Source: Pseudomonadota bacterium (lineage in GTDB: Bacteria > Pseudomonadota > Alphaproteobacteria > GCA-2731375). Taken from it: 58,814 bases of DNA. The stretch covers positions 1 through 58,814 of the forward strand of contig JAQBYC010000013.1 of NCBI GenBank assembly GCA_027623205.1, read 5' to 3'. The number at the start of each line of letters is the position of its first letter. The stretch's first letter is position 1. Both the position numbers and the translations under genes were made by a program. The notes under the pieces are model-generated. The model had not been told where the DNA came from. It was given only the letters and a program-made list of their open reading frames with translations, and did no database searches. Of the stretch, positions 1 through 58,814 are shown piece by piece.

Positions 1-50
1 CAACCGTAAACGCCCGCATCAAGCTGAAAAACCTGTACCCGGCGATTTAG
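1..50 (+). CDS. 3' end of an unidentified gene (partial)
   Basis: The third forward frame stays open from the window edge to a TAG at 48-50, giving about 15 residues that end in KLKNLYPAI. Most of the codons end in G or C, as in the real genes nearby, whereas the other open frame (stop at 65-67) has poor codon usage. Too little is present to name the product. It converges on the TRAP genes, with a repeat copy between them. Confidence 0.35.
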   Translation, partial: TVNARIKLKNLYPAI

Positions 51-63
51 ATGATTCAGACGA

Positions 64-165
64 CTAGAGCAGTTTTCAATCAATTGGATTCGCTTTAGCG
101 ATCCAAGTGATTGGTTCAATTGCCCATTTCTTAAAAATCCGAGCATGTTTAAAAAAACATGCCCT
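64..165 (+). repeat. Intergenic palindromic repeat, copy 1
   Basis: This 102 bp element matches copies at 12851-12955 and 35399-35503 (the last inverted). It starts CTAGAGCA and contains two hairpins: a large one over 82-118 built on GGATTCGC / GCGATCC, and a perfect 8 bp stem GCATGTTT / AAACATGC near 143-162 with an A-only loop. The right end reads ATGCCC rather than ATGCTCTAG, so the terminal inverted repeat is eroded. It lies between two convergent gene ends, where it could also act in transcript termination. It resembles the GAGCATG-type intergenic repeats common in alphaproteobacteria. Confidence 0.85.
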
Positions 166-197
166 TGCCTGCCATGTCGTTATATAGCGTAATCTGG

Positions 198-1496
198 CTA
201 ATTTATCATGGTGTTGGGGATCAACAGGATGATCGCGGGAAAGGCGATCAGGATCGCTACGTTGATCAGGTCCACGAAAACGAACCAGCCACAACCCCTG
301 AACATGTCACCCATGGACACACCCGGCGCTACGCCCTTCAGGATATAGACGTTCAGGCCAACGGGGGGCGTGATCAAGCCAATTTCCACCATCCGCACCA
401 CTAGGACGCCAAAGACGATGGGGTCGATGCCCAGTTCCTTGATGGTCGGCAATATAATCGGCACGGTCAACAGCAACATGCCGATGCCGTCCAGGAACAT
501 GCCCAGGACCAGATACAGGGCGAGAATGCCAATCAGGATCACGGTTGGGTGCGCGTCGAAACTGACGATCGCTTCGGACACAATCGCCGGCATGCCGGTA
601 AAGCCCAGGAAATGCACGAAGATCAGGACGCCGGCGATGATGGCGAAGATCATCGCGGAGGAGCGGGCGGTTTCCACCATGGCATCGCGGAATTTTTTGA
701 AATTCAGTCTTGGCAAGGCCAGCAGCAGGGCGCCCATGGCGCCCACGGCCGCCGCCTCGGTGGGGGTCGCGATACCGCTGTAGATCGTGCCCATGACCAG
801 GAAAACCAGGACCACCATGCCCCATACACCCTTGATGGATTTAATGCGGTCAGGCCAGGTAATGCCCTTGATCGGCGGGCCCAATTCAGGATTGATCTTG
901 AAGCGGATGATCAGCATCAGGGAATAACTGAACGCTTCAAGCAAACCGGGCAGAATACCGGCCAACAGCAAGGCGCCAATGGATTCCTCGGCGATGAAGC
1001 CATAGATCACCATCAACACGGACGGCGGTATCATGGTCGCCAGCGTACCGCCAGCGGCGACGCAGCCCGTGGAGACTTTGTCGTCATAGCCGTATTTTTT
1101 CAATTCCGGCAGGGCAATCCGCCCCATCACCGCGGCCGAGGCGGTGGAGGCGCCGGAGGCGGCGGCAAAACCGGCCGAGCCGAAAATCGTCGCGATGGCT
1201 AAACCACCCGGCAGATGGCCGACCCATTGCCGGGCCGCCCAATAAAGATCCCGCGTAATGCCGGCATAAAAGGCGAAGAAACCCATCATGATGAACAGCG
1301 GCAAAACCAAAAGGGTGTAAGCCGACAGGTGGCCCTGGGGAATGGTTGACGCCAGACTGGCGGCGGGGACATAGCCGCGCAGGATCCACAGACCGATAAA
1401 TCCGGTAATCGCCGTCGCGAACGCTATGCGGATTCCCGACATCAGCATTACGGTAAGAGCAAGAAGAGCTAATAGGCCAAGGGAGACTGGATCCAT
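198..1496 (-). CDS. dctM: TRAP transporter large permease (DctM family)
   Basis: Large membrane subunit of a tripartite ATP-independent periplasmic transporter, which couples sodium import to uptake of a carboxylate-type solute across the inner membrane. The 432-residue length and about a dozen hydrophobic segments are typical. Family motifs are visible: PLFIMMGFF near residue 65, GGTLATMIPPS near 150, ATPTEAAAVGA near 245 and GLITPPVGLNVYI near 375. The start is ATG at 1496. It is the last gene of dctP-dctQ-dctM on the minus strand, 48 bases after dctQ. The substrate cannot be read from the permease; the neighbours (AtuA-type protein, CoA-transferase) suggest an organic acid. Confidence 0.95.
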   Translation of the reverse strand: MDPVSLGLLALLALTVMLMSGIRIAFATAITGFIGLWILRGYVPAASLASTIPQGHLSAYTLLVLPLFIMMGFFAFYAGITRDLYWAARQWVGHLPGGLAIATIFGSAGFAAASGASTASAAVMGRIALPELKKYGYDDKVSTGCVAAGGTLATMIPPSVLMVIYGFIAEESIGALLLAGILPGLLEAFSYSLMLIIRFKINPELGPPIKGITWPDRIKSIKGVWGMVVLVFLVMGTIYSGIATPTEAAAVGAMGALLLALPRLNFKKFRDAMVETARSSAMIFAIIAGVLIFVHFLGFTGMPAIVSEAIVSFDAHPTVILIGILALYLVLGMFLDGIGMLLLTVPIILPTIKELGIDPIVFGVLVVRMVEIGLITPPVGLNVYILKGVAPGVSMGDMFRGCGWFVFVDLINVAILIAFPAIILLIPNTMIN

Positions 1497-1544
1497 GACG
1501 CGTTACTTGTCCTACTCAATAATTTCACGGATTTCGCATGGCAA

Positions 1545-2138
1545 CTATTCGGCCACGTGCAAATCGGAATGTTCAGCGATGGAGGGGGGAAAACGGCGCG
1601 GCATCAGTTTTTGCAGGATTTGCAGGATCATTCGAACCGCAAGCATACCATAACCTAACGGGATTACCGCCGCCGAGGGCCATACCCGCCAATAGGGCGG
1701 CGACATGGTAACGTCATCATAATCCCACGCCAGCCAGGCCGTCTTGGAACTGAAATAGGCCAGGGCCGCGCAGGTCAACGCCGAGACCACCAACGAGAGA
1801 ATGTCCGTTACGCGGCGGACATTTTTTGGCAGCGCATCGACGACAAAAGTCATACCCACGTGTCCATCCCGCGCCTGAACGTATGAAACGCCGAAAAACA
1901 CGATCATGGGCAATAACAATTCCGCACCCTCCAGGTGTCCCGGCAAGGGTGCATTGAAGACGTAACGGGCGATTACTTCGGCTACGACCCAGACCATGAC
2001 GCCGAGGATCAAAGCGACCGAGCAATAGGTCAGAAGGTCCTCGAGAGACCGCATAAAAAACTCCGCCCTGGTCGTGATCAGCGCCAATGCGCCGAACACA
2101 ACCAGGGCAGTAACGATAACGTACAGAAGTTCCGTCAT
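1545..2138 (-). CDS. dctQ: TRAP transporter small permease (DctQ family)
   Basis: Small membrane subunit of the TRAP importer, expected to form a complex with the DctM-type protein encoded just downstream. The 197-residue product has four hydrophobic stretches (about 7-23, 38-58, 80-100 and 130-155), matching the family, though the N-terminus is slightly longer than average. The start ATG lies 28 bases after the dctP stop. No unusual feature was noted. Confidence 0.9.
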   Translation of the reverse strand: MTELLYVIVTALVVFGALALITTRAEFFMRSLEDLLTYCSVALILGVMVWVVAEVIARYVFNAPLPGHLEGAELLLPMIVFFGVSYVQARDGHVGMTFVVDALPKNVRRVTDILSLVVSALTCAALAYFSSKTAWLAWDYDDVTMSPPYWRVWPSAAVIPLGYGMLAVRMILQILQKLMPRRFPPSIAEHSDLHVAE

Positions 2139-2166
2139 TGGTTTATTCGTGGCCGCCAGGCGTATC

Positions 2167-3204
2167 CTATTTTGAATATTTGGCGACGACGGACTTGACG
2201 TAGTTCAACATCTCGGTGCCGGGGCGGCCCTTATCGTCCTGCTCCTTGGCCCATTCCATGTAGATCTTGCTCGCGCCGGCTGCCAATTCCGCCCGGACCG
2301 ACGGGTCGATCTTCACCACCTCCAATTTTTCATGGAACAGCGGGATCCATTTCTTGTCCGCCTCGATATAGGCATCGATCATCGCGGCGATGGCTTTCGT
2401 CTGAGCCGCGGGCAGGGCATCCTTGACCGCTTGCGGGCTGGCGTTCCAGGCATCGATGTTGACCGTTTGCAGGCACATGAAACCGTTCATGCCGAGGCCC
2501 TCGGTCACGTATTTCGAAACTTCATACAGCTTGTAGGCGCCAAAGGCGTAGCTGTAGGGGAAGCCGAAGCTGTCAATGGTGCCGCGGTCCAGTGCGTTGT
2601 AGCCGTCGGGCGCTGTCACCATGGTGGGTACGGCGCCGAAGACCTGCAATGCCTGGGCGTTCAGGCCCGAAATGCGCATCTTTACGCCCTTCATGTCGGC
2701 CGTCGTCTCGATCCGCTTGTTGCCCATGAATTCATAGGCCGGCAGGAAGGCCGGGCCAAAGAATTTCGCGTTCCAACGCGTCGCCAATTCGTCGATAATG
2801 GCTGGATGCTTCAGCACCTCCATTTCCACGTTGGCTCGCTGTTGCAAGTCGCGGGGCGCCAGAAAGGGCAGTTCCATCACCGACAGCAATGGCATTTTGT
2901 TGGGATAATAGCCAACGCAGTTCTGCCCGGCCTCAAAGGCGCCAACCTTGATGTTTTCCGGATTTTGCCGGTTCGGGCCAAGGGCATCGCCATAGTTGAT
3001 TTTCAGTTCGAAATCGCCGCCGCCGGCCTTCTCCAAATCGACTTTTATGGATTCAATGCCGGCGGTAAAGGCACGCTTGCCGCCCCACATATTGAAATTC
3101 CATACGGATTTCGCAGCTTGGGCGGTGGACGCCGCGCCAAAACTTAACGCAACAAACGTGGCGGTCGCCACGATCATCGTTGATTTAAATATGGATTTAG
3201 CCAC
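2167..3204 (-). CDS. dctP: TRAP transporter periplasmic solute-binding protein (DctP family)
   Basis: Periplasmic binding subunit that delivers the solute to DctQM. The 345-residue protein starts with GTG at 3204 behind AGGGGAG (about 10 bases upstream) and carries a signal peptide: basic MAKSIFK, a hydrophobic core to about residue 24, and a likely cut after AQA. Family hallmarks follow: the region around residue 170 (ADMKGVKMRIS), which in TRAP proteins carries the Arg that pairs with a substrate carboxylate, and GAVPTMV near 190. It is the first gene of the operon, behind a possible sigma-70 promoter at 3256-3284. A carboxylate ligand is likely, its identity unknown. Confidence 0.93.
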   Translation of the reverse strand: MAKSIFKSTMIVATATFVALSFGAASTAQAAKSVWNFNMWGGKRAFTAGIESIKVDLEKAGGGDFELKINYGDALGPNRQNPENIKVGAFEAGQNCVGYYPNKMPLLSVMELPFLAPRDLQQRANVEMEVLKHPAIIDELATRWNAKFFGPAFLPAYEFMGNKRIETTADMKGVKMRISGLNAQALQVFGAVPTMVTAPDGYNALDRGTIDSFGFPYSYAFGAYKLYEVSKYVTEGLGMNGFMCLQTVNIDAWNASPQAVKDALPAAQTKAIAAMIDAYIEADKKWIPLFHEKLEVVKIDPSVRAELAAGASKIYMEWAKEQDDKGRPGTEMLNYVKSVVAKYSK

Positions 3205-3255
3205 TTCAACTAAACTCCCCTGTTAGGTTGGATTTATGAAGGTTTATTTACCTGT

Positions 3256-3284
3256 CTCTTAGCATAGGTGTTCGTAGCGGTCAA
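3256..3284 (-). promoter_or_regulatory. Candidate sigma-70 promoter of the TRAP operon
   Basis: On the minus strand TTGACC (3284-3279) is followed by 17 bases and TAAGAG (3261-3256), about 50 bases before the dctP GTG. The -35 box is good and the -10 weak. It sits in an AT-richer stretch, as expected of a promoter. Confidence 0.35.
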
Positions 3285-3298
3285 AGCAAAGACTACAG

Positions 3299-3631
3299 TT
3301 ATGCATTGCTATCTTCCAGATCGACTTCCAGGGCCAGGACCATGGCGCTCCAGGATTTGCCATGGCCGTCCAGATTGAGGGACTCGTTGACCCCGCCTTC
3401 CAAGGCCTGATCCATGACGAAATTCAGGCCGTGCAGGTTGGGCAGTTCATAACGCTTGATAGGTCCGCGCAGCACGCCGCCGAAGTTTGCCAGTAATCGT
3501 TCCGCCGTCACCTGTTGCCGCAGAACTTCGTAATGTTCCGCTGCATAAACAAAAATTGCCAGGTTTGAGCGGTTGCCTTTGTCGCCCGATCTGGCGTGGG
3601 CAATTTGCCGCAAAGGTACAGACACACTCAT
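3299..3631 (-). CDS. AtuA-like C-terminal (ferredoxin-fold) domain protein
   Basis: A 110-residue soluble protein beginning MSVSVPLRQIAHARSGDKGN, the typical opening of the small domain that accompanies AtuA-type (DUF1446) proteins, either fused at their C-terminus or, as here, as a separate gene. It overlaps the stop of the upstream AtuA-type gene by four bases, so the two are translationally coupled and probably form one functional unit. AtuA was first noted in acyclic terpene utilisation in Pseudomonas; the biochemical reaction is not known. Confidence 0.85.
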   Translation of the reverse strand: MSVSVPLRQIAHARSGDKGNRSNLAIFVYAAEHYEVLRQQVTAERLLANFGGVLRGPIKRYELPNLHGLNFVMDQALEGGVNESLNLDGHGKSWSAMVLALEVDLEDSNA

Positions 3632-4971
3632 GTCGACAATATCTCCAACTGCGGTTGTACATCGCTGCGATCAACGAAAGCGGAATAGGTCATGACCGAT
3701 GGTGTGATATGCCCGCGATAGCCGCCCCCCGCCGCCGGCCCGCAACATAGCAGGGCCTCGACCTCCCACAGTAATAATTCCGCTTCGCTCTGGGACGAGG
3801 CCCGCATGGCGCAACGTAGGCGCACGTCCTGGGCGAGGGCCGGATATTTCACCGCCGAGGCGTGCAGGGCGGAAACGCCGATCAGGTCGATCCGGATCGG
3901 CCCATTGCTGCCATGCAGCTTGTCCATGCGTTCCGCCACGATGGCGCCCGCCAGATGCGCCCGATCCGCCGCGCCGGGGCCGGCGTAGGAGATTTCCGCC
4001 TCGGCCAGGAAGCCGCCGTCGAAGGCGACGGTGACTTTTAGCTGCGCCGGTCTTGGCCCGCCGTCCGCCCGCGTGACCCGGACCCGATCCTTGCCGTCGT
4101 CGGCCAAATGGACCCCGGAGAAATTGGCGCTGACATCCGGTGTCAGATAGGCGCCTGGGTCATGTACCTCATACAGCAATTGTTCCTTCACCGTGCGCTG
4201 GCTGACCAGGCCGCCGCTGCGCTGCAATTTGGTAATGACGGCGGCGCCGTCGCCCGTGACTTCGGCCAGCGGGAAACCGACGTAGGCCAGATCCGGGACC
4301 TCCTTGTACCCCGGGTCGGCGAAATAGCCGCCCGTGACCTGAGCCGCGCATTCCAATAAATGCCCCACCGCCGTGCCGGCGCCCAACCTGTGCCAATCGT
4401 CCTGCGCCCATGAGAAATAGTACGCCATGGGGGCCAGGAACAGGGACGGATCAGCGACCCGCCCAGTGATGATCACGTCCGCCCCGGCGTCGATTGCCGG
4501 CAGGATGGCCTCGATGCCCAGGTAGGCATTGGCGGCCAGCATTTCCCGTCCGGTCTCCGCCAGACGGCAGCCCGGTTCTTGCAGCGGTGTCTCGGGGCCG
4601 ATCAGATGGCTGACCTCGTCGCCGGTGACAGCCGCCACTTTTAGGCCCCGCAAGCCCAATTCGGCCGCAATTTCCATCGTACGTTGGGCCGCCGCGTGGG
4701 GATTGGCCACGCCCATGTTGGTAATGATTTTTGTACCGGCGGCCTGGCACAGCGGCAGTACGGCCCGCATGCGCCGTTCCAGCAACGGGTTGTAGCCCCG
4801 TGTTGTATCAGCCCGGCGGTCCCGGTGGCCAAAAGCCAGGGTGCGTTCGCCGATGCATTCAAAGATGATGGCGTCCAAGCGGCCATGGCGGATCAAGTCA
4901 ACGGCAGGTTCCAGCCGGTCCGAGGAAAATCCCGCACCCGTTCCGATGCGGTAGGTGTTTTGCATCTCCAT
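3628..4971 (-). CDS. Acyclic terpene utilisation AtuA family protein (DUF1446)
   Basis: Large AtuA-family protein of about 447 residues. Recognisable stretches are RIGTGAGFSSDRLEPAV near the N-terminus, the Gly-rich VADPSLFLAPM segment and GGYFADPGYKEVPDLAYVGFP in the middle. I chose ATG 4971 because family members open with the RIG.GAGF strand within a few residues; an in-frame ATG at 5013 would add 14 residues but has no ribosome site. It precedes and overlaps the small AtuA-like gene and is divergent from a CaiB-type CoA-transferase. Together they suggest a CoA-dependent catabolic route for a branched acid. No catalytic residues are established for the family. Confidence 0.85.
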   Translation of the reverse strand: MEMQNTYRIGTGAGFSSDRLEPAVDLIRHGRLDAIIFECIGERTLAFGHRDRRADTTRGYNPLLERRMRAVLPLCQAAGTKIITNMGVANPHAAAQRTMEIAAELGLRGLKVAAVTGDEVSHLIGPETPLQEPGCRLAETGREMLAANAYLGIEAILPAIDAGADVIITGRVADPSLFLAPMAYYFSWAQDDWHRLGAGTAVGHLLECAAQVTGGYFADPGYKEVPDLAYVGFPLAEVTGDGAAVITKLQRSGGLVSQRTVKEQLLYEVHDPGAYLTPDVSANFSGVHLADDGKDRVRVTRADGGPRPAQLKVTVAFDGGFLAEAEISYAGPGAADRAHLAGAIVAERMDKLHGSNGPIRIDLIGVSALHASAVKYPALAQDVRLRCAMRASSQSEAELLLWEVEALLCCGPAAGGGYRGHITPSVMTYSAFVDRSDVQPQLEILST

Positions 4972-5056
4972 GGGGATAGCGTACACCTCTTGCGGCGAAA
5001 TTTCCCCTGCCATGTGTTAGGCTGGCTGCCGGCATATTTATCCGACGGATTTCCCC

Positions 5057-6271
5057 ATGACAGACAAACAGACAGGCGGCGCCTTGGCCGGCTTTCGTGT
5101 GATCGATTTGACCCGTGTACTGGGCGGCCCGTTTTGTACCCAGTTGTTGTCGGACCATGGCGCCGAAGTGATCAAGGTCGAACCACCCCAGGGTGATGAA
5201 GTGCGCGATTGGGGACCGCCCTTCAAGGACGGGCTATCGGCATATTTCTCCGGCGTCAACCGCAACAAGCGCTCCGTTGGACTGGATTTGCGCACAACGC
5301 GCGGCCAGGAAATTCTGTTCCAGCTGTTGGAGGGGGCGGACGTGATGATCGATAATTCCAAGTCCGGCAGCCTGGAAAAATGGGGTATCGGCTATGAAGA
5401 CATATTGGCGAAACGTTTCCCACGGCTGATCTATTGTTCGATCACCGGCTTTGGCGCGGACGGCCCCTTTGGCGGCTTTCCCGGCTATGACGCCGTGGCG
5501 CAGGCTTTGTCCGGGCAGATTTCCGTCAACGGCTCGCCCGAGACCGGCCCAACCCGCATCGGCGTGCCCATTATTGATCTGGCGACCGGGCTGTATGCCT
5601 CCATCGGAATTTTGATGGCGGCCGAGGAACGCCACCATTCGGGGCTGGGGCAGCGGGTGGATGCCAGCCTGTTCGATACCGGCGTGGCGCTGCTGCATCC
5701 CCAGGCGGCGAATTATTTCATGTCCGGAAAGGCGCCGGTCCTGACCGGTAATTCCCACCCCAATATCTCGCCTTATGAGCAGTATCCGACCAAGCAGGGG
5801 CGGTTGTTCCTGGCCATCGGCAACGACCGCCAATTCCGCCTGTTGGCGGAAGTCCTGGGGCAACCGGAATGGGCCTCGGATCCGCGGTTTTTGCACAATT
5901 CGGATCGGGTGGAACACCGTGGCGCCTTGAACGCGTTGATCATTGCCGCTCTGCGCGAACACACGGCGGCGGCGGTCTCCGCCACCCTGCTGTCCAAGGG
6001 CGCGCCGGCGGGCGCGGTGCTGACCATTCCGGAAGTTGCGGAACATCCCCATACCCGGCATCGCGAGATGGTGGTGGAGTTGGACGGCTATCGCGGAACC
6101 GGTATCCCGATCAAGATGGGCCGTACCCCCGGCTCGATACACAGCACGCCGCCGCACTATGGCAGTGCAACCCGTGATATTCTGGCCGGCCTTGGTTATG
6201 ACCGGGGTCAGGTCGACGATCTGATCGCCGATGGCGTGGCTTTCACGGAACGGGCAAAACCACCGGCATAA
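5057..6271 (+). CDS. CaiB/BaiF family (class III) CoA-transferase
   Basis: A 404-residue class III CoA-transferase, expected to move CoA between acyl groups through an aspartyl-CoA thioester. The N-terminal Rossmann-like part contains VIDLTRVLGGPFCTQLLSDH and the hallmark GAEVIKVEPP (36-45). Asp174 in IDLATGLYAS aligns with the catalytic Asp169 of formyl-CoA transferase, and the GYDAVAQALSG segment precedes it. The gene is divergent from the AtuA-type pair and 90 bases upstream of the alcohol dehydrogenase. Donor and acceptor acids cannot be predicted; succinyl-CoA is a common donor in the family. Confidence 0.93.
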   Translation: MTDKQTGGALAGFRVIDLTRVLGGPFCTQLLSDHGAEVIKVEPPQGDEVRDWGPPFKDGLSAYFSGVNRNKRSVGLDLRTTRGQEILFQLLEGADVMIDNSKSGSLEKWGIGYEDILAKRFPRLIYCSITGFGADGPFGGFPGYDAVAQALSGQISVNGSPETGPTRIGVPIIDLATGLYASIGILMAAEERHHSGLGQRVDASLFDTGVALLHPQAANYFMSGKAPVLTGNSHPNISPYEQYPTKQGRLFLAIGNDRQFRLLAEVLGQPEWASDPRFLHNSDRVEHRGALNALIIAALREHTAAAVSATLLSKGAPAGAVLTIPEVAEHPHTRHREMVVELDGYRGTGIPIKMGRTPGSIHSTPPHYGSATRDILAGLGYDRGQVDDLIADGVAFTERAKPPA

Positions 6272-6361
6272 GGGATTTCAGGCGGTGTCTACTGGACCCC
6301 ACGCGTCGGCTGCCATAGGTTGGCGGAAATATTGTAATCAAGCACTTTCGGAGGTGAGGAC

Positions 6362-7414
6362 ATGCGTGCATATCAGATCGTGAAATGGGGCGAACCGCTG
6401 GAAGAGCGTGAAGTACCCAAGCCGGAACCGAAGGGGACTGAAGTGTTGATCCGGGTCACGGCGTCCGGCATCTGCCACAGCGACATTCACATCTGGGACG
6501 GCTATTTCGACATGGGTGGCGACAACAAGCTGAGCCTGGAAGACCGGGGCCTGAAACTGCCCTTCACCATGGGCCACGAAGTGCTGGGCGAGGTTGCTGC
6601 TTTGGGCCCGGAGGCAGAGGGCGTTGAAGTCGGCGACCGCCGCATCGTCTTTCCCTGGATTGGCTGTGGCGCCTGCGAGGTTTGCGCCCGTGGCGACGAG
6701 CTGCTGTGTCTGGCCCCGCGCACCGTGGGCACCCGCTATGCGGGCGGCTATGCGGAATATTGCATTGCCCCGCACGCGAAATATCTGGTGCCATTCGACG
6801 GCACCGATGAGCTCCATGCCGCGACCTGCGCCTGTTCTGGCGTGACCGCTTACAGCGCCTTGAAGAAGGTCAATTTCCTGACCAGTGATGACCACCTGAT
6901 GATTATCGGTGCCGGTGGCGTCGGCCTGGCCGGCATCGGCATGGCAAAGGCCGTCTGCGAGGCCAAATTGATCGTTGCCGATATCGACCCCGCCAAGCGT
7001 GCCGCGGCACTGGCTGCAGGTGCGGATATCGTGATCGACAACAGTGATGCCGGTGCCGTCGCGCAATTATTGGAGAGCACGGGCGGCGGGGTCGATGCGG
7101 CGATTGATTTTGTCGGCGCGCCGGCGACCTCGGGCTTTGCCATGCAGACCCTGGCGCGTGGCGGCACGATTGTTGTCGTCGGCCTGTTTGGCGGTGCATT
7201 ACCCCTGCCGGTGGCCAGTCTGCCCTTGAAGATGATGCGTCTGATCGGCAGCTATGTCGGCAGTCTGGAAGAAATGCGCGAACTGATGGCGTTGGTGAAG
7301 GCCGGTAAGGTAAAGCCAGTGCCGACCACGCCGCGGCCGTTGCGCGAAGCTGGTCAGGCTATTGCCGATCTGCGGGATGGCAAGGCGGTTGGACGCTATG
7401 TACTGATCAACTAG
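6362..7414 (+). CDS. Zinc-dependent medium-chain alcohol dehydrogenase
   Basis: A 350-residue MDR-superfamily NAD(P)-dependent alcohol/aldehyde oxidoreductase. Catalytic zinc ligands are Cys38 in GICHSD and His71-Glu72 in GHE; structural-zinc cysteines are 102, 105, 108 and 116 (WIGCGACEVCARGDELLC). The nucleotide-binding loop is GAGGVG at 183-188, followed by an acidic residue pattern (ADIDPAKR) that favours NAD. A strong GGAGGTGAGG ribosome site stands just before ATG 6362. Its 3' end overlaps the convergent dusA by eight bases. Probably it oxidises an alcohol feeding the adjacent CoA-transferase route. Confidence 0.93.
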   Translation: MRAYQIVKWGEPLEEREVPKPEPKGTEVLIRVTASGICHSDIHIWDGYFDMGGDNKLSLEDRGLKLPFTMGHEVLGEVAALGPEAEGVEVGDRRIVFPWIGCGACEVCARGDELLCLAPRTVGTRYAGGYAEYCIAPHAKYLVPFDGTDELHAATCACSGVTAYSALKKVNFLTSDDHLMIIGAGGVGLAGIGMAKAVCEAKLIVADIDPAKRAAALAAGADIVIDNSDAGAVAQLLESTGGGVDAAIDFVGAPATSGFAMQTLARGGTIVVVGLFGGALPLPVASLPLKMMRLIGSYVGSLEEMRELMALVKAGKVKPVPTTPRPLREAGQAIADLRDGKAVGRYVLIN

Positions 7415-8438
7415 CACTGAGCGCCGGCTGGCCGTGCATTTGTGCCAGGGCGGCCTCGAGCAGGCCGCCGTCCGCCCCTGGCCGGTAACTATGTTCGGAG
7501 ATATGCCGCCGCCAGGCGCGGGCGCCTGGCTGACCATGATAGAGGCCCAGCATATGCCGGGTTATGGCGTTCAGGCGTACGCCCAGACCCATCTGTTCCG
7601 CGATATAGGGCAGCATGGCCCGTGCCAGCTCCACGCGGCTGGGCCGGGGGCCGGTATCCGAGAACAATATCTGGTCGACCCCGGCCAGCAGATAGGGCGC
7701 CTGATAGGCGGCGCGGCCTAGCATCGTGCCGTCCACATGCTGCAAATGGCTCTGACATTGCGCCAGGCTGTCAATTCCGCCATTGATAATGATTTCCAGG
7801 TCTGGATGATCCGCTTTCAGCCGGTAGACCCGGTCATAATCCAGCGGTGGCACTTCGCGGTTTTGCTTCGGGCTCAACCCCGCCAAAATGGCTTTGCGGG
7901 CATGGATCGCAAAGCTGTGGCACCCTGCCGCGGCTGCCGTGTCGACAAAATAGCGCAGGAATTCATAGTCGTCCCGGTCGTCGATGCCAATGCGCGATTT
8001 GACCGTTATGGGCAGGTTCGTAGCCGCCCGCATGGCCGTGATGCATTCCGCGACCAGTTCGGGTTCCGCCATCAGACAGGCGCCAAAGCGACCCGATTGC
8101 ACCCGGTCGCTGGGACAGCCGACATTGATGTTTATTTCGTCATAGCCGAAATCTTGACCAATTTCGGCCGCTCTCGCCATGCGCTCGGGATCGGAACCGC
8201 CCAGCTGCAGGGCGATGGGATGCTCTGCCGGCGAAAAGGCCAAAAGACGTTGCCTATCGCCATGAATAACCGCTTCGGCCGTGATCATTTCCGTATAGAG
8301 CAGGGCCCGGCGGCTTATCAGGCGCAGGAAATAACGCGCGTGCCGGTCGGTATACTCCATCATCGGCGCTATGCTGAAACGCCGGTCAAGGCGGTCGACC
8401 TGCGCCGGCGGCGAAGTGTCCTTTAGCGGCCCGTTCAT
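7407..8438 (-). CDS. dusA: tRNA-dihydrouridine(20/20a) synthase DusA
   Basis: FMN-dependent enzyme reducing uridines 20 and 20a in the tRNA D-loop. The N-terminal RRFSIAPMMEYTDRH, QLGGSDPE and NINVGCPSDRVQ segments and the catalytic cysteine in SGRFGACLM (Cys121) are all diagnostic of DusA. ATG 8438 gives 343 residues, the normal length; the frame is open further upstream to 8675 but that extension (VDIIYERRVPYSRK...) is unlike DusA and overlaps the divergent cyclase gene. A possible 31-codon ORF ends five bases before this start. The 3' end overlaps the alcohol dehydrogenase by eight bases. Confidence 0.95.
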   Translation of the reverse strand: MNGPLKDTSPPAQVDRLDRRFSIAPMMEYTDRHARYFLRLISRRALLYTEMITAEAVIHGDRQRLLAFSPAEHPIALQLGGSDPERMARAAEIGQDFGYDEININVGCPSDRVQSGRFGACLMAEPELVAECITAMRAATNLPITVKSRIGIDDRDDYEFLRYFVDTAAAAGCHSFAIHARKAILAGLSPKQNREVPPLDYDRVYRLKADHPDLEIIINGGIDSLAQCQSHLQHVDGTMLGRAAYQAPYLLAGVDQILFSDTGPRPSRVELARAMLPYIAEQMGLGVRLNAITRHMLGLYHGQPGARAWRRHISEHSYRPGADGGLLEAALAQMHGQPALSAS

Positions 8439-8443
8439 CGGCA

Positions 8444-8539
8444 CTAACCCCTGTATGCCGGACGCAGAGTCGCGGCAACGTGACTGAGAGCGGTTATAAC
8501 CTGATCGGCCTTGCCGGTGTATTGGACATCCAGGTTCAT
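8444..8539 (-). CDS. Possible 31-residue leader ORF upstream of dusA
   Basis: On the minus strand an ATG at 8539 follows GAGAAGGAAACGTA, a good ribosome site, and encodes MNLDVQYTGKADQVITALSH... ending RPAYRG before TAG at 8446-8444. The stop lies only five bases before the dusA ATG, an arrangement that would allow translational coupling. No known family was recognised. It could be a real small protein, a coupling leader, or chance. Confidence 0.3.
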   Translation of the reverse strand: MNLDVQYTGKADQVITALSHVAATLRPAYRG

Positions 8540-8661
8540 TACGTTTCCTTCTCGTCAACATCCTCGGTGCGTCCCGGCGCCTATTCTGTGAGATGACGGG
8601 ATACACCTCCCGCAGCCATTTTCCCAGACACTTCCTTGAATACGGCACCCGCCGTTCATAG

Positions 8662-10179
8662 ATGATATCGACCATGAACGCCGCGCAAGCCTATCAAATA
8701 GCCATCCAGACCGCCGCACAACCTGTTCGGGCCCTGCATGCCGGACTAATTCTGGCGGAAAGCGCCAAGGCCTTGGTGATGCACGAGACCGGTTTGACAT
8801 CGTATCATTATTTTCCCCGCGAGGATGTCGCCGAAGGCGTGTTGCAGCCATCTGACCGGCGCACTTTTTGCCCTTTCAAGGGTACCGCCAGCTATTGGCA
8901 TTTGACGTTGCCCGATGGCCGGATAGAAAACGCCGCCTTCAGTTATGAAACGCCGTTTCCGGAAGTCGCGGCCATAGCCGGGCATGTTGCCTTTTTCGAC
9001 GATGCTCTGGATCAAGCTTTATGCCTTGCCGCCCCTGATGTGGGTTTGTCCGGTCCCCTGGTGGATTGGCTGTTGCGGGACGCCTGGATGTGCAAGACCC
9101 AGGAGGAGCTGACCGAACAATTCGGTCGAAAGATGGTCGACATCGGCGTTCCCTTGTGGCGTCTCAGCGTGGGAATTCGCACGCTTCATCCGCAACTGGC
9201 CAGCCGCAATTATAGATGGCTGCGCGGTGGCGACGGCGTGATGGCGTTCGGCATGCCCCAGGGAATGCTGTTGCAACCCGCCTATCTGGACAGTCCCGTA
9301 CGCCATGTCAGTGAAGGTCTGGGCGGCGTGCGCCAACGCTTGGACCTAGCCGGCGAGACCGAGTTCCGCTTTCCCGTGATGGATGATCTGCGGGCCCAGG
9401 GTGGCACCGACTATGTCGCTATGCCGCTGCCGTTTTCGGATGGGCAGATCAATACCATGACCTTGACCTCGGACCATCCGCAGGGATTTTCCACGGCCGA
9501 TCTGGGCGCCGTCTTTCAATGCGTTTTCGGACTCAGCCGGTTTTACGAAACCATGACCCTGCGCCAGAATACCCGCACCCTGCTGACCACCTATCTGGGC
9601 CAGCGGTCGGGAACCAGAGTGCTGAACGGCGAGACCCAGCGTGGGGCAGGGGAGGAAATCCGTGCCGCCATTCTGTATTGCGATCTGCGCGATTCCACCC
9701 AGTTGGCGGCCTCATTGCCGCGTGGCGCCTATCTTGATCTGTTGAATAATTACTTCGAAATAGTATCGGAGCCGATCCTGTCGCGATGGGGGGAGGTCTT
9801 GAAGTTCATCGGCGATGCGGTCCTGGCCATTTTCCCGGTCGAGGGCGATCCAGCCAAGGCCTGCGGCCTGGCCCGCGATGCGGCATTGGAAATTGTCGCG
9901 CGCCTGGCGGAGACGGATCAGCCACCTCTGCGCTGCGCGATCGGCGTGCATCTGGGCGAGGTCACCTTTGGCAATGTCGGCGCGCCGGAACGGCTGGACT
10001 TCACGGTCATCGGCAGCGCCGCTATCCTCGCTGCGCGACTGTCGGAACATTGCAAGGTGCTGGATCAGTCACTGCTGTTCTCGGGCGCCGTGCAGCAGGC
10101 CTTGCCCGAAGCAATGGTGCCGCTCGGCGGGCACGCGCTGCATAACATTTCAGAAGCGACCGAAATTTACACCTCCTAA
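8662..10179 (+). CDS. DUF427 domain fused to a class III nucleotide cyclase domain
   Basis: A 505-residue protein. Residues about 20-118 match DUF427, with the hallmarks YHYFPREDV, QPSDRRTFCPFKGTASYW and FPEVAAIAGHVAFF. A middle region of unknown fold follows, then a class III adenylate/guanylate cyclase domain from about 330 to the end: metal-binding Asp341 (YCDLRDST) and Asp385 (KFIGDAVLAIF), substrate Lys381 and Asp446 (LDFTVIG). The motif that normally reads VN.AARL is AAILAARL, so Ile455 replaces the transition-state Asn while Arg459 remains. Activity may therefore be weak or altered. ATGs at 8662 and 8674 are both possible starts; neither has a clear ribosome site. No transmembrane segment is present. 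Confidence 0.88.
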   Translation: MISTMNAAQAYQIAIQTAAQPVRALHAGLILAESAKALVMHETGLTSYHYFPREDVAEGVLQPSDRRTFCPFKGTASYWHLTLPDGRIENAAFSYETPFPEVAAIAGHVAFFDDALDQALCLAAPDVGLSGPLVDWLLRDAWMCKTQEELTEQFGRKMVDIGVPLWRLSVGIRTLHPQLASRNYRWLRGGDGVMAFGMPQGMLLQPAYLDSPVRHVSEGLGGVRQRLDLAGETEFRFPVMDDLRAQGGTDYVAMPLPFSDGQINTMTLTSDHPQGFSTADLGAVFQCVFGLSRFYETMTLRQNTRTLLTTYLGQRSGTRVLNGETQRGAGEEIRAAILYCDLRDSTQLAASLPRGAYLDLLNNYFEIVSEPILSRWGEVLKFIGDAVLAIFPVEGDPAKACGLARDAALEIVARLAETDQPPLRCAIGVHLGEVTFGNVGAPERLDFTVIGSAAILAARLSEHCKVLDQSLLFSGAVQQALPEAMVPLGGHALHNISEATEIYTS

Positions 10180-10556
10180 CCTTAAGGTAAGGGCAAATCC
10201 GGAACGCGGTTAAGCCCGCAGGATCAGGCGCGCAAGATTACCTGCTCTCCTTGACCGGCTCGGTCCGAAATTGAGGGCCGTTGGCATGGGCACCGAAAAC
10301 AAGATCTTTTATGGTCGGAATTCGTTGTGTCGTTTGCCCGGCAGGAATTTGAAGATCGGTCGGCGATACCTGGAAATTGCTCGTTCTGCGACCATTGCTG
10401 CCGGACCCATGGCAGTAGAATCGATGGTTCTGTTGATTGCCGATTTTGGCAGCGCCTCCGTTGAGTTCCACGCCGGGGCATCTCCAGGCTGGACGTAGCG
10501 ATGACAAGACGACACACTTCGGGTCAGAATAATTAGCGGCCATCAAGGATAAGAGA
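10180..10556 (+). other. Intergenic stretch without a convincing gene
   Basis: The 377 bases between the cyclase gene and the MmgE/PrpD gene hold no frame with good codon usage on the plus strand. On the minus strand, 10238-10380 reads NFQVSPTDLQIPAGQTTQRI and ends in EPVKESR with a stop at 10240-10238, mildly protein-like, but it is open upstream only by running antisense through the next gene. It may be a gene remnant. The last bases carry AAGGATAAGAG, the ribosome site of the following gene. Confidence 0.4.
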
Positions 10557-11945
10557 ATGAGCAACCCCGCTTTTTTTGAGGAAACGCTGCCTGCCATCAC
10601 CGAAGGCTTGGCCCGAAGCGCCGCCGAGCTGCGCTTTGAAGACATTGACGCTGATAGTCTGGCTGTGGCCAAGCAATGCCTGATCGACTGGTTCGCGGTT
10701 ACCCTGGCGGGCGCGGTTGAGCCTCTGACTGGATATCTGCTGGCAGAGGCGGCAGAGGAGGGCGGCCAACCGCGCGCCACTCTGTTTGGCGCGGGAGCCA
10801 AAGGCAGCCTGGCCCAGGCCTGTCTGGTCAACGGCGCCGCGTCCCATGCGTTGGACTATGATGACGTCAATCTCGCCATGGGCGGTCATCCCACGGCCCA
10901 GGTGGTAGCGGCTGTTCTGGCCGTAGCCGAGGATTTGGGCGCCACGGGTCGCGCACTGCTAACCGCTTTCGTAGCCGGTTATGAAACCGAATGCCGGATC
11001 GGCAGTCTGGTTGCCCCCAGCCACTATCAGAAAGGTTTCCACGTCACGGCCACGGTCGGCAGCTTTGGCGCCGCGGCGGGGGTTGGCCATCTGCTGGGTC
11101 TGGATGCCGAGGCCATGGCGCGTGCCATGGGCATTGCCGGTACCCAGGCGGCTGGTTTAAAGGCGCAATTCGGTACCATGTGCAAACCGCTGCATGCGGG
11201 CAAGGCGGCGGGCAACGGCCTACTGGCTGCGCGTCTGGCGCGGCGCGGATTTACCTCGCGCCTGGATATTCTGGAAACATCCCAAGGCTTTGCGGATACC
11301 CAAAGCGATGATTTTCGCGACCAACATGCCCTACGGGCGCCCCGGCGCGGCTTTCATGTGCGGGAGAATTTGTTTAAGTATCACGCCGCCTGTTATTTGA
11401 CCCATTCCACTATTGAAATTTTGGCGGATCTGCGGGACGAAGGGCAGATCACACCGGACCAGATCGACAATGTTATCTTGTCGGTTGATCCGGGCCACTT
11501 GAAGGTTTGTAATATTCAGGAACCCGGCACCGGTTTGGAGGTCAAGTTCAGTCTGCGCCATACCGCCGCTTTCGCTCTGGCGGGAAAAGATACCGCCAGC
11601 ATCGGCAGTTATTCCGATGCCAATGCCCTGGCGCCAGAACTTGTTGCCCTGCGGCGCAAGGTGGCGGTTGCTGGCGACGGTGGCCCCAGCACCCTGGCCA
11701 CGGCCCGCATTAACTTGCATGACGGACAAAGCCTGGAACGCAGCGTTGATGTTGGTATTCCGGCGGAAGATGTCGTAGCCCAGGGCTTGAAGATCGACGC
11801 CAAATTCCGCAGTCTGACCGTGCCTCTGGTGGGAGAGACGGTGGCGGCGGCGCTGTTGGCCGATCTGCACCAGTTGGAAAAATTGGATGATGCGAGCCAG
11901 TTGCTGACCCATGTCGCGGCCTGGCGGGCCGGCGCGCACATATAA
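10557..11945 (+). CDS. MmgE/PrpD family protein
   Basis: A 462-residue member of the family that includes 2-methylcitrate dehydratase (PrpD), cis-aconitate decarboxylase and immune-responsive gene 1 product. Typical stretches are DWFAVTLAGA near 42, GAASHALDYDDVN near 98-108 and GTMCKPLHAGKAAGNG near 206-220, which contain the conserved active-site His and Lys positions. The methylcitrate genes prpC and prpB are not adjacent, so a methylcitrate role is not supported; a dehydratase or decarboxylase of another tricarboxylic or branched acid is as likely. It is 40 bases upstream of a metallo-hydrolase, probably co-transcribed. Confidence 0.9.
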   Translation: MSNPAFFEETLPAITEGLARSAAELRFEDIDADSLAVAKQCLIDWFAVTLAGAVEPLTGYLLAEAAEEGGQPRATLFGAGAKGSLAQACLVNGAASHALDYDDVNLAMGGHPTAQVVAAVLAVAEDLGATGRALLTAFVAGYETECRIGSLVAPSHYQKGFHVTATVGSFGAAAGVGHLLGLDAEAMARAMGIAGTQAAGLKAQFGTMCKPLHAGKAAGNGLLAARLARRGFTSRLDILETSQGFADTQSDDFRDQHALRAPRRGFHVRENLFKYHAACYLTHSTIEILADLRDEGQITPDQIDNVILSVDPGHLKVCNIQEPGTGLEVKFSLRHTAAFALAGKDTASIGSYSDANALAPELVALRRKVAVAGDGGPSTLATARINLHDGQSLERSVDVGIPAEDVVAQGLKIDAKFRSLTVPLVGETVAAALLADLHQLEKLDDASQLLTHVAAWRAGAHI

Positions 11946-11985
11946 CACCGCAGACATTACACTGAACAACTAAGGATACGGATGG

Positions 11986-12840
11986 ATGAACCAGGGCAAA
12001 TGGCGAATTGGCGAGGTTACGGTCACGCGGGTGGTGGAGATTGAGGCGACGGGTGGCATGAGCCCCATTCTGCCCGACGCCACCAGGGATAAATTGCGGG
12101 AGATCCCCTGGCTCTATCCCCATTTCGCGGACGAAAATGGTCGCATGCGGGGCTCCATCCACGCCCTGATCATCGAGACGCCGGATCGTACCATCGTGGT
12201 TGATACTTGTGTTGGCAATGACAAGGAACGGGGCAATCCGCCCTGGAATAAACTGCAGACCAGCTTTCTGCAGGATCTGGCGGCGGCGGGTTATGCCACC
12301 GATCAGGTTGATTGCGTGCTGTGTACCCATTTGCATGTTGATCATGTGGGCTGGAACACCATGCTGGTGGACGGCAGGTGGCAGCCCACCTTTCCCAAAG
12401 CCCGCTACTTGATGGGCCAAGTGGAGTTTGAACACTGGCGCGCCTCGGAGCGCGAGGACACGGCGCAAATCATGGCGGATTCGGTGTTGCCGGTATTTGA
12501 TGCCGGGCTGGTGGACCTGGTCGATACGCAGCATCAATTATGCGCCGAGGTCAGTCTGATCCCCACGGTGGGCCACACGCCGGGCCATGTCTCGGTTCTA
12601 ATTCAAAGCCGGGGCGAAGAGGCATTGATCACCGGCGATTTCATCCATCATCCCTGTCAGATGGCCCATCCGGAATGGTCGGCCTCGGTGGATAGTGATC
12701 CGGAACAGGCGCGGCGCACCCGGCGCGAAGTGTTTGCCCGCTATGCCGATACGCCCACCCTGATTATCGGCACCCATTTCGCCACCCCCACCGCGGGCCG
12801 TCTGGTGCGCGATGGCGATGCCTACCGCCTTGAGGTGTAG
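11986..12840 (+). CDS. Metallo-beta-lactamase-fold hydrolase
   Basis: A 284-residue MBL-fold enzyme with the dinuclear zinc motif THLHVDHVGWN (His115, His117, Asp119, His120), a distal His in GHTPGH, the bridging Asp in TGDFIHHP, and a final His in GTHFA. There is no signal peptide, so it is cytoplasmic. The pattern resembles the lactonase and organophosphate-hydrolase branch rather than antibiotic resistance. Placement directly after the MmgE/PrpD gene suggests hydrolysis of a lactone or ester in a catabolic route. The substrate is unknown. Confidence 0.9.
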   Translation: MNQGKWRIGEVTVTRVVEIEATGGMSPILPDATRDKLREIPWLYPHFADENGRMRGSIHALIIETPDRTIVVDTCVGNDKERGNPPWNKLQTSFLQDLAAAGYATDQVDCVLCTHLHVDHVGWNTMLVDGRWQPTFPKARYLMGQVEFEHWRASEREDTAQIMADSVLPVFDAGLVDLVDTQHQLCAEVSLIPTVGHTPGHVSVLIQSRGEEALITGDFIHHPCQMAHPEWSASVDSDPEQARRTRREVFARYADTPTLIIGTHFATPTAGRLVRDGDAYRLEV

Positions 12841-12850
12841 TCGATGGTGT

Positions 12851-12955
12851 CTAGAGCAATTTTCATTCAATTGGATTCGCTTTAGCGATCCAAGTGATTG
12901 GTTCAATTGCTCTTTTCTTAAGAGTCCGAGCATGTTTAGAAGAAACATGCTCTAG
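12851..12955 (+). repeat. Intergenic palindromic repeat, copy 2 (complete)
   Basis: The best preserved 105 bp copy. It begins CTAGAGCA and ends TGCTCTAG, a perfect 8 bp terminal inverted repeat, and contains a long imperfect hairpin centred on GGATTCGC TTTA GCGATCC (about 12873-12896) and an 8 bp stem GCATGTTT / AAACATGC near 12930-12949 with loop AGAAG. TA dinucleotides sit at both outer edges, as a TA target duplication would. The right end abuts the GGGGAG ribosome site of the next CoA-transferase gene. Confidence 0.88.
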
Positions 12956-12967
12956 GGGAGTGGGTAA

Positions 12968-14155
12968 ATGAGTTTCGAGCGGCCCTACGAGGGCGTCAAG
13001 GTTGTGGATTTAAGCCAGGGCATCGCTGGCCCCTATTGCGGCATGTTGTTGGCCCAGCACGGCGCCGATGTGATCAAGGTGGAACCACTGCAGGGCGACT
13101 GGGCCCGGGTTCTGGGCACCGCCGTCTCCAATCACACGGAATTTTCCTTTCTGGGCAGTCTGGGCAAGCGCAGTCTGGCCATCGATTTGAAAAGTGGCGA
13201 GGCACCAGCCATTATCGATGCCCTGGTGGCCGACGCGGATATTTTCCTGGAAGGCTTCCGCCCCGGCGTTATTGATCGTCTGGGCTTTGGCCATGAACGG
13301 CTTATGGCGCTTAACCCCGGTCTGATCTACCTCTCGGTCTCGGGCTTTGGCCAGACCGGCCCTCTGCGGGACAAGCCCGCCATGGATCCGGTATTGCAGG
13401 CCTTCACCGGCTTCATGCTGGACAACAAGGGGCACGACGGCATCCCGCACCGGGCCAACACCATCATCAACGATATGTCCACTGCGCTGTATGCGTTTCA
13501 GGCCGTGGCCCCGGCGCTGTATGCCAAGCGGGATGATGGGCGGGGCCGCTTTATCGATGCCTCTCTGATGCGCGGCGCGGCTAACCTTAGCGCCATCCGC
13601 ATCATGGCAGCGTCCCGGGGCAATCTGCAAAATACCCCCCGCACAGCACCGTCGGGGGTCTTCCGCACCAGCGATGGCTGGCTGCAGCTTGTCATCCTGC
13701 AGGACAGGGATTTCCATGCCTTGTGCGACGCACTCGGTATGGACGATTTGAAGGCCAATCCGAGCTTGCAGAGTAATGCAGCACGCTTGGCCCAAGTCGA
13801 TATGCTGCTGGAAAGAGTGGGTGAGATCTTGCTGACGGAACCGGCCAGACACTGGCGCGATCTTTTCACCGAAGCCGGCCTGCAGAATGAGATGTTGCAG
13901 GATTTCCAACAATTCCTGGATCATCCGCAAGTGTCGGCGACGGAATTATTTACCTGGCTTGATCTGGCTGGCCTGGAAGGCCCGCTGCCTATTCCCAATC
14001 CGCCAGGCATCCCGAAGATCCAGGCCGGCACCCCTACGGGCACTTCACCCGTCACGGGGCAGCATAGCGACGAAGTACTGGGCGAATTGGGCCATGATGC
14101 CGCTGCCATCGCCGGTCTGCGGCGCCGGGGCGTAATTACGACCTGGTCGGGTTAA
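12968..14155 (+). CDS. CaiB/BaiF family (class III) CoA-transferase
   Basis: A second class III CoA-transferase of 395 residues, clearly paralogous to but different from the one at 5057. It has VVDLSQGIAGPYCGMLLAQH and GADVIKVEP (32-40), and the catalytic Asp is Asp169 in INDMSTALYAF, the same number as in formyl-CoA transferase. The start ATG follows GGGGAGTGGG, which directly adjoins repeat copy 2. Its 3' end overlaps the convergent MFS transporter gene by 20 bases. It probably activates the acid handled by the MmgE/PrpD and MBL enzymes upstream. Confidence 0.92.
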   Translation: MSFERPYEGVKVVDLSQGIAGPYCGMLLAQHGADVIKVEPLQGDWARVLGTAVSNHTEFSFLGSLGKRSLAIDLKSGEAPAIIDALVADADIFLEGFRPGVIDRLGFGHERLMALNPGLIYLSVSGFGQTGPLRDKPAMDPVLQAFTGFMLDNKGHDGIPHRANTIINDMSTALYAFQAVAPALYAKRDDGRGRFIDASLMRGAANLSAIRIMAASRGNLQNTPRTAPSGVFRTSDGWLQLVILQDRDFHALCDALGMDDLKANPSLQSNAARLAQVDMLLERVGEILLTEPARHWRDLFTEAGLQNEMLQDFQQFLDHPQVSATELFTWLDLAGLEGPLPIPNPPGIPKIQAGTPTGTSPVTGQHSDEVLGELGHDAAAIAGLRRRGVITTWSG

Positions 14156-15575
14156 CGCGGATCAACCAGACCAGGCGCAAGGCGACCAGCAGGGTGCAAC
14201 TTGCCGGAATCAACGTGAAACCATAGATCCAATCAGTTACGGCGGTCAGGGTGGCGACCGTAATGCCGCCTGACAGGCCGGCGATGTTGGCCAGCAGGCC
14301 GGCGGTGGCGGCACCGAACGCTATGCCCAGGGACTGCATGGTCGGTATGGCGCCCGCGGTCAAGGCTTCCTCGCCCGGTTTGGCGCTGCTCATGGTGCGG
14401 TTGGAAATATGCGCGTGGCATTGGCCGACGCCAAGGCCGGTCAGAAAGACCATGGCCACCAGCCCCCCGAGCGGGCCGCTGACAACAAAAAAGCCCTGCC
14501 CGATAATGCCGCCCAGCAGGCACAGTGGTCCGGTCACCATAAGGACGCGTTGCAGGGGCGGTGGCGCACCGGCCACGGCAAACGCAGCGACGGACCAACC
14601 AAGAGACATGGTGGCCGAGACGTATCCCGCCAGCGCAGGCGGCACGTTGTGTAGACCCTGGGCCAGCAAGGGCAGAAAAATGCTCAGGGGCGCGTAGCTG
14701 AAGGACAGCAGGAAAAACAACCAATAGCCGGTACCGACAATCTGGCGCAGCGAGGCGGGACGGCTGGGCAGCAGGGGATTGTCCGCAATATGGTCGAGCC
14801 AAAGCATGCCAGCGACACCGGCCAGCGCGCCCGCGATCAACGTCAGCCGCAGTCCAAGGTGGTCGATTTGTCCACTGACGGTGACGCAAAGCACCGCCCC
14901 GCCAAGCAGCAGCAGCCGCTCCCAGGGTAACTTGCTGCTCTTGGCGGCCGGTGCTGATGTCGGCAAGGCTCGCCGGGACAGGGCAAGGACCATCAGAAAC
15001 ACTGGCACGGTCAGCCAATAAACCCCGCGCCAAAAATCAAGCTGTGCGAAGACTCCAGCCACCATGGGGCCGGCCAGTGCCGCGACCCCCCAAATTACCG
15101 ACATGAGGGCAAAGACACGGGGGCGGAGGCCTTCAAGGAACAATTGCCGGGTCATGGTATAAGCGAGCGAGACCATCAGGCCGCCGCCCAGACCTTGAGC
15201 CGTGCGCCCGGCCAGGAATACCCCCATATGGGGCGCACTGGCACAAATCAAGGCGCCCAGTAAGTAAATCGATGCCGCGATGGTCAATGCGCGGCGCAAG
15301 CCCAGGTTTGAACCCAGAATTCCGCCGCTGGCGGCCCCCATGATCGAAGCCACGACATACAGCGCCGAGGGCCAGGCATAAAAGGCCACGCCGTGGATAT
15401 CCGCGACCACGCTGGGCAAAATCGTGGCGATGACAAAGACGTCCATGGCATGTAGGGAAACGCAGCTCAGAACCAGGGCGAGGCGCACCAGACCGGGGCC
15501 CCTGGTCATCTCACGCCAGCCGTTCACCGTAGAGACCTGGTGATCGGGCAAAACTTCTCCTTTATTCGGCGGCAT
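14136..15575 (-). CDS. MFS transporter, DHA2-like
   Basis: A 479-residue major facilitator with about 12-14 hydrophobic helices. The first helix reads LHAMDVFVIATILPSVVADI, the D-type motif typical of drug/H+ antiporters of the DHA2 group, and the A-motif-like loop GSNLGLRRAL lies after helix 2. It starts 14 bases inside the nitronate-monooxygenase-like gene and is the last gene of the long minus-strand operon, so it may export or import the operon's substrate or an intermediate. Its tail overlaps the convergent CoA-transferase gene by 20 bases. Confidence 0.88.
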   Translation of the reverse strand: MPPNKGEVLPDHQVSTVNGWREMTRGPGLVRLALVLSCVSLHAMDVFVIATILPSVVADIHGVAFYAWPSALYVVASIMGAASGGILGSNLGLRRALTIAASIYLLGALICASAPHMGVFLAGRTAQGLGGGLMVSLAYTMTRQLFLEGLRPRVFALMSVIWGVAALAGPMVAGVFAQLDFWRGVYWLTVPVFLMVLALSRRALPTSAPAAKSSKLPWERLLLLGGAVLCVTVSGQIDHLGLRLTLIAGALAGVAGMLWLDHIADNPLLPSRPASLRQIVGTGYWLFFLLSFSYAPLSIFLPLLAQGLHNVPPALAGYVSATMSLGWSVAAFAVAGAPPPLQRVLMVTGPLCLLGGIIGQGFFVVSGPLGGLVAMVFLTGLGVGQCHAHISNRTMSSAKPGEEALTAGAIPTMQSLGIAFGAATAGLLANIAGLSGGITVATLTAVTDWIYGFTLIPASCTLLVALRLVWLIRVNPTRS

Positions 15576-16524
15576 GGAAGCGGCGCAGATCGCGCCGCGC
15601 CGCCGCGTATTCCGACTTCAAGCGGTCACACAGGTCGCGCACCGAAAGCACATCATGAATGGCGCCCACCCCATGGCCCGCGGACCAGACATCCTTCCAG
15701 CGCTTTTTCCGCTCCTGCACCGCAATGATGGCGTCGGGATCCTGCCGGCGCAAAGCATCTAGTTTCACGCCGGCGCGCAGCAAACTGGGCGTCAGCAGAT
15801 TGGAGGGGGCATCCGCGATCGTACCGAAGAAGATGTCGGTCGCGGTCGCGTCGATAATCATCTGTCGGTAGTCTTCGACGGCACCGGATTCCTCCGTGTT
15901 GATAAACCTTGTGCCCATATAGACGAGGTCGGCGCCCATCACCTGGGCCGCTAGAACGTCCCGCCCGGTGGTGATGGCGCCGGCCAGAATAATCGCCTTG
16001 TCGGTCAGCTGGCGAACTTCGTTGACCAGGGCAAAAGGATTGAGGGTGCCGCAATGACCGCCCGCGCCGCCGCAGACGGCGATCAGGCCGTCGGCGCCGG
16101 CGGCAAGGGCAATCTTGGCGTGCCGGGCCGCGCCGATGTCGTGAAACACCAGGCCGCCATAAGCATGTACAGCGTCGAACACCTCTCCCGGTGCGCCCTT
16201 AGACGTGAGGATGACCGGCACCTCGTGCTTGATACAGAGCGCAAGGTCCTGATCCAGGCGCTGATTACCGGCCGCCACCACTAGATTGACGCCATAGGGG
16301 CCGACCGTCTCCACCCCCTCGGCCGAGAGCCGCGCGACGCCATCGGCCATGCGGGTCAGCCATTCTTCCAGAATATCAGCGCTGCGGGTGGTATGGGCGG
16401 GGAAGGTGCCCATGAGGCCCTGGGCGCAGGTGGCCAGCGCCATCTCCGGGTTGGAAACCGTGAACATGGGCGCTGCTATCACGGGTAGCGACATCCCCGC
16501 GATCAGTTCGTTGACCGTTGTCAT
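15562..16524 (-). CDS. Nitronate monooxygenase family FMN protein
   Basis: A TIM-barrel flavoprotein of 320 residues in the nitronate monooxygenase / 2-nitropropane dioxygenase family. It opens LPVIAAPMFTVSNPEMALA, has YGVN at 77-80 and the FMN phosphate motif GGAGGH at 152-157, then GADLVYMGTRFI. ATG 16524 fits the family start and is seven bases after leuD; an upstream in-frame ATG at 16629 would run into leuD. Relatives include NADH:quinone reductases and enoyl reductases, so oxidation of a nitro compound is only one possibility. Within a beta-oxidation-like operon a reductase role on an enoyl or quinone is plausible. Confidence 0.87.
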   Translation of the reverse strand: MTTVNELIAGMSLPVIAAPMFTVSNPEMALATCAQGLMGTFPAHTTRSADILEEWLTRMADGVARLSAEGVETVGPYGVNLVVAAGNQRLDQDLALCIKHEVPVILTSKGAPGEVFDAVHAYGGLVFHDIGAARHAKIALAAGADGLIAVCGGAGGHCGTLNPFALVNEVRQLTDKAIILAGAITTGRDVLAAQVMGADLVYMGTRFINTEESGAVEDYRQMIIDATATDIFFGTIADAPSNLLTPSLLRAGVKLDALRRQDPDAIIAVQERKKRWKDVWSAGHGVGAIHDVLSVRDLCDRLKSEYAAARRDLRRFHAAE

Positions 16525-16531
16525 GGCAGCC

Positions 16532-17164
16532 TCAATCGACCGTGCCCAAGTCATAGATCCAGGGCCGGGCCTTGCGGTCCCGGGCCTGAAAAGCCGCCGT
16601 GGCGGCATCTTCCTGCAGGGTCTGGCCAACTTCGTCCAGGCCCTCCAGCAAGGCGGTTTGCCGATCCGGGGTCAGATCAAAGGTAATAGTGCGCCCCGAT
16701 GGCGTGGTCAGGGTGCAATTGGCGACATCGACCTGAAACTGCATGTTGCCCTGGTCATTGCCGGCCTCGGCCAGCAACTCGGCAATGGTTTCACCTGGCA
16801 GGCGGATCGGCAGGAGGCTGTTCTGAAAGCAGTTATTGAAAAAAATGTCGCCGAAACTTTCCGCGATGACGCAACGGATGCCCAGGCCACGAAGGCCCCA
16901 CACCGCCGTTTCCCGGGAGCTGCCGCAACCAAAATTACGGCCGGTTATCAGGATCACCGCGTCGCGATAGCCGGGTTTGTTCAGGATGAAATCAGGGTTT
17001 TCGTCGCCGTCGGCTAGAAATCGCAGGGGTTCGAACGTGTGCTGGTGCATGGTTTCGCGGTTGGCGTCCAACAGACGTTTGGCCGGCGTGATGATATCGG
17101 TATCGATATTGGCCCGGGGGAGGGGCGCCGCGACTCCTTGCAGCAGCTGTAACTTTTCCATCAT
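16532..17164 (-). CDS. leuD: LeuD-like small subunit of 3-isopropylmalate dehydratase family
   Basis: A 210-residue swivel-domain subunit of the aconitase superfamily. Conserved blocks are NTDIITPA near 16-22, GRNFGCGSSRETAVW near 75-90 and FFNNCFQNSLLPIRLP. In canonical LeuD the third block reads GSSREHAPW, so the His and Pro positions differ here. The ATG overlaps the leuC stop by four bases (ATGA), indicating coupling. Leucine biosynthesis is possible, but leuA and leuB are absent and the pair lies within a catabolic operon, so a dedicated hydro-lyase for another branched dicarboxylate is a serious alternative. Confidence 0.88.
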   Translation of the reverse strand: MMEKLQLLQGVAAPLPRANIDTDIITPAKRLLDANRETMHQHTFEPLRFLADGDENPDFILNKPGYRDAVILITGRNFGCGSSRETAVWGLRGLGIRCVIAESFGDIFFNNCFQNSLLPIRLPGETIAELLAEAGNDQGNMQFQVDVANCTLTTPSGRTITFDLTPDRQTALLEGLDEVGQTLQEDAATAAFQARDRKARPWIYDLGTVD

Positions 17165-18585
17165 TTGTCCTCCGCAACGGCCGTTAGATTACGCACGTCG
17201 GTTATTTCGCCGGCGATCGCCGCCGCCGCCGCCATTGCCGGGCCGGCCAGATGGGTCCGGGCCTTTGGCCCCTGGCGGCCCACGAAGTTGCGGTTGGAGG
17301 TGGAGACACAACGCTCCCCCGGCGCCACTGTTTCACCATTTGTCGCCACGCACTGGGCACAGCCCGGTTCGCGCCATTCGAAGCCGGCGTCCAGGAAAAT
17401 CTTGTCCAGGCCTTCGGCCTCCGCCGCCACCTTGACCTGGGCAGATCCGGGCACGATCCAGGCGGTGACGTGGCTGGCCACGGTGCGCCCCTGAGCCACG
17501 GCCGCAGCGCGGCGCAGGTCGGGCAGGCGGCCGTTGGTGCAGGAACCGATGAAAACCCGATCCACCTTGGTGCCGGCAATGGGTTGTCCGCCGCTCAGGC
17601 CCATATATTCCAGGGCCAGTTCGGTGTTATTCCGTTGTTCAGCCTCGACGAAACTATCGGGTGCTGGAATGGTGCCGGTTATCGCCAGAGTTTGACCGGG
17701 CGAGGTGCCCCAGGTGATCTGGGGCGCGATGTCTGCCGCGTCGATGCGAACCTCACGGTCAAATACCGCACCTTCATCGGAGCGCAGTCCGCGCCACTGG
17801 GCCAGCGCCTGGTCCCAGGCCCCGCCTTTGGGAGCCAATGGTCGATCCTTCAAATAAGCGAAGGTGGTTTCGTCGGGTGCGATCATGCCCATGCGGGCGC
17901 CGAATTCGATGGACAGGTTGCAGATGGTCATGCGCCCTTCGAGGTCCAGGGCTGCGATGGTCGTGCCGGCGTATTCCACCGCATGGCCGGTACCGGCGGC
18001 AACTCCCAACGCGCCGATAATATGCAGGATCACGTCCTTGGCCTCGACCCCTTGGCCCAGTTCCCCATCTACGGTGATGCGCATGGTTTGGGGTCGGCGC
18101 TGGCGCACGGTCTGGGTTGCCAGGACATGCACCACTTCCGATGACCCGATGCCCCAGGCCAGGGCGCCAAGGGCACCGTGGGTGGAGGTATGGCTGTCGC
18201 CGCAAACCAGCAGGCTGCCGGGCAAAGTGAAGCCGGTCTCGGGGCCAACCACATGGACGATGCCCTGGTTGGGATGATCCAGGCCAAAAAACGGTATTCC
18301 CGCCGCTTCGGCCATTTTCCGCAGGCCGCCGCCCAGACGCTCGCCGAACGGACTGGAGGCCAGGGTCCGGCCTGGTTGGCTGGAGATGCTATGATCCGGC
18401 GTGGCGATGCAAAGCTCCGGGTTGCGGACCGCCAGCCCGCGCTCCTGCAAATCGGTGAGAGCCCGCGCGCCGCTCAAATCATGGATCAGGTGGCGGTCCA
18501 CATGCAGCAGGTCCAAGTCTTCCCCCAAGGACCGCACCACGTGGGCCTGCCACAGTTTATGGAACAGGGTCGTCGGCTGGCTCAT
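17161..18585 (-). CDS. leuC: LeuC-like large subunit of 3-isopropylmalate dehydratase family
   Basis: A 474-residue [4Fe-4S] hydro-lyase subunit of the aconitase superfamily. ATG 18585 gives MSQPTTLFHKLWQAH, matching the usual LeuC opening; an ATG ten codons upstream is less likely. Cluster cysteines lie in IGSCTNGR (about residue 347) and GCAQC (about 407 and 410), the same spacing as in the Escherichia coli enzyme. It is six bases downstream of an alpha/beta hydrolase and coupled to leuD. As with leuD, the company it keeps (acyl-CoA dehydrogenases, CoA ligase) raises the chance that it acts in degradation rather than leucine synthesis. Confidence 0.92.
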   Translation of the reverse strand: MSQPTTLFHKLWQAHVVRSLGEDLDLLHVDRHLIHDLSGARALTDLQERGLAVRNPELCIATPDHSISSQPGRTLASSPFGERLGGGLRKMAEAAGIPFFGLDHPNQGIVHVVGPETGFTLPGSLLVCGDSHTSTHGALGALAWGIGSSEVVHVLATQTVRQRRPQTMRITVDGELGQGVEAKDVILHIIGALGVAAGTGHAVEYAGTTIAALDLEGRMTICNLSIEFGARMGMIAPDETTFAYLKDRPLAPKGGAWDQALAQWRGLRSDEGAVFDREVRIDAADIAPQITWGTSPGQTLAITGTIPAPDSFVEAEQRNNTELALEYMGLSGGQPIAGTKVDRVFIGSCTNGRLPDLRRAAAVAQGRTVASHVTAWIVPGSAQVKVAAEAEGLDKIFLDAGFEWREPGCAQCVATNGETVAPGERCVSTSNRNFVGRQGPKARTHLAGPAMAAAAAIAGEITDVRNLTAVAEDK

Positions 18586-18590
18586 CGCAA

Positions 18591-19385
18591 TTATCCACCA
18601 TGCTGTTCGATCCACGCCGTCACGGCGTCGTTAAATATATCCGCCGCTTCGATATTCACCGCATGGCCCGCCTTGGCCTCGACCACCTTTAGGCCAGGAA
18701 TATTGGCCACGGCGTAGTCATAGTTCGATCGAAACCTTTTCTCGGCGGCGCCGCAGACCAACAAGGTCGGCACGCTGGTGTTTGACACCTCGTCCCGCAC
18801 GGAAAGATATGGCGAGGAATGCCGGAACGATTGCGCCAAGCCCCTAGGTTGCAGCAGTTCGGCATCTTTGACCAGAGCCTGGCGCGCCTCTTCGGGCAGG
18901 CGCCGGGCCTTGCCGGGATAGATGGGCAGCTCCCGAATGCCGTCGTGGCCGCCCTGTTCCATGGCCCGGGCCCGTGCTTCCGATGTTTCACGATACATGG
19001 CGATGGCGTCGCCGCCTGCCAGCGCGGAGGACGAGTTGGTGAAAACCTGCGCCACGATGCGTTCGGGGTGGCGCAGGGCGTAGCGCAGGGTCAGACTGGC
19101 ACCAAAGGACTGGCCGCAAACGAACCAGCGTTCTATCCCCAGTTTCTGACGGATCGCCTCGAAGGCGCGCACATAGGCTTCGGGGTGGTAATGTTCCGGC
19201 CCCTCGGGCGCGGCTGAGCGGCCATGGGCCAGCAATTCCACCAGTACCGGACGGGCGACTTTCTGCAAGGCCGGTACATTCAAGGACCATTGCGCGCGCG
19301 AGGACAGCATGCCGTGCAGCATCAGAATATAGGGGCCATTGCCCTCGTGAACTTCGTAATGCAAATGGATCTCTGGATCGCTCAT
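18591..19385 (-). CDS. Alpha/beta hydrolase
   Basis: A 264-residue alpha/beta-hydrolase-fold enzyme: oxyanion segment LMLHGMLSS near 21-29, nucleophile elbow GQSFGAS with Ser93, and the catalytic His in KAGHAVNIE. The ATG overlaps the stop of the acyl-CoA synthetase gene by four bases (ATGA), so the two are coupled. In the absence of a thiolase in this operon it is a candidate for cleaving a beta-keto compound or a thioester, but esters or lactones are equally possible from sequence alone. Confidence 0.9.
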   Translation of the reverse strand: MSDPEIHLHYEVHEGNGPYILMLHGMLSSRAQWSLNVPALQKVARPVLVELLAHGRSAAPEGPEHYHPEAYVRAFEAIRQKLGIERWFVCGQSFGASLTLRYALRHPERIVAQVFTNSSSALAGGDAIAMYRETSEARARAMEQGGHDGIRELPIYPGKARRLPEEARQALVKDAELLQPRGLAQSFRHSSPYLSVRDEVSNTSVPTLLVCGAAEKRFRSNYDYAVANIPGLKVVEAKAGHAVNIEAADIFNDAVTAWIEQHGG

Positions 19386-21511
19386 GAACGTTTCACCACC
19401 AGTGCGTCGACCACGCTGATCCCCTGGCCGTTAGGGTGGACCAGCACAGGGTTGAGATCCAATTCGCCAATCACCGCCCCATGATCCGCCGCCAGCTGGG
19501 ATAGTTTCACGACCAGATCCAGCAGAGCGTCAATGTCCGCCGGCCCCTCGCCACGCGCCCCATCCAACAGGGCCCGGCCGCGCAGGCGGTCCAGCAAAGC
19601 GGCGGCGGCGTCGCGGTTGAGCGGGACGGTTGTCAGGGCCACATCCGGGTCGACCTCCACAAATATGCCGCCGAAACCCAACATCAGCATGGGTCCGAAC
19701 GTCGCATCGTGATTTATCCCAACAATCATTTCGTGGCCCTTGGGCGCCATGGCCTGCACCAGGACGCCGCGGGTTTCTTGCGTGGCCGCCGCCATGACCC
19801 GATCATAGGCCGATCGCACCGCCTCGTCCGTCGGCAAGTTCAAGGCCAGGCCGCCGGCTTCGGTCTTATGCAGAATATCGGGAGATTGAATTTTCAGAGC
19901 AACCGGGCCCGCAACTGCCGCCGCCAGTGCGACGGCTTCGTCGGCGCTGGTGGCGAGGGCTTCGTCTCCCGTGGGAATACCATATGCCGCCAGTAGTGGT
20001 TTGACCTCGAATTCACACAACACCGGTCCGGATGCGGCTAAAAGCGCCGCAACCTTGTCGCGGACGCCCGCGTCGTTGCTTTCGATCCTGGGCGCCGCCA
20101 GGAAGCGCGTTCGTAGCTGGTTGTAGTTTGCCAATTCGGCCATGGCGCGGGCGCAATTGGCCATGTTGCCATACAGGGGAAAACCCGCCTGACTCAATAT
20201 CGCCGTCGAGTCCCGATGTGGCTGGGTGTAGGAGCAAAACAGGATGGGCTTGTCCACTTCCTGCGCCAGTTTTACCAGATCTTCCTGCTCGCGCTGCAGG
20301 ATGGCCGGGTTGCGGCAGGAAGCGACCGTAATAATTCCGTCCAACACATCCGAAGCCGCCGCCAGGCGCGCCAGACCGCCATAACCGGTGACGCGGACCG
20401 CCTGGGCGGTGGCATCGATCGGGTTTTGCGATGTGCCGTATGCAGGCAAATAAGCATCAATGGTGGCGCGGGTCTTTGCATCCAATTCGGGAATTTCCAG
20501 TCCTGCCGCGACGCATAGATCGGCCATCCAGCCACCGCCCCCGCCGGAGGCGGTGCAAATGCCAACCCGTTTCCCTTTGGGCAAATTCCGCCCGTGATAG
20601 GAAAAGGCGGCGGCGATATCGACGATCTCTTCCGTATTGCTGCCTTCGATAATGCCATAGCGCTGAAAGATCCCTTGATAGGCCCGATAGGAACCAGCCA
20701 GTGAGGCGGTATGCGAAGCCGCCGCTCGGGCGCCCGCGTCAGAGGTGCCGATCTTGGTCAGAATGATGGGCTTGCCGGCCTTCAGGGCTTTCTCGGCTAC
20801 CTGGACCAGACGTTCACCCTGCTTCACATCCTCCATGAACAGGATAAAGGCATCGGTCCTGCCTTCGTCCAATAGATAATCAACCACGTCCGGAATGCCC
20901 AGACAGGCTTCGTTGCCGGTCGTAAGGATATAATTGAAGGGAAGTTCTTTGGGCCGCCCATGGTCGTAGAAGGCAAAGCCCATGCCGCCGCTTTGCGCCA
21001 CCACGGCAATGTGGCCGTCCTGGCGCCAGGGTGGCAGCAAGGGAAGTTCGGTTTTGTCCACAGCCGGGCTAAATGTGGGGCATAGGGCGTTCAGGGTATT
21101 GGCGAAGCCTTCGGAATTGGGGCCGAACACGGCCATATCAAAGCGTTTCGCGATGGCGCGGATTTCATCCTCCAGCGCCGCGCCGCCGTCGCCGGACTCT
21201 TCCGCAAAGCCCGAAGTCAGAATTTGCGCCGCCCGCACGCCCGCTTCGCCGCAGGCCGCCAAGGTCGCTGGGACGAATTTCGCCGGAATGATAAGGATCG
21301 CCAGATCGACCTTTTCGGGTACCTTGTCGATGGAACTATAGCAACGCCGGCCGTGGATTTCGTCATGGCTGCGGCTGATAGGATAGACGGTGCCTTGGTA
21401 GGCATGGCTGCTCATGACTTCCATGATACGGCCGCGCAGGATATGGGGCTCGGGCGAGGCGCCGATGACGGCGACAACATTCGGCCACAACAGGGCGGAC
21501 AGATCAGGCAT
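19382..21511 (-). CDS. ADP-forming acyl-CoA synthetase (acetate--CoA ligase family)
   Basis: A 709-residue single-chain NDP-forming acyl-CoA synthetase with CoA-binding Rossmann domain (VVAVIGASPEPH near 12-23), succinyl-CoA-synthetase-like ligase domain, and a C-terminal ATP-grasp domain (from about residue 490, with GPVALKIQSPDILHKTEAGG). His267 in ASHTASLAGS is the expected phosphohistidine. It would join CoA to the operon's carboxylic acid with ATP cleaved to ADP and phosphate. It lies 27 bases downstream of an acyl-CoA dehydrogenase and overlaps the following hydrolase gene. Confidence 0.92.
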   Translation of the reverse strand: MPDLSALLWPNVVAVIGASPEPHILRGRIMEVMSSHAYQGTVYPISRSHDEIHGRRCYSSIDKVPEKVDLAILIIPAKFVPATLAACGEAGVRAAQILTSGFAEESGDGGAALEDEIRAIAKRFDMAVFGPNSEGFANTLNALCPTFSPAVDKTELPLLPPWRQDGHIAVVAQSGGMGFAFYDHGRPKELPFNYILTTGNEACLGIPDVVDYLLDEGRTDAFILFMEDVKQGERLVQVAEKALKAGKPIILTKIGTSDAGARAAASHTASLAGSYRAYQGIFQRYGIIEGSNTEEIVDIAAAFSYHGRNLPKGKRVGICTASGGGGGWMADLCVAAGLEIPELDAKTRATIDAYLPAYGTSQNPIDATAQAVRVTGYGGLARLAAASDVLDGIITVASCRNPAILQREQEDLVKLAQEVDKPILFCSYTQPHRDSTAILSQAGFPLYGNMANCARAMAELANYNQLRTRFLAAPRIESNDAGVRDKVAALLAASGPVLCEFEVKPLLAAYGIPTGDEALATSADEAVALAAAVAGPVALKIQSPDILHKTEAGGLALNLPTDEAVRSAYDRVMAAATQETRGVLVQAMAPKGHEMIVGINHDATFGPMLMLGFGGIFVEVDPDVALTTVPLNRDAAAALLDRLRGRALLDGARGEGPADIDALLDLVVKLSQLAADHGAVIGELDLNPVLVHPNGQGISVVDALVVKRS

Positions 21512-21538
21512 ATCTAAATGGTCCTTGGCAATCCGGTC

Positions 21539-22690
21539 CTAGCGTAATCCCAGGCCGCGGGCGACGATGCCGCGCAAAACTTCGGTGGTGCCGCCTTGAA
21601 TAGTCAGCTTTGGCGCGATGGTAATGTTGTGGGCCAGGATTTCCTCGAACCGCATCCGGTTGCCGGGGTCGCGATCCACGAAGGCAGACAAATCGCGGGC
21701 AACGGATGGCAAGGCCTGTTCCCAGACCGTGCCCAGATCCTTGACGACCGAGGCTTCCAATACCGGTTCCTTGCCAGCGTGCAGCATGCCGGCGACGGAA
21801 ATCGACATCCGCCGCAGGGTATGCAACTGGGCCACCAGACGGCCCAGGCCCTCGGCCTCGCGCACATCGGGGTTTTCGCCGATGAAATCCACCAGTTCGA
21901 ACAGGACCTGGCTGGTTTCCAGGAACCGTTCGGAACCGCTGCGTTCATAGGCCAGTTCCGAGGTTGCCTGCTTCCACGCCATGTCCGCCTCACCCAGCAA
22001 ATTGTCATGGGGCAACAGCACGTCGTCAAAAATGACTTCATTGAACTCGTGATTGCCGGTCGGGTGGAGCACCGGCCGGGTGGAGATGCCCGGTGTCTTC
22101 AAGTCGACCAGAAATTGCGACAGGCCGTGGCGGCGATTTTCCTGCGTTGGCGCAGAGGTGCGGAACAGACCAATCATGTAATCGGATTCATGCGCCAACG
22201 AGGTCCACAGCTTGCGGCCATTGATCAACCAGCCGTCATCGGTACGCTCCGCCTTGGTCTTGGCGGCGAACAGGTCGGAGCCTGAATCCGGCTCGCTCAT
22301 GCCGATGCAAAATGATACCTCACCACGGGTAATACGCGGCAGAATATCCTGCTTGATCTCTTCCGATGCATACTTCAAAAGCACGGGGCCGCTTTGCCGG
22401 TCGGCGGTAAAATGTTTCCGGGTCGGGGCGCGGGCAAAAAGGAATTCCTCGTTGATGACATAGCGTTCCAGGAAACTGCGTTCCTGGCCGCCATATTTCT
22501 TGGGCCAGGTGATGCCAATCCAACCTTTGGCGCCGACCTTGCGGCTAAAATCATCGTTGCCCTTCCGGCCGGCCTGGGGATCGAAAGTTCCGGCGGCCAT
22601 TTCCTCTTTTAAAAATGCACGCACCTCCACCCGTAGGGCCTCGGCCTCTGGCGGCAGGCGGATGGGATCGAATTCTATGGCGACAGACAT
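21539..22690 (-). CDS. Acyl-CoA dehydrogenase (probable FAD-binding subunit of a heteromer)
   Basis: A 383-residue acyl-CoA dehydrogenase. GITWPKKYGGQERSF (near 60), FCIGMSEPDSGSDLF (near 131) and WLINGRKLWTS (near 158) are the FAD and substrate-contact blocks, and the C-terminus reads IQGGTTEVLRGIVARGLGL. The YEGT-type glutamate of many homologues is replaced by Gly; a base elsewhere (the AYERSGSERF helix) may serve, as in the long-chain/isovaleryl branch. It is adjacent to a second, more divergent dehydrogenase gene, the arrangement of two-subunit enzymes known from steroid side-chain degradation. GAGGATC precedes the ATG. Confidence 0.92.
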   Translation of the reverse strand: MSVAIEFDPIRLPPEAEALRVEVRAFLKEEMAAGTFDPQAGRKGNDDFSRKVGAKGWIGITWPKKYGGQERSFLERYVINEEFLFARAPTRKHFTADRQSGPVLLKYASEEIKQDILPRITRGEVSFCIGMSEPDSGSDLFAAKTKAERTDDGWLINGRKLWTSLAHESDYMIGLFRTSAPTQENRRHGLSQFLVDLKTPGISTRPVLHPTGNHEFNEVIFDDVLLPHDNLLGEADMAWKQATSELAYERSGSERFLETSQVLFELVDFIGENPDVREAEGLGRLVAQLHTLRRMSISVAGMLHAGKEPVLEASVVKDLGTVWEQALPSVARDLSAFVDRDPGNRMRFEEILAHNITIAPKLTIQGGTTEVLRGIVARGLGLR

Positions 22691-22723
22691 GCGGTTCTTG
22701 ATCCTCGTTCGAATTAACTACAT

Positions 22724-23791
22724 TCAGGCGGCGGTCAGGCTGTGCCACAGGCCTTCGCCGCCCTTGGCGGCAACCCGGCGGCCCAGCTCGACGGCCCAAA
22801 CGGCTTCACTGTCGAAATCATCCCGCCACGCCCATAGCCGTTGCACAAAGCGGTGCAGAATATGTTCCTGGGTGAAGCCGATCGCGCCAAAGGCCTGATG
22901 ACCGATGGCGCCGCCCTGGCCGGCCGCTTCGCCAACCCTGATCTTGGCCGAGGCAACATCCAGGAAGACGCCATTTCCGTCCCAGCCATCCATATGCTCG
23001 ATGGTATAGGCGGTGGAGTTGGCGATGGCGATGGCCGCCGCCGCCTCTTCACCCAGACGAGCCAGATTATGTTGCACCGCCTGAAACTTGCCGATGGGCT
23101 TGCCGAATGCCACCCGTTCCTCGGCATATCGCACGGCTATTTCCAGGACCGTCTGCAAGGCGCCGGCCATCTGCATGGATCGCGCCGCCGCGCCCATCAG
23201 CAACAGCGTCCCGACGTCAATGCCGTCGGGCAGGGCAGCCCATTGGACAGGCGTGACACCGCTGAAATCGACGACGTTCTGTACTTCGCCGGCAATATTG
23301 CGGCCGTCCCGGCAGTGGCAGTCGACTACCTCGACCAGAGCCACGACCGCGCCGCCGCCGCCTTGCGCCAGGACAGCCAGGTGTCCGACCTCGGCGGCAA
23401 AGGACACCGCCCGGGCGGTGCCCGACAGTTTGCCGTCCGCGCCCAGCGTCAGCGTATCGCCGCGCCGCGTCGGCGCCACGGACATGGCCCCGCCCGGCAG
23501 GACAATATCAGCCATGCCCAACAGCCAGCCCGCCAACAGGGTTTCGGCCAACGGCAACGGCGCGGCAAATTCACCCGCCACCCGCAGGACGGCAAAGCCG
23601 GCGCCGATACCAGCACCCGCGCCGCCCAATTCATCCGCCACCCAGGCGGTGGTCAGACCGGCTTCTTCCAAGGCGGACCACAACGGCGCCCGCCAGCTAT
23701 CGTCTACCGCGTTGTTGATGGTTTGTGGGTCGCCAAGGTCGCGAAATATCCGGCTCGCCGCATCGGAAACCAGGCTTTGCGCATCATCCAT
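22724..23791 (-). CDS. Acyl-CoA dehydrogenase-like protein (probable partner subunit)
   Basis: A 355-residue divergent acyl-CoA dehydrogenase, starting MDDAQSLVSDAA at ATG 23791, one base past the crotonase stop. The N-terminal domain is poorly conserved and lacks the usual MSEP.AGSD block. The C-terminal part keeps ERVAFGKPIGKFQAVQH, the FAD-contact motif, and GHQAFGAIGFTQEHILHRF. No catalytic glutamate is obvious. This is what is expected of the non-catalytic partner in alpha2-beta2 acyl-CoA dehydrogenases, with the gene at 21539-22690 as the active subunit. Confidence 0.88.
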   Translation of the reverse strand: MDDAQSLVSDAASRIFRDLGDPQTINNAVDDSWRAPLWSALEEAGLTTAWVADELGGAGAGIGAGFAVLRVAGEFAAPLPLAETLLAGWLLGMADIVLPGGAMSVAPTRRGDTLTLGADGKLSGTARAVSFAAEVGHLAVLAQGGGGAVVALVEVVDCHCRDGRNIAGEVQNVVDFSGVTPVQWAALPDGIDVGTLLLMGAAARSMQMAGALQTVLEIAVRYAEERVAFGKPIGKFQAVQHNLARLGEEAAAAIAIANSTAYTIEHMDGWDGNGVFLDVASAKIRVGEAAGQGGAIGHQAFGAIGFTQEHILHRFVQRLWAWRDDFDSEAVWAVELGRRVAAKGGEGLWHSLTAA

Positions 23792-23792
23792 T

Positions 23793-24587
23793 CTATCTGC
23801 CCTGGAAGTTTGGTAACCGGCGTTCGGACGTGGCGGCAATGCCTTCCTGGAAATCCTCGGTCTGGCGCAGCCGGTTTTGGATTTTCAGTTCATGGTCGGT
23901 GGCTGCCTTGACCCGGTCAGCCAGGCCGGCCCGCATGGTGGCGCGGGTTTCCAGTACACCCAGGGGAGAGGAGACGGCAATTTCCGCGGCGAGTTCCATG
24001 GCCGCGCCACGCACTTGATCCAGCGGCACCAGCATATCAGCCAGGCCCATGGCGACCGCCTCTTCGCCTTTGATGCGGCGCCCCGTGTACATCATCAGGG
24101 TTGCATACTGCTGGCCGATCAGGGCGGGAAGCGTATGTGTCAGGCCAAAGCCGGGATGAAAGCCCAACCGGGTGAAATTGGCGGCGAAACGGCCTTCCGG
24201 GCAGGTGACGCGGAAGTCGGGCACCAGGGCCAGACCCAGGCCGCCGCCAATGGCAGCGCCCTGAATGGCGCCAACAATGGGTTTTTTCGTGCCAAACAGG
24301 CGCACGGCTTCTTCATACAGATGGTTGGTCGGCTTGGGTTTGGCATCTTCGAGAATTTTCTGTCCCGACCCATCGCCAAAATTGGCCCCGGCGCAAAACG
24401 ATTTGCCTTGTGCGGCCAGCACGATGGAACGGCATTGCGTATTCCCATCCAGGTTTTCACAAGCATCGGCGAGTTGACCGATCAGCGCATGATCGAAAAA
24501 ATTATGGGGTGGCCGTTGGATTTCTATCAACGCCACATGTTCGTCAAGGGTCACTTCGATATCGTCGTAGTTGCCAATAGTTGTCAT
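23793..24587 (-). CDS. Enoyl-CoA hydratase/isomerase (crotonase) family protein
   Basis: A 264-residue crotonase-fold protein with both oxyanion-hole regions, SFCAGANF (near 63-70) and GAAIGGGLGLAL (near 110-121). Aligning the LGFHPGFG and MMYTGRRI segments with rat enoyl-CoA hydratase places Phe and Leu at the positions of catalytic Glu144 and Glu164, so ordinary syn-hydration is doubtful. The operon already has a MaoC-type hydratase. A thioester hydrolase, isomerase or C-C cleaving role is possible. It lies between the MaoC and acyl-CoA dehydrogenase genes, 26 and one base from them. Confidence 0.9.
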   Translation of the reverse strand: MTTIGNYDDIEVTLDEHVALIEIQRPPHNFFDHALIGQLADACENLDGNTQCRSIVLAAQGKSFCAGANFGDGSGQKILEDAKPKPTNHLYEEAVRLFGTKKPIVGAIQGAAIGGGLGLALVPDFRVTCPEGRFAANFTRLGFHPGFGLTHTLPALIGQQYATLMMYTGRRIKGEEAVAMGLADMLVPLDQVRGAAMELAAEIAVSSPLGVLETRATMRAGLADRVKAATDHELKIQNRLRQTEDFQEGIAATSERRLPNFQGR

Positions 24588-24613
24588 TTTGAATGTCCTC
24601 TAAAAAGCCAAAT

Positions 24614-25468
24614 CTAAGATGCTAAAGTGCACTTGCCGTTACGGATCACCATCAGGTCCCGTTCCTTCACGTGGCATTGGAACGAGACGATGTTGCCGTC
24701 GCGCCACATATCCGTGATGATGGTTTCGCCGGGATAGACAGGCGCGGAAAAACGCACGTCGAAGCCCCGGATCAGGGTGTGATCATAATCGCAAACGGCG
24801 GTGATAACAGCCCTGCACGCGGTGCCATAGGTGCATAGGCCGTGCAGAATGGGTACTGGGAAGCCGACGCGTTTAGCCAGGCGGGGATCGGCATGCAGGG
24901 GATTACGGTCGCCGTTCAAGCGGTACAGCAGGGCCTGATCGACGCGGGTTTCCAACGCGCAACTGATATCCGGTGCCCGACGCGGCGTGGCATGGGGCGC
25001 GGGGCCGGCGCCTTTCGGCCCGCCAAAGCCGCCGTCGCCGCGGGCAAATGTCGTGCTGCCAACCTTGAACAGGGGCTGGCCATCGGACTTCAGACGCACA
25101 TGGATCTCGCTACAGACAATGGCACCCTTGCCCTCGCCCTTGTCATAGGCTTCCACAACCCTGGCGTCGGCGATCAGCTCGCCTTCAGGGGGCAGGGGGC
25201 GAAATAGCTCCAGGCGCTGCTCGCCATGCAGAACCTGTGTGTAGTCCCAGCCGCAATCAGCCAGCAGATGACCCCGGGTCAAGACGGCCGCCATGGTGGC
25301 CACGGTCTTCAGCGGCTTGCGTTCAAACACATAGTCCAGTTCTTTTTCATCCAAGGCGTCCCGGCCAAAACCGACACCCAGGGCGTACAGCATGGTTTCC
25401 CTGTCGCCATAGGAGAATTCCCTGCCTTCGTCTTTTAGGGACATCAGATGATCGTAGTTCATGGCCAT
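24614..25468 (-). CDS. MaoC-type enoyl-CoA hydratase 2
   Basis: A 284-residue double-hotdog hydratase similar to the hydratase-2 part of peroxisomal multifunctional enzyme 2. The C-terminal domain has the hydratase-2 motif YRLNGDRNPLHADP with Asp187, Asn189 and His192, followed by GFPVPILHGLCTYG. The N-terminal hotdog (about 1-145) is degenerate, as usual. It would hydrate a trans-2-enoyl-CoA to the (R)-3-hydroxyacyl-CoA. Its upstream neighbour is an SDR of the type fused to this domain in eukaryotes, so the pair probably works in sequence. Confidence 0.93.
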   Translation of the reverse strand: MAMNYDHLMSLKDEGREFSYGDRETMLYALGVGFGRDALDEKELDYVFERKPLKTVATMAAVLTRGHLLADCGWDYTQVLHGEQRLELFRPLPPEGELIADARVVEAYDKGEGKGAIVCSEIHVRLKSDGQPLFKVGSTTFARGDGGFGGPKGAGPAPHATPRRAPDISCALETRVDQALLYRLNGDRNPLHADPRLAKRVGFPVPILHGLCTYGTACRAVITAVCDYDHTLIRGFDVRFSAPVYPGETIITDMWRDGNIVSFQCHVKERDLMVIRNGKCTLAS

Positions 25469-25506
25469 GGCCGAAGGCTCCTAAACAATTTCAACAAATG
25501 CGCGGC

Positions 25507-26424
25507 CTACAACGGATCCGAGGTGAAGACGGTCCGCGCGTTCCCCAGATCGGTCAGGTTCGAACGAAAGGCTGGAAAGGCGTTGTCCAGCATGGTCGAT
25601 GGCGTCCAACCTTCCGTATTGGCGATGCCGCGAATGGGCCGAGGCTGGTTCCAGATATAAACTTCGTTGCCCCGGATCGAAAAAATCTGTCCGGTTAGAT
25701 CCTTGGCGCCGTCCGCGACCAGAGCGACGCCCAGGGGCGCGATCTGATCGGGCCGCATGCGCGCCTTGGTCAGTTCCATGCGCCGGGCTGTCGCTTCATC
25801 CTTGATGGGGATGGTGCCGATCATGCGGGTCCAGGCGGAGGGCGACAGGATGTTGCTGCGCACATTCTTGCGCTCATTCTCCATGGCGATGACCCGGGAC
25901 AGGCCCACAATGCCCATTTTTGCGGCGGCATAGTTGGTTTGGCCAATATTGCCGACCAGTCCGGAGGTGGAGGTGAACAAAACATACGCGCCGTCTTCCT
26001 GATCACGAAAATGATTGATGGTGGCGCGGGTGACGTTGAAGGATCCCTTCAGGTGAACATTGATCACCGCGTCCCAATCTTCCTCGGACATCTTGTGGAA
26101 CATGGTATCGCGCAGAATGCCGGCTGGTGAAATGACACCGTGCAGGCCGCCAAAGCTGTCCATGGCCTGTTCAAACATGGCCTTGGCGCCGGACATCAGG
26201 GCCACGCTGTCGGAATTGGCCACTGCCTCGCCACCCGCCGCCTTGATCTCGTTGACCACTTCCTGGGCCGGGCCAACCGCGCCCTCGTCATCGCCAGAGA
26301 TCGAACCGCCCAGATCGTTGACCACCACCTTGGCGCCTTCGCGGGCCGCCAGCAGGGCATGTTCGCGCCCGATGCCGCGGCCGGCACCCGTGATTAAAAT
26401 TACCTTGCCGTCAAGCACGCCCAT
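25507..26424 (-). CDS. SDR-family (3R)-hydroxyacyl-CoA dehydrogenase-like protein
   Basis: A 305-residue short-chain dehydrogenase close to the dehydrogenase part of multifunctional enzyme 2 (17-beta-HSD type 4). It has the cofactor loop GAGRGIG at 13-19, NDLGG at 36-40 (NAD-type), and Ser152, Tyr165 and Lys169 (GQTNYAAAK) as the catalytic triad. The structural NNAG motif is SPAG (99-102), an unusual substitution. GGAGGAAGC precedes ATG 26424. It is the first gene of the eleven-gene minus-strand operon and should oxidise the product of the adjacent MaoC hydratase to a 3-ketoacyl-CoA. Confidence 0.93.
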   Translation of the reverse strand: MGVLDGKVILITGAGRGIGREHALLAAREGAKVVVNDLGGSISGDDEGAVGPAQEVVNEIKAAGGEAVANSDSVALMSGAKAMFEQAMDSFGGLHGVISPAGILRDTMFHKMSEEDWDAVINVHLKGSFNVTRATINHFRDQEDGAYVLFTSTSGLVGNIGQTNYAAAKMGIVGLSRVIAMENERKNVRSNILSPSAWTRMIGTIPIKDEATARRMELTKARMRPDQIAPLGVALVADGAKDLTGQIFSIRGNEVYIWNQPRPIRGIANTEGWTPSTMLDNAFPAFRSNLTDLGNARTVFTSDPL

Positions 26425-26494
26425 GGTCCGCTTCCTCCGGTTTTGCTGTTGTCAAGAGAATCTAACGCCTGTTCGTAAGACTTGGAAGCCCTTC

Positions 26495-26538
26495 CCCCGG
26501 CGAACCATCGCCGTTTGCAATACCTATTGGCGCCGGGG
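26495..26538. repeat. Inverted repeat between the BMP gene and the beta-oxidation operon
   Basis: CCCCGGCG at 26495-26502 and CGCCGGGG at 26531-26538 are perfect 8 bp arms separated by 28 bases. There is no following T run, so this is not a classical terminator. It lies between the end of the BMP gene and the SDR start and could be an operator or a structural element in the transcript. Confidence 0.4.
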
Positions 26539-26564
26539 CACGGTCTGCTTTCCAATTTCACTAG

Positions 26565-27662
26565 CTATTTCGGCAAATTCCCTTGGACGCCTTGGACGTA
26601 CCAATTCATCGACAATAGGGCGCCATCATCCAGAGTTTTGCCGGCGGATACCTTTTCCATTCCCATCTGATCGCGGATCGGCCCGGCAAAGGGATGTACG
26701 GCACCGGCGATGATGTCCGCCTGAGCCTTTTGGGCCATGGCGCGCACGTCTGTAGGTATGGCGGTGTTATAGGGCGCCATGACCACCATGCCCTGTTTCA
26801 GACCGCCCCAGGTATCGCCGGCTTTCCAGGTGCCGTCCAGCACCGCCCTGGCGCGGGAAACGTAATAGCCGTCCCAAACATCGACGATCGCGGTAAGATG
26901 GGATTTTGGCCCGAAGTGGCTCATGTCAGATGCCTGACCCACGGCCCATACACCCCGGTCCTGGGCCGCCTGCACGGCCGCCGGGCTGTCGGTATGTTGT
27001 AAGATCACGTCGGCGCCCTGGTCGATCAGGGCCTTGGCCGCCGCACCCTCCTTGCCGGGATCGTACCAAGTGTTTACCCAGACCACTTTCACCGTGGCCT
27101 TGGGATTGACTTGGCGCAGGGCGAGGGTGAAGGCATTGATGCCGCGTACAACTTCAGGAATGGGGAAAGAACCGATATAGCCGATGATGTTGGATTTGGT
27201 CATCTTGCCGGCGATCAGGCCGGCGATGTGACGGCCCTCGTAAAAGCGGGCCCCATAGGTCGCCACGTTGGCGGACTGTTTGTAGCCCGTGGCGTGCTCA
27301 AAGCGCACGTCGGGGAAGCTTTTCGCCACCTTCAAGGTCGGGTTCATGAAACCGAACGAGGTGGTGAAGATCAGCTTGTGGCCGGAAGCGGCGAGCTGGC
27401 GGATTACCCGTTCCGCATCGGCGCCTTCCTTGACGCTTTCCACCAGGGTGGTCTTGACCTTGTCGCCAAAGGCTTTGTCGATCGCCTTGCGGCCCACGTC
27501 ATGGCGGTAAGTCCAGCCGTGGTCGCCGACCGGACCGACATAGACGAAGCCAACTTTCAGGGGCTCGGCCTGGGCCATGCCCGGCATGGCCGCGCTCAGC
27601 GCGGTCGCCGCGATGGCGGCGCCCAACCAGATCGCGGTACGTTTGATGATTGTGGTTTTCAC
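26565..27662 (-). CDS. BMP family ABC transporter substrate-binding protein
   Basis: Periplasmic binding protein of the basic membrane protein (Bmp/Med) family, which serves importers of purine nucleosides and related compounds. I place the start at GTG 27662, six bases behind GGGAGAAG, giving VKTTIIKRTAIWLGAAIAA, a signal peptide with cut after AQA near residue 29; the open frame continues upstream through a permease gene and is not coding there. Mature features are KVGFVYVGPVGDHGWTYRHD and HKLIFTTSFGFMNPTL. Length is 365 residues. It is the last gene of the gpt-ABC cluster. Confidence 0.92.
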   Translation of the reverse strand: MKTTIIKRTAIWLGAAIAATALSAAMPGMAQAEPLKVGFVYVGPVGDHGWTYRHDVGRKAIDKAFGDKVKTTLVESVKEGADAERVIRQLAASGHKLIFTTSFGFMNPTLKVAKSFPDVRFEHATGYKQSANVATYGARFYEGRHIAGLIAGKMTKSNIIGYIGSFPIPEVVRGINAFTLALRQVNPKATVKVVWVNTWYDPGKEGAAAKALIDQGADVILQHTDSPAAVQAAQDRGVWAVGQASDMSHFGPKSHLTAIVDVWDGYYVSRARAVLDGTWKAGDTWGGLKQGMVVMAPYNTAIPTDVRAMAQKAQADIIAGAVHPFAGPIRDQMGMEKVSAGKTLDDGALLSMNWYVQGVQGNLPK

Positions 27663-27724
27663 GTTGCTTCTCCCAATTGCCTGAACTGTATTTTCCGCGC
27701 AAAAGATCGCTACGTCGAGAGGCA

Positions 27725-28645
27725 TTAGGCCTCGGGGTGAAAAATTCGGCCCAGGCTGGCGGGCGCATTCAAGCGGGCCCGGGTTCCATCGGCGGAAATC
27801 GCCACCAAGACGGCAATAGTCGCCACATAGGGCAGCATGGACAGGAACTGCGAGGGAATGGCAAAGCCAAAGCCCTGGACATGCAATTGCGCCACCGTGA
27901 TGCCGCCAAACAGATAGGCGCCCGACAGCAATCGCCCCGGTCGCCAGGTGGCGAAGACGACCAATGCCAGGGCGATCCAGCCCCGCCCGGCGGTCATGTT
28001 CTCGGCCCACATGGGGGTATAGGCGAGAGACAGATAGGCCCCGCCCAGGCCCGCCATGGCGCCGCCGAATAACAGCGCCAGATAACGCACCAAGATCACC
28101 GGATGGCCCAGGGCATGTGCCGCCTGATGGCTTTCGCCAATGGCACGCAGAACCAAGCCGGCCCGGCTGCGTTCGAGAAACCAGATGGTCAGCGGAATTG
28201 ACAGGATGGAAAGGTAGACCAGGACATCATGGCCAAACAGCAGAGGCCCAATGATGGCCAGATCGCCGAGGCCGGGCAGGTCCAGTTGCGGCAGGCGCGT
28301 CACCGGCATGCCGACAAATGACCGGCCGAGCAGGGCGCTGGCACCGATGCCGAAAATTGTCAGGGCCAGGCCCGAGGCGACCTGATTGGCCAGCAGGGTC
28401 AGGGTCAACAGGGCAAACACCAGGGCCATCGCCGCTCCCGCGGCGGCACCCGCCAGAATTCCCAAGGTGGCGCTGCCGGTGGTCAGGGTGACGGCAAAGG
28501 CGCCAACCGCGCCCAGCACCATCATGCCCTCGACTCCCAGGTTTAAAACACCGGACTTTTCCACCACCAGCTCTCCCACCGCCGCAAACAATAACGGCGT
28601 GGCGGCGCCGATCACCGAAATCAGGACAGCAGCCAGTATTTCCAT
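27725..28645 (-). CDS. BMP-type ABC transporter permease (second)
   Basis: A 306-residue inner-membrane permease of the branched-chain amino acid/nucleoside type (BPD_transp_2), with about nine hydrophobic helices and the motifs LNLGVEGMMVLGAV (near 35-48) and WIALALVVFATWRPGR (near 235). It resembles the smaller of the two permeases (NupQ/YufQ type) in BMP-dependent nucleoside importers. It starts at the last base of the preceding permease gene, so the two are tightly coupled. Confidence 0.93.
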   Translation of the reverse strand: MEILAAVLISVIGAATPLLFAAVGELVVEKSGVLNLGVEGMMVLGAVGAFAVTLTTGSATLGILAGAAAGAAMALVFALLTLTLLANQVASGLALTIFGIGASALLGRSFVGMPVTRLPQLDLPGLGDLAIIGPLLFGHDVLVYLSILSIPLTIWFLERSRAGLVLRAIGESHQAAHALGHPVILVRYLALLFGGAMAGLGGAYLSLAYTPMWAENMTAGRGWIALALVVFATWRPGRLLSGAYLFGGITVAQLHVQGFGFAIPSQFLSMLPYVATIAVLVAISADGTRARLNAPASLGRIFHPEA

Positions 28646-29739
28646 CAGCCGGCCTCCTGAACCATTGCCGCCCGGCGCCAGCGGATGCGGTAGCGGACCA
28701 GCACATCCGCCGCCAAAAGGAAGAACAACAACATGCCCTGAAAGACGCCGGAGACTGCCAAGGGCAGTCCCAATTCGATCTGCACGGTTTCCCCGCCCAG
28801 GTATGACAAGGCAATAAACAGACCCGACAGCAGAATACCGACCGGGTGCAGGCGGCCCAGAAAGGCCACGATAATGGCGGTGAAGCCATAACCCGGCGAG
28901 ATCGAGGGCTGTAGTTGGCCAATCGGTCCAGCGACTTCGAACAGGCCGGCCAGACCGGCAAGGGCGCCGCCCGTCAACAGGGTGATCCAGATCAGGCGGT
29001 TTACGGAAAAACCGGCCAGGCCGGCCGCCGCCGGGGTCAGGCCTACCACCTTAATTTGAAAACCAATAAACATCCGCGCCATCACCCACCAGGCGCCCAG
29101 CGCCAGGAACAGGGTAATCGGTGCACCCAGATGTAGGCGGGTGCCCATGGTCAAAAGGGGCAAAAGAACACTGTCCGCGAACATGCGTGATTGGGGAAAG
29201 GAAAAGCCATCGGGATCCTTCCACGGCCCATGCACCAGATAGCTCAACAACAGGATTGCCACATAAGTCAGCATCAGGGAGGTAAGAATTTCGTTTGCAT
29301 TGAAACGAGTCTTCAAAAACGCCGGAATGGCGGCCCAGGCGGCGCCCCCCAAAAGGCCGGCGACGATCATGGCCGGCAGAACCCAAGCCGCGGCATCGTC
29401 GCCGGCCCATAGGGCAATGCCGCCGCCGGCAATGGCCCCCAGAGTGAGCTGTCCCTCGGCTCCGATGTTCCAGACATTGGCGCGAAAACCGAACGACAAT
29501 CCGATGGCGCACAGGACCAGGGGCGTTGCTTTCACGGTCAGTTCGGCCAGATCATAGACGCTGGATAGGGGCTGGATGAAGAAGGCATACAGAACTGCCG
29601 GCGGATGATGCCCAAGGGCCGCGAACAGCACGGAGCCACAGGCCATGGTCAAGGCCACGGCGAGCACCGGCGTTGCATAAACCATTGTGCGGGAGGCGCC
29701 AATCCTGGCTTCAAGTCTGGGCCGCACGCCGCTCTCCAC
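28645..29739 (-). CDS. BMP-type ABC transporter permease (first)
   Basis: A 364-residue permease, the larger partner (NupP/YufP type), with about ten helices and the motifs NVWNIGAEGQLTLGAIAGGG (near 89-108) and PGYGFTAIIVAFLGRLHPVG (near 294). Translation probably starts at GTG 29739 behind CAGGGAAAACG, overlapping the ATPase gene by 29 bases; ATG 29685 is an alternative. It forms the membrane channel with the downstream permease. Confidence 0.92.
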   Translation of the reverse strand: MESGVRPRLEARIGASRTMVYATPVLAVALTMACGSVLFAALGHHPPAVLYAFFIQPLSSVYDLAELTVKATPLVLCAIGLSFGFRANVWNIGAEGQLTLGAIAGGGIALWAGDDAAAWVLPAMIVAGLLGGAAWAAIPAFLKTRFNANEILTSLMLTYVAILLLSYLVHGPWKDPDGFSFPQSRMFADSVLLPLLTMGTRLHLGAPITLFLALGAWWVMARMFIGFQIKVVGLTPAAAGLAGFSVNRLIWITLLTGGALAGLAGLFEVAGPIGQLQPSISPGYGFTAIIVAFLGRLHPVGILLSGLFIALSYLGGETVQIELGLPLAVSGVFQGMLLFFLLAADVLVRYRIRWRRAAMVQEAG

Positions 29740-31273
29740 CGTTTTCCCTGCCGTGGCCGGTGGCCTGACCGCCCATCAACAGACCGATCCGCCCGATGTC
29801 CGCCGCCGCGGTCACCATGCATTCTGAAAGCCGCCCCTCTGACAGCACCGCGAAGCGGTCGCTGATCTGCAGCAATTCGTCCAAATCCTGACTGACCACC
29901 AGGATGGCCGCGCCCTGGCGGGCCAGGTCCAGCAAGGCGGTATGGATGGCTGCGGCGGCACCGGCATCGACCCCCCAGGTGGGATGCGCGACCACCAGCA
30001 CTTTCGGCTGCTGCAACAATTCCCGGCCGATGATGAATTTTTGCAGATTGCCCCCGGACAGGCTGCCCGCATGACTGCCGATACTGCCCGTAACCACCTG
30101 AAATGATTTCACGATTCTTTGCGCATAATCCCGGGTTCGGGGAAACATGATGCTGCCCCGCGACAACAGGTCCTGACGTTCGTAGCCAGTTAACAAGGCA
30201 TTATCCGTCAACGACATCTCCGGCACCGCACCGTGTCCCAGGCGTTCTTCCGGCACGAATGCCAGCCCCAGGCGGCGGCGGCGGCGGGGGCCAAGATCGC
30301 CCGCGTCCTGATCGTCGATGCGAATGTCCCCGGCATTGGGGCATAGCTGTTCACCGCTCAATGCCGCCAGCAGGGTGTTCTGGCCGTTGCCTGCGACGCC
30401 GGCGATGCCGAGAATTTCGCCGGCCGCAACCTCGAACTCTATACCGGTTATCGCGGTGCCATGGATGGCAGCCGCCGCCATGTTCAGGCCGCGAACCTGC
30501 AGCCGCGCCGCCCCGCAAGGGCCGCCGGCGGTCTTGCTGGCCTGGCTAAAATCCTCACCGATCATCAGGCGAGCGAGATCGCGGGCGGTCTCCTGACGGG
30601 GGTCACAGGTGGCAACAACCCGGCCCGCCCGCAGCACCGTGGCGCGATCGCACAAAGCGCGAATTTCTTGCAGTTTATGGCTGATATAAAGAATTGTGCA
30701 GCCTTCGTCGGCCAGTTGCCGCAAGGTGATGAACAAAGCCTCCGCCTCGCCGGGTGTCAGGACCGAGGTCGGCTCGTCCATGATCAACAGGCGCGGTTCC
30801 TGCATCAGACAACGGACAATCTCGACCCTTTGCCGCTCGCCCACCGACAGGTCATGCACCACTTTTTCAGGGGCCAGAGCCAAGCCATAGCGGCGGCCAA
30901 CTTCGCCAACGCGGGCCGACAAAGCGTCCAGCCCCGCGCCATGATCCAGTCCCAGGGCGACATTCTCGGCCACGGTCATGGATTCAAACAACGAGAAATG
31001 TTGAAACACCATGGCAATGCCCAGGCGCCGGGCCTGGGAGGGCGAGGCAATGGATACCGGCTGCCCATCCCATTTAATATCCCCGCCGTCTGCCCGTAAG
31101 ATACCATAGATAATCTTGACCAGCGTGCTTTTGCCGGCGCCATTTTCGCCCAGCAGGGCATGAATTTCACCCGGACCAAGGGTCAGATCGATATGATCGT
31201 TGGCCAGGCAGCCGGGAAACTGCTTGGTTATACCGCGCAATTGCAATCGCGCCGGCACACCTCGTTCGGCCAT
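29711..31273 (-). CDS. BMP-type ABC transporter ATP-binding protein (double domain)
   Basis: A 520-residue protein with two fused ABC domains, the architecture of sugar and nucleoside importer ATPases. The first domain has Walker A GENGAGKST (42-50), signature LSVGERQRVEI and Walker B LLIMDEPTSVLTP. The second has the usual degenerate Walker A (GVAGNGQNTLL) and signature LSGGNLQKFIIGRELL, so only one site is likely to hydrolyse ATP efficiently. I prefer ATG 31273, eight bases behind AAGGGTGG, over GTG 31285. It lies 61 bases after the phosphoribosyltransferase gene. Confidence 0.94.
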   Translation of the reverse strand: MAERGVPARLQLRGITKQFPGCLANDHIDLTLGPGEIHALLGENGAGKSTLVKIIYGILRADGGDIKWDGQPVSIASPSQARRLGIAMVFQHFSLFESMTVAENVALGLDHGAGLDALSARVGEVGRRYGLALAPEKVVHDLSVGERQRVEIVRCLMQEPRLLIMDEPTSVLTPGEAEALFITLRQLADEGCTILYISHKLQEIRALCDRATVLRAGRVVATCDPRQETARDLARLMIGEDFSQASKTAGGPCGAARLQVRGLNMAAAAIHGTAITGIEFEVAAGEILGIAGVAGNGQNTLLAALSGEQLCPNAGDIRIDDQDAGDLGPRRRRRLGLAFVPEERLGHGAVPEMSLTDNALLTGYERQDLLSRGSIMFPRTRDYAQRIVKSFQVVTGSIGSHAGSLSGGNLQKFIIGRELLQQPKVLVVAHPTWGVDAGAAAAIHTALLDLARQGAAILVVSQDLDELLQISDRFAVLSEGRLSECMVTAAADIGRIGLLMGGQATGHGRENGGERRAAQT

Positions 31274-31334
31274 GATCGTGTCCACCCTTCACCCCGCCAA
31301 TCTATTGGTACCCGGCACTGCCGCGATTGCAAGG

Positions 31335-31817
31335 TTATGTGGGCCGGCCGTTGCGGGCAATCGGCTGAACGAATTGTAACTCCGTATCCCAGGGCAGAAA
31401 AATCCAGGTATCCTGGCTGACTTCGGTGACGAACGTATCGACCAGCGCGCGGCCCGCGGGCTTGGCATAGACCGTGGCGTAATGGGCCTGGGGCAGCATC
31501 GCCCGGACCACCCTGGCGGTGGCGCCGGTATCAACCAGATCGTCAATGATCAGGACATCGCCGCCATCATCCCCCACCGCTTTCAGGATCTGCGGCTGGG
31601 CCCGGTCCTGGTGGTCGTAGCTGCTTATGCAGATGGTATCGATCAGCCGTACCTCCAGTTCCCGGGCGACAATACAGGCCGGCACCATGCCGCCGCGGGT
31701 AATGGAGACAATGCGTCGCCAAGGACCGTTTTCCGCCAAACGCCAGGCCAAGGCCTTGCTGTCCCGGTGCAGCTGATCCCAGGATACGGGAAACCCCTTG
31801 CTATAGCTGTCTTGCAT
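31335..31817 (-). CDS. gpt: Xanthine-guanine phosphoribosyltransferase
   Basis: A 160-residue purine salvage enzyme that attaches 5-phosphoribose from PRPP to xanthine, guanine or hypoxanthine. It matches Escherichia coli Gpt along its length: [17 protein letters not shown] (38-54), [10 protein letters not shown] (60-69) and the PRPP loop [13 protein letters not shown] (88-100), then KPAGR and DTWIFLPWD. It is the first gene of a cluster with the BMP importer, so imported purines or nucleosides probably feed directly into it. Confidence 0.95.
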
Positions 31818-31886
31818 CGTCGGCGCCTCAATTCAGGTTTGACAGTGTCCTGGAGCTGATAAGCGGCCGGGTAAGCGGTCCTGACG

Positions 31887-33065
31887 CTATCGGCTCAGGC
31901 TCCGCATGCCTTTATCCAGCCCGTCCAGGGTCAAACCGAACATGCGGTGTCCCATGACCTGTTGCAGCATTTGCAGGGACGGGGTGTATTCCCAATGCCG
32001 TTCCGGCACCGGATTTAACCAGCAGGCATGTTTGAAATGGTCCAGCATGCGTTGCATCCAGACCTGGCCGGCTTCTTCGTTCCAATGTTCCACGCTGCCG
32101 CCCGGATAGACGATTTCATAGGGGCTCATGGTGGCATCGCCGACAAAAATCAGCTTCCAGTCCGGACCATAGGTGTTGATCAACTGCGAGGTTGGGATGT
32201 GTTCGGTATGGCGCCGGCGGTTATCTTTCCAGACCTTCTCGTACATGCAATTGTGGAAATAGTAATATTCAAGATGCTTGAATTCCGTCCGCGTGGCCGA
32301 AAACAATTCTTCCAAGGTGCGGATATGGTCGTCCATGGAACCGCCCACATCCAGCAATAACAACACCTTGACCGTGTTGCGCCGTTCCGGCCGCATGCGG
32401 ATGTCGATCCAGCCGCCGTTCTTGGCGGTGGATTTGATGGTGCCGTCCATGTCCAATTCATCAGGCGCGCCCTGCCGGGCGAACTGGCGAAGGCGGCGCA
32501 AGGCGACCTTGATATTGCGGGTACCAAGCACGACACTGTCATCGAAGTTGCGGTATTCCCGCTTGTCCCACACCTTGACCGCACGGCGGTGGCGGGATTT
32601 TTCCTGGCCGATGCGCACGCCTTCCGGATTGTAGCCGTGGGCGCCAAACGGCGAGGTGCCGCCGGTACCTATCCATTTGCTGCCGCCCTGATGGCGTTTT
32701 TCCTGTTCTTCGAGGCGCTTTTTCAGCTCCTCCATGATCTTTTCCCAGCCGCCGAGGGCCTCGATCTTGGCCTTTTCCTCGTCGCTAAGGTGCAATTCCG
32801 TCAGCTTGCGCAGCCATTCCTCCGGGATTTCCGCCGTGTCCGGATTGTCGGGCGGCTCCAACCCCTTGAAGACCGAGCCAAAGACTCGGTCGAATTTATC
32901 CAGATTGCGTTCGTCCTTCACCAGACAGGAACGCGAGAGATAATAAAAATTCTCGACATTGTATTCGGCCACGTTGAGGGACATGGCCTCCAGAAGGGTC
33001 AGGTATTCCTTCAGGCTGACCGGAACCTTGGCCGCTTTCAGCTCGAAAAACAGATTGAAGAACAT
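31887..33065 (-). CDS. VWA domain protein of the CoxE-like family
   Basis: A 392-residue cytoplasmic protein. Residues about 1-125 are helical and charged, with a coiled-coil-like stretch at 93-125; a von Willebrand A domain starts near 230, with the metal site DVGGS (239-243), where the usual DxSxS has Gly in the third position, as is often seen in this family. It lies 34 bases downstream of a MoxR ATPase gene, the standard pairing in which the ATPase remodels or loads a target with help of the VWA protein. CO dehydrogenase genes, the partners of true CoxE, are not present. Confidence 0.9.
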   Translation of the reverse strand: MFFNLFFELKAAKVPVSLKEYLTLLEAMSLNVAEYNVENFYYLSRSCLVKDERNLDKFDRVFGSVFKGLEPPDNPDTAEIPEEWLRKLTELHLSDEEKAKIEALGGWEKIMEELKKRLEEQEKRHQGGSKWIGTGGTSPFGAHGYNPEGVRIGQEKSRHRRAVKVWDKREYRNFDDSVVLGTRNIKVALRRLRQFARQGAPDELDMDGTIKSTAKNGGWIDIRMRPERRNTVKVLLLLDVGGSMDDHIRTLEELFSATRTEFKHLEYYYFHNCMYEKVWKDNRRRHTEHIPTSQLINTYGPDWKLIFVGDATMSPYEIVYPGGSVEHWNEEAGQVWMQRMLDHFKHACWLNPVPERHWEYTPSLQMLQQVMGHRMFGLTLDGLDKGMRSLSR

Positions 33066-33099
33066 AGGCTTTATCCCTGCTCTCTATTGGGTTTTCCGC

Positions 33100-33948
33100 T
33101 CAATTGCCCTGCTCGCGGCGGGCCAGAAATGCCAGCCGTTCGAATAAATGCACGTCCTGTTCGTTTTTCAACAAGGCGCCGTGCAGGGGCGGTATCAGTT
33201 TCTTCGGATCCTTGTTGCGCAAAACCTCGGGCGAAATATCGTCGGACATCAAAAGCTTCAGCCAATCCAGCAATTCCGAGGTAGAGGGCTTTTTCTTCAA
33301 GCCGGGAACGTCGCGCACTTCATAGAAAATATTCAGTGCTTCGCGCACCAGGTTTTTCTGAATATCGGGGTAATGCACATCGATGATTTCCTGCATGGTA
33401 TCCCGCTCCGGAAAGCGGATGTAGTGGAAAAAACAGCGGCGCAGGAAGGCATCCGGCAATTCCTTTTCATTGTTCGAGGTGATCATGACAATGGGCCGGT
33501 TGACCGCCGTAATGGTCTCCTGGGTTTCGTAGACGTAGAACTGCATGCGATCCAGTTCCAACAGCAAATCGTTGGGAAACTCGATATCCGCCTTGTCCAC
33601 CTCGTCGATCAAAAGCACGGGGGACAGATCCGCCGTGAAGGCATCCCACAGCTTGCCCCGTACGATGTAGTTGGAGATATCCTTGACCTTTTCCTCACCC
33701 AGTTGGGAATCCCGCAGACGGGATACGGCGTCATATTCGTACAGGCCCTGGGCAGCCTTGGTGGTGGATTTGACGTGCCATTCGATCAACGGCCGCTCCA
33801 GCGCCCTGGCGACTTCATGGGCCAGAACTGTCTTGCCCGTACCCGGCTCCCCCTTTATCAACAGGGGCCGTTGCAGGGTAATGGCCGCGTTGACCGCGAT
33901 CATCAGGTCGTCCGTCGCTATATAAGAATCCGTGCCGGTAAATTTCAT
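33100..33948 (-). CDS. MoxR-family AAA+ ATPase
   Basis: A 282-residue AAA+ ATPase of the MoxR group. Walker A is GEPGTGKT (33-40), Walker B VLLIDEVDKAD, and sensor 1 is in MITSNNEKELPDAFLRRC with the arginine finger region. MoxR proteins act as chaperones in assembly or metal loading of specific enzyme complexes, normally with a VWA partner, which is encoded next. The target here is not evident from the neighbourhood, as no cofactor-dependent dehydrogenase complex is adjacent. Confidence 0.93.
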   Translation of the reverse strand: MKFTGTDSYIATDDLMIAVNAAITLQRPLLIKGEPGTGKTVLAHEVARALERPLIEWHVKSTTKAAQGLYEYDAVSRLRDSQLGEEKVKDISNYIVRGKLWDAFTADLSPVLLIDEVDKADIEFPNDLLLELDRMQFYVYETQETITAVNRPIVMITSNNEKELPDAFLRRCFFHYIRFPERDTMQEIIDVHYPDIQKNLVREALNIFYEVRDVPGLKKKPSTSELLDWLKLLMSDDISPEVLRNKDPKKLIPPLHGALLKNEQDVHLFERLAFLARREQGN

Positions 33949-34151
33949 CGTTTGCTACGCCATGTTTCGTGGGAGTTCAGGGAGAAGATTTGGCGCCAAT
34001 CTAGGGCCCTGGGACGGATAACTCAAGTGGCCGGCGTCAGGGCCCAAAATCCGGCTGACAGCGTGTGGCGAACACCTATTATTCCGCTAGCGGCGCGATC
34101 CTGGCGATGGCCTGCGATGACACTGCCGATCATGGGGAAAAGGAGTTGACC

Positions 34152-35318
34152 ATGCACCAGCGCACCGCCTATGGCGCCGATACCCTTCCGCCCGATATAC
34201 GTTCGCGCTTCGTGGCCGGCGTGAACGGCCTGAACATGCATGTGCTGGAGGCGGGATTCGAGGGCCCGGGGCGGCCCTGCATCCTGCTGCTGCATGGCTT
34301 TCCGGAACTTGCCTATAGCTGGCGGAAAATCATGCCGCCCCTGGCCGCCGCCGGCTTTCATGTTGTCGCGCCTGATCAGCGGGGCTATGGCCGCACGACG
34401 GGCTGGGACGGTGACTACGATGGCGATCTGGGCTCGTTCCGCATGTTCAATCTGGTCAGGGACACCCTGGGCCTGGTTGCGGCCCTTGGCTACCGCTCGG
34501 TCGCCGCCGTGGTCGGGCATGATTTCGGTTCGCCCCTGGCGGCCTATTGCGCGCTTGTTCGGCCCGATGTGTTCCGCGCCGTGGCATTGATGAGCGCGCC
34601 ATTCGCCGGGCCGCCGGCTTTGCCGTTCAATACCGCCAATCGGCCCGAAAGCGATGTCGGCGATGCCATGGCCCGGCCCGATATTCACGCTGCATTGGCG
34701 GCGTTGAACCGACCGCGCAAACATTATCATTGGTACTACTCGACCCGCGAGGCGAATGGCGACATGACCCTTTGTTTACAGGGCATTCCTGCTTTTCTGC
34801 GCGCCTACTATCATCATAAAAGCGCGGACTGGATCCAGAACAAACCGTTTCCGCTAGCCGCATGGACGGCTGACGAACTGGCCCGGATGCCAACGTATTA
34901 TATTATGAACCAGCGCCAAACCATGGCTGAAACCGTGGCGGCGCAAATGCCAAATGCGTCGGAAATCGCCGCTTGCCGATGGCTGACCGAGGTGGAATTG
35001 GCCGTCTATGCCGGGGAATTCGTCCGTACCGGGTTCCAGGGTGGCCTGCAATGGTACCGCTGCCGCGGCGTTGCTAGCTACAATGCGGAACTTGAACTAT
35101 TCTCCGGCCGTACCATCGATGTGCCTTCCTGCTTTATTGCCGGCGGCTCGGATTGGGGCGTTCACCAGGCACCGGGCGCGCTGGAGACCATGCGGAAGGA
35201 TATCTGCACCAAGATGTCGGATGTGCATCTGCTGGATGGCGCAGGGCACTGGGTTCAGCAGGAGCAACCGGAAGCGGTCAGCGCACTATTATTGCGATTT
35301 CTGCAAGGTTCGGCTTGA
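34152..35318 (+). CDS. Epoxide-hydrolase-like alpha/beta hydrolase
   Basis: A 388-residue alpha/beta hydrolase in the epoxide hydrolase/haloalkane dehalogenase branch: HGFPE at 48-52, DQRGYGRT at 75-82, nucleophile Asp124 in GHDFGSPLA, and a C-terminal catalytic His in GAGHWVQQEQPE. ATG 34152 is set by AAAAGGAG upstream. A cap domain occupies about residues 150-300, and the protein is somewhat longer than the usual 290-330. Conserved cap tyrosines cannot be assigned with confidence. It is divergent from the MoxR gene and stands alone. Confidence 0.88.
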   Translation: MHQRTAYGADTLPPDIRSRFVAGVNGLNMHVLEAGFEGPGRPCILLLHGFPELAYSWRKIMPPLAAAGFHVVAPDQRGYGRTTGWDGDYDGDLGSFRMFNLVRDTLGLVAALGYRSVAAVVGHDFGSPLAAYCALVRPDVFRAVALMSAPFAGPPALPFNTANRPESDVGDAMARPDIHAALAALNRPRKHYHWYYSTREANGDMTLCLQGIPAFLRAYYHHKSADWIQNKPFPLAAWTADELARMPTYYIMNQRQTMAETVAAQMPNASEIAACRWLTEVELAVYAGEFVRTGFQGGLQWYRCRGVASYNAELELFSGRTIDVPSCFIAGGSDWGVHQAPGALETMRKDICTKMSDVHLLDGAGHWVQQEQPEAVSALLLRFLQGSA

Positions 35319-35398
35319 AACAACTGTAGCCGGACCGAAAACCTGCTTCCGGCCGCGACTCGGGCATAAAGCCATGCCCCAACGTCGAAAGCCTGTTG

Positions 35399-35503
35399 CT
35401 GGAGCATGTTTCCTTGAAACATGCCTGGACTCTTTAAGAATAGAGCAATTGAACCAATTACTTAAGTCGCAAGAGCGACTCCAGTAATTGAAAATTGTTC
35501 TAG
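35399..35503 (-). repeat. Intergenic palindromic repeat, copy 3 (inverted)
   Basis: Copy 3 of the 105 bp repeat, in reverse orientation, with ends CTGGAGCA and TTGTTCTAG. Its small hairpin GCATGTTT / AAACATGC (loop CCTTG) is intact. The large hairpin differs in sequence from copies 1 and 2 yet pairs better: CAATTACT / AGTAATTG and AGTCGC / GCGACT are both perfect. The sequence changes therefore keep the fold. The right edge supplies TTGTTC, a possible -35 box of the next gene. Confidence 0.85.
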
Positions 35504-35522
35504 CAATCTTTCGCGGTATTCT
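35495..35522 (+). promoter_or_regulatory. Candidate promoter at the edge of repeat copy 3
   Basis: TTGTTC at 35495-35500 and TATTCT at 35517-35522 are 16 bases apart, 42 bases before the next ATG. The -35 box lies inside the repeat end. Both boxes match consensus only moderately. Confidence 0.25.
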
Positions 35523-35563
35523 GAACGTGACATAACCGACACAAGAGCCAAGGGAGTAAGACA

Positions 35564-36499
35564 ATGGCAAACGCCGATCAATCGGAGCGGCCGTCGATCT
35601 GGTTTGCAGGCGCGGCCGATGGGCCGCCGGCGGGGCGGCGCTTGGCTGATCTGTTGGCCCGGCCCGGTATTCTCGGTGTGCCGGGCGCCCATGACGGATT
35701 GTCCGGGTTGTTGGCCCGGAAGGCGGGTTTTGAGTGCCTGTATATCTCCGGCGCGGCGCTGACGGCGGGAATGGGGCTGCCGGATCTGGGCGTCATGACC
35801 ATGGAAGAGCTGTGCACCGCCACCAGGACAGTGGCCAGGGCTACGGGCCTGCCGCTGATTGTCGACGGCGACACGGGCTATGGCGAGGCTTTGAATGTGA
35901 TGCGTCTGGTCCGCGAACTGGAGGATGCGGGCGCCGCCGCCGTGCAGATCGAAGATCAGTTGTTGCCGAAAAAATGCGGCCATCTGAACGACAAGCAATT
36001 GGCCACGGCGGAGGACGCGGCCCGCAAGATCGCGGCGGCGGTCTCGGCCCGCCGGCATCTGCTGGTCGTGGCGCGCACGGATGCCGCCGCCGAGAGTTTG
36101 GACGAGGCGATCCGCCGGGCCAATCTGTATGTGGCCGCCGGGGCCGATATTGTCTTTCCCGATGCGTTGATCTCGGACGAAGATTTCCAACGGTTTACCG
36201 CCGCCGTCAAGGCGCCGGTGCTGGCCAACATGACCGAATTCGGCCGCACCCCGCAACGGACGGCGGCTCAGCTGGCGGCGCTGGGCTGCAAGATCGTCAT
36301 CTGGCCCGCATCTTCATTGCGGGTCGCGGCGCGTGCCGTGGCGGATCTATATGCCGAACTGGCGGAAAAAGGCGGCGCCCAGGGCATGTTGGCGCGAATG
36401 CAGACCCGGGCGGAACTGTACGAGACGATCCGCTATCACGAATTCGAGGCCCTGGACGACACCATTGCACAGAGCGTGGTGCCGGAAAGTCCCGATTAA
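35564..36499 (+). CDS. Isocitrate lyase / PEP mutase family enzyme (methylisocitrate lyase-like)
   Basis: A 311-residue TIM-barrel lyase. It has ISGAALTAGMGLPDLG near 61-76, the metal-binding DGDTGYGE at 101-108, EDQ at 130-132 and the signature KKCGH at 136-140 with the catalytic Cys, then ARTDA and NMTEFG, in the order seen in PrpB. Substrates of the family include 2-methylisocitrate, dimethylmalate and carboxyphosphonoenolpyruvate; the KKCGH form fits 2-methylisocitrate or dimethylmalate cleavage to pyruvate or another keto acid. GGGAG stands eight bases before the ATG. prpC and acnD are not adjacent. Confidence 0.9.
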   Translation: MANADQSERPSIWFAGAADGPPAGRRLADLLARPGILGVPGAHDGLSGLLARKAGFECLYISGAALTAGMGLPDLGVMTMEELCTATRTVARATGLPLIVDGDTGYGEALNVMRLVRELEDAGAAAVQIEDQLLPKKCGHLNDKQLATAEDAARKIAAAVSARRHLLVVARTDAAAESLDEAIRRANLYVAAGADIVFPDALISDEDFQRFTAAVKAPVLANMTEFGRTPQRTAAQLAALGCKIVIWPASSLRVAARAVADLYAELAEKGGAQGMLARMQTRAELYETIRYHEFEALDDTIAQSVVPESPD

Positions 36500-36501
36500 T
36501 A

Positions 36502-37710
36502 TCAAGGACCCTTGGGCGAGGTTAGCCGCCCGGCCACGAGATTAAGCCCCAAGGACAACAGCAGCATGGCGCCGCCGATGCCAAACAACAGGGTGTAATC
36601 GCCGCCAAGGTCAAACAAAAAGGACAGACCGTAGGCGCCCGCCGCCTGACCCACCGCAAAGGCGATGGTGGCCAGCCGCCAGCCGCCGGTTTGGCCGGCT
36701 GGGTCATGGGCCAGCAATTCCCGCAACCGGCCCAGGACCAGGGTCGTGCTGGCGGGCACAAAGGCGCCCATGATCAGGCTGGACAGCACCAGGACGATTG
36801 TTTGATCCGTAAAAATCAGCGCCCCGACGAAGATTGCCTGCAGGCCATAACCCAGGCGCAGGGCCCTTAAAAAACCAACCCGGTCAGCCAGATAGCCCAC
36901 CGTGACTGGCCCGATCACCGCCCCCAGGCCGAACAGTACCCAATAGTGGGCGCCGACCGTCAGGCCCTGTTCCAGGCCCTGGGCTATGAAGACGACCAAA
37001 AAGACCATATGCGGCACCAGGCCAAAGGCATTCAGGCCGTATTCCAGATAGAGAGACTTCAGGGCCGGGCTGGCGGCGGGGAGTAATGTTTTGGTCGATT
37101 TTCTGTCGGTGACTGTAACCGGCCAGCCATGCCACGACAGCGCCGTCAGCAACACCGCCAGGGCGCCCAGGCAGACCCAGGTCTCCATCAGCCCCAGATC
37201 CAGGGTCACGGGGACCAGGGTACCCGATATGGCGATCCCCAGGGCAACGCCGGTGAAGATCACGCCCCCCGCCAGACCCAGCCGGTGGGCCGGCACAAAA
37301 GGCAGCACGGTGGGCGCCGCCAGAACCATCAGGACGCCGCCTGATAGCCCGGCGGTAAAGCGCCAGATGAAAAACCAGAGGAATGACCAGGGCGCGGCGC
37401 AGGCAAACAGGGCCACGCTGGCCAACGCCATGCCCGCGCGCAGGGCAAAACGGGTGGAGGTCCGCGCCGCGATGTTTCGCGCCAGCAGGGCGCCGGCCAG
37501 GTAGCCCGCCAAGTTGGCTGCGCCCAGATACGCCGCCTGGCTGGCCGAAAACCAGCCTTCCGTCACCAAGGCGGGCAATAAAGGGGTATAAGCAAAGCGG
37601 GCCAGCCCAATCCCCACCAGCAAGGCGCACAGGGCTGAAAAGGTGGCGCGCCAATAGCCCGGTCCCGAGCCATCGCCGGTTTCAAGCTCCGGCCCGCATC
37701 TATCCATCAT
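36502..37710 (-). CDS. YbfB/YjiJ-type MFS transporter
   Basis: A major facilitator of about 402 residues with 12 hydrophobic helices. The N-terminal GIGLARFAYTPLLPALV is the recognisable YbfB/YjiJ opening, and GYLADRVGFLRALRLGYG is the loop between helices 8 and 9. Tandem ATGs at 37710 and 37707 are both possible starts; the frame extends to 37746 without a better site. It converges on the lyase gene with only two bases between stops, and is divergent from a glycosyltransferase remnant. The substrate is unknown. Confidence 0.88.
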   Translation of the reverse strand: MMDRCGPELETGDGSGPGYWRATFSALCALLVGIGLARFAYTPLLPALVTEGWFSASQAAYLGAANLAGYLAGALLARNIAARTSTRFALRAGMALASVALFACAAPWSFLWFFIWRFTAGLSGGVLMVLAAPTVLPFVPAHRLGLAGGVIFTGVALGIAISGTLVPVTLDLGLMETWVCLGALAVLLTALSWHGWPVTVTDRKSTKTLLPAASPALKSLYLEYGLNAFGLVPHMVFLVVFIAQGLEQGLTVGAHYWVLFGLGAVIGPVTVGYLADRVGFLRALRLGYGLQAIFVGALIFTDQTIVLVLSSLIMGAFVPASTTLVLGRLRELLAHDPAGQTGGWRLATIAFAVGQAAGAYGLSFLFDLGGDYTLLFGIGGAMLLLSLGLNLVAGRLTSPKGP

Positions 37711-37840
37711 CCTGATCCATGGCGATTTTGCCCATACCCGCCTCAATACCCGCCCCAGTACCCGTTGTGGTCCAAATTATCGGCCATAATAGCAAATTGG
37801 GCCGGCGCGTGGTGCAACAGCGGGTGGAAATGGCAACGCA

Positions 37841-38360
37841 ATGCGAAAGGTATTGATAATCACCGCCAGCGGGGTCGCGTTGCTTTATCTCGGTATTTTC
37901 GCGTTTTGGGGCCATGCCTGGGATCTGTCGGATCCGCTGCTGTTCATGCTGGCTTTTCCAACCGGTAAGGATTTCATCAATCTGTATGCCGCCGGGCAGA
38001 TTTGTACTCAATCGGTCAATTCGAATAACTTATTTTATTCAAGTAATTATACAATCTTTTTGACTAAACTATTTAATATTGAGGCGCCCATGTATCGCTA
38101 TATCTGGTCCTATCCACCGACCATGCTGCCGTCGGCACGGCTGTTCGCCGGCAGGACCTATCTGCCCGCGCTGAGCCTGTGGAGTGTCGCCACCATGGTG
38201 ATTTATCTGGGCGGTTTGCGTCTCCGGCCGGTTTGCGCGGTTGGTGGCTGGTGGCGGGGCTGTTGCCCTGTGCTGGCCGATCCTGGGCATGAACCTATAC
38301 TTGATGCTCTTGATACCATTGGTCATCGCGCTTTTCGCCTGGCAGGTCTGGTCTTGCGCG
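37841..38360 (+). pseudogene. Truncated, frameshifted GT87 (DUF2029) glycosyltransferase remnant
   Basis: The ATG frame from 37841 encodes a membrane segment and FPTGKDFINLYAAGQICT, then YIWSYPPTMLPSARLFAG and PALSLWSVATMVIYLGGL, the characteristic start of GT87 polyprenol-phosphate-mannose-dependent transferases. Near 38215-38225 the homology moves to another forward frame (ARLVAGGGAVALCWPILG then MNLYLMLLIPLVIALFAW), indicating a one-base indel. It stops near 38360, where the end of the ilvD-type gene on the other strand begins. A full GT87 has about 400 residues; under half remains. The middle is AT-rich (37995-38085), unlike the surroundings. The original ATG frame runs on to 38554 without sense. 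Confidence 0.75.
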
Positions 38361-38374
38361 GAAACCTCTTCGTG

Positions 38375-40093
38375 CTATTCCGACGCCATCAGAAAATCAA
38401 AATCCGCGCCCTGATCCGCCTGCAGGACGTGATCGGCATAGAGTTTGCCATAGCCGCGGCTGGGTCTGGCGGGCCGGGCGGGGGCGGCCAGGCGCCGCCG
38501 TTCCAGTTCCTCATCATCTACCAGCAATTCCAACGAGTTATTAGATACACTTAATTTTATTTCATCACCATCCTGAACCAGCCCAATGGCCCCGCCAATG
38601 GCCGCTTCCGGGGTCACGTGCAGGACGATGGTGCCAAAGGCGGTGCCGCTCATGCGGCAATCGGAGATGCGGATCATGTCCTTGACGCCGCTCTGGGCCA
38701 GCTTTTTTGGAATCGGAATATAGCCGGCTTCCGGCATCCCGGCCGGGCTTTTCGGGCCGGCGTTTTGCAGCACCAGGATATCGTCCGCCTTGACGTCGAG
38801 GTCGTCGCTGTCAATGCGGTCGGCCAGATCCTCCAGCGAAGTGAAGACCACGGCCCGGCCGGTCGCTTCAAACAGGGTCGGATCGGCTGCCGAACGTTTC
38901 AGGATGGCGCCGCTAGGGGCCAGATTGCCGAACAGGGCGACCAGGCCGCCCCTGGCCTCGAACGGCGCCTCGCGGGCGCGGATTATGGCCCTGTCCAGAT
39001 AGCCGGGCGCGGCGGCCAGGCGTTCGCCCAGGGTTTGGCCGGTGACCGATTGGCAATCAAGGTGCAGCAGCGGCGCCAACTCCCGCAACAAAGCGCTCAT
39101 GCCCCCAGCGGTATGAAAATCCTCCATGTAGCCGTCGCCCGTGGGCTTCAGATTGATCAGCACGGGCGTGCTGTCGCTCAATTCGTTCAGGCGCCGCAGT
39201 GATATCGGGATGCCGCGCCGTCCCGCAATAGCCGTCAGGTGCAGGATGCCGTTGGTGGAGCCGCCCAGGGCGAGCAAGACGCGCAGTGCATTTTCCACCG
39301 ATTTTTCAGTGATCAGGCGCGAGGGCGTCAGGCCAAGCCGCGCGGTTTCCAGCGCCTGGGCGCCGGTTGCCTCCGCCGCGCGCAGGCGGTCCGCGTGGAC
39401 CGCCGGAATGGCGGCGGTGCCGGGCAGGGTCATGCCCAGCGTCTCGGCGATACAGGCCATGGTGGAGGCGGTGCCCATAACGGCGCAAGTGCCAATGGTC
39501 GTCGCCAAGTTACCCTCGATGGCACTGATCTGGGATTTATTGATCCGTCCGGCCCGGTAATCGGCCCAGAAACGCCGGCAATCGGTGCAGGCGCCCAGGC
39601 GTTCGCCCGCATGGCGACCGGTCATCATGGGGCCGACGATGAGTTGCAGGCTGGGCAGATCGGCCGAGGCCGCGCCCATCAATTGCGCTGGCACGGTCTT
39701 GTCGCAACCCCCCACCAGCACGACGGCATCCATGGGTTGGGCCCGGATCATCTCTTCGGTGTCCATGGACATCAGATTTCGGAACATCAGCGAGGTGGGG
39801 TTCAGAAAGACCTCGCCCAACGAGATGGTGGGGAAATCGATCGGCAGGCCGCCACGGGTCAACACGCCACGCTTTACCGCTTCCACCAGTTCCGGCACCC
39901 CGCGGTGGCAGTTGTTATAGCCCGATGCCGTATTGACGATACCGACAATGGGCCGTTCCAGCATCTCGTCCGAATAACCCATTGATTTGGCGAACGAACG
40001 CCGCAGATACAGCGAAAAGTCCCGATCGCCATAGTTTGTCAGCCCGCGGGCTATGCCCTTGGGATTGCCGTTGGAGCTGTCATCGTCACTCAT
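38375..40093 (-). CDS. IlvD/Edd family dehydratase (sugar-acid or dihydroxy-acid type)
   Basis: A 572-residue iron-sulfur dehydratase. Cysteines 62, 130 and 203 (YNNCHRG, GGCDKTVPA, GTCAVMGTAS) occur at nearly the spacing reported for [2Fe-2S] L-arabinonate dehydratase (59/127/200), and GACTDCRRFW resembles the sugar-acid branch rather than biosynthetic IlvD. Lys132 and the C-terminal ISDCRMSGTAFGTIVLHVTPE are also present. It would dehydrate an aldonic acid or a 2,3-dihydroxy acid to a 2-keto-3-deoxy product. It lies 31 bases downstream of the TIGR03084 gene and is probably co-transcribed with it. Confidence 0.92.
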   Translation of the reverse strand: MSDDDSSNGNPKGIARGLTNYGDRDFSLYLRRSFAKSMGYSDEMLERPIVGIVNTASGYNNCHRGVPELVEAVKRGVLTRGGLPIDFPTISLGEVFLNPTSLMFRNLMSMDTEEMIRAQPMDAVVLVGGCDKTVPAQLMGAASADLPSLQLIVGPMMTGRHAGERLGACTDCRRFWADYRAGRINKSQISAIEGNLATTIGTCAVMGTASTMACIAETLGMTLPGTAAIPAVHADRLRAAEATGAQALETARLGLTPSRLITEKSVENALRVLLALGGSTNGILHLTAIAGRRGIPISLRRLNELSDSTPVLINLKPTGDGYMEDFHTAGGMSALLRELAPLLHLDCQSVTGQTLGERLAAAPGYLDRAIIRAREAPFEARGGLVALFGNLAPSGAILKRSAADPTLFEATGRAVVFTSLEDLADRIDSDDLDVKADDILVLQNAGPKSPAGMPEAGYIPIPKKLAQSGVKDMIRISDCRMSGTAFGTIVLHVTPEAAIGGAIGLVQDGDEIKLSVSNNSLELLVDDEELERRRLAAPARPARPSRGYGKLYADHVLQADQGADFDFLMASE

Positions 40094-40124
40094 ATTGTGT
40101 CTGCCTCAAATAGTGTCCCGTGCC

Positions 40125-40931
40125 CTACCAGCCGCGTTGCCCTGGCGGCGGCGGAGTTTCCGGGGCGCCGGCAAAGCATTGCGCGATGGCCATCCATTGC
40201 CGGGCGGTTTCTCCCGCAACCTCTAGATTGACCTCTTCAATATTGCGCCCCTGGGTAACCACATGGCAGAAATCCAACGCCGGGCCTTCGATGCGGTTTT
40301 CCTGATCCGGTTCGTTCCAGGTCCAGATTGCCCCCGACGGCGCGGTCAGGGACACATGGGGCGCCGGTCCGGGCGGCTCCTGTCCATGGATTTGGAAACT
40401 CCAGCCATAGGTATTCACCCCCAGGGTGGCAATGTTGCGGATCCGGTCGGTCGGTGTGCGGGACCGGCGCAACAGATCGTAGATGTCCTGGCCATGGGCC
40501 CAGGTCTCCATCAGCCGGGCCGTGGCGGCGGAACGGACGCTCATAGCCGGCCCCACCCATTGCATGCGTGCCTTGGGGTCGGCGCCGGCAAACAGGTCGC
40601 ACAGGCTGTGCAGGCGGTGATGCCAATGGCGCAACATCTCCGGGCCCTGGCCGAGCTCTAGATGAGTGTATTCCAGACCCATGGCTTTGCGGCCCTCGGC
40701 CCGCGCCGCCAGGCGCTGGGCGATCACCGCGTTAAACTGATCCGGGTCGGTCAGCGACAGCGTATTCAGCCAATCGCCGAAGATGAGGTGCTGCATAACG
40801 TAGTCCACCGTCCAGCCCTTGAACGGCGTTGGCCGCTGCCAGTCTTCTGCGGACAAAGTATCCAGCAGCGCCCGTAGCTCGTCCCCCTCGGCCCGTAAAT
40901 CGTCCGCCAGCCGCATCATGACCATAACCAT
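40125..40931 (-). CDS. TIGR03084 family (DinB-like, maleylpyruvate isomerase-type) protein
   Basis: A 268-residue putative metal-binding four-helix protein. FKGWTVDYVMQHLIFGDW (near 37-54) with His48 and TARLMETWAHGQDIYDLL are the conserved helices that carry metal ligands in DinB/mycothiol-dependent isomerase relatives. AAGGATCC supports ATG 40931, though ATGs at 40925, 40919 and 40916 are in frame. The function of TIGR03084 proteins is not established. A perfect 14 bp tandem duplication sits immediately upstream of the ribosome site. Confidence 0.88.
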   Translation of the reverse strand: MVMVMMRLADDLRAEGDELRALLDTLSAEDWQRPTPFKGWTVDYVMQHLIFGDWLNTLSLTDPDQFNAVIAQRLAARAEGRKAMGLEYTHLELGQGPEMLRHWHHRLHSLCDLFAGADPKARMQWVGPAMSVRSAATARLMETWAHGQDIYDLLRRSRTPTDRIRNIATLGVNTYGWSFQIHGQEPPGPAPHVSLTAPSGAIWTWNEPDQENRIEGPALDFCHVVTQGRNIEEVNLEVAGETARQWMAIAQCFAGAPETPPPPGQRGW

Positions 40932-40940
40932 GGATCCTTC

Positions 40941-40968
40941 CCTATTGGGGACACCCTATTGGGGACAC
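40941..40968 (+). repeat. Perfect 14 bp tandem duplication
   Basis: CCTATTGGGGACAC occurs twice head to tail (40941-40954 and 40955-40968), directly upstream of the ribosome site of the TIGR03084 gene on the minus strand. It may be a replication slip or a pair of protein-binding sites. Confidence 0.8.
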
Positions 40969-41174
40969 AGTTTGCGACATTGCCACTGCGCTGGCCAGAG
41001 GGTACGAGGGATTTCTGCCTGCCGCCAACCGCCGACGGTTATCGGGTGCCGGCGCCTGATCTGGATGCCAGACGTTCGTTGGCGCCACTGATCCTTGGGA
41101 TAAGAGGGACCGGCTCTTCCTGATCGGCGCATCGCCCTGTAGTATGCGGGCTGTTCAGTCGTTGGGAGGTTCGC

Positions 41175-43193
41175 ATGCGCGTTGGTGTCGAGGTTGGCGG
41201 AACGTTCACCGATCTGGTGGCGATCGAGGATGGCCGGGTGCGGGTGGCCAAGGTACCCTCGGTACCGGCGCGGCCTGACGAAGGCGCCATGGCGTCCCTG
41301 GCGGCGGGCGAGATCAACCTCGCGGTAGTGGATGATCTGGTGCATGGTTCGACCGTTGCCACCAATGCTATTCTCGAGCGCAAGGGCGCCCCGGTTGCCT
41401 TGTTGACCACGCGGGGTTTCCGCGATGTGCTGTTTCTGCAGCGCCATAACCGCACGCAAATCTATGATTTATTCTACCGCAAGCCCAAACCGGTGCTGGC
41501 GCGCCGGGATATTCTGGAGATTGACGAGCGCATTTCGGGGCAGGGCGAGGTTGTCCAGGCACTGGATCTTGCCGCAACTATTGTACAGCTAGATGAATTC
41601 CTTGGCTCGGGACGCTATAAATCGGTCGCCATCTGTCTCTTGAACGGCTACGCCGAACCCAAGCACGAACGCCAGTTGGCGGCCCTGGTTGGCGAAAGGT
41701 TTCCCGACCTGACCGTAACCTGTTCCGCGGACGTCACCCGGGAATTCCGCGAATACGAACGGACCTCCACCACCACCTTGGCGGCCTATGTGCAGCCGGT
41801 GATCGACAGTTATTTACGCCGCTTCGAAAGCCAACTGGGGGCGCAGGGGTTCAAGGGGCGGTTTTCCATTATGCAGTCCAACGGCGGCCGCCTGCCGGTG
41901 GCGGGGATGTCGCGCAACGCCATCACGTCGCTGTTCTCGGGCCCCGCGGCGGGGGTCATGGGGGCGGTGCGACAGGCCGGTCTGTCCGGCCATGGCGATC
42001 TGATTACTCTGGACATGGGGGGCACCTCCACCGATGTTTGTCTTGTGGCGGACGGCAAACCGAACCTGTCGGGCGAGACCGAAGTGGATGGTTTGCCCAT
42101 TCGCACCCCGGTACTGGATATCGTCACGGTCGGGGCAGGGGGTGGGTCCATCTGCTGGCAGGATGACGGCGGCATGTTGCGCGTGGGACCGGAGTCCGCC
42201 GGCGCCGATCCAGGGCCCGCCTGTTACGGCAGAGGCGGCGACAGGCCCACCATCACCGATGCCCATATGGTGCGTGGAACCATTCGGACAGAGACCTTTC
42301 TGGGCGGCAAGATGGATGTGAACGCATCTACGGCAGCGAATGTTTTCAAATCGCTAGCCGATAATCTTAGTATGTCGATTGAGGAAATTGCCGACAGTGC
42401 CGTGCGCGTGGCGGACGCCAATATCGTTGGCGCCATTCAGCTTGTCTCCACGGCACGGGGCCGGGACCCACGCGATTATGTGCTGGTACCCTTTGGCGGT
42501 GCCGGACCCCTGCATGCGGCCCGCGTGGCCGAGGAACTTGGCATTGCAACTATTCTGGTGCCGCCGAATGCGGGTGTGCTGTCGGCCTATGGCCTGCTGG
42601 CCTCGGATTTTCTGCAATATGAAACACTGACCCGGCGGATTTTGTTGGGCGAGGGGGCCGCCGATCAGGTGCGCGAGGTTTTCGCGGCATTGCGGCAGAG
42701 CGCCACGGCCTCGTTCCGGGATCTTGGGATCCTGGCTGATTTGGCTATCAGCTACAGCCTGGATATGAGGTTTGTTGGACAAGCTTTTGAAATCACCGTC
42801 GATATAGATGGCGGTGCGTTGCCGGATCTGACCCCGGACGGGCTTTTGGCGCTGTTCAATGAAGCCCATAACCGGGTCTTCTCTTTTGGCGAATCCGGTC
42901 TGCACCGGGCCGAGATCGTGTCCTTTCGCCTGGGCGCCTCGGCGCCGCCTGATGTGGTGCCGGCCCTGAACGAGGGCATCAGCGATGCGGTGGTGCGGTC
43001 GGAAAGCCAGGTTTTCGATCTTGGCGAATGGCGCAACTGCCATTTGGTAAGCCGCGCCGCCATTGCCGGAGAGGCGATGGGCATTACCGGCCCGGCTCTG
43101 GTGGAAGACGGCACCTCGACAATCTTTGTCCCCCAGGGCTGGACCGCGACCGTCGATGGCCAGGACAATATCCTGCTGCATACAGAAATCTAG
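41175..43193 (+). CDS. Hydantoinase/oxoprolinase family protein, subunit A
   Basis: A 672-residue ASKHA-fold ATP-dependent amidohydrolase subunit (HyuA, 5-oxoprolinase, acetone carboxylase beta relatives). It opens VGVEVGGTFTDLVAIED with the phosphate-1 loop GGTFTD, and has NGGRLPVAGMSRNAI, FSGPAAGVMGAV, DMGGTSTDVCL and FGGAGPLHAARVAEELGI, all standard. GGGAGG stands before ATG 41175. With the B subunit 23 bases downstream it should open a cyclic amide such as a hydantoin or oxoproline with ATP. The substrate is not predictable. Confidence 0.93.
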   Translation: MRVGVEVGGTFTDLVAIEDGRVRVAKVPSVPARPDEGAMASLAAGEINLAVVDDLVHGSTVATNAILERKGAPVALLTTRGFRDVLFLQRHNRTQIYDLFYRKPKPVLARRDILEIDERISGQGEVVQALDLAATIVQLDEFLGSGRYKSVAICLLNGYAEPKHERQLAALVGERFPDLTVTCSADVTREFREYERTSTTTLAAYVQPVIDSYLRRFESQLGAQGFKGRFSIMQSNGGRLPVAGMSRNAITSLFSGPAAGVMGAVRQAGLSGHGDLITLDMGGTSTDVCLVADGKPNLSGETEVDGLPIRTPVLDIVTVGAGGGSICWQDDGGMLRVGPESAGADPGPACYGRGGDRPTITDAHMVRGTIRTETFLGGKMDVNASTAANVFKSLADNLSMSIEEIADSAVRVADANIVGAIQLVSTARGRDPRDYVLVPFGGAGPLHAARVAEELGIATILVPPNAGVLSAYGLLASDFLQYETLTRRILLGEGAADQVREVFAALRQSATASFRDLGILADLAISYSLDMRFVGQAFEITVDIDGGALPDLTPDGLLALFNEAHNRVFSFGESGLHRAEIVSFRLGASAPPDVVPALNEGISDAVVRSESQVFDLGEWRNCHLVSRAAIAGEAMGITGPALVEDGTSTIFVPQGWTATVDGQDNILLHTEI

Positions 43194-43216
43194 GAATACG
43201 GGGAAGGAATAGGAAG

Positions 43217-44872
43217 ATGGCCGTGAACACCGTCGATCAAGCCGTGATCAGCCAGGGATTAATCGCCGCGGCGCGGGAAATGGGGGTCAAGCTGGTTCGC
43301 TCCGCCTATTCACCGGTTGTGCGAGAGGCCAATGACTGTTCCGCGGCACTGTTGGATCGGCACGGCAACGTGGTGGCCCAGGCCGAATTGATCCCCATGC
43401 AATTGGGACCCATTGGCGCCACGTTCCGCCCCTGTGCCGAATTATTCCCGACCGAAACCTTGGTGGAAGGTGATTTTTACATCAACAACGATCCCTTTCA
43501 GGGCGGCCAGCATCTGCAGGATGTGTTCCTGTTTTCGCCGATCTTTTTCGAGGGTGTTTTGGTGGGATTTGGCGCCACCGTGGCCCATCACCTGGATCTG
43601 GGTGGCGGGGCGCCAGGGCTGAACCCGGACGCCACGGATGTGCATCAGGAAGGCATTATCTTTCCGCCCAGTAAATACAATATGGATCACGACTGGCATG
43701 GTGGCCCGTTGGAGCGGTTGATCCGCGCCAATATTCGGGTTCCGGACCAGACCATTGGCGACTTCAATGCCCAATTCGCCGCCAACGGCATCGGCGGTAG
43801 CCGGGTGCAGGGCCTGTGCGCCCGTTTTGGCGAGACCGTGGTCCGGGAGGCCATGGACGAATTGCTGGATTATTCCGAGCGCCGCATGCGGGCCGCGATC
43901 AGGGCATTGCCGGACGGCATTTACGAGGGTGAGGATTTTCTGGACGATGACGGCATCACCGACGCGCCCTTGCGCGTGCAGGCGCGGGTGGAAATCAAGG
44001 GCGACAGCGTCATTGTGGATTATGCAGGCACCTGCGATCAGGTTAAATCCAACGTCAATTGCCCCTATGCATCGACCGTTGCGGCCGGCTTATCGTGCGT
44101 AAAATCGGTGCTGACCAGCCCGGATATCCCCTTTAATGAAGGTAGCAAGCGGCCGATCGAAGTGCGCGCGCCCTACGGCAGCCTGCTCAATCCGCGGCGA
44201 CCGGCGCCCGTGCGGGCCCGCATGCTGTCCGCCTATCGCGCCTATAACGCCGTCATGAAGGCATTGGCGCCCTCGGCCCCGGACAAAGTCATCGCGGCCG
44301 GCTTTGATTCCACCGAAATCATTGTCCTGAGCCAGTTGAAGGCGGATGGTTACGCCATCTATCTGGAAATTCTGGGTGGCGGCTATGGCGCCTCGACCCA
44401 TGGCGATGGCTGTGACGCGGTGGATAGCCCCCTCTCCAACTGTTCCAATGTGCCTGTTGAAGCCATGGACATGGAATACGATTATTTCCGCGTGGAAGAT
44501 TACAGTCTGCTACCGGATTCGGGCGGGGCGGGCCGTTATCGGGGCGGCCTGGGTTTTCAGCGCCGGTATCATATTCTGGCGGATGACGTCACCTTCGCGA
44601 CCTATTCCGACCGTTTTCGTCTGGCGCCCGAGGGCTTGTTCGGTGGCGCCGATGGCGTCTGCGCCTCAACCCAGGTGTTGCGCGGTGATCAGGTGATAGA
44701 GTTGCCATCGAAGATAAGTTTTCCCCTGCAGAAGGGTGATATCCTGGTGGCGCGCACGGGCGGCGGGGCCGGCTATGGCGAACCGGGCGAGCGGGCCGCC
44801 AGTGACATCGAACGGGATCTGCGCGAAGGCTATATGACCCAGGCGGCCATGCGGGCGGACGCGGCGGAATAG
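43217..44872 (+). CDS. Hydantoinase/oxoprolinase family protein, subunit B
   Basis: A 551-residue B subunit (HyuB). ATG 43217 behind GGAATAGGAAG gives MAVNTVDQAVISQGLIAAAR, the family opening; the frame is open upstream within the A gene but is not coding there. NDPFQGGQHLQDV, HHLDLGGGAPG and DYAGTCDQVKSNVNCPYAS are recognisable blocks, and the C-terminus has GGGAGYGEP. It acts with the A subunit and its stop directly adjoins the ATG of the next gene. Confidence 0.93.
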   Translation: MAVNTVDQAVISQGLIAAAREMGVKLVRSAYSPVVREANDCSAALLDRHGNVVAQAELIPMQLGPIGATFRPCAELFPTETLVEGDFYINNDPFQGGQHLQDVFLFSPIFFEGVLVGFGATVAHHLDLGGGAPGLNPDATDVHQEGIIFPPSKYNMDHDWHGGPLERLIRANIRVPDQTIGDFNAQFAANGIGGSRVQGLCARFGETVVREAMDELLDYSERRMRAAIRALPDGIYEGEDFLDDDGITDAPLRVQARVEIKGDSVIVDYAGTCDQVKSNVNCPYASTVAAGLSCVKSVLTSPDIPFNEGSKRPIEVRAPYGSLLNPRRPAPVRARMLSAYRAYNAVMKALAPSAPDKVIAAGFDSTEIIVLSQLKADGYAIYLEILGGGYGASTHGDGCDAVDSPLSNCSNVPVEAMDMEYDYFRVEDYSLLPDSGGAGRYRGGLGFQRRYHILADDVTFATYSDRFRLAPEGLFGGADGVCASTQVLRGDQVIELPSKISFPLQKGDILVARTGGGAGYGEPGERAASDIERDLREGYMTQAAMRADAAE

Positions 44873-46228
44873 ATGGACAAGCTGCTGCGGGACGCCGCCA
44901 CCCGGGCTCAAACCTATTTGGCGGGGTTGGAGGGCCGGGCCGTCGCGCCCAGTGCGGCGGCGTTGGCCGCGGTGTCGGAACTGGCTGGTCCCTTTCCCGA
45001 TCAGGGTGACGAGGCGGCAAAAATCCTGGCCAAATTGGATCGGGTGGGCAGTCCCGCCACCATGGCCAGTGCCGGGCCACGTTATTTCGGTTTTGTAACG
45101 GGCGGTAGTTTACCTGTAGCCCTGGCCGCCAACTGGCTGGCCGGCGCCTGGGATCAGAATGCCTTCTCCACTGCGTCGTCGCCATTGGGCGCGGCCCTGG
45201 AAATGACCTGCCTCGGCTGGCTGCGGGAGATTTTTGGCTTCCCGGACGACGCCGGCGGGGCCTTCGTCACCGGCGCCACCATGGCCAATTTCACCGCCCT
45301 GGCCGCTGCCCGCCACGCGGTACTGGCGCAGGTCGGCTGGGACGTGGAGCAGGACGGCCTGTTCGGCGCCCCGCCGATCACGGTTCTGGTTGGCGACGAG
45401 GGACATGCGGCCCTGTTGAAGGCGGTGCGCATGCTGGGATTGGGCGAGGGCCGGGTGCATCGCCTGGCGGTCGACGGTCAGGGCGCCATACGGGCCGGCG
45501 CCCTGCCGCCCATCGCGGGCCCGACAATTTTATGTTTGCAGGCGGGTAACGTAAACTCCGGCGCCTTCGATCCCGCAGCCGACCTGATCCCCACGGCGCG
45601 GGAAGCGGGGGCCTGGGTGCATGTGGATGGCGCTTTTGGCATCTGGGCCAAGGCGGCCCCGGCACGCGCGGCCCTGGCGGCCGGGTATGAGTTGGCGGAT
45701 TCCCTGGCGGTCGATGGCCATAAATGGTTGAACGTGCCTTACGATAGCGGCCTGACCCTGGTCCGGGACCCCGGCAGCCTGCATGCCGCCATGTCGATCA
45801 GCGCGGCCTATTTGCCGGACGCGGCGACGCGGGAGCCTTATGACTACACGCCCGAATGCAGCCGCCGCATGCGCGCGGTTGAAATCTGGGCCGCCCTGGC
45901 CAGCCTGGGCCGGGTTGGTCTGGCGGATCTGGTTGAAACCTGCTGCCGCCATGCCACGATGCTGGCCGAAGGGCTTTCAGCCGCCGGTTACGAGGTTTTG
46001 AACGATGTCAGGCTGAACCAGGTTATGGTCTGTTTCGGCGATGATAGCCTGACCGAACGGGTCATCGCCGGTATACAGGCCGATGGTACCGCTTGGTGCG
46101 GGGGCACCCGTTGGCATGGCCGGGCCGCCATGCGCATCAGCTTTTCCTCCCATGCCACGAAAGACGCCGACGTGGTGAAAACCCTGGACGCGATCCTACG
46201 TGTGGCACGATCCAACAGCGGCGGTTAA
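44873..46228 (+). CDS. PLP-dependent group II decarboxylase-like protein
   Basis: A 451-residue fold-type I PLP enzyme of the aromatic-amino-acid/glutamate decarboxylase group. The Schiff-base lysine is Lys284 in DGHKWLNVPYDSG, the pyridine-contacting Asp is Asp252 in HVDGAFGIWA, and TGATMANFTALAAARH precedes them. Its ATG follows the B-subunit stop with no gap, so an amino acid released by ring opening could be its substrate, either for decarboxylation or another PLP reaction. The 3' end overlaps the convergent thioesterase gene by four bases. Confidence 0.9.
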   Translation: MDKLLRDAATRAQTYLAGLEGRAVAPSAAALAAVSELAGPFPDQGDEAAKILAKLDRVGSPATMASAGPRYFGFVTGGSLPVALAANWLAGAWDQNAFSTASSPLGAALEMTCLGWLREIFGFPDDAGGAFVTGATMANFTALAAARHAVLAQVGWDVEQDGLFGAPPITVLVGDEGHAALLKAVRMLGLGEGRVHRLAVDGQGAIRAGALPPIAGPTILCLQAGNVNSGAFDPAADLIPTAREAGAWVHVDGAFGIWAKAAPARAALAAGYELADSLAVDGHKWLNVPYDSGLTLVRDPGSLHAAMSISAAYLPDAATREPYDYTPECSRRMRAVEIWAALASLGRVGLADLVETCCRHATMLAEGLSAAGYEVLNDVRLNQVMVCFGDDSLTERVIAGIQADGTAWCGGTRWHGRAAMRISFSSHATKDADVVKTLDAILRVARSNSGG

Positions 46229-46719
46229 TGCTCACGATTGAAGATCAGGCAGGAACAGGTCGCATGGGCGTACAGCTTGTCGTTGGCATCGATCAGGCGG
46301 GCTTCCGAGGTGGCGATCTTGCGGCCCGGATGAACGACTTCGCCGATGGCGCGGATGGGGCTGCCGTCCATGGGCAGGGCGCGCACCATGTTCAACTTGA
46401 ACTCCAGGGTGGTGTAGGAATGGCCGACCGGCAGCAAGCTGTGAATGGCGCAGCCCAGCGCCGAGTCCAGCATGCCGGCGTAATAGCCGCCGTGCACGCC
46501 GCCAAGGGGGTTGGCCAGATATTCCCCGGGCCGGCCCTCAAACACCACCCGGCCCTCGGCCACCTCGACCAGATCATAGTCCAGGGTGGCCTGAAAAGCG
46601 GCCAAGGGCAGGCTGCCATCCAGCATGGCGCGCAAATAATCGATGCCGGCCATGGCGCGGCCCGCCTGGGCGGTCTGGCTGGGATCGGCCCAGGTGTAGG
46701 TCCGGCTGCGCTTGGTCAA
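46225..46719 (-). CDS. PaaI-family hotdog thioesterase
   Basis: A 164-residue hotdog-fold acyl-CoA thioesterase. NPLGGVHGGYYAGMLDSALG (70-89) contains the HGG motif (76-78) and the catalytic-type Asp85, and TTLEFKLNMVRAL follows. It would release free acid from a small or aromatic acyl-CoA. It is the last of four minus-strand genes after carA, 15 bases beyond the rhodanese gene, and overlaps the convergent decarboxylase gene by four bases. Confidence 0.9.
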   Translation of the reverse strand: MTKRSRTYTWADPSQTAQAGRAMAGIDYLRAMLDGSLPLAAFQATLDYDLVEVAEGRVVFEGRPGEYLANPLGGVHGGYYAGMLDSALGCAIHSLLPVGHSYTTLEFKLNMVRALPMDGSPIRAIGEVVHPGRKIATSEARLIDANDKLYAHATCSCLIFNREH

Positions 46720-46734
46720 GGCCGTAAGCCCGGC

Positions 46735-47151
46735 CTAATCGGCGGCTGGCTTGGGAGGCCGCTGTGTCTTTTCCTCGGTCGCACCCCCGGCCGCTTTCCA
46801 GGCCGCATAGCCGCCTTCCATGTGGCAGACCGGGGCCAGACCCATTTCATGTACGGCCAGGGCGGCGAGGGCCGAGCGCAGGCCGCCGGCACAGAAGAAA
46901 CAAAAGCGTTTGCCGGACTGAAAGGCCTCCTTGGCATAGGGGCTGTCCGGGTCGACCCAGAATTCCAACATGCCGCGGGGGGAGTGCATGGCGCCGGGGA
47001 TCGCCCCTTCGCGCCATAGCTCGCGGATATCGCGGATATCGACGAAAACCACATCGTCGTCGCCATAATGTTCCTTGGCCTGTTCCACGGTCCAGGTCTC
47101 GATAACGCTTTCCGCGTGGGCACACAGTTCCTTGACGCCTTTGGTGATCAT
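46735..47151 (-). CDS. Rhodanese-like domain protein
   Basis: A 138-residue single rhodanese domain. VVFVDIRDIRELWREGAIPGA (near 34-54) is the family core and the active-site loop is CAGGLR with Cys87. The motif GGYAAWKAAGG marks the C-terminal helix. It probably carries sulfane sulfur in the cytoplasm. It lies between an amidohydrolase gene and a thioesterase gene with short gaps, suggesting one transcript, but no sulfur-specific partner is visible. Confidence 0.92.
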   Translation of the reverse strand: MITKGVKELCAHAESVIETWTVEQAKEHYGDDDVVFVDIRDIRELWREGAIPGAMHSPRGMLEFWVDPDSPYAKEAFQSGKRFCFFCAGGLRSALAALAVHEMGLAPVCHMEGGYAAWKAAGGATEEKTQRPPKPAAD

Positions 47152-47184
47152 GACTTTCTCCTAATCTGTGGTTGCGGCGATAGA

Positions 47185-48639
47185 CTAACCGCCTCGGCTG
47201 GTATCGCCAAGGCGGATGGGCCGGCCGGGGCGGGCGCCGCTGGCTTTGCCATGCCGCCAGACGGCCAGGCCGTTGACAAAGACACTGTCGATGCCGATGG
47301 CAGGCTCTGTTGGCGCCTCGAAGGTGGCGCCGTCCAAAACGGTCTTGGGGTTGAAGATCACCAGATCGGCAAAACAACCGGTCCGCAGGACACCGCGGTC
47401 CCTAAAGCCAAACTGCGCCGCCGGCAGGCCAGTCATGCGGTGGACGGCGGATTCCAGGCTCATCAGGCCGAGATCCCGCGCATAGTGCCCCAGCACTCTG
47501 GGAAAGGTACCCCACAGGCGCGGATGGGGGTGGAGGTCGTCGGGAATGCCGTCGGAGCCGATCATGGCGCCGGGATAGGCCAAAACCCGCTGCACATCTT
47601 CCTCGTCCAACTGGAAATAGATGGCCCCGCCGGGGGAGAGCGCCGCGGCGGCTTCTTCCGCCGTCATCTCCATTTCCGCCGCCAATTCGGCCAGGTCGCG
47701 GCCGCGTACATCGGGCCGGGGCTTTGACCAGGTAATCAGCACCTTGCGGCAGCGGTTGACCAGATGGGGCAGAATCATGGTGGACGAGGCATGGTAGGGG
47801 TAGACATCCAGGGTCAGCCGCTGCCGCCCCTGGAATTCCTCGATTTTGGGCAGGGTCTGTTTGGTGCGGCCAAAATTGCCGAGTCCGGCGGTTTTGTGGT
47901 GCGAGATCACCACTTGCACCCCGGCCTCGCGGCCGATTTGGGCGACTTCCTCCAATGCGTCCATGACATTGTCCGCCTCGTCGCGGATATGCGCGGTATA
48001 AATACCGTCCCTGGGCGCCATGACCGACGCCACGGCCACCACTTCCTCGGTTTTGGCCGCCTGGGCCGGAGGATAGAACAGGCCCGACGACATGCCGATG
48101 GCGCCTTCGTCGATACAGTCGCGCAGGCTGTCCTGCATGACGGCGATTTCCCCATCCGTGGCAGGGCGTTGCAGATCGTCCATGGCGCCATAACGCAGCG
48201 AGGAATGCCCCACCAGCATGGCCGCGTTCAGGGCGGGCGGCGTGCGCTCCAGTTGCGTCAGGAATTCACCGGCGGTGGCAAAAATCAGATCCTCGCGGTC
48301 CTGCCAAAGAGAAAAAGGGAACTGATCCTTGCCGTAGTTCTTCCATGGCGCCAGGGAAAAGCCGCAATTGCCCACCACCACGGATGTTACGCCCTGGCTG
48401 GCTTTCGGCGACATCTCGGGGTGCGTAAAGAGATAGCGGTCGTCGTGGGTATGCACATCGATGAAGCCCGGCGCCACCACCTTGCCCTGGGCATCAATCT
48501 CCTGGCTGCCCGTCATGGCGCCCAGGTCGCCGACCGCGCTGACCCGATCGCCGGATACCGCCACATCCGCGGCAAAACCGGCTGTGCCGCTGCCGTCGAT
48601 TACCGTGCCGTTGCGTATAATGATGTCGGCGTTCGCCAT
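47185..48639 (-). CDS. N-acyl-D-amino-acid deacylase family amidohydrolase
   Basis: A 484-residue metal-dependent amidohydrolase of the D-aminoacylase group. Metal ligands His63 and His65 (DVHTHDD), Cys92 in VVGNCGFS (the cysteine metal ligand known from D-aminoacylase), Lys-containing and His motifs SHHKTAG, and Asp in GSDGIPDD are visible. The N-terminal DADIIIRNGTVIDGSG-type beta strand set is typical. It should cleave N-acyl-D-amino acids or related cyclic amides. It is 27 bases downstream of carA. Confidence 0.9.
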   Translation of the reverse strand: MANADIIIRNGTVIDGSGTAGFAADVAVSGDRVSAVGDLGAMTGSQEIDAQGKVVAPGFIDVHTHDDRYLFTHPEMSPKASQGVTSVVVGNCGFSLAPWKNYGKDQFPFSLWQDREDLIFATAGEFLTQLERTPPALNAAMLVGHSSLRYGAMDDLQRPATDGEIAVMQDSLRDCIDEGAIGMSSGLFYPPAQAAKTEEVVAVASVMAPRDGIYTAHIRDEADNVMDALEEVAQIGREAGVQVVISHHKTAGLGNFGRTKQTLPKIEEFQGRQRLTLDVYPYHASSTMILPHLVNRCRKVLITWSKPRPDVRGRDLAELAAEMEMTAEEAAAALSPGGAIYFQLDEEDVQRVLAYPGAMIGSDGIPDDLHPHPRLWGTFPRVLGHYARDLGLMSLESAVHRMTGLPAAQFGFRDRGVLRTGCFADLVIFNPKTVLDGATFEAPTEPAIGIDSVFVNGLAVWRHGKASGARPGRPIRLGDTSRGG

Positions 48640-48666
48640 GTTTTTCGATCCTTCGGGTTTGCTCCT

Positions 48667-49833
48667 TCAGGCGGCCAGCAGAGCAATAAACCGTTGGAAC
48701 AGATAATGGCTATCCTGGGGGCCGGGGGAGGCTTCTGGATGATACTGCACCGAAAAAATCGGTTTTCCGTCGACCCGGATGCCTTCCACGGAACCATCAA
48801 ACAGCGAGGTATGGGTCTCCACCACGCCTGGTGGCAGACTTTCCCGTAGCACCACAAAGCCATGGTTCTGCGAGGTAATCTCGACCTTGCCCGTGGCCAG
48901 GTCCTTGACCGGCTGGTTGGCGCCGCGATGGCCACGGTGCATCTTTTCCGTTGTCGCGCCCAGGGCCAACGCGAGGATCTGATGGCCCAGGCAGATGCCA
49001 AAGATCGGCTTGCCGGCTTCAATCAGGCCCCGGATTGTCGCCACGGCATAGGCGCCGGTGGCGGCGGGATCGCCTGGTCCGTTCGAGAGGAAGATGCCGT
49101 CGGGTTTCAGCGCCAAAATTTCTTCGGCGGTAGCGGATGCCGGCACCACGGTGACCCGGCATAGCGCCGAGGCCAGGCAGCGCAGAATGTTGCGCTTGAT
49201 ACCAAAATCCATGGCGACCACGTGATATTTGGCTTGCCCCAGCCGGCCATGACCTTTGCCAAGTTGCCATTGGGTTTCATCCCACGTGTAGTTTTCCCGG
49301 CAGGTTACTTCCGCCGCCAGATCCATGCCTTCCAGGCCTGGCCAGGCACGGGCTATCTTGCCCAGGCCGGGCACATCAAAGTTGCCGTCGCGGCGGTGGC
49401 ATATAACCCCGCTAGGGGCGCCACCGTCGCGGATCAGGTGGGTCAGACGCCGGGTATCAACGCCACAGATGCCGGGCAGGTCATGTTTGACCAACCAGGC
49501 GTCTAGATGGCCGAGGGCGCGGTGGCTGGATGGCTGGGTGATGTCGGCGCGCAGGACCAGACCACGGGCCGCCGGGCTCAACGCCTCAAGATCTTCATCG
49601 TTGGTCCCGACATTGCCAATATGCGGGAAGGTGAAGGTGATAATCTGGCCAGCATAACTGGGATCGGTCAATATCTCCTGATAGCCGGTCATGGAGGTAT
49701 TGAAACATACCTCGCCCACCGCCTGAGTGGTGGCGCCAACGCCCCGGCCCCAGAATATCTGGCCGTCGGCCAGAACCAGGGCCGCCGTGGCCCAATCCGG
49801 CGCCGCCGCTTGGTTGTCGTCTTGCTGCTTCAT
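48667..49833 (-). CDS. carA: Carbamoyl-phosphate synthase small chain
   Basis: Glutaminase subunit of carbamoyl-phosphate synthetase, supplying ammonia for pyrimidine and arginine synthesis. ATG 49833 gives MKQQDDNQAAAPDWATAALV and 388 residues, the normal length. GEVCFNTSMTGYQEILTDPSY is the N-terminal signature; the class I amidotransferase triad is Cys281 (FGICLGHQ), His365 and Glu367 (VQYHPEASPGPQD). carB is not adjacent. A good sigma-70 promoter lies upstream, and the gene is divergent from yqeY, a familiar alphaproteobacterial order. Confidence 0.97.
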   Translation of the reverse strand: MKQQDDNQAAAPDWATAALVLADGQIFWGRGVGATTQAVGEVCFNTSMTGYQEILTDPSYAGQIITFTFPHIGNVGTNDEDLEALSPAARGLVLRADITQPSSHRALGHLDAWLVKHDLPGICGVDTRRLTHLIRDGGAPSGVICHRRDGNFDVPGLGKIARAWPGLEGMDLAAEVTCRENYTWDETQWQLGKGHGRLGQAKYHVVAMDFGIKRNILRCLASALCRVTVVPASATAEEILALKPDGIFLSNGPGDPAATGAYAVATIRGLIEAGKPIFGICLGHQILALALGATTEKMHRGHRGANQPVKDLATGKVEITSQNHGFVVLRESLPPGVVETHTSLFDGSVEGIRVDGKPIFSVQYHPEASPGPQDSHYLFQRFIALLAA

Positions 49834-49882
49834 AGCGTTCACGGCTCCGGCCACGCCGATCCGGGCGGGCAAATTGGCGCGG

Positions 49883-49911
49883 ACCATAAGCAAAAGCCGG
49901 TTTTTCGTCAA
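49883..49911 (-). promoter_or_regulatory. Probable sigma-70 promoter of carA
   Basis: On the minus strand TTGACG (49911-49906), 17 bases and TATGGT (49888-49883) give a near-consensus promoter with a leader of about 40 bases before ATG 49833. A second TTGACG stands at 49922-49917, so TTGACGAAA is repeated at an 11-base step, possibly an overlapping regulator site. Confidence 0.6.
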
Positions 49912-50001
49912 GCTTTCGTCAAGTACCTGCCAGGCATTCAGGCAAATCAAAAACTAAAGCAAAATCAATGCGTTAGGAAAATTACGCCGTGGCGATGCGG
50001 A

Positions 50002-50030
50002 TTGCCAACCGCGCCATTATCCATTATCCT
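50002..50030 (+). promoter_or_regulatory. Candidate promoter of yqeY-dnaG
   Basis: TTGCCA (50002-50007), a 17-base spacer and TATCCT (50025-50030) stand 35 bases before ATG 50066, back to back with the carA promoter. Confidence 0.4.
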
Positions 50031-50065
50031 CGGTGACCCTGCAAACTGCACGAGGGGGCAGTGTA

Positions 50066-50533
50066 ATGCGTGACCGTCTAAAGGAAATGCTTTCCACCGC
50101 GATGAAGGCCGGGGACAAGTGCCGTGTCGGGACGGTTCGCCTGATATTGGCTGCTGTCAAGGACCGGGACATCGCCGGTCGCACCGATGGCCAGGGCGGT
50201 CGGGATGGTGCCGGTGTCAGCGACGATGAAATCATGGCGATCCTGCAAAAGATGATCAAGCAGCGCCGCGAATCGACCAGTCTGTATCTAGAAGGCGGAC
50301 GTCTCGAGTTGGCGGCGCAGGAAGAAGAAGAAATTGCGATCATCCAGGAATTCCTGCCCCAGCAGATCAGTGCGGATGAACTGGCCGCGGCGGTGGCGGC
50401 GGTTGTCACGGAAACCGGCGCCGTCAGCTTGAAGGACATGGGCGGTGTCATGGCATTGTTGAAGGAACGTTTTGCGGGCCGGATGGATTTTGCCAAGGCA
50501 GCGGGCCAAGTCAAGAAACTGTTGAGCCATTAG
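50066..50533 (+). CDS. yqeY: GatB/YqeY domain protein
   Basis: A 155-residue protein made up of the helical tail domain related to that of GatB, the tRNA-dependent amidotransferase subunit. ATG 50066 follows CGAGGGGGCA; MRDRLKEMLSTAMKAGDK is the typical opening, with RLILAAVKDRDIA and QEFLPQQISADEL after it. It contains no catalytic core; a tRNA-binding role is assumed. It is the usual upstream neighbour of dnaG in alphaproteobacteria, and the 48-base gap suggests co-transcription with dnaG. Confidence 0.95.
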   Translation: MRDRLKEMLSTAMKAGDKCRVGTVRLILAAVKDRDIAGRTDGQGGRDGAGVSDDEIMAILQKMIKQRRESTSLYLEGGRLELAAQEEEEIAIIQEFLPQQISADELAAAVAAVVTETGAVSLKDMGGVMALLKERFAGRMDFAKAAGQVKKLLSH

Positions 50534-50581
50534 ATTGACCCGGCATTTTGACGGAATTTTACAAAGTCGAAACAGGTAACC

Positions 50582-52459
50582 ATGGCCATACCGGAACATT
50601 TTCTGGCTGAGCTTCGTGGCCGCGCCGGATTGCTGGATTTGGTGGCGCGCCGGGTGAAACTGGTCAGGCGCGGGCGCGAACATACCGGGCTGTGTCCGTT
50701 CCATAACGAAAAGACGCCATCCTTCACGGTGAACGAGGATAAGGGCTTCTATCACTGTTTTGGCTGCCAAGCCCATGGCGGCGCCATCGATTTCGTGATG
50801 GCGACGGAGGGATTATCCTTTCCGGAGGCGGTGGAGCGCTTGGCGGCCGAGGTGGGTATGGAAGTACCCCGGTCCGCCCCAAGGGACCGGGATGCCGAGG
50901 CGCGGCGGAAAAGCCTCTATGACGTCACACAAATCGCGGCTGACTGGTTTGCGGGTCAGTTGATCGGTGTGGCCGGAAAGGGTGCGCGGGATTATCTGCA
51001 AGGGCGTGGCCTGACAAATGCAAGTATTGAACGTTTCCATCTGGGCTATGCGCCGGAGCAGCGGGATCTGATGAAGCGAACTCTGCTGTCCCGAGGCATC
51101 GAAGAGACGCAACTGATCGAGGCGGGATTGCTGATTGTCCCCGAGGATGGCGGCGACAGTTATGATCGGTTCCGCGACCGGCTGATGTTTCCCATCACCG
51201 ATAACCGGGGCAAGATCGTGGCCTTTGGCGGCCGGGCACTCGGATCGCAACGGGCGAAGTATTTGAATTCGCCGGAAACGCCGATCTTTCACAAGGGCGA
51301 TCTGTTGTACAATCTGCCCAATGCGCGCGGTTCGGCTCGAGATGAAGACCGACTGGTGCTGGTCGAAGGTTATATGGACGTCATCGCTTTGGATCAGGCC
51401 GGGCTGAAGTGCGCCGTGGCGCCCCTGGGTACGGCCCTGACCGAGGCGCAGATGACGGCGTCCTGGCGGCTGGTAGCCGAACCGGTGTTGTGTTTCGACG
51501 GCGATGCCGCGGGACAACGGGCCGCGCACCGCGCCGCGCTACGCGCCCTGCCGCTGTTGCAGCCGGGCCATTCCCTGCGCTTCATTGCGCTGCCGGCGGG
51601 GGAGGATCCCGATAGTCTGGTGCGCGCCAAGGGGGCGGCGGCGTTTCTGGATCTGTTGGCCGCCGCGGTGCCTTTGTCCGAGATGCTGTGGCGCATGCAG
51701 GTACAGGGCAAAAACCAGGAGACGCCGGAACAAAGGGCCGGCCTGCGCAAGGAATTGCGGGTTCTGGTGGGCGAAATTGCCGACAACACGGTGCGGGCCT
51801 ATTATGGCGAACATTTCAAAGCCCGTTTGCAGGCCGCCTTCGGCCCCAGGCCCTCTGGTCCGTCACGTCACGGTGAGGGCCGGGGCTTTGCCCGTTTTGG
51901 CGGCGGCGCGCGCCGCGGCGGGCCGCTCTATTCGCCGCCGATCGCAGCTCAAAGCGGCCTGGGACGGGGTTGGAAAGCTGATACCTATCGTCGCGAACGC
52001 CTCTTAATCGCGGCTTTATTGAACCACCCGGACCTTGTTCACGAGGTATTTGAGGAGCTTGGCCAGTTGCATCTATCCAGTCCGGAGCTCGACAACATCC
52101 GCAAGTCAATAATGCAGCAAGCTTCATCCGACGCGCCCCTTGACCTTGCAGGTCTTCGTAACAATCTCAAGAGCAGTGGGAAGACGGATGCCAGTGCCAG
52201 GCTTATTGCGGAGTTGACGGGTCCAGGTATCGCGCAGCTAGATCCGTTCGTACGCCCGGACGCAGCGTTGGCGCGTGTTGTGCTGGTCTGGACGAATATT
52301 TTTCGATGGCACCGTCTAGAGGATATGCGCCACGATCTTAAGGCGGCGGAGGACGAATTCGGCCGTGATATGACGGATGAAAAGCAGGCGCGCTTTTTCG
52401 CACTTCAAAAAGCGGTTGACGCGGCAACGGCGGAAGCGACCAGTTTAGAGGAGACATAG
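50582..52459 (+). CDS. dnaG: DNA primase
   Basis: Primase that lays RNA primers for the replicative polymerase. The 625-residue protein has the zinc ribbon with Cys38, His41, Cys59 and Cys62 (GLCPFHNEKTPSF, YHCFGCQAHGG), RNA-polymerase core motifs including DRLMFPITDNRGKIVAFGGR, and the TOPRIM site with LVLVEGYMDVIAL (near 256) and FDGDAAGQ (near 307). The final 170 or so residues form the helicase-binding domain after a basic, glycine-rich linker (near 425-450). It lies between yqeY and rpoD as in the classical macromolecular synthesis operon. Confidence 0.97.
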   Translation: MAIPEHFLAELRGRAGLLDLVARRVKLVRRGREHTGLCPFHNEKTPSFTVNEDKGFYHCFGCQAHGGAIDFVMATEGLSFPEAVERLAAEVGMEVPRSAPRDRDAEARRKSLYDVTQIAADWFAGQLIGVAGKGARDYLQGRGLTNASIERFHLGYAPEQRDLMKRTLLSRGIEETQLIEAGLLIVPEDGGDSYDRFRDRLMFPITDNRGKIVAFGGRALGSQRAKYLNSPETPIFHKGDLLYNLPNARGSARDEDRLVLVEGYMDVIALDQAGLKCAVAPLGTALTEAQMTASWRLVAEPVLCFDGDAAGQRAAHRAALRALPLLQPGHSLRFIALPAGEDPDSLVRAKGAAAFLDLLAAAVPLSEMLWRMQVQGKNQETPEQRAGLRKELRVLVGEIADNTVRAYYGEHFKARLQAAFGPRPSGPSRHGEGRGFARFGGGARRGGPLYSPPIAAQSGLGRGWKADTYRRERLLIAALLNHPDLVHEVFEELGQLHLSSPELDNIRKSIMQQASSDAPLDLAGLRNNLKSSGKTDASARLIAELTGPGIAQLDPFVRPDAALARVVLVWTNIFRWHRLEDMRHDLKAAEDEFGRDMTDEKQARFFALQKAVDAATAEATSLEET

Positions 52460-52545
52460 TCGGTTTATGGCGTCTAAATCGAAAAATTTAATTTTGTGGC
52501 AATTAACATGTGGCATTTGTAAGGCGCCATGGGCTATGTAGCTGA

Positions 52546-52551
52546 TATAAT
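52546..52551 (+). promoter_or_regulatory. Candidate -10 box for rpoD
   Basis: A perfect TATAAT lies in the 257-base gap between dnaG and rpoD, about 165 bases before ATG 52717. No good -35 box stands 16-18 bases upstream, so the call is tentative. The rest of the gap shows only an AT-rich start (52478-52508). Confidence 0.3.
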
Positions 52552-52716
52552 AGGCGCTGGGATTACGGATACTGTGGGCAAAAAACGATCTGCTCTGATA
52601 ATTGGGTGGGTGGTGAATGGCAGCATTTATCCAGGCGCTGGTTTTGGGGCGGTGAATTTTTTGTGGCGGATATCGTGCCGGCGCTAGGCGCCGGGCATGA
52701 AAATAGGCGGATATTC

Positions 52717-54831
52717 ATGGCGAAAGCACAGGCGGCGGAAAAGACAGAGCGGGAAGAAGGCGGCGATCGTCCCCTGATTGATTCCCAGGCCGAGGCGAAC
52801 CTGAAAAAATTAATCGCGCAGGGCAAAGAGCGTGGTTACATCACATACGATGAACTGAACGAAGCATTGCCGCAGGAACAGGTCTCGTCCGAACAGATCG
52901 AGGACTTCATGACCCTGTTGTCGGAAATGGGCGTAAATCTGATTGAGGCCGATGACGCCGAGGAACAAGTCGCCAATGGTGCCACGGGCGATGACGATCC
53001 CGACGAGGTCGAAGCCATAGATACCCCTGATCCGGCGGCCAGTAAAAGCACGGAACTTGCCAAACCGGCCGAGAAAGCCACTGAGAGTTTGGAACGGACC
53101 GACGATCCGGTGCGCATGTACCTGCGTGAAATGGGTAGTGTGGAGTTGCTGTCCCGCGAAGGCGAGATCGCGATCGCCAAGCGGATCGAAGCTGGCCGTG
53201 AAGCGATGATCGCGGGTATCTGTGAAAGCCCGTTGACCATTCGCGCGGTGATCGAATGGCACGATATGTTGATGGCCGGCAATGTGCTGCTGCGCGACAT
53301 CATTGACCTGGACGCGACCTATGGCGCCGGTCCCGACGGCAAAAAGAACGCCGGCATGGCCACGCATGCCAGTGGCGCAAACGGCGCCAATGGGGCCGCG
53401 GCGCCGACCAGAGGCGCAAACGGCAGCGTCGCCGCGGGCACGCCTGCTGGCGTAACCCCTATTTCAACCAATGGCGCGGCCCCGGCCGCCAATGATGGTA
53501 AGGCGAGAGGCGAAGACGCCGACAGTCTGGGCGATGGCGACGACGAGGAAGAGGATGACGCCACGGTGTCGCTTTCCGCGATGGAAGAGTCACTGAAGCC
53601 CGTGGTGATCGCGACTTTTGAAAAAATAGCAAAAGTCTACAAGCGCTTCAAAAAGGTACAGGATTTGCGGGTGGACGCCGCCCTGAAGCATCAGGAGCTG
53701 ACAGATCAGCAGGAAAAACGTTATTTGAAGCTGCACGAGGAATTGATCCTGTTGGTTACCGGCGTGCACCTCAACAACAACCGGATCGAGGCATTGGTCG
53801 ACCAGCTTTATGGTATCAACCGGCGCCTGATCGGGCTGGAGGGCCGGCTGTTGCGTTTGGCGGAGTCCCGCCGGGTCCCGCGGCTGGAATTCCTGAAGCA
53901 TTATTCCGGCCATGAGACGGATCCACGCTGGATTTCCCGGGTGCGGCGCCTGAAAGGCAAGGGCTGGGGGGATTTCGCGACCAAGGACCGGGACGAGATC
54001 AAGAATATTCGCACCGGTATCTCCACGGTCGCCTCGGAAACCGGTCTGCCCATCCTCGAATACAAGCGCATTGTCGCGACGGTTCAAAAGGGTGAGCGCG
54101 AGGCGCGTCAGGCCAAGAAGGAAATGGTCGAGGCCAACCTGCGTCTGGTGATCTCCATTGCCAAGAAATACACCAATCGTGGCCTGCAATTCCTGGATCT
54201 GATCCAGGAAGGTAACATCGGCCTGATGAAAGCAGTGGATAAATTCGAGTACCGCCGGGGTTATAAATTCTCCACCTACGCCACCTGGTGGATCCGTCAG
54301 GCGATTACCCGGTCCATCGCCGATCAGGCCCGCACCATTCGAATTCCGGTGCATATGATCGAAACCATCAACAAGCTGGTGCGCACCTCGCGCCAGATGC
54401 TGCACGAAATCGGCCGCGAGCCGACGCCGGAGGAAATGGCGGAAAAGCTGGGCATGCCCTTGGAAAAGGTCCGCAAGGTGATGAAAATCGCCAAGGAACC
54501 TATTTCCCTGGAAACGCCCATTGGCGACGAGGAAGATTCCCACCTGGGCGATTTCATCGAGGACAAGAATGCGATCCTGCCCGTGGATGCGGCGATCCAT
54601 TCGAATCTGCGCGAAACCACGACCCGGGTGCTGGCCTCGTTGACCCCGCGCGAAGAACGGGTGCTGCGCATGCGCTTTGGCATCGGCATGAACACCGATC
54701 ACACCTTGGAAGAAGTAGGCCAGCAATTCTCGGTCACCCGGGAACGCATCCGCCAGATTGAGGCCAAGGCGCTGCGCAAGTTGAAACATCCCTCCCGCTC
54801 GCGCAAATTGCGCAGTTTCCTGGATACCTAG
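52717..54831 (+). CDS. rpoD: RNA polymerase primary sigma factor RpoD
   Basis: Housekeeping sigma-70 of 704 residues. ATG 52717 gives [15 protein letters not shown]. Region 1.1 spans about 22-78 and region 1.2 127-160 ([20 protein letters not shown]). The non-conserved region contains an alanine/glycine/asparagine-rich and then acidic insert at about 203-282 ([22 protein letters not shown]). Region 2 includes [20 protein letters not shown] and [20 protein letters not shown] near 510-538, then region 3, and region 4 ends [20 protein letters not shown]. Its position after dnaG and before a tRNA gene fits alphaproteobacteria. Confidence 0.98.
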
Positions 54832-54909
54832 GGACAATTCGGCATTTGTGCGGCAGCCCGGCATTGAAAGATTGAAATGTCGGGGCGGCGCCACTAGAAA
54901 TGGCGTTCA

Positions 54910-54986
54910 GGGCCCGTAGCTCAGTTGGTTAGAGCCGGCCGCTCATAACGGTCTGGTCGCTGGTTCGAGTCCAGCCGGGCCCACCA
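54910..54986 (+). tRNA. tRNA with CAU anticodon, probably tRNA-Ile2
   Basis: A 77-base cloverleaf: acceptor GGGCCCG / CGGGCCC, D-stem GCTC/GAGC, anticodon stem GGCCG / CGGTC with loop CTCATAA (anticodon CAU), variable loop TGGTC, T-stem GCTGG / CCAGC and an encoded CCA. A CAU anticodon is either methionine or, after lysidine modification, isoleucine. The anticodon stem and variable loop (TGGTC GCTGG) resemble tRNA-Ile2 more than elongator tRNA-Met. An initiator is excluded, since the first acceptor pair is matched and the GGG/CCC anticodon stem is missing. Confidence 0.92.
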
Positions 54987-55215
54987 CCCACCCTCACATG
55001 TTTAGAAATATCAGGGCGGTTTCGCCGCCACCGGCGATATACCCGGATTGACGGACTTAATTTAGCTACGTGGCGCGACCGGCCGACATGATTTTCGGCT
55101 GATTATCGTTCGTTTTATGACGTCTCGCAGGCTTAGGCCACCATTTTGCCCTCACCGAGAAGACATGAAACGCCAATGTCGTGCCGCGTAGGCGGACGGA
55201 TGGCGTCAGACCCCA

Positions 55216-56424
55216 TTATTCCGAGCCTGAAGGTTCGGTTTTACCCAGATAGACCAGCCTACGCATCAAGCCCGCATAATGTCGCCGCTTGGAAGTGGAG
55301 GCCATCATGAAGACGCCGATGATTTTGTTGGCTGGATCAATCCAAAATGAAGTACCACCATAACCCGACCAAAACACAGTACCCAATGGCGCGGGAAAAT
55401 TGCTGGTCTTGTCGATTTTTGTCGTAGAGACGGCAAAACCGTATCCGAAGCCCCACCCTTTGCCGTTCCAGATATATTTACCAGGCTGAATATTCCGCCG
55501 CGCGAGATGATCTTGCATCATCAAATTGACGGTTTTCTCCTTCAGAATACGTTTTCCATCAAGCTCGCCACCGTTCAGCAACGCCTGGCTAAAGCGATAA
55601 TAGTCCAGCGCGGAAGACAGCAATTGTTCTCCCCCCGGCAATGTCGGATTTTCTTGCACAACTCCGCCTCCCGCCAGCAGTTTGGCGCGACCGTTGCGGG
55701 TGCCAAAGCCAATGCCTTGCATGCCCAGAGGCTGAAAGATCTCTCTTTCTAGAAAATCGTCCAGCTTCAGTCCGGACGCGACTTCCACCACCCGGGCCAA
55801 CACGTCAATTGACCGGCTATACTCCCAGTATTCGCCAGGATGATGTTCCAACGGCAGCCTGGCAATCACATCCGCAAGTTCCGCCAAATCTTTTGTGCAA
55901 CCAAAGCAGACGCTCTGGTAGGCTGAGCGGACCGGACCGTCGCCAAAAAACCCATAGGTGAGACCAGAGGTGTGCTGGATCAAATCTTCGATCAGTATTG
56001 GCCGCTTCGCTGGTTCCTCTTTGCCATCATCATCCAGCACGCGCATCTTGCTGAAGGCGGGAAGGTATTTCGAGAGCGGGTCGTCGAGCCTCAGTTTTTC
56101 ACGCTCCACCAATATCATGGCGGCAGTGGTAACAATGGGTTTGACCATTGAGTAAAGCCGGAAAACCGATGCCTTGGTCAATTTTCCCGGCGCGGGCCCC
56201 TTGCGGTCACCAAAGGCTTCATGGAGGACGATTTTGCCATCGCGGGCAAGAATGAAAACCGCGCCCGGTAGTTCCCGTTTTTCAACCGCTTGGCTAAGGA
56301 TTATGCGTATTTGATCGCGTCCAGCCTGGGAAAAACCAGGTATGTTTTCCGCCCTTACCGAAAGGGCGCAGAGACAAACAGGAAGAACAAGGCCGAGGAC
56401 TCGCAAAAAGGTCTGCCCTACCAA
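55216..56424 (-). CDS. Exported serine hydrolase, beta-lactamase/PBP (class C) fold
   Basis: A 402-residue serine hydrolase with an N-terminal signal peptide (MVGQTFLRVLGLVLPVCLCA, likely cut near residue 25), so periplasmic or secreted. The SxxK catalytic motif is Ser92-Lys95 in LYSMVKPIV; a second motif region is EYWEYSRSIDVLARVVE, and SGYGGTSFWIDP near the C-terminus takes the place of the KTG box. Relatives are esterases and D-aminopeptidase-like enzymes (EstB group), so antibiotic resistance should not be assumed. It is 100 bases downstream of an MFS gene on the same strand. Confidence 0.9.
   Translation of the reverse strand: MVGQTFLRVLGLVLPVCLCALSVRAENIPGFSQAGRDQIRIILSQAVEKRELPGAVFILARDGKIVLHEAFGDRKGPAPGKLTKASVFRLYSMVKPIVTTAAMILVEREKLRLDDPLSKYLPAFSKMRVLDDDGKEEPAKRPILIEDLIQHTSGLTYGFFGDGPVRSAYQSVCFGCTKDLAELADVIARLPLEHHPGEYWEYSRSIDVLARVVEVASGLKLDDFLEREIFQPLGMQGIGFGTRNGRAKLLAGGGVVQENPTLPGGEQLLSSALDYYRFSQALLNGGELDGKRILKEKTVNLMMQDHLARRNIQPGKYIWNGKGWGFGYGFAVSTTKIDKTSNFPAPLGTVFWSGYGGTSFWIDPANKIIGVFMMASTSKRRHYAGLMRRLVYLGKTEPSGSE
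55221..55242 (+). terminator. Weak candidate terminator downstream of rpoD and the tRNA
   Basis: CCGAGCC and GGTTCGG (7 bp with one G-T pair) around a TGAA loop, followed by TTTTA. It lies over the last codons of the convergent serine hydrolase gene. The 230 bases between the tRNA and that gene otherwise show only a GGCGG / CCGCC hairpin near 55016-55030 without a T run. Confidence 0.25.
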
Positions 56425-56524
56425 TGCATTATCTCCTCGGCATGAAGCTTTCGAAATCCCTCGAACAACTTCTGGCTCGTCAATGGCCGTACCATTGGTG
56501 CGGACCGGTTTCGCCGCTGTTGAC

Positions 56525-57787
56525 TTACTCCGCTGCGACGGGCGCGGTTTCCGGTGTTGGCAGGCGTCTTGGCAGGATTGTCACGGCGACGAGTATCACC
56601 ACGGCGGCGCCGGCAAGAATACGGAATAAAGTGTCAAAGCCCCAGTTCTGGTACACAAAAGCGATAAACGGCAAAGACACCGCCAAGACGGAGAAGCTCA
56701 CGACATAACGAACGCCATAAATGCGGGCCCGATAAGCGCCGCTGGCGGTCTTGCCGATCATGTAATCGTTGATGGGAATTTGGCCAAATGCGCCCAGCAT
56801 GAAACCCAGCGCCACCGCGAACGCAATCCCGTCCGTTAAACCCGGCATCGCTGAAAAGAAGATCAACTGTATCGCCGCAACAACCATGAACACGACGCGT
56901 GGGCCGAAGCGATCGAGCATACTGCCGACCACAAGCTGAGCGATCGAGGCTACCGCGAAAACGATGAAAGCCAGTGAACCGATCATCGTCGCCATATCTC
57001 CCTGGCCAGCGACGGCCATGCGATCGGTCCAATGGATCAATTGCGCTGCAAGCCCTTGCAGGCGTTCGTCAAAAATTTTCGGCAACGCGAAAGTCGTCGC
57101 TTGGAAGATCACCGAGGAGACGGCAGTCGTCAGAAATATGATCGCCGAGACCCTTATCAATAGAGCGCGGTAGGATGACGATGCCTTCACTTCCACTTCG
57201 CGGGTTGCCGCATTTGCCGCATTCCGTTCAGCGTGAACACTCTTCCAACGCAACGCCATGTAAGCAAGCCCCATGCCGATGGAAAAGATGCCAGGAAGAA
57301 TAAACGCCATGCGCCAGCCGCCATTGTCGATCATGTATCCGGTGATGAGCGCTGCGCAGGCGACCCCCAGATTACCCCAGACACCGTTGGTGGCAATCCG
57401 CATCCCCGTGTTACGCCATTTCGTGGTGACAATGGCGAGGCCGACAGGGTGATAGATCGCCGCAAACACTCCAATAATGAATAAGCCGGCGCCGATTTGC
57501 AACGGCGTCTGGGCGAAACCCGTGGCGATGGCTGTAATGCCAATGCCAATGAAAAATACGCACATCATCCCATCACGGCTCCATTTATCAGCGAGCCAAC
57601 CGGCGGGGAGAGAGAAGACACCAAAGGCGAAAAAACCGGGCGTTGCATAGGCCAAAAGTTCAGCGTAGCTGATCCCCCATTCCCTGTATAACGCCAAAGC
57701 CGCGACGGTCGCGAACGTCAACATGAACAAGTGGTCAAGAAAGTGGCCGATATTCAATAACAGGAAATGCAATCGATCCCGGTTCAT
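56525..57787 (-). CDS. MFS transporter (Fsr-like)
   Basis: A 420-residue, 12-helix major facilitator. The opening LLNIGHFLDHLFMLTFATVA recalls the fosmidomycin-resistance (Fsr) group, and GWLADKWSRDGMM is the loop 2-3 A-motif. GAGGA stands ten bases before the ATG. It is divergent from the AraC-type regulator gene, which is its likely controller, and upstream of the serine hydrolase gene on the same strand. A hydrophobic central loop of moderate length (about 190-220) is charged, as usual. Confidence 0.9.
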   Translation of the reverse strand: MNRDRLHFLLLNIGHFLDHLFMLTFATVAALALYREWGISYAELLAYATPGFFAFGVFSLPAGWLADKWSRDGMMCVFFIGIGITAIATGFAQTPLQIGAGLFIIGVFAAIYHPVGLAIVTTKWRNTGMRIATNGVWGNLGVACAALITGYMIDNGGWRMAFILPGIFSIGMGLAYMALRWKSVHAERNAANAATREVEVKASSSYRALLIRVSAIIFLTTAVSSVIFQATTFALPKIFDERLQGLAAQLIHWTDRMAVAGQGDMATMIGSLAFIVFAVASIAQLVVGSMLDRFGPRVVFMVVAAIQLIFFSAMPGLTDGIAFAVALGFMLGAFGQIPINDYMIGKTASGAYRARIYGVRYVVSFSVLAVSLPFIAFVYQNWGFDTLFRILAGAAVVILVAVTILPRRLPTPETAPVAAE

Positions 57788-57946
57788 CAGTGTGGCATCC
57801 TCTAGCTGGCCGCGCCTATCTCAGTAAACCACGCAAGGCGCGCGCAAATTCATCCTATTCAAAATACGCTTGGCGAAAATGCGATGTCATGCCAATTTTC
57901 ATCGAAATTGTGCCAGAATGAATTCCTGTTTGGGGGCGCGGATAAC

Positions 57947-58732
57947 ATGGCTGTCCACGAAATGCGCAGTACTGATCCTCTGGATTATCAGGATTTGCCC
58001 CAATCGATCGGGGTAATGTCCAAAGAATTCGTCGATGGGTTTGTAATTCCACCGCATGTACACGCGCGAGATCAACTGCTCTATGCGACAAGCGGGATTA
58101 TGCGATTGCGAACTGAACAGGCAGCCTGGATCGTGCCTCGGGGCAGTGCAATCTACATTCCCGCTGGAAACCGTCACGCCGTCAGTATGCATGGTAGTGT
58201 TGAAATGCGCACATTGTATATTGATAAGAAGGCAACCGATGACGGGCCCCGTATCTTATGTGTTGTTGCGGTTTCCAATTTATTACGTGAATTGATCCTG
58301 GCCCTGAGCGAAGAACCGATCGCCTATGATCCGGACGGTCGTGGTGGTCTGATTGCCCAAATGCTGGGACTGGAAATTGGCCGCGCCCGTGCGCTATCTT
58401 TAAATGTCCCATTGCCGAAGGATGCCAGGCTACAGCGGCTATGTGCGGAACTTCTTGCCGACCCCTCGGACCGCAGGACGCTGGATGCCTGGTCCGAGGT
58501 CGCCGGCGCCTCGACACGCACACTGGCCCGATTGTTCGAGCACGATCTGGGAATGAGTTTCAACCGATGGCGACAGCGTATCCGGTTTCACAATGCGCTT
58601 GAGGCGCTGTCATGCGGCGTACCCATTTCCCGTGTCGCGCAACAGCACGGTTATCGAAGCGCCAGCGCCTTCTCTGCCGCCTTCAGTAAAGTGATGGGCG
58701 TGCCGCCGTCCAAAGTATCGACTGACCGGTAG
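57947..58732 (+). CDS. AraC-family transcriptional regulator with cupin sensor domain
   Basis: A regulator of about 261 residues. The N-terminal half is a cupin-type sensor (PPHVHARDQLLYATSGIMRL, PAGNRHAVSM), and the C-terminal half has the two helix-turn-helix units of AraC proteins, with LARLFEHDLGMSFNRWRQRI and ISRVAQQHGYRSASAFSAAF. I chose ATG 57947, which follows GGGGGCG; ATG 57884 would add 21 residues with little family likeness. It is transcribed away from the Fsr-like MFS gene, with about 160 bases between, and probably controls it. The window ends 82 bases beyond, with nothing recognisable. Confidence 0.92.
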   Translation: MAVHEMRSTDPLDYQDLPQSIGVMSKEFVDGFVIPPHVHARDQLLYATSGIMRLRTEQAAWIVPRGSAIYIPAGNRHAVSMHGSVEMRTLYIDKKATDDGPRILCVVAVSNLLRELILALSEEPIAYDPDGRGGLIAQMLGLEIGRARALSLNVPLPKDARLQRLCAELLADPSDRRTLDAWSEVAGASTRTLARLFEHDLGMSFNRWRQRIRFHNALEALSCGVPISRVAQQHGYRSASAFSAAFSKVMGVPPSKVSTDR

Positions 58733-58814
58733 ATATTCCCATAGAAGAATTTCCGCCGAATGTCTGATCCCGGCGCCTCGATGAATAACGAAACTAGGCC
58801 ATTTTCGATATTCA

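Follow-up and report, generated by a model that had tools for sequence, protein, structure and literature searches.

What does it mean when a class III nucleotide cyclase that has kept its other catalytic residues carries an isoleucine where the asparagine of the transition state belongs? This question is raised by an open reading frame in the DNA of a marine bacterium of the class Alphaproteobacteria (genome G000). We refer to the whole stretch that was analysed, 58,814 nucleotides, as the window. The original prediction, made from the letters alone, saw in this frame a DUF427 domain followed by a linker and a cyclase domain, and proposed a weak cyclase, a nucleotide sensor, or one half of a heterodimer. 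Herein, we describe the protein and its family, the substituted position, and a second cyclase gene that is missing next to it.

Domain architecture and family

The frame and both of its terminal domains were confirmed. Pfam finds DUF427/NTP_transf_9 at residues 22-113 (E 2.9e-29, 101.2 bits against a curated cut-off of 22.1) and Guanylate_cyc (PF00211) at residues 335-463 (E 5.8e-07, 29.7 bits against a cut-off of 21.9), and a hydropathy scan finds no membrane segment in the protein, in agreement with the predicted lack of a membrane anchor. The part that did not stand is the plain linker, in the place of which we find a conserved GAF-like region. The features of the gene are as follows.

8662..10179, plus strand: ORF of the DUF427-GAF-like-class III cyclase protein, 505 aa; true start probably ATG 8674
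8725..9000, plus strand: DUF427 (NTP_transf_9) domain, residues 22-113, homologous to PDB 3djm
9016..9492, plus strand: conserved GAF-like region, residues 119-277; boundaries approximate, secondary structure of low confidence
9493..9630, plus strand: predicted helical segment preceding the cyclase, residues 278-323; low model confidence
9652..10176, plus strand: class III nucleotide cyclase domain, residues 331-505
10024..10026, plus strand: codon ATC of Ile455, at the site of the transition-state Asn; within the genus, eight of the 10 orthologues have AAT or AAC here and G008 has GCT

Translation probably starts at Met5, since four of the 10 orthologues from the genus (G004, G008, G009, and G010) lack the in-frame ATG equivalent to 8662 and all 10 have that equivalent to 8674. 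Just 5' of the start, a CTTGAA box (8635-8640) is present in all 10 orthologues and is followed about 16 bases on by CATA in nine of them; the two motifs (window 8635-8661) are possibly a promoter.

The protein is a clear member of the DUF427/NTP_transf_9 family (PF04248; PDB 3djm), from which it differs by its fusion to a cyclase, and a profile built from 25 relatives matches PDB 3djm over the DUF427 region with an E of 6.8e-25. Among the solved-structure sequences listed, the other 26 of 27 match the cyclase region. The available part of PMC4287342 describes for DUF427 a beta-tent fold that it has in common with the ligand-binding CULT and MsrB domains, to which its sequence shows no detectable similarity. 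By analogy with this fold, a sensor role for DUF427 would be reasonable. The original prediction took DUF427 to stand mostly alone; in the window's own genome, three ORFs contain it, namely the fusion, an ORF with a single copy, and an ORF with DUF427 twice. The tandem pair lies in a 311-aa ORF (G000:C37:13236-13979, minus strand, loci L003 and L005).

Of 55 segments prepared, 40 went into an alignment, residues 119-330 of the window protein and 39 others, several of which come from cyclases that match the window protein only beyond DUF427. Nine columns are invariant across the 40 segments, and at E <= 1 Pfam recognizes GAF in four of them (best E 1.8e-07) and GAF_2 in eight (best E 2.5e-05). 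The window's own segment has no match to any Pfam family, and a profile search of solved structures with this region gave nothing convincing (hits only at E 0.04 or worse). Residues 119-277 thus appear to form a conserved domain, which we call GAF-like, rather than a mere linker. The order of GAF-like domain, helix, and cyclase domain is shared with the GAF-class III cyclases of the cyanobacterial CyaB type; the window protein differs in its additional N-terminal DUF427 and in a GAF-like region without a Pfam match of its own. Taken as a whole, the protein would be a soluble class III cyclase, probably homodimeric, with a catalytic domain that is probably regulated by ligand sensing in the two domains N-terminal to it, DUF427 (beta-tent) and the GAF-like domain.

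Altogether, 385 genomes of the window's class were searched at E <= 1e-90, and matches were found in 21 of them, including the window genome and three others of its genus; the named relatives are labelled Alphaproteobacteria or Rhodospirillaceae. Dropping all rows unless the match starts by residue 30 and reaches residue 495 leaves 31 distinct full-length DUF427-GAF-like-cyclase proteins, the window's included, a number that rules out the fusion as an artefact. Orthologues occur in 10 of the 11 genomes from the genus; in G001, the best match is a 34% paralogue. One relative, G208, has a different second cyclase ORF 1.8 kb downstream of its DUF427 cyclase (L087:9377-11158, plus strand). Judged by title and the start of the abstract, none of the papers on DUF427 listed from an open-access library describes a DUF427-cyclase fusion.

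The position of the transition-state asparagine

D341, K381, D385, D446, and R459 are all present at the predicted positions, and so is the predicted substitution, as the alignments to solved class III cyclases set their canonical Asn against Ile455. The metal-binding D341 and D385 are invariant in the 31 full-length members, as is the arginine equivalent to R459. K381 and D446 correspond to the base-recognising Lys and Asp; among the 31 members this pair is Lys/Asp in 24, Arg/Glu in six, and Ser/Gln in one, and the joint exchanges are found at loci L057, L058, L068, L069, L071, L072, and L074. In the relatives with an exchanged pair, a change of substrate is possible. The pair of transition-state residues is incomplete in the window protein, where R459 is kept and Asn is replaced. 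A structure predicted from an alignment of 10 rows (mean pLDDT 54.9) is usable only in the cyclase domain, and there residues 455 and 459 lie one turn apart on a shared helix (452-467).

Ile455 turns out to be an exception among the DUF427-cyclase fusions. Residue 455 is Asn in 29 of the 31 full-length members, Ile in the window alone, and Ala in G008, another member of the genus; if cyclases without DUF427 are included, 57 of 60 rows extend to the site (the other three were excluded), and 55 of these 57 have Asn. The other eight of the 10 genus orthologues all have Asn. The idea that the substitution is conserved in such fusions is therefore abandoned: by the criterion of the original prediction itself, orthologues with Asn, Ile455 is private, it does not define a class of DUF427-cyclases, and it is ruled out as a trait of the whole family. 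It is also the sole departure of the window protein from the 80% family consensus, which covers 151 positions.

In most class III cyclases, an Asn-Arg pair stabilises the transition state, as PMC4215837 reports in its available part. The same source describes Ma1120 of Mycobacterium avium, an active adenylyl cyclase with a natural Ala164 for the Asn, the activity of which was strongly lowered when Asn was introduced. Like the window protein, Ma1120 has kept the base-recognising Lys and Asp as well as the transition-state Arg and has exchanged the Asn for a non-polar residue (PMC4215837). On the other hand, that residue is Ala and not Ile, the available part names neither DUF427 nor a GAF domain for Ma1120, and its relevance for activity here is one of analogy. 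As Ma1120 is active without the Asn, Ile455 predicts a changed and probably lower turnover, and the enzyme is not certainly dead; it would be expected to bind metal and a nucleoside triphosphate, with a slower or different turnover. With its metal, base, and Arg residues retained and purifying selection apparently acting on the gene (see below), the window protein may be either the weak cyclase or the nucleotide binder of the original prediction.

A lost neighbour gene

The surroundings of the gene differ from those in most of the genus. In seven of the 10 genomes that carry the soluble gene (G002, G003, G005, G006, G007, G009, and G010), an alpha/beta hydrolase gene and a divergent class III cyclase gene lie between a dihydrouridine synthase gene, presumably dusA of the A subtype, and the DUF427 cyclase. 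In the window, only 271 bases separate the end of the synthase match from the soluble cyclase ORF. The relevant features are listed here.

7407..8390, minus strand: dihydrouridine synthase gene (Dus family), upstream syntenic anchor
8435..8513, minus strand: scar of 79 bases matching, with 72% identity, the G006 junction at which the 5' end of the synthase adjoins the 3' portion of the hydrolase
8521..8578, minus strand: scar of 58 bases, in which the 3' end of the lost membrane cyclase gene with its stop overlaps the initial codons of the alpha/beta hydrolase gene, also lost
8620..8661, plus strand: 42 bases retained from the end of the ancestral intergenic region between the divergent genes, including the CTTGAA box
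10557..11945, plus strand: MmgE/PrpD family gene, downstream syntenic anchor
L047:4477-5874 and L050:4571-5887, minus strand: divergent membrane class III cyclase in relatives, absent from window 8390-8662

The scars are recognizable against two relatives: the junction of synthase and hydrolase gives an E of 1.6e-09 against G006 and 0.002 against G002, and the end of the membrane cyclase gives 6e-10 and 1.7e-06, respectively. When 8401-8660 was shuffled 100 times by mononucleotide, no match to G006 at E <= 1e-3 appeared.

The missing cyclase is about 450 aa long; five hydrophobic stretches precede its catalytic domain, and its set of catalytic residues is complete. Using the G006 protein as the query, whole-genome matches of 72-100% identity (100% being G006's own gene) were found in 8 of the 10 genomes, namely G002-G007, G009, and G010. 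In G004 the gene is apparently split across two contigs, one of which ends beside the soluble cyclase. In G007 the membrane cyclase has an internal stop and the soluble cyclase is frame-split (locus L076, 4940-6301 and 6367-7874), with the hydrolase ORF toward the synthase open; the coverage of this contig is only 4.8, so the breaks may be errors. The gene is lacking in exactly two of the 10, the window genome and G008. A search of the window genome for a relocated copy gave none at E <= 1e-40; its single match was a 402-aa frame with 45% identity over the catalytic domain. G008 has kept the hydrolase, and one weak 25-base match (E 8e-04) in it may be a remnant of the membrane cyclase. G001 has an orthologue of neither cyclase gene.

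Across the window and 14 genome stretches, the divergent pair was seen only in two genera of one family: in G012, from the other genus, the membrane cyclase is divergent to the soluble one with more than 1 kb between them. Weaker matches (41-42%) in G208 and G021 lie on contigs other than that of the DUF427 cyclase.

The two genomes without the membrane cyclase are thus also the two without Asn. They fall into separate clades, both on a tree of up to five neighbour genes (support 97 and 97) and on the protein's own tree (support 97 and 100), and the Asn has therefore been lost twice independently. The chance of so exact a coincidence among ten genomes is 1/45, or 1/120 when any lesion in either gene counts, both values having been computed after the pattern was seen and with the tree used only as two independent clades. 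The association comprises 10 orthologues, all from draft genomes, with two independent events and one damaged pair (G007). Together, these losses hint that the two genes may work jointly, and Ile455 may be tied to the loss of the partner instead of being random.

The plainest alternative is that Ile455 is functionally meaningless, stemming from a faulty assembly or from a variant not fixed in the sampled population, and that it coincides with the deletion by chance. ATC is a single base away from AAC, Ile occurs in no other genome examined, the species is represented by one genome, and the protein otherwise matches the family consensus, all of which would fit. However, a single error was improbable beforehand to hit the catalytic codon 455, G008 has at the same site an Ala codon (GCT) that is two bases away from AAT, and both genomes are without the membrane cyclase. 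We therefore consider this explanation somewhat unlikely.

Selection, possible partnership, and meaning of the loss

If the soluble cyclase had become useless, its gene should decay, and Ile455 could be the first inactivating hit after the deletion. Such an explanation would agree with the deletion of both the partner and the hydrolase gene in the window, with the broken cyclase genes of G007, with the absence of both orthologues from G001, and with the long branch of G008 (see below). The rates of evolution argue against it for the window. Compared with its two nearest orthologues, the window gene has a dN/dS of 0.105 and 0.109, while the two differ from each other with 0.139, and for the cyclase domain alone the same three comparisons give 0.113, 0.085, and 0.107; as pairwise values are averages for an entire lineage, relaxation that began very recently would stay invisible in them. 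On the protein tree, the window branch (0.060) is the shortest of three (neighbours 0.093 and 0.102), though on the neighbour-gene tree (0.114) it is not (others 0.105 and 0.083). The window gene thus looks to be under purifying selection, it otherwise agrees with the 80% consensus, and it has retained the upstream CTTGAA box. For G008, the whole-gene dN/dS against its two neighbours is 0.111 and 0.110, with 0.099 between them; its branch is the longest in its clade on the protein tree (0.159; others 0.116 and 0.110) as well as on the neighbour-gene tree (0.172; others 0.142 and 0.146). Accelerated evolution as a sign of decay is hence absent in the window, and in G008 the branch is somewhat longer. 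The G008 gene also contains a 100-base run of N, and a true insertion in its protein is unsupported as the extra residues include this run. All in all, we regard decay at its first step as quite improbable.

The heterodimer of the original prediction gained indirect support: the gene that ancestrally lay alongside also encodes a class III cyclase, and its loss coincides with that of the Asn. In its specific form, the two cyclases would heterodimerise in most species of the genus, and after the loss of the membrane subunit the soluble one would persist as a nucleotide-binding but non-catalytic signalling protein. The neighbourhood speaks in its favour, with divergent genes in the seven genomes named above, a wider spacing in G012, and a contig edge in G004, and so does the co-loss in the window and G008. 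Obligate class III heterodimers do exist: the available part of PMC8815786 describes them for the chytrid rhodopsin-cyclases, in which one chain has all the catalytic residues. The joint action of two chains in such enzymes (chytrid RGC/NeoR and mammalian tmAC; PMC8815786) is a conceivable parallel, but in the present case neither of the ancestral chains has an incomplete active site. With a complete active site, complementation is unneeded, and the canonical membrane cyclase should manage alone. The catalytic domains of the two proteins are, moreover, only about 27-32% identical, and relatives without this membrane neighbour retain Asn. Critically speaking, a mixed dimer reduced to a non-catalytic signalling protein is thus very improbable.

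A last option takes Ma1120 (PMC4215837, as far as its available part goes) as the precedent. With the membrane cyclase gone, the soluble enzyme could have been adaptively retuned, working better or on another substrate without its Asn. The remainder of the protein is strongly constrained, and the two independent replacements are both aliphatic residues. Yet Ile and Ala are unequal in size, and the unchanged K381 and D446 do not predict a shift in substrate. We give such adaptive retuning hardly any weight.

We tentatively prefer a coupled loss within a two-cyclase module. In the ancestor of the genus, the soluble gene would have stood divergently beside that of the membrane-bound class III cyclase, the two probably forming one signalling module. 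In the lineage of the window, the membrane cyclase gene would have been deleted together with the adjoining hydrolase gene, leaving scars, and the soluble cyclase would have swapped its Asn for Ile while keeping the remaining family consensus. Loss of the partner would thus have accompanied loss of the Asn and left a weaker or retuned cyclase that is still under selection. Relatives in which the surrounding stretch that was read does not contain this membrane cyclase (G011, G015, G208, and G401) keep the Asn, so the partner is not generally needed for keeping it. Given this, the post hoc statistics, and the restriction of the pair to two genera, we put the coupled loss at a little short of an even chance. 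A stronger version holds that the module was possibly a mixed dimer, that in this lineage the Asn was kept only alongside the membrane member, and that the soluble protein was afterwards selected as an Asn-less nucleotide-binding sensor, either non-catalytic or retuned; this we consider unlikely.

Should the coincidence be due to chance, Ile455 is a private mutation of no special note, and the sensor cyclase that carries it is just as ordinary. The conserved DUF427-cyclase family offers a measurable output, cAMP or cGMP, for finding the ligand of DUF427, the fold of which is of a ligand-binding type. If the coupled loss is true, the window and G008 would provide a natural experiment on the extent to which class III cyclases rely on their asparagine and on partner enzymes.
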